NCBI GenBank assembly: GCA_016184445.1
Contig: JACPCT010000183.1
Coordinates: 1 to 7,174, forward strand
Origin: Candidatus Tectimicrobiota bacterium
GTDB taxonomy: Bacteria; UBA8248
Length of the DNA stretch: 7,174 bases
Direction of reading: 5' to 3'
The notes under the pieces were generated by a model. The model was not told where the DNA came from, did not search any database, and was given only the letters and a program-made list of their open reading frames with translations. A program made the translations under genes and the position numbers. This document shows positions 1 to 7,174 of this stretch, one piece after another (the first letter of the stretch is position 1; each line of letters begins with the position of its first letter).

Positions 1-2183
1 AGGACGGCGGGCGCCGTGGGGTTCACCGAGGGCTCCGCCACCCCCTTCACCCCGAAGGGCCCGCGCGGCTCCAGGGCCTCGACGATGAGGGAGGTGAAGT
101 CGCCTGGCATGTCCGCCGAGGTCGGGATGAGGTAGTCCCGGAAGCCGGGGTTCAGCACCCGGCCCCCGCCCATCTGGATGAGCTCCATCGTCCCCAGGCC
201 GAAGCCCATGCTGGCCCCGCCCTCGATTTGCCCCTCCACGTTCATCGGGTTGATGGCCCGGCCCACGTCGTGCGCCGCCACGAGGCGGAGGACACGGTAC
301 TCCCCCGTCTCCGCGTCCACCTCCACCTCGGCGCACTGGGTGGCGAAGACGTAGCACTCGAAGGCCTTGCCCTGGTGGTTCGCCTTGTTCACCCCCATGT
401 CCTTGGAGTGGTGGAGGCCCTCGGCGAGGAGGATATCCCCTGCCTTATAAGAGTTCTGGGCGATCTCGGCGAGGCGCTTCTTGCGCTCGGGGGCCGAGGC
501 GACGAAGACCTCCCCGTCCGCGATCTGGAGGTCCTCCGGGGCCGCCTCGAGCGCCGCGGCGGCCCTCGCAAGGAGCTTCTCCTTCACCCGGGCCACCGCC
601 TTCTTCACCCCGAGGCCGCCCACGTGGGCCACCCGGCTCCCGGTCGAGCCCGGGTCGAAGGGGGCGATCGCGGTGTCGCCGTTGATGAGCTGGACGTGCT
701 CGAAGGGGACGCCCAGCTCCTCCGCCGCGATCTGGCGCAGGATGACGTTCGCCCCCTGGCCCACGTCCACGATGCCCGTGATGACGGTGAGGGTCGCGTC
801 CGCGTTCACCCGGGCGAAGGCCGCGGCGGGCGTGGCCTGGCCGAAGCCGGCGACGGGGTAGATCATGGCCGCCATCCCGCGCCCGCGGCGGTAGCGGCCC
901 AAGCGCCTGCCCCGCCCGATCCCGTCCCAGCCGATGGCGGCGGCCGCGCGGTCCATGGTCTCGGCCAGGCCGCAGCTGGTGATGGCATCCCCGCTGTGGG
1001 CGGGGTCCCCCGTCTTCATGGCGTTGCGGCGCCGCAGCTCCATCGGCTCGATGCCCAGCCTGCGCGCGATGAGGTCCATGTGCCGCTCGCAGGCGAAGGT
1101 GGTCTGGGTGGCCCCGAAGCCCCGGACCGCCCCGGCGAAGCCGTTGTTGGTGTAGGCGAGGCGGAAATCCGATCGGACGTTCGGGATGACGTAGGGCCCG
1201 GGCGCCATGAGCGCCCCCTTGGCTCCCACCCCGGTGCCCGCGGCGCAGTAGGCCCCGCCGTCCAGCAGGCAGCGGACGTGGACCGCCGTGATCCTGCCCT
1301 CCCGCGTCAGGCCGGTCTTGAAGTCCATGGTGAAGGCGTGCCGGACGGTGGAAACGGTGAACTCCTCCTCCCGGGTCATGCGGAAGGTGACGGGCCGGCG
1401 GGTCTTGATGGCGCAGAGGGAGGCGAGGGATTCGAGCATGATCTCGTGCTTGCCGCCGAAGGCGCCGCCCGAGACGCAGCTCACCACCCGCACCCGCGAG
1501 AGGGGGAGCTTGAGCACCCGGGCGAGGTCGGCCTGGATGCGGAAGGGGGTCTGGGAGGAGACGTAGACGTTGAGCCTCCCCGCCGGGTCCACCTCGGCCA
1601 GGGTGAGGTGGGGCTCGATGGCGGCGTGCTCCTGGGGGCCCGTGCGGTAGCGCGCCTCGACGATGACCTCCGCCTCGGCGAAGCCCCTCTCGATGTCCCC
1701 CCGGATGACGGAGCCCTGGGCCACCAGGTTCCCGGTGGGGTGGGACTCGTGCACCAGGGGGCTCTCCGGGCGCAGGGCCTCCTCCGGGTCGGTGACGGCG
1801 GGCAGGTCCTCGTACCGGACCCGGACGAGGCGGGCGGCGGCCTCGGCGGCCTCCCAGCTCGTGGCGCACAGCGCCGCGACCGGGTCGCCCTCGTAGCGCA
1901 CCTTCACCCCGCAGAGGACGGGCTGATCGGGGAGCACCAGGCCGTAGGAGTTGACGGGCACGTCCGCCGCCGTCAGGACGCAGGCGACGCCGGGGGCCTT
2001 GGCGGCGCGGCTCGCGTCCACGCGGAGGATGCGGGCGTGGGGGCGGCCCGAACGGACGACCGCCCCGTAGAGCATCCCGGGCCGCTGGAGGTCTTCCACG
2101 AACCGGCTGAGCCCCGCCACCATCTCGGGGCCGTCCTCGCGCGGGTAGCTCTTGCCGAGGGACCGGAGGGGGCGCTCGCCCAT
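1..2183 (-). CDS. Xanthine dehydrogenase family molybdopterin-binding (large) subunit, C-terminus cut by window edge
   Basis: The frame is open from ATG 2183 to the left edge without a stop: 727 codons, and the family usually has about 750-780. This is the molybdenum-cofactor catalytic subunit of a CoxL/XdhB-type hydroxylase, which hydroxylates an aromatic, heterocyclic or aldehyde carbon with water as the oxygen source. Visible motifs in order: an N-terminal a/b-hammerhead region (RFVEDLQRPGMLYGAVVRSG, then GDPVAAL), GGAFGGKHE at 239-247, the active-site loop AVRGFG at 352-357, GQG at 475-477 (matching Gln767 of bovine XDH), VEGQIEGG, and GVAEP with the expected catalytic Glu at 717 (bovine Glu1261). 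There is no [2Fe-2S] or FAD domain, so separate small and medium subunits are expected but are not in the window. The start is supported by a GGAAAGGA ribosome-binding site 8 bases upstream. Repeat-bearing intergenic DNA separates it from the upstream monooxygenase gene, so it is probably its own transcription unit. Substrate unknown. Confidence 0.93.
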   Translation of the reverse strand, partial: MGERPLRSLGKSYPREDGPEMVAGLSRFVEDLQRPGMLYGAVVRSGRPHARILRVDASRAAKAPGVACVLTAADVPVNSYGLVLPDQPVLCGVKVRYEGDPVAALCATSWEAAEAAARLVRVRYEDLPAVTDPEEALRPESPLVHESHPTGNLVAQGSVIRGDIERGFAEAEVIVEARYRTGPQEHAAIEPHLTLAEVDPAGRLNVYVSSQTPFRIQADLARVLKLPLSRVRVVSCVSGGAFGGKHEIMLESLASLCAIKTRRPVTFRMTREEEFTVSTVRHAFTMDFKTGLTREGRITAVHVRCLLDGGAYCAAGTGVGAKGALMAPGPYVIPNVRSDFRLAYTNNGFAGAVRGFGATQTTFACERHMDLIARRLGIEPMELRRRNAMKTGDPAHSGDAITSCGLAETMDRAAAAIGWDGIGRGRRLGRYRRGRGMAAMIYPVAGFGQATPAAAFARVNADATLTVITGIVDVGQGANVILRQIAAEELGVPFEHVQLINGDTAIAPFDPGSTGSRVAHVGGLGVKKAVARVKEKLLARAAAALEAAPEDLQIADGEVFVASAPERKKRLAEIAQNSYKAGDILLAEGLHHSKDMGVNKANHQGKAFECYVFATQCAEVEVDAETGEYRVLRLVAAHDVGRAINPMNVEGQIEGGASMGFGLGTMELIQMGGGRVLNPGFRDYLIPTSADMPGDFTSLIVEALEPRGPFGVKGVAEPSVNPTAPAV

Positions 2184-2253
2184 CCCGCACGTCCTTTCCG
2201 GAGAATGGCCCAAGCGGGGCGGCCAGGCCCGCCGAGTCGCATTGCCGATGGAG

Positions 2254-2290
2254 CGGATAGACCTTATCCGAGTCGCAAAAGGGGCGCAAG
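2254..2290 (-). promoter_or_regulatory. Weak promoter-like pair overlapping a CGGATA-n5-TATCCG palindrome
   Basis: On the minus strand, TTGCGC (2289-2284) lies 15 bases before GATAAG (2268-2263); taking the -35 one base earlier as CTTGCG gives a 16-base spacer. This is a poor but possible sigma70-type pair about 80 bases before ATG 2183. The -10-like box sits inside a perfect inverted repeat, CGGATA (2254-2259) and TATCCG (2265-2270), which could be an operator. The 9-mer CCGAGTCGC occurs at 2268-2276 and again at 2232-2240, 36 bases apart. The match to consensus is weak, so this is only a candidate. Confidence 0.25.
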
Positions 2291-2405
2291 CAAAGCGGAC
2301 CCTGGGCTCTTTTGTCCGAGGAGAGGCGCCGGAACCAGCGCGAAATTTGGGTAAGGGCTTCCCCGCTTGGCGGAAGTACATTTCGCCTTGGCGGCCCTCC
2401 GCGCG

Positions 2406-2442
2406 GGGGCGGGTCCGCGGGGACGAGTTTGAAACCCGCCCC
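2406..2442. repeat. 9-bp inverted repeat (GGGGCGGGT / ACCCGCCCC) with 19-base loop
   Basis: GGGGCGGGT at 2406-2414 is the exact reverse complement of ACCCGCCCC at 2434-2442. The right arm continues as TACGGG. Read on the minus strand it begins CCCGTAGGGGCGGG, which resembles dispersed palindromic intergenic elements with a TAGGGGCG core in many GC-rich environmental bacteria; that resemblance is recalled, not searched. No U-run follows on either strand, so it is not a canonical intrinsic terminator. Confidence 0.5.
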
Positions 2443-2475
2443 TACGGGTGGGTGAGAGGGACGGAGGAAGGGAGC

Positions 2476-2499
2476 AGGGGCGAGGCATGCCTCACCCCT
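2476..2499. repeat. 24-base near-perfect palindrome centred on GAGGCATGCCTC
   Basis: The centre GAGGCATGCCTC (2482-2493) is a perfect 12-base palindrome. The flanks AGGGG (2476-2480) and CCCCT (2495-2499) also pair. The only imperfect pair is C2481/A2494, which on minus-strand RNA becomes a G-U wobble, so the minus transcript can form a 10-bp hairpin with a CAUG tetraloop. This looks like a REP-type intergenic palindrome, and it shares an (A)GGGGYG start with the inverted repeat about 35 bases away. It could also act as a transcript-end hairpin for the upstream operon, though no U-run follows. Confidence 0.55.
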
Positions 2500-2533
2500 A
2501 GCGGGGTAAAGGAGAAAATGAAAGTTCTACCGT

Positions 2534-2633
2534 TTTCCAGCGATATCCAGCGAAAAAAGTGGAGTGGCCGCACAGGGTGTGCCTGGACTCTCTTCATTTC
2601 CAGCGATTTCCGGGATATTTCGGGATATTCCGG
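2534..2633. repeat. Helically phased short repeats (TCCAGCGA x3, CGGGATATT x2)
   Basis: TCCAGCGA occurs at 2536-2543, 2546-2553 and 2599-2606. The first two copies are exactly 10 bases apart. The longer form TTTCCAGCGAT is identical at 2534-2544 and 2597-2607. Directly beyond the third copy, CGGGATATT repeats at 2611-2619 and 2621-2629, again with a 10-base period. CCGGGATAT (2610-2618) and ATATTCCGG (2625-2633) also form an imperfect dyad, 8 of 9 pairs. It begins 14 bases past the monooxygenase stop. It could be a protein-binding array, a degenerate tandem repeat or a weak transcript-end hairpin. Confidence 0.4.
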
Positions 2634-2646
2634 CCGTAAAAAACAC

Positions 2647-3702
2647 TCACCCGGCCCGGGCGCCCAGCCGCTCCCCCAGGGGCAGCAGGGGCATGACCTC
2701 GCGGGCGAAGCGCTCCATCTCCTCCAGCATGGGGTGGAACTGGAGGAGGAAGAGGCCCACCCCGGCCCGGTGGAATTCCAGGATGCGGGAGGCCAAGGTG
2801 GCCGGGCTCCCGACCAGGCCGGCCGCCGTGCCCCCGTTTGTCCCCACCCGGTCGGCCTGGACGCTCGTCCCGCGGTGCCGGGCCTCCCGGTCCACCCCGG
2901 TGATGACGGCGGCCGGCCCGAGGAGGGAGCACAGGCGCTCGTGCTCCCGGCGGGCGGCCTCGTCCGTCTCCCGGCAGATGGCGAAGGTGCTCATGCCGAA
3001 GCCCACGCCGCGCCTGCAGGCCGCGGCCTCCGCCCGGACGGCGTCCATGAGGGCGCGGGCGTCCTCGAGCGGCCGCCCGTTGAAGAGGAAGACGTCCGCC
3101 GCCCTGGCCGCGAGGCGCACGGCGGCCTCCGATTCCCCGCCGAAGTAGAACGTGGGCCAGGGCTTCCGGATGGGCTTGGGGGCGCAGACGCCGTCCCGGA
3201 TGCGGAAGAACTCGCCCTCGAAGGCGAAGTGGTCCTCGGTCCAGAACTTGCGGAGGACCTCCATCGCCTCGGCGGAGAGGTCGTAGCGGCGGTCGTGGGG
3301 CGGGAAGGGGATGCCCGCCATGTCGTGCTCGTGCTGCCACCAGCCCGAGACGATGTTGATGGCGAAGCGGCCCCCGCTGATGCGGTCGATGTTGGCCCCC
3401 ATCTGGGCGGCGAGCGCCGGATGGCGGTAGGCGCTGCGGCTGGCGACGATGAGCTCGATCCGGCGGGTCAGGGGGGCCAGGGCCGCCGCCGTGATCCAGG
3501 CCTCGAGGATGGGGGCGCCGGGGCCCTTGATGGAGTTGAGGCTCCGATCCAGCAGCAGGGTGCTCTCGAAGCCCAGCTCCTCGGCGCGCTGGATGTAGCG
3601 GAGGTTGTGCTCGAAGGTGGCCTCGCGGACGGCCTCGGGCGGCTCCTGCTGCACGAGGAAGGTGCCCCAGACGGGGGCCCAGACGCCCAGACGCAAGGCC
3701 AT
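2647..3702 (-). CDS. LLM class flavin-dependent monooxygenase, SsuD/SfnG-like
   Basis: A complete 351-residue bacterial-luciferase-fold protein, the normal length for the SsuD/SfnG branch. That branch uses reduced FMN and oxygen to cleave C-S bonds of sulfonates or sulfones, or related substrates. Visible landmarks: GVWAPVWGTF at 6-15, NSIKG at 56-60 then LEAWITAAALAPLTRRIELI, HPALAAQMGANIDRISGGRF at 94-113, the SGWW turn at 119-122, HDRRY at 136-140, FYFGGESEAA at 185-194, FNGRPLEDAR at 207-216, GLVGSP at 295-300 and LFLLQFHPMLEEMERF at 317-332. The start ATG is preceded by a strong GGGAGGAGGGG ribosome-binding site. It lies 24 bases after the stop of the CMD-like gene and is the last gene of the likely three-gene operon. 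It ends in TGA, so UGA is a normal stop in this genome. No flavin reductase partner is in view. The exact substrate cannot be assigned; the family assignment is firm. Confidence 0.93.
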   Translation of the reverse strand: MALRLGVWAPVWGTFLVQQEPPEAVREATFEHNLRYIQRAEELGFESTLLLDRSLNSIKGPGAPILEAWITAAALAPLTRRIELIVASRSAYRHPALAAQMGANIDRISGGRFAINIVSGWWQHEHDMAGIPFPPHDRRYDLSAEAMEVLRKFWTEDHFAFEGEFFRIRDGVCAPKPIRKPWPTFYFGGESEAAVRLAARAADVFLFNGRPLEDARALMDAVRAEAAACRRGVGFGMSTFAICRETDEAARREHERLCSLLGPAAVITGVDREARHRGTSVQADRVGTNGGTAAGLVGSPATLASRILEFHRAGVGLFLLQFHPMLEEMERFAREVMPLLPLGERLGARAG

Positions 3703-3726
3703 CGTCCCCTCCTCCCGGCGCGGGGG

Positions 3727-4392
3727 CTAGCGCATGTCTTTCTTCTGGAAGGCGATGCGCCCGCCGGGGGGCTCGACCACGAGGTGGAGGGCCTCGGCCA
3801 CCCGGCCCGAGAGGTTCCACATGCCGCAGACGAAGGTGAGCTCCACGATCTGGCGCGTGGTGAAGTGCTTCTTCATCTCCTCGAAGGCGAAGTCGTTCTG
3901 CTTCGCGGTGAGGCGGGTCACCTCGTCCGCCCAGCGGATGACCGCCTTCTCCTTGCCGCTGAAGAGGGGGCTGTCCTTCCACCCGTCCCCGTCGAGGAGG
4001 TCAATCTGATCCGCCGTGAGGCCCAGAGCCCGACCGAGCTCTACGTTGTGCCCCACTCAGTTGTTGCATTGGGTGAGGAGGGCCGTCTTGACGATGACGA
4101 GCTCCATGATGCGGATGTAGTCGGGGTCGGTCTTGAGCCGGTCGGTCCTGAGCTTCTGGTCGAGCAGCATCCAGGCCTCGACCAGGACCGGGGCGTGGCC
4201 GAGCATCTGAAAGTAGCGCGGCACCGTGCCCCACATCTCGAACGCCCACTGGTAGCTGGGCGCCAGCTCCTCCCGGATGTCCGCCGGGATGTCGCCCGGA
4301 GGGACGAAGGGCACCCGGGGCACCGGGCACGCCATCATCTCCTCGGTCACGCCCATCCCGGGCGCGAGGCTCGTCTTCCCGTCCACCGCCAT
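3727..4392 (-). CDS. Carboxymuconolactone decarboxylase / AhpD-like selenoprotein, in-frame UGA read as selenocysteine at residue 112
   Basis: Read through TGA 4059-4057, this is one 221-residue protein; without readthrough it is a 111-residue and a 109-residue fragment in the same frame. The N-terminal part holds RVPFVPPGDIP and FEMWGTVPRYFQMLGHAP, typical of CMD-family proteins. The core helix MELVIVKTALLTQ leads into C109-N-N-U112-V-G-H115, and the family has CxxC at this point. Glu97 is 12 residues before Cys109, the same spacing as Glu118 and Cys130 in mycobacterial AhpD. Beyond the UGA, LGLTADQIDLLDG, SPLFSGKEKAVIRWADEVT and HFTTRQIVELTFVCGMWN are all well-kept family sequence with GC-rich codons and no further disruption. 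These proteins act as thiol peroxidases or disulfide reductases; Sec should raise redox reactivity. The start ATG has a GGGAGGGG ribosome-binding site. It sits 36 bases after the Mo-hydroxylase gene and 24 before the monooxygenase gene. A nonsense mutation or read error is the main alternative, but the exact Cys position and the hairpin argue for Sec. Confidence 0.85.
4025..4056 (-). promoter_or_regulatory. Candidate bacterial SECIS hairpin immediately downstream of the UGA
   Basis: The 32 bases after the UGA contain AGAGCUC (4042-4036), loop GGUC (4035-4032) and GGGCUCU (4031-4025). They form a continuous 7-bp stem with one U-G wobble. The loop starts 22 bases after the UGA and its first two bases are G, which fits the known bacterial SECIS layout: apical loop roughly 16-37 bases from the UGA, with a conserved G at the top. 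In E. coli fdhF the loop is AGGUCU; here the closing pair and loop read C-GGUC-G. The wobble U at 4037 could instead bulge out, as the functional bulged U does in fdhF. The hairpin lies wholly in the coding sequence, as bacterial SECIS elements do. SelB recognition is inferred. Confidence 0.75.
4057..4059 (-). other. UGA codon, predicted selenocysteine insertion site
   Basis: On the minus strand the local codons are TGC AAC AAC TGA GTG GGG CAC, giving C-N-N-U-V-G-H. The family consensus has Cys at this codon, and TGA is one base from TGC or TGT. The position therefore matches a Cys/Sec exchange and not a random stop. Reassignment of UGA to Trp is unlikely, because the next gene ends in TGA and Trp is not expected here. 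Confidence 0.82.
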
Positions 4393-4428
4393 GATCCATC
4401 CCCTCCCTTCTCGATGAAACCAAGCCGC

Positions 4429-6687
4429 CTAGGCTCCGTTGCCCGCAGCGGCGAGAGCTTTCCGCAGATGATGGGGCCCGACCGGGATGGAGAAGAACGG
4501 CACCCCGGCCGCGTCCTGGATCGCGTTCACGATGGCCGCGGCCGTGGCCACGATGGGGGGCTCCCCCACCCCTCTCATGCCCAAGGGCGTCCCTTCAGCG
4601 GGATTGTCGAAGAGGATGGCCTTGAGCTCCGGCATGTCCATGCTGGTCGGGAGGAGATACTCGTGGAGGCTCTCCCCGCCGAGCCGCCCGTCCGGATGCC
4701 GGAACTGCTCCTCCATGAGGGCGAGGCCCATGCCCTGGACCATCGCCCCCTCGATCTGGCCTTCGACCGAGAGCGGGTTGATGGCGAAGCCCACGTCCTG
4801 GACGCAGACGAGGCGGAGCACCCGCACCTCGCCCAGCTCCGGGCGGACCGCCACCTCGGCCACCTGGGCGATGTAGATCGGGCACGCCGGAGGCTTGGGG
4901 CTTGCCCCCTGGCCGATGAGGAAACCCACGATCTCGGGGGCGGCCTTCGCCACCTGCGCGAGCGTGAGGGAACGCTCCGGCGCCGAGGCGACCTTCACCT
5001 TCCCGTCCTCGAGGACCAAATCCCCGGGCGCGGCCTCGAGCTTGGCGCCCGCGACGTCCAGGATCTTCTTTCGCAAGTCACGAACCGCGCTCAGCACCGC
5101 CGCGCCCACCGAGCGCGTCGCCTTGCTTCCCGAGGCGGCGGTGGACTCGGGGACGGTGTCCGTGTCGCCCGTCGTGTAGCGGACGTTGTCCAGCCGGACG
5201 CCCAGCGACTCGGCGGCGAGCTGGCAGAGGGAGGTGCTGGCCCCCGTCAGGTTCACCGTGCCCGACATCACTTGGAGGGAGCCGTCCCCGTTCAGGCGGA
5301 CGGAGCAGCTCGACGCCTCGCCCGGCCCGTGCCAGAAGCCGCAGGCGATGCCCCGGCCGTACCGCCAGCCCTCCTCCTCCGGGAGGTCCGCCCGGCGGGG
5401 GACGGGCTGGCCCCAGCGGCCCTCGGCCGCCGCCCGCTCCATCACCTTCTGCATGGAGCCGTCCTGGTGGGTCCCCGCGAGGGACTTGTCCCCGGGGCGC
5501 AGCGCGTTCAGGCGCCGGAACTCCAGGGGATCGATGCCGAGCTCCCGGGCGATGATGTCGGTGTGGACCTCGGTGGCGAAGTGGTACTGCGGCCCGCTGG
5601 GGGCGCGGACCGGCCCCGCCACCGGGGCGTTGGTGTACACCGTGCAGGCCTTCACCCGGACGTCGGGGATGCGGTAGACGGACGAGGCCATGCCCATCTT
5701 GCTGCTGCACTGGAACGGCGCGCCCCGCCCGTAGGCGCCGTGCTCCATGGTGACGTCCAGCTCGCGCGCGACCATCGTGCCGTCCCGCTTCACGCCGGTC
5801 TTGATGGTGAAGACGTGGGGGTGGCGCGGGTTGACCCCCCTGTGGTCCTCCTCGCGCGACATCTCCATGCGGACGGCCTGGCCGGTCCGGAGGGCCAGGA
5901 GGGCCGCGATGTGCTCGAAGGTGCTCTTGAGCTTGGAGCCGAAGCCGCCGCCGATCTCGGTCGGGATGACGCGCACCTTCGTCGCCGGCAGGCCGAGCGC
6001 CTCCGCCACGTCGGCGCGGATGGCCCAGGCATCCTGGGTGGTGGTCCAGATGGTCACTTTCCCATCGGCGCCGGCTTCCGCGGTGCAGGCGTGGGGCTCG
6101 ATGTAGCCGGCGTGGGCGTGGGGGGTGAGGAAGGTGTGCTCGAAAACCCTGTCGGCCCGGGCGAAACCGGAGTCGGGGCTCCCGATGGTCTTCTCGAAGC
6201 GCGCGAGGACGTTCCCCTCGCCGCCGGGGCCCAGCTTGAGCTGCTTCCAGTCCTCGTGCAGGAGGAGGGTCCTCCCCTCCCGGCTCGCGATGGGGTCCAC
6301 GACGGGCGCGAGGGGCGCGTAGCGGACCCGGACGGCCTCCAGCGCCGCCTGCGCCGCCTCGAGCGTCTCGGCCGCGACGGCGGCGACAGGCTCGCCCACG
6401 TAGCGCACGCAGCCGTCCTTGGCGAGCCAGCTCTGGTCCTTGATGTCCCCCCCGAAGCGGATGCCGGGGCACTCCTCGCGCGTGAGCACATAGCGCACGC
6501 CGGGAATCCGGCGCGCCCGCGAGGCGTCCACCGAGAGCACGCGCGCGAAGGCATGGGGGCTCCCCAGGACGCGCCCCACCAGCGCCCGGGCCACGGGCAC
6601 GTCGGCCCCGAAGCAGGCCGTGCCGGCCGCCTTGTCGGGCGTGTCGATCCTTGTAAGGGCTTTCCCCGCCACCCGGTAGTCCGCCAT
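4429..6687 (-). CDS. Xanthine dehydrogenase family molybdopterin-binding (large) subunit
   Basis: A complete 752-residue Mo-hydroxylase catalytic subunit, paralogous to the one at the left edge. It should hydroxylate an organic substrate at a Mo-molybdopterin centre and pass electrons to FeS and FAD subunits that are not in the window. Landmarks: ALVGRVLGSPHAFARV and YVGEPVAAVA in the N-terminal hammerhead domain, GGGFGSK at 246-252, the substrate-loop equivalent GPVRAPSGPQ with Arg361, VEGQIEGAMVQGMGLALMEE, and RGVGEPP with the expected catalytic Glu at 709. Two positions differ from classical XDH: the GQG glutamine is replaced in NLTGAS (Thr481), and the loop F-R-G-F-G is replaced by V-R-A-P-S. 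A longer start at GTG 6693 is possible, but that codon overlaps the GGAGG ribosome-binding site, so ATG 6687 is chosen. It is the first gene of the likely operon with the CMD selenoprotein and monooxygenase. Substrate unknown; the changed pocket suggests it is not xanthine. Confidence 0.93.
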   Translation of the reverse strand: MADYRVAGKALTRIDTPDKAAGTACFGADVPVARALVGRVLGSPHAFARVLSVDASRARRIPGVRYVLTREECPGIRFGGDIKDQSWLAKDGCVRYVGEPVAAVAAETLEAAQAALEAVRVRYAPLAPVVDPIASREGRTLLLHEDWKQLKLGPGGEGNVLARFEKTIGSPDSGFARADRVFEHTFLTPHAHAGYIEPHACTAEAGADGKVTIWTTTQDAWAIRADVAEALGLPATKVRVIPTEIGGGFGSKLKSTFEHIAALLALRTGQAVRMEMSREEDHRGVNPRHPHVFTIKTGVKRDGTMVARELDVTMEHGAYGRGAPFQCSSKMGMASSVYRIPDVRVKACTVYTNAPVAGPVRAPSGPQYHFATEVHTDIIARELGIDPLEFRRLNALRPGDKSLAGTHQDGSMQKVMERAAAEGRWGQPVPRRADLPEEEGWRYGRGIACGFWHGPGEASSCSVRLNGDGSLQVMSGTVNLTGASTSLCQLAAESLGVRLDNVRYTTGDTDTVPESTAASGSKATRSVGAAVLSAVRDLRKKILDVAGAKLEAAPGDLVLEDGKVKVASAPERSLTLAQVAKAAPEIVGFLIGQGASPKPPACPIYIAQVAEVAVRPELGEVRVLRLVCVQDVGFAINPLSVEGQIEGAMVQGMGLALMEEQFRHPDGRLGGESLHEYLLPTSMDMPELKAILFDNPAEGTPLGMRGVGEPPIVATAAAIVNAIQDAAGVPFFSIPVGPHHLRKALAAAGNGA

Positions 6688-6697
6688 CTCCACCTCC
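6688..6697 (-). promoter_or_regulatory. Ribosome-binding site that decides the start of the second large subunit
   Basis: GGAGG at 6697-6693 lies 5 bases before ATG 6687, good Shine-Dalgarno spacing. The in-frame GTG at 6693-6691 uses the last G of this GGAGG, so it is unlikely to be the start. Confidence 0.7.
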
Positions 6698-6765
6698 GTC
6701 GTGTGATCGGCGCCCGCCGGAACGCAGGAGGGGAACCGACGGCCGTCCTCGGAAAACTGGAGCCT

Positions 6766-6794
6766 ATTTTGGGGTCCGCGCGTCCGGGGGTCAA
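6766..6794 (-). promoter_or_regulatory. Candidate sigma70 promoter for the large-subunit / CMD / monooxygenase operon
   Basis: On the minus strand, TTGACC (6794-6789, 5 of 6 matches to consensus) is separated by exactly 17 bases from CAAAAT (6771-6766, 4 of 6). It lies in the 135-base gap between the tenA-like stop and ATG 6687, in a locally AT-richer patch, and would give a leader of roughly 70 bases. The -10 box is imperfect, but spacing and position are good. Confidence 0.45.
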
Positions 6795-6822
6795 GAAAGC
6801 GGCCGGCCCGGGTACCGGGGGC

Positions 6823-7174
6823 CTAGAGGGGCCACCTCTCCAGGCGGTAGGCCTGCTCCCAGAACATCCACTCGTAGCGGCTGGAGAGGAGGAAGGCATC
6901 GAGAGCCTGGGCGCGCTCCAGGCTCCCCAGGGAGGGGCCCAGGCGGTCGGCCAGGGCGAGCTGGACCTCGACGAGACCGCCGTAGCCCTCCCCCGCGTAG
7001 ACCGAGATCCACTCGGCGCAGAGGGGGTTTTCGGGGAGCCGCCCGGCCAGCCGGAGGCCCACCTCGCGGTAGATCCAGTAGCAGGGCAGCACCGCCGCCA
7101 GCCCCACGGCGAGGCTCCCGGCCCGGCAGGTGGCCAGAAGGTGGCGGGTGTAGGCCACGGTGACGGGGCCGGGG
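6823..7174 (-). CDS. tenA: TenA/thiaminase II family protein, N-terminus cut by window edge
   Basis: 116 residues of the C-terminal part are present; the frame runs off the right edge with no start visible, as the apparent GTG start at 7158 is internal. TenA proteins hydrolyse aminopyrimidine compounds or thiamine and take part in thiamine-pyrimidine salvage in the cytoplasm. The match is clear: LPCYWIY carries the catalytic Cys (codon 7083-7081) and the Tyr four residues on, equivalent to Cys135 and Tyr139 of Bacillus subtilis TenA. EWISVYAGEGY puts a Tyr 28 residues after that Cys (Tyr163 equivalent). SSRYEWMFWEQAY places a Glu at +70 (Glu205 equivalent), and the protein ends RLERWPL. All expected C-terminal catalytic positions are kept, so the enzyme looks functional. 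It is co-directional with the downstream Mo-hydroxylase gene, but a 135-base gap and a promoter candidate suggest separate transcription. It could be a TenA_C-type salvage enzyme or a diverged relative. Confidence 0.9.
   Translation of the reverse strand, partial: PGPVTVAYTRHLLATCRAGSLAVGLAAVLPCYWIYREVGLRLAGRLPENPLCAEWISVYAGEGYGGLVEVQLALADRLGPSLGSLERAQALDAFLLSSRYEWMFWEQAYRLERWPL

Follow-up and report, generated by a model that had tools for sequence, protein, structure and literature searches.

AhpD is described in the accessible text of PMC3141380 by a Glu residue, a Cys-x-x-Cys motif, and a His at +4, and γ-carboxymuconolactone decarboxylase is described there as having no Cys-x-x-Cys motif. 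Selenoproteins of the AhpD-like and CMD-like kinds with a CxxU motif were first described in 2005 (PMC1088965), and marine data contain them in abundance (PMC2398784); as far as the available portions of these two papers go, the marine proteins are of the COG2128/TIGR01926 YciW type, with selenocysteine (Sec) at the second motif position and a predicted SECIS. A CMD-like CxxU selenoprotein (PF02627) is listed in the accessible parts of PMC13188914 and PMC9312934, which place rich selenoproteomes mainly in anaerobes, and NCBIfam contains a family of YciW-related (seleno)proteins, NF053654 GroundWater_YciW. Members of the fold with entries in the PDB include AhpD-type peroxidase-related proteins (6k40, 2prr, 2oyo, 2gmy, and 2o4d/PA0269) and the debrominase Bmp8 (6ohi and 6ohj), whose motif holds Cys only.

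The split gene and its family placement

The window, that is, the whole stretch of 7,174 nucleotides analyzed here, contains two abutting ORFs in the same frame on its minus strand, at 4392-4057 (111 aa, then TGA) and 4056-3727 (109 aa, then TAG), the second of which opens on a GTG directly after the TGA. When the TGA is read as a residue, a 221-aa protein with the motif C109-N-N-U112-V-G-H115-N116 is obtained (Table 1). The preliminary description of this DNA had claimed the ORF pair and had placed its TGA on the second Cys of the family redox motif, and both points are borne out: the TGA is codon 112, and 29 of the 32 matches from a first protein-database search have Cys at exactly this position, most of them with Ser at 109. 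The other three matches are P0031, which has Trp, P0033, which ends after residue 111, and P0032, which lacks the region; an organism is named for two of the 32 only, a Thermodesulfobacteriota MAG and an Anaerolineae MAG. The Trp of P0031, a metagenomic relative, may come from a TGA that the source pipeline translated with code 4, or from an error. The additional claim that ordinary gene calling splits the gene agrees with the stored records, of which P0033 is one: many proteins of 105-118 residues were found among the best 120 of 2644 matches in a profile search, and all 26 of the short relatives examined start at residue 113 (18) or 117 (8), which fits C-terminal halves of split genes. The 221 codons most likely form a single gene in which UGA112 is read as Sec. 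Judging from sequence, we consider it highly probable that hairpin-directed reading of this one gene yields a predicted CxxU selenol peroxide/thiol oxidoreductase of AhpD/CMD fold, encoded beside a molybdenum hydroxylase.

Table 1 Coordinates of the AhpD/CMD-like gene, its motif codons and hairpin, and the neighboring genes in the window
Feature	Position	Strand	Remark
Whole gene, AhpD/CMD-like CxxU protein	3727..4392	-	221 codons including in-frame UGA; stop TAG (3727-3729)
In-frame TGA, codon 112	4057..4059	-	Second Cys of redox motif; putative Sec codon
Cys109 codon TGC	4066..4068	-	First residue of CxxU motif
His115 codon CAC	4048..4050	-	Invariant in alignment A2
SECIS-like hairpin AGAGCUC-GGUC-GGGCUCU	4025..4042	-	Loop GGUC; starts 14 nt after UGA
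Molybdenum hydroxylase large subunit (XdhA/HcrA/CoxL type)	4429..6693	-	36 nt upstream of selenoprotein gene
Luciferase-like (LLM) flavin monooxygenase, SfnG/SsuD-like	2647..3702	-	24 nt downstream; ordinary TGA stop
Second molybdenum hydroxylase large subunit	3..2183	-	Cut by window end; neighbor
TenA-like thiaminase fragment	6823-7158		Cut by window edge

Of the 17 loci from the named genome collection, 16 belong to the group of the window. By record name, one of the 16 is from Tectomicrobia, 12 are from Nitrospinota, Nitrospinae, or Nitrospinaceae, and three are called "bacterium" only; the locus in the MAG of Candidatus Tectomicrobia RIFCSPLOWO2_12_FULL_69_37 is 87% identical. The 17th is a Roseibium gene with 36% identity and a normal Cys.

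The window protein is predicted to adopt the all-helical AhpD-like fold of the AhpD/CMD superfamily. With the listed CMD-like selenoprotein it shares the CMD domain and the CxxU motif, and it scores just under the gathering score of Pfam CMD (PF02627; 21.6 versus 23 bits), a family that 17 of the 20 CxxU proteins scanned matched at E ≤ 0.001. It also falls below the curated cut-off of TIGR01926 (YciW; 32.7 versus 81.8 bits) and far under that of NF053654 (45.9 versus 310 bits), yet NF053654 is its best-scoring named family and was matched by all 20 CxxU proteins scanned (best E 8.4e-46; 42.6 bits for L026 and 47.3 bits for L004). Being below the cut-offs of all three families, the protein can be taken, as far as tested, to represent the undescribed subfamily that had been proposed. 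The marine YciW-type proteins have the superfamily, the second-place Sec, and the predicted SECIS in common with it; unlike them, it belongs to a subfamily of 221 residues whose gene usually accompanies one for a Mo hydroxylase, and most genomes of its phylum have several CxxU paralogues. It differs from γ-carboxymuconolactone decarboxylase in having a CxxU motif where that enzyme is without CxxC. The Glu (Glu97, which is Gln in 2 of 14 clade members) and the motif of the AhpD-type proton relay are present, but the His is at +3, with Asn at the +4 position that His occupies in AhpD. The AhpD-type peroxidase-related structures have their second Cys where the window protein has the putative Sec. 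A Cys-x-x-Cys motif with His at +3 on the same fold is the arrangement of Bmp8, and the window protein has this arrangement with U for the second Cys, at 14% identity to Bmp8. Residues 168-213 also matched pentatricopeptide proteins in the PDB, which was judged to be a spurious helical resemblance.

Genomic neighborhood and proposed chemistry

A Mo-hydroxylase large-subunit gene lies directly upstream of the CxxU gene in 14 of 22 loci, namely, 8 of the 16 named loci and all 6 further ones; the other eight named loci form a more distant group (59-65% identical). An LLM monooxygenase gene is found downstream in 3 of the 22 loci, some of which end within 1.5 kb of the gene. Given 14 loci with the Mo hydroxylase and three with the LLM enzyme, the Mo hydroxylase and the CxxU protein therefore form the stable unit. 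Of the operon setting put forward in the preliminary description, the Mo-hydroxylase neighbor is conserved, whereas the SsuD/SfnG-like monooxygenase is mostly absent and was dropped as a defining partner. The TenA-like gene upstream of the Mo hydroxylase was seen in L091 only, among the 22 loci. Further upstream, seven of the eight named loci with the Mo-hydroxylase gene encode an AcrB-type transporter, and all eight encode a zinc alcohol dehydrogenase, truncated by the contig end in one of them, and QueF.

Pfam assignments of 10 proteins encoded around other paralogues gave SDR, TctC, MocA, molybdopterin oxidoreductase, DehI, hydrolase, ABC transporter, and housekeeping proteins, and one protein without a family; since these neighbors are mixed, no single pathway follows from them. 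Only Pfam-confirmed ORFs were used here, and the simple ORF caller with a GC3 filter performed poorly on the GC-rich loci. In one locus, from a cluster of four loci, a homologue of DehI-type haloacid dehalogenase (PF10778; L157:4138-5079) is encoded downstream of the CxxU gene.

In the mechanism that we propose, SelB and tRNA-Sec would almost certainly read UGA112 at the hairpin, and Sec112 would likely be the nucleophile, acting as the attacking selenolate. Position 112 is always Cys or UGA in a 35-row subfamily alignment, to which P0031 with its Trp does not belong, and position 109 may be Ser; other residues at the 112 position occur in distant paralogues only (Phe in L136 and L167). Because most of the closest Cys homologues have Ser as the first motif residue and keep the second Cys, the second motif position is probably the catalytic one. 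Cys109 would likely serve as the resolving thiol that closes a selenenyl-sulfide, His115, together with Glu97, would probably form the proton relay, and a thiol system would be expected to reset the enzyme. As a tentative proposal, the Mo hydroxylase and flavin enzymes may generate the substrate, a peroxide or some other reactive product, and the role of the protein may be the removal of such a product from their pathway; the peroxide role is drawn from family resemblance and context.

Alternatively, the same selenoprotein could be a reductive dehalogenase, whose selenol would remove a halogen from aromatic or heterocyclic compounds on a Bmp8 scaffold, as deiodinases remove halogen from their substrate; we consider this unlikely. 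With the window protein alone as the query, a PDB search did not recover Bmp8 at E ≤ 0.01, and the AhpD-type structures score as well as or better than Bmp8. The residue mutated in the substrate complex of Bmp8 (C82A, according to the entry title) is the first Cys of the motif, whereas the putative Sec of the window is at the second position and the first may be Ser in relatives. Among the annotated genes of the window, no halogen-metabolism or bromopyrrole gene was found. A broader scheme, in our view unlikely, would treat the AhpD/CMD scaffold of the phylum as a multigene selenoenzyme system, with paralogues in different loci each serving their own pathway and related Cys enzymes descending from Sec ancestors; some members, including that of the window, would then be selenium-dependent reductive dehalogenases on a Bmp8-like site, comparable with deiodinases on an unrelated fold.

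Decoding of the UGA codon

The evidence for the preferred reading, a single CxxU oxidoreductase gene with UGA112 read as Sec, comes from codon conservation, the hairpin, and the Sec machinery. CxxU-type genes were found in all 18 phylum genomes searched, all of which are from one family and include the window's own genome (G000), with 121 matches at E ≤ 1e-20; exactly one in-frame TGA is present in 118 of these, and none in the other three, indicating that the recurring UGA is not due to chance. A search of 61 genomes matched all 17 same-family relatives, each best match having one in-frame TGA, and 3 of 43 out-of-family genomes, with no stop among the matches listed. The window's own genome (2.3 Mb, 463 contigs, 67% complete) has a second homologue on contig C426, with TGA again at the second motif position (CHFU); an extra TAG counted there is upstream of the ATG of the ORF, since the match extends past this ATG.

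Codons were read in every CMD domain found in 80 paralogue stretches, three of which repeat loci of the window's own genome, and in the loci from the genome searches; the named-genome loci L091-L107, being repeats of the same genes, were not included. At the second motif Cys, the 125 domain rows have TGA (108), TGC (9), TGT (1), TTC (2), GAA (1), or no residue (4). After removal of the three duplicate loci and three out-of-family rows, 119 unique in-family rows are left, 107 with TGA and 12 without (6 TGC, 1 TGT, 2 TTC, and 3 with no residue). In a scan of 18,063 codons, each of the 107 TGA-bearing domains proved to contain a single TGA, located at the second motif Cys, and the other 12 rows contain none; the first motif residue is Cys in 105 of the 107 CxxU genes. 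At least 15 CxxU genes were read in G008 (97% complete, 5% contamination), a scale beyond that of the preliminary description. These per-genome counts are lower bounds because only part of the CMD matches were read, most of those of G006, G015, G016, and G017 having been left out.

The predicted hairpin of the window is of the SECIS type in lying directly downstream of the UGA and having a G in its apical loop, and its GGUC loop resembles the SelB-binding loop of Escherichia coli fdhF. Among 101 unique sequences, 72 form, in a common register, a GG-loop closed by a stem of 4 bp or more, versus 9.6 on average and never more than 19 in 1000 sets of synonymous-codon shuffles; the other 29 have no 4-bp stem in this register, which speaks against the main reading. 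A register-free scan was less sharp than the fixed register, giving at least 5 bp in 86 of the 101 sequences versus a shuffle mean of 40.7 and a maximum of 51. For the window hairpin alone, P was 0.005 in the fixed register and 0.07 in the register-free scan, and in the window's own clade all 14 members have a hairpin of 6 to 8 bp. The closing pair is C-G in 51 sequences and U-A in 39, and the switch between them couples a silent Leu codon change (CTC or CTT) to the Arg or Gln codon. Covariation was assessed in 27 diverse sequences selected for a stem of at least 4 bp; 92% of their pair cells are paired and 34 cells are changed on both sides. The covariation score of this set was reached by none of 500 shuffles, the number of pairs with two-sided change (4) by 47 of 500, and the number of further pair types (12) by 123 of 500, and every measure dropped when the partner strand was slid.

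The preliminary description had asked for selA, selB, selC, and selD in the source genome and had counted their absence against a selenoprotein. The window's own MAG contains selD (289.7 bits); selA and selB were not found in this 67%-complete bin, nor was tRNA-Sec, for which there were nine weak matches (best 40.7 bits), the eight scanned being ordinary tRNAs. These absences are a gap rather than a test because of the incompleteness of the bin, and most relatives have the genes. tRNA-Sec scored above the gathering score in 16 of 17 relatives (missing in G010) and was confirmed by cmscan in three of three loci; the anticodon is TCA in four of the five loci checked, the fifth being a tRNA-Ser of G010. 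selA was over the cut-off in 14 of the 17 relatives (missing in G010, G012, and G016). With the window's own genome included, selB was over the cut-off in 14 of 18 genomes (missing in G000, G002, G016, and G010, where a 207.8-bit match is cut by the contig start), and selD likewise in 14 of 18 (missing in G001, which is 96% complete, G007, G010, and G016). G010, 70% complete, has a CxxU gene and no Sec component above the cut-off. selA and selB lie close together, as in G005 and G001. Overall, the claim of a CxxU selenoprotein of the AhpD/CMD family is supported by the UGA conservation, the covarying hairpin, the SelD and second CxxU gene of the same MAG, and the sel genes of the relatives.

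The selD gene of the window's own MAG (L190; G000:C110:3464-4237) itself has a TGA at the active-site position (GGUGSK), with a hairpin of up to 7 bp downstream, and each of the 14 above-cut-off selD matches in the phylum has one TGA; this SelD is likely a selenoprotein too. G008 has two tRNA-Sec genes (L055 and L061) with an equal score of 74.1 bits, which fits its large CxxU set or a strain co-assembly.

Opal-suppressor tRNA-Cys genes have been described, and a tRNA-Cys (UCA) that reads the UGA as cysteine would turn the product into an ordinary CxxC protein, as the Cys of the 29 database homologues would suggest. We regard this as very improbable: the UCA-anticodon tRNAs found in the search for tRNA-Sec were 93-nt tRNA-Sec (72-76 bits), most relatives carry selA, selB, and a Sec-type selD, and the hairpin after the UGA is kept beyond protein constraint. 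A pseudogene, a sequencing error, or two proteins made by a stop and a restart at the GTG would account for the splitting by gene callers, for the GTG after the UGA in the window, and for a paralogue locus that looks broken (L165), but is hardly credible with the UGA in every phylum genome, at the same codon in all 107 TGA-bearing domains with no other TGA, and with ATG, GTG, or TTG after the UGA in 12 of 107 genes only. We also rejected a reassigned code with UGA as sense throughout, as the LLM gene ends on TGA and the 107 domains hold no TGA outside the motif.

Evolution, novelty, and implications

A tree was built from 106 Sec rows, 36 Cys rows, and 2 others (144 in all); it requires seven changes of the Sec label, where the least forced number is five and the mean for shuffled labels is 33.9. 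Within it, a single well-supported clade, placed among the Sec clades, unites the 24 Cys homologues from the protein database that are closest, and the window falls together with G001 and G002 at 100/99. A direction from Sec to Cys is a suggestion only because several joins are on long branches and the root is the midpoint. Since Cys and Ser-x-x-Cys versions exist for comparison, the subfamily offers a direct test of why Sec has been kept. The more than 100 paralogous or orthologous Sec sites, most with a recognizable hairpin loop, also provide a natural set for training and testing recoding predictors.

As far as our searches show, the subfamily, its bond to the Mo hydroxylase, and a phylum with CxxU proteins of AhpD/CMD fold in every searched genome, mostly several, are new. 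Literature searches gave no paper pairing selenoprotein with Nitrospin- names and no "selenoprotein" among the Tectomicrobia/Entotheonella matches listed, and YciW together with selenoprotein was met in a review alone. The accessible text of PMC10839748, on the comparative genomics of Nitrospinota, contains no word beginning with "selen", and that of the 2026 review PMC13188914 contains none beginning with "Nitrospin" or "Tectomicrobia". A high selenoprotein count is not new in itself because selenoproteomes of 57 and 63 genes are reported in the available part of this review. The same part describes a groundwater study (10.1016/j.celrep.2025.116760) in which more than 44,000 MAGs were scanned and a Methylomirabilota MAG had 63 selenoprotein genes; that study may already contain some of the genes discussed here.

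A single, putatively UGA-decoded redox family accounts for 118 or more gene matches across 18 genomes of an uncultivated phylum. Standard annotation probably overlooks a large number of selenium-dependent enzymes, since such genes occur in all 18 phylum genomes and at least 15 of them in one. Members of the window's subfamily are stored in protein databases as half-length proteins, by which their probable selenium dependence is hidden from metabolic reconstructions of Tectomicrobia- and Nitrospinota-named bacteria. The flavin monooxygenase and Mo-hydroxylase genes beside the putative Sec gene also make it possible to ask whether the pattern of rich selenoproteomes in anaerobes is breached.

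Some paralogue loci have arrangements of their own. In L165 (G014:C226), the domain of the CxxU gene was found as three fragments only, like a frameshifted or decaying copy. L131 and L137 (contigs C49 and C104 of G008) contain tandem CMD genes, a CxxU copy followed by an SxxC copy without His at +3, and the SxxC copy is perhaps non-catalytic or a partner subunit. In L136 and L167, from two genomes, a divergent CxxU gene (DCNYUGNVR) adjoins a copy without both motif residues (EDTYF), an arrangement that looks like a conserved unequal pair.
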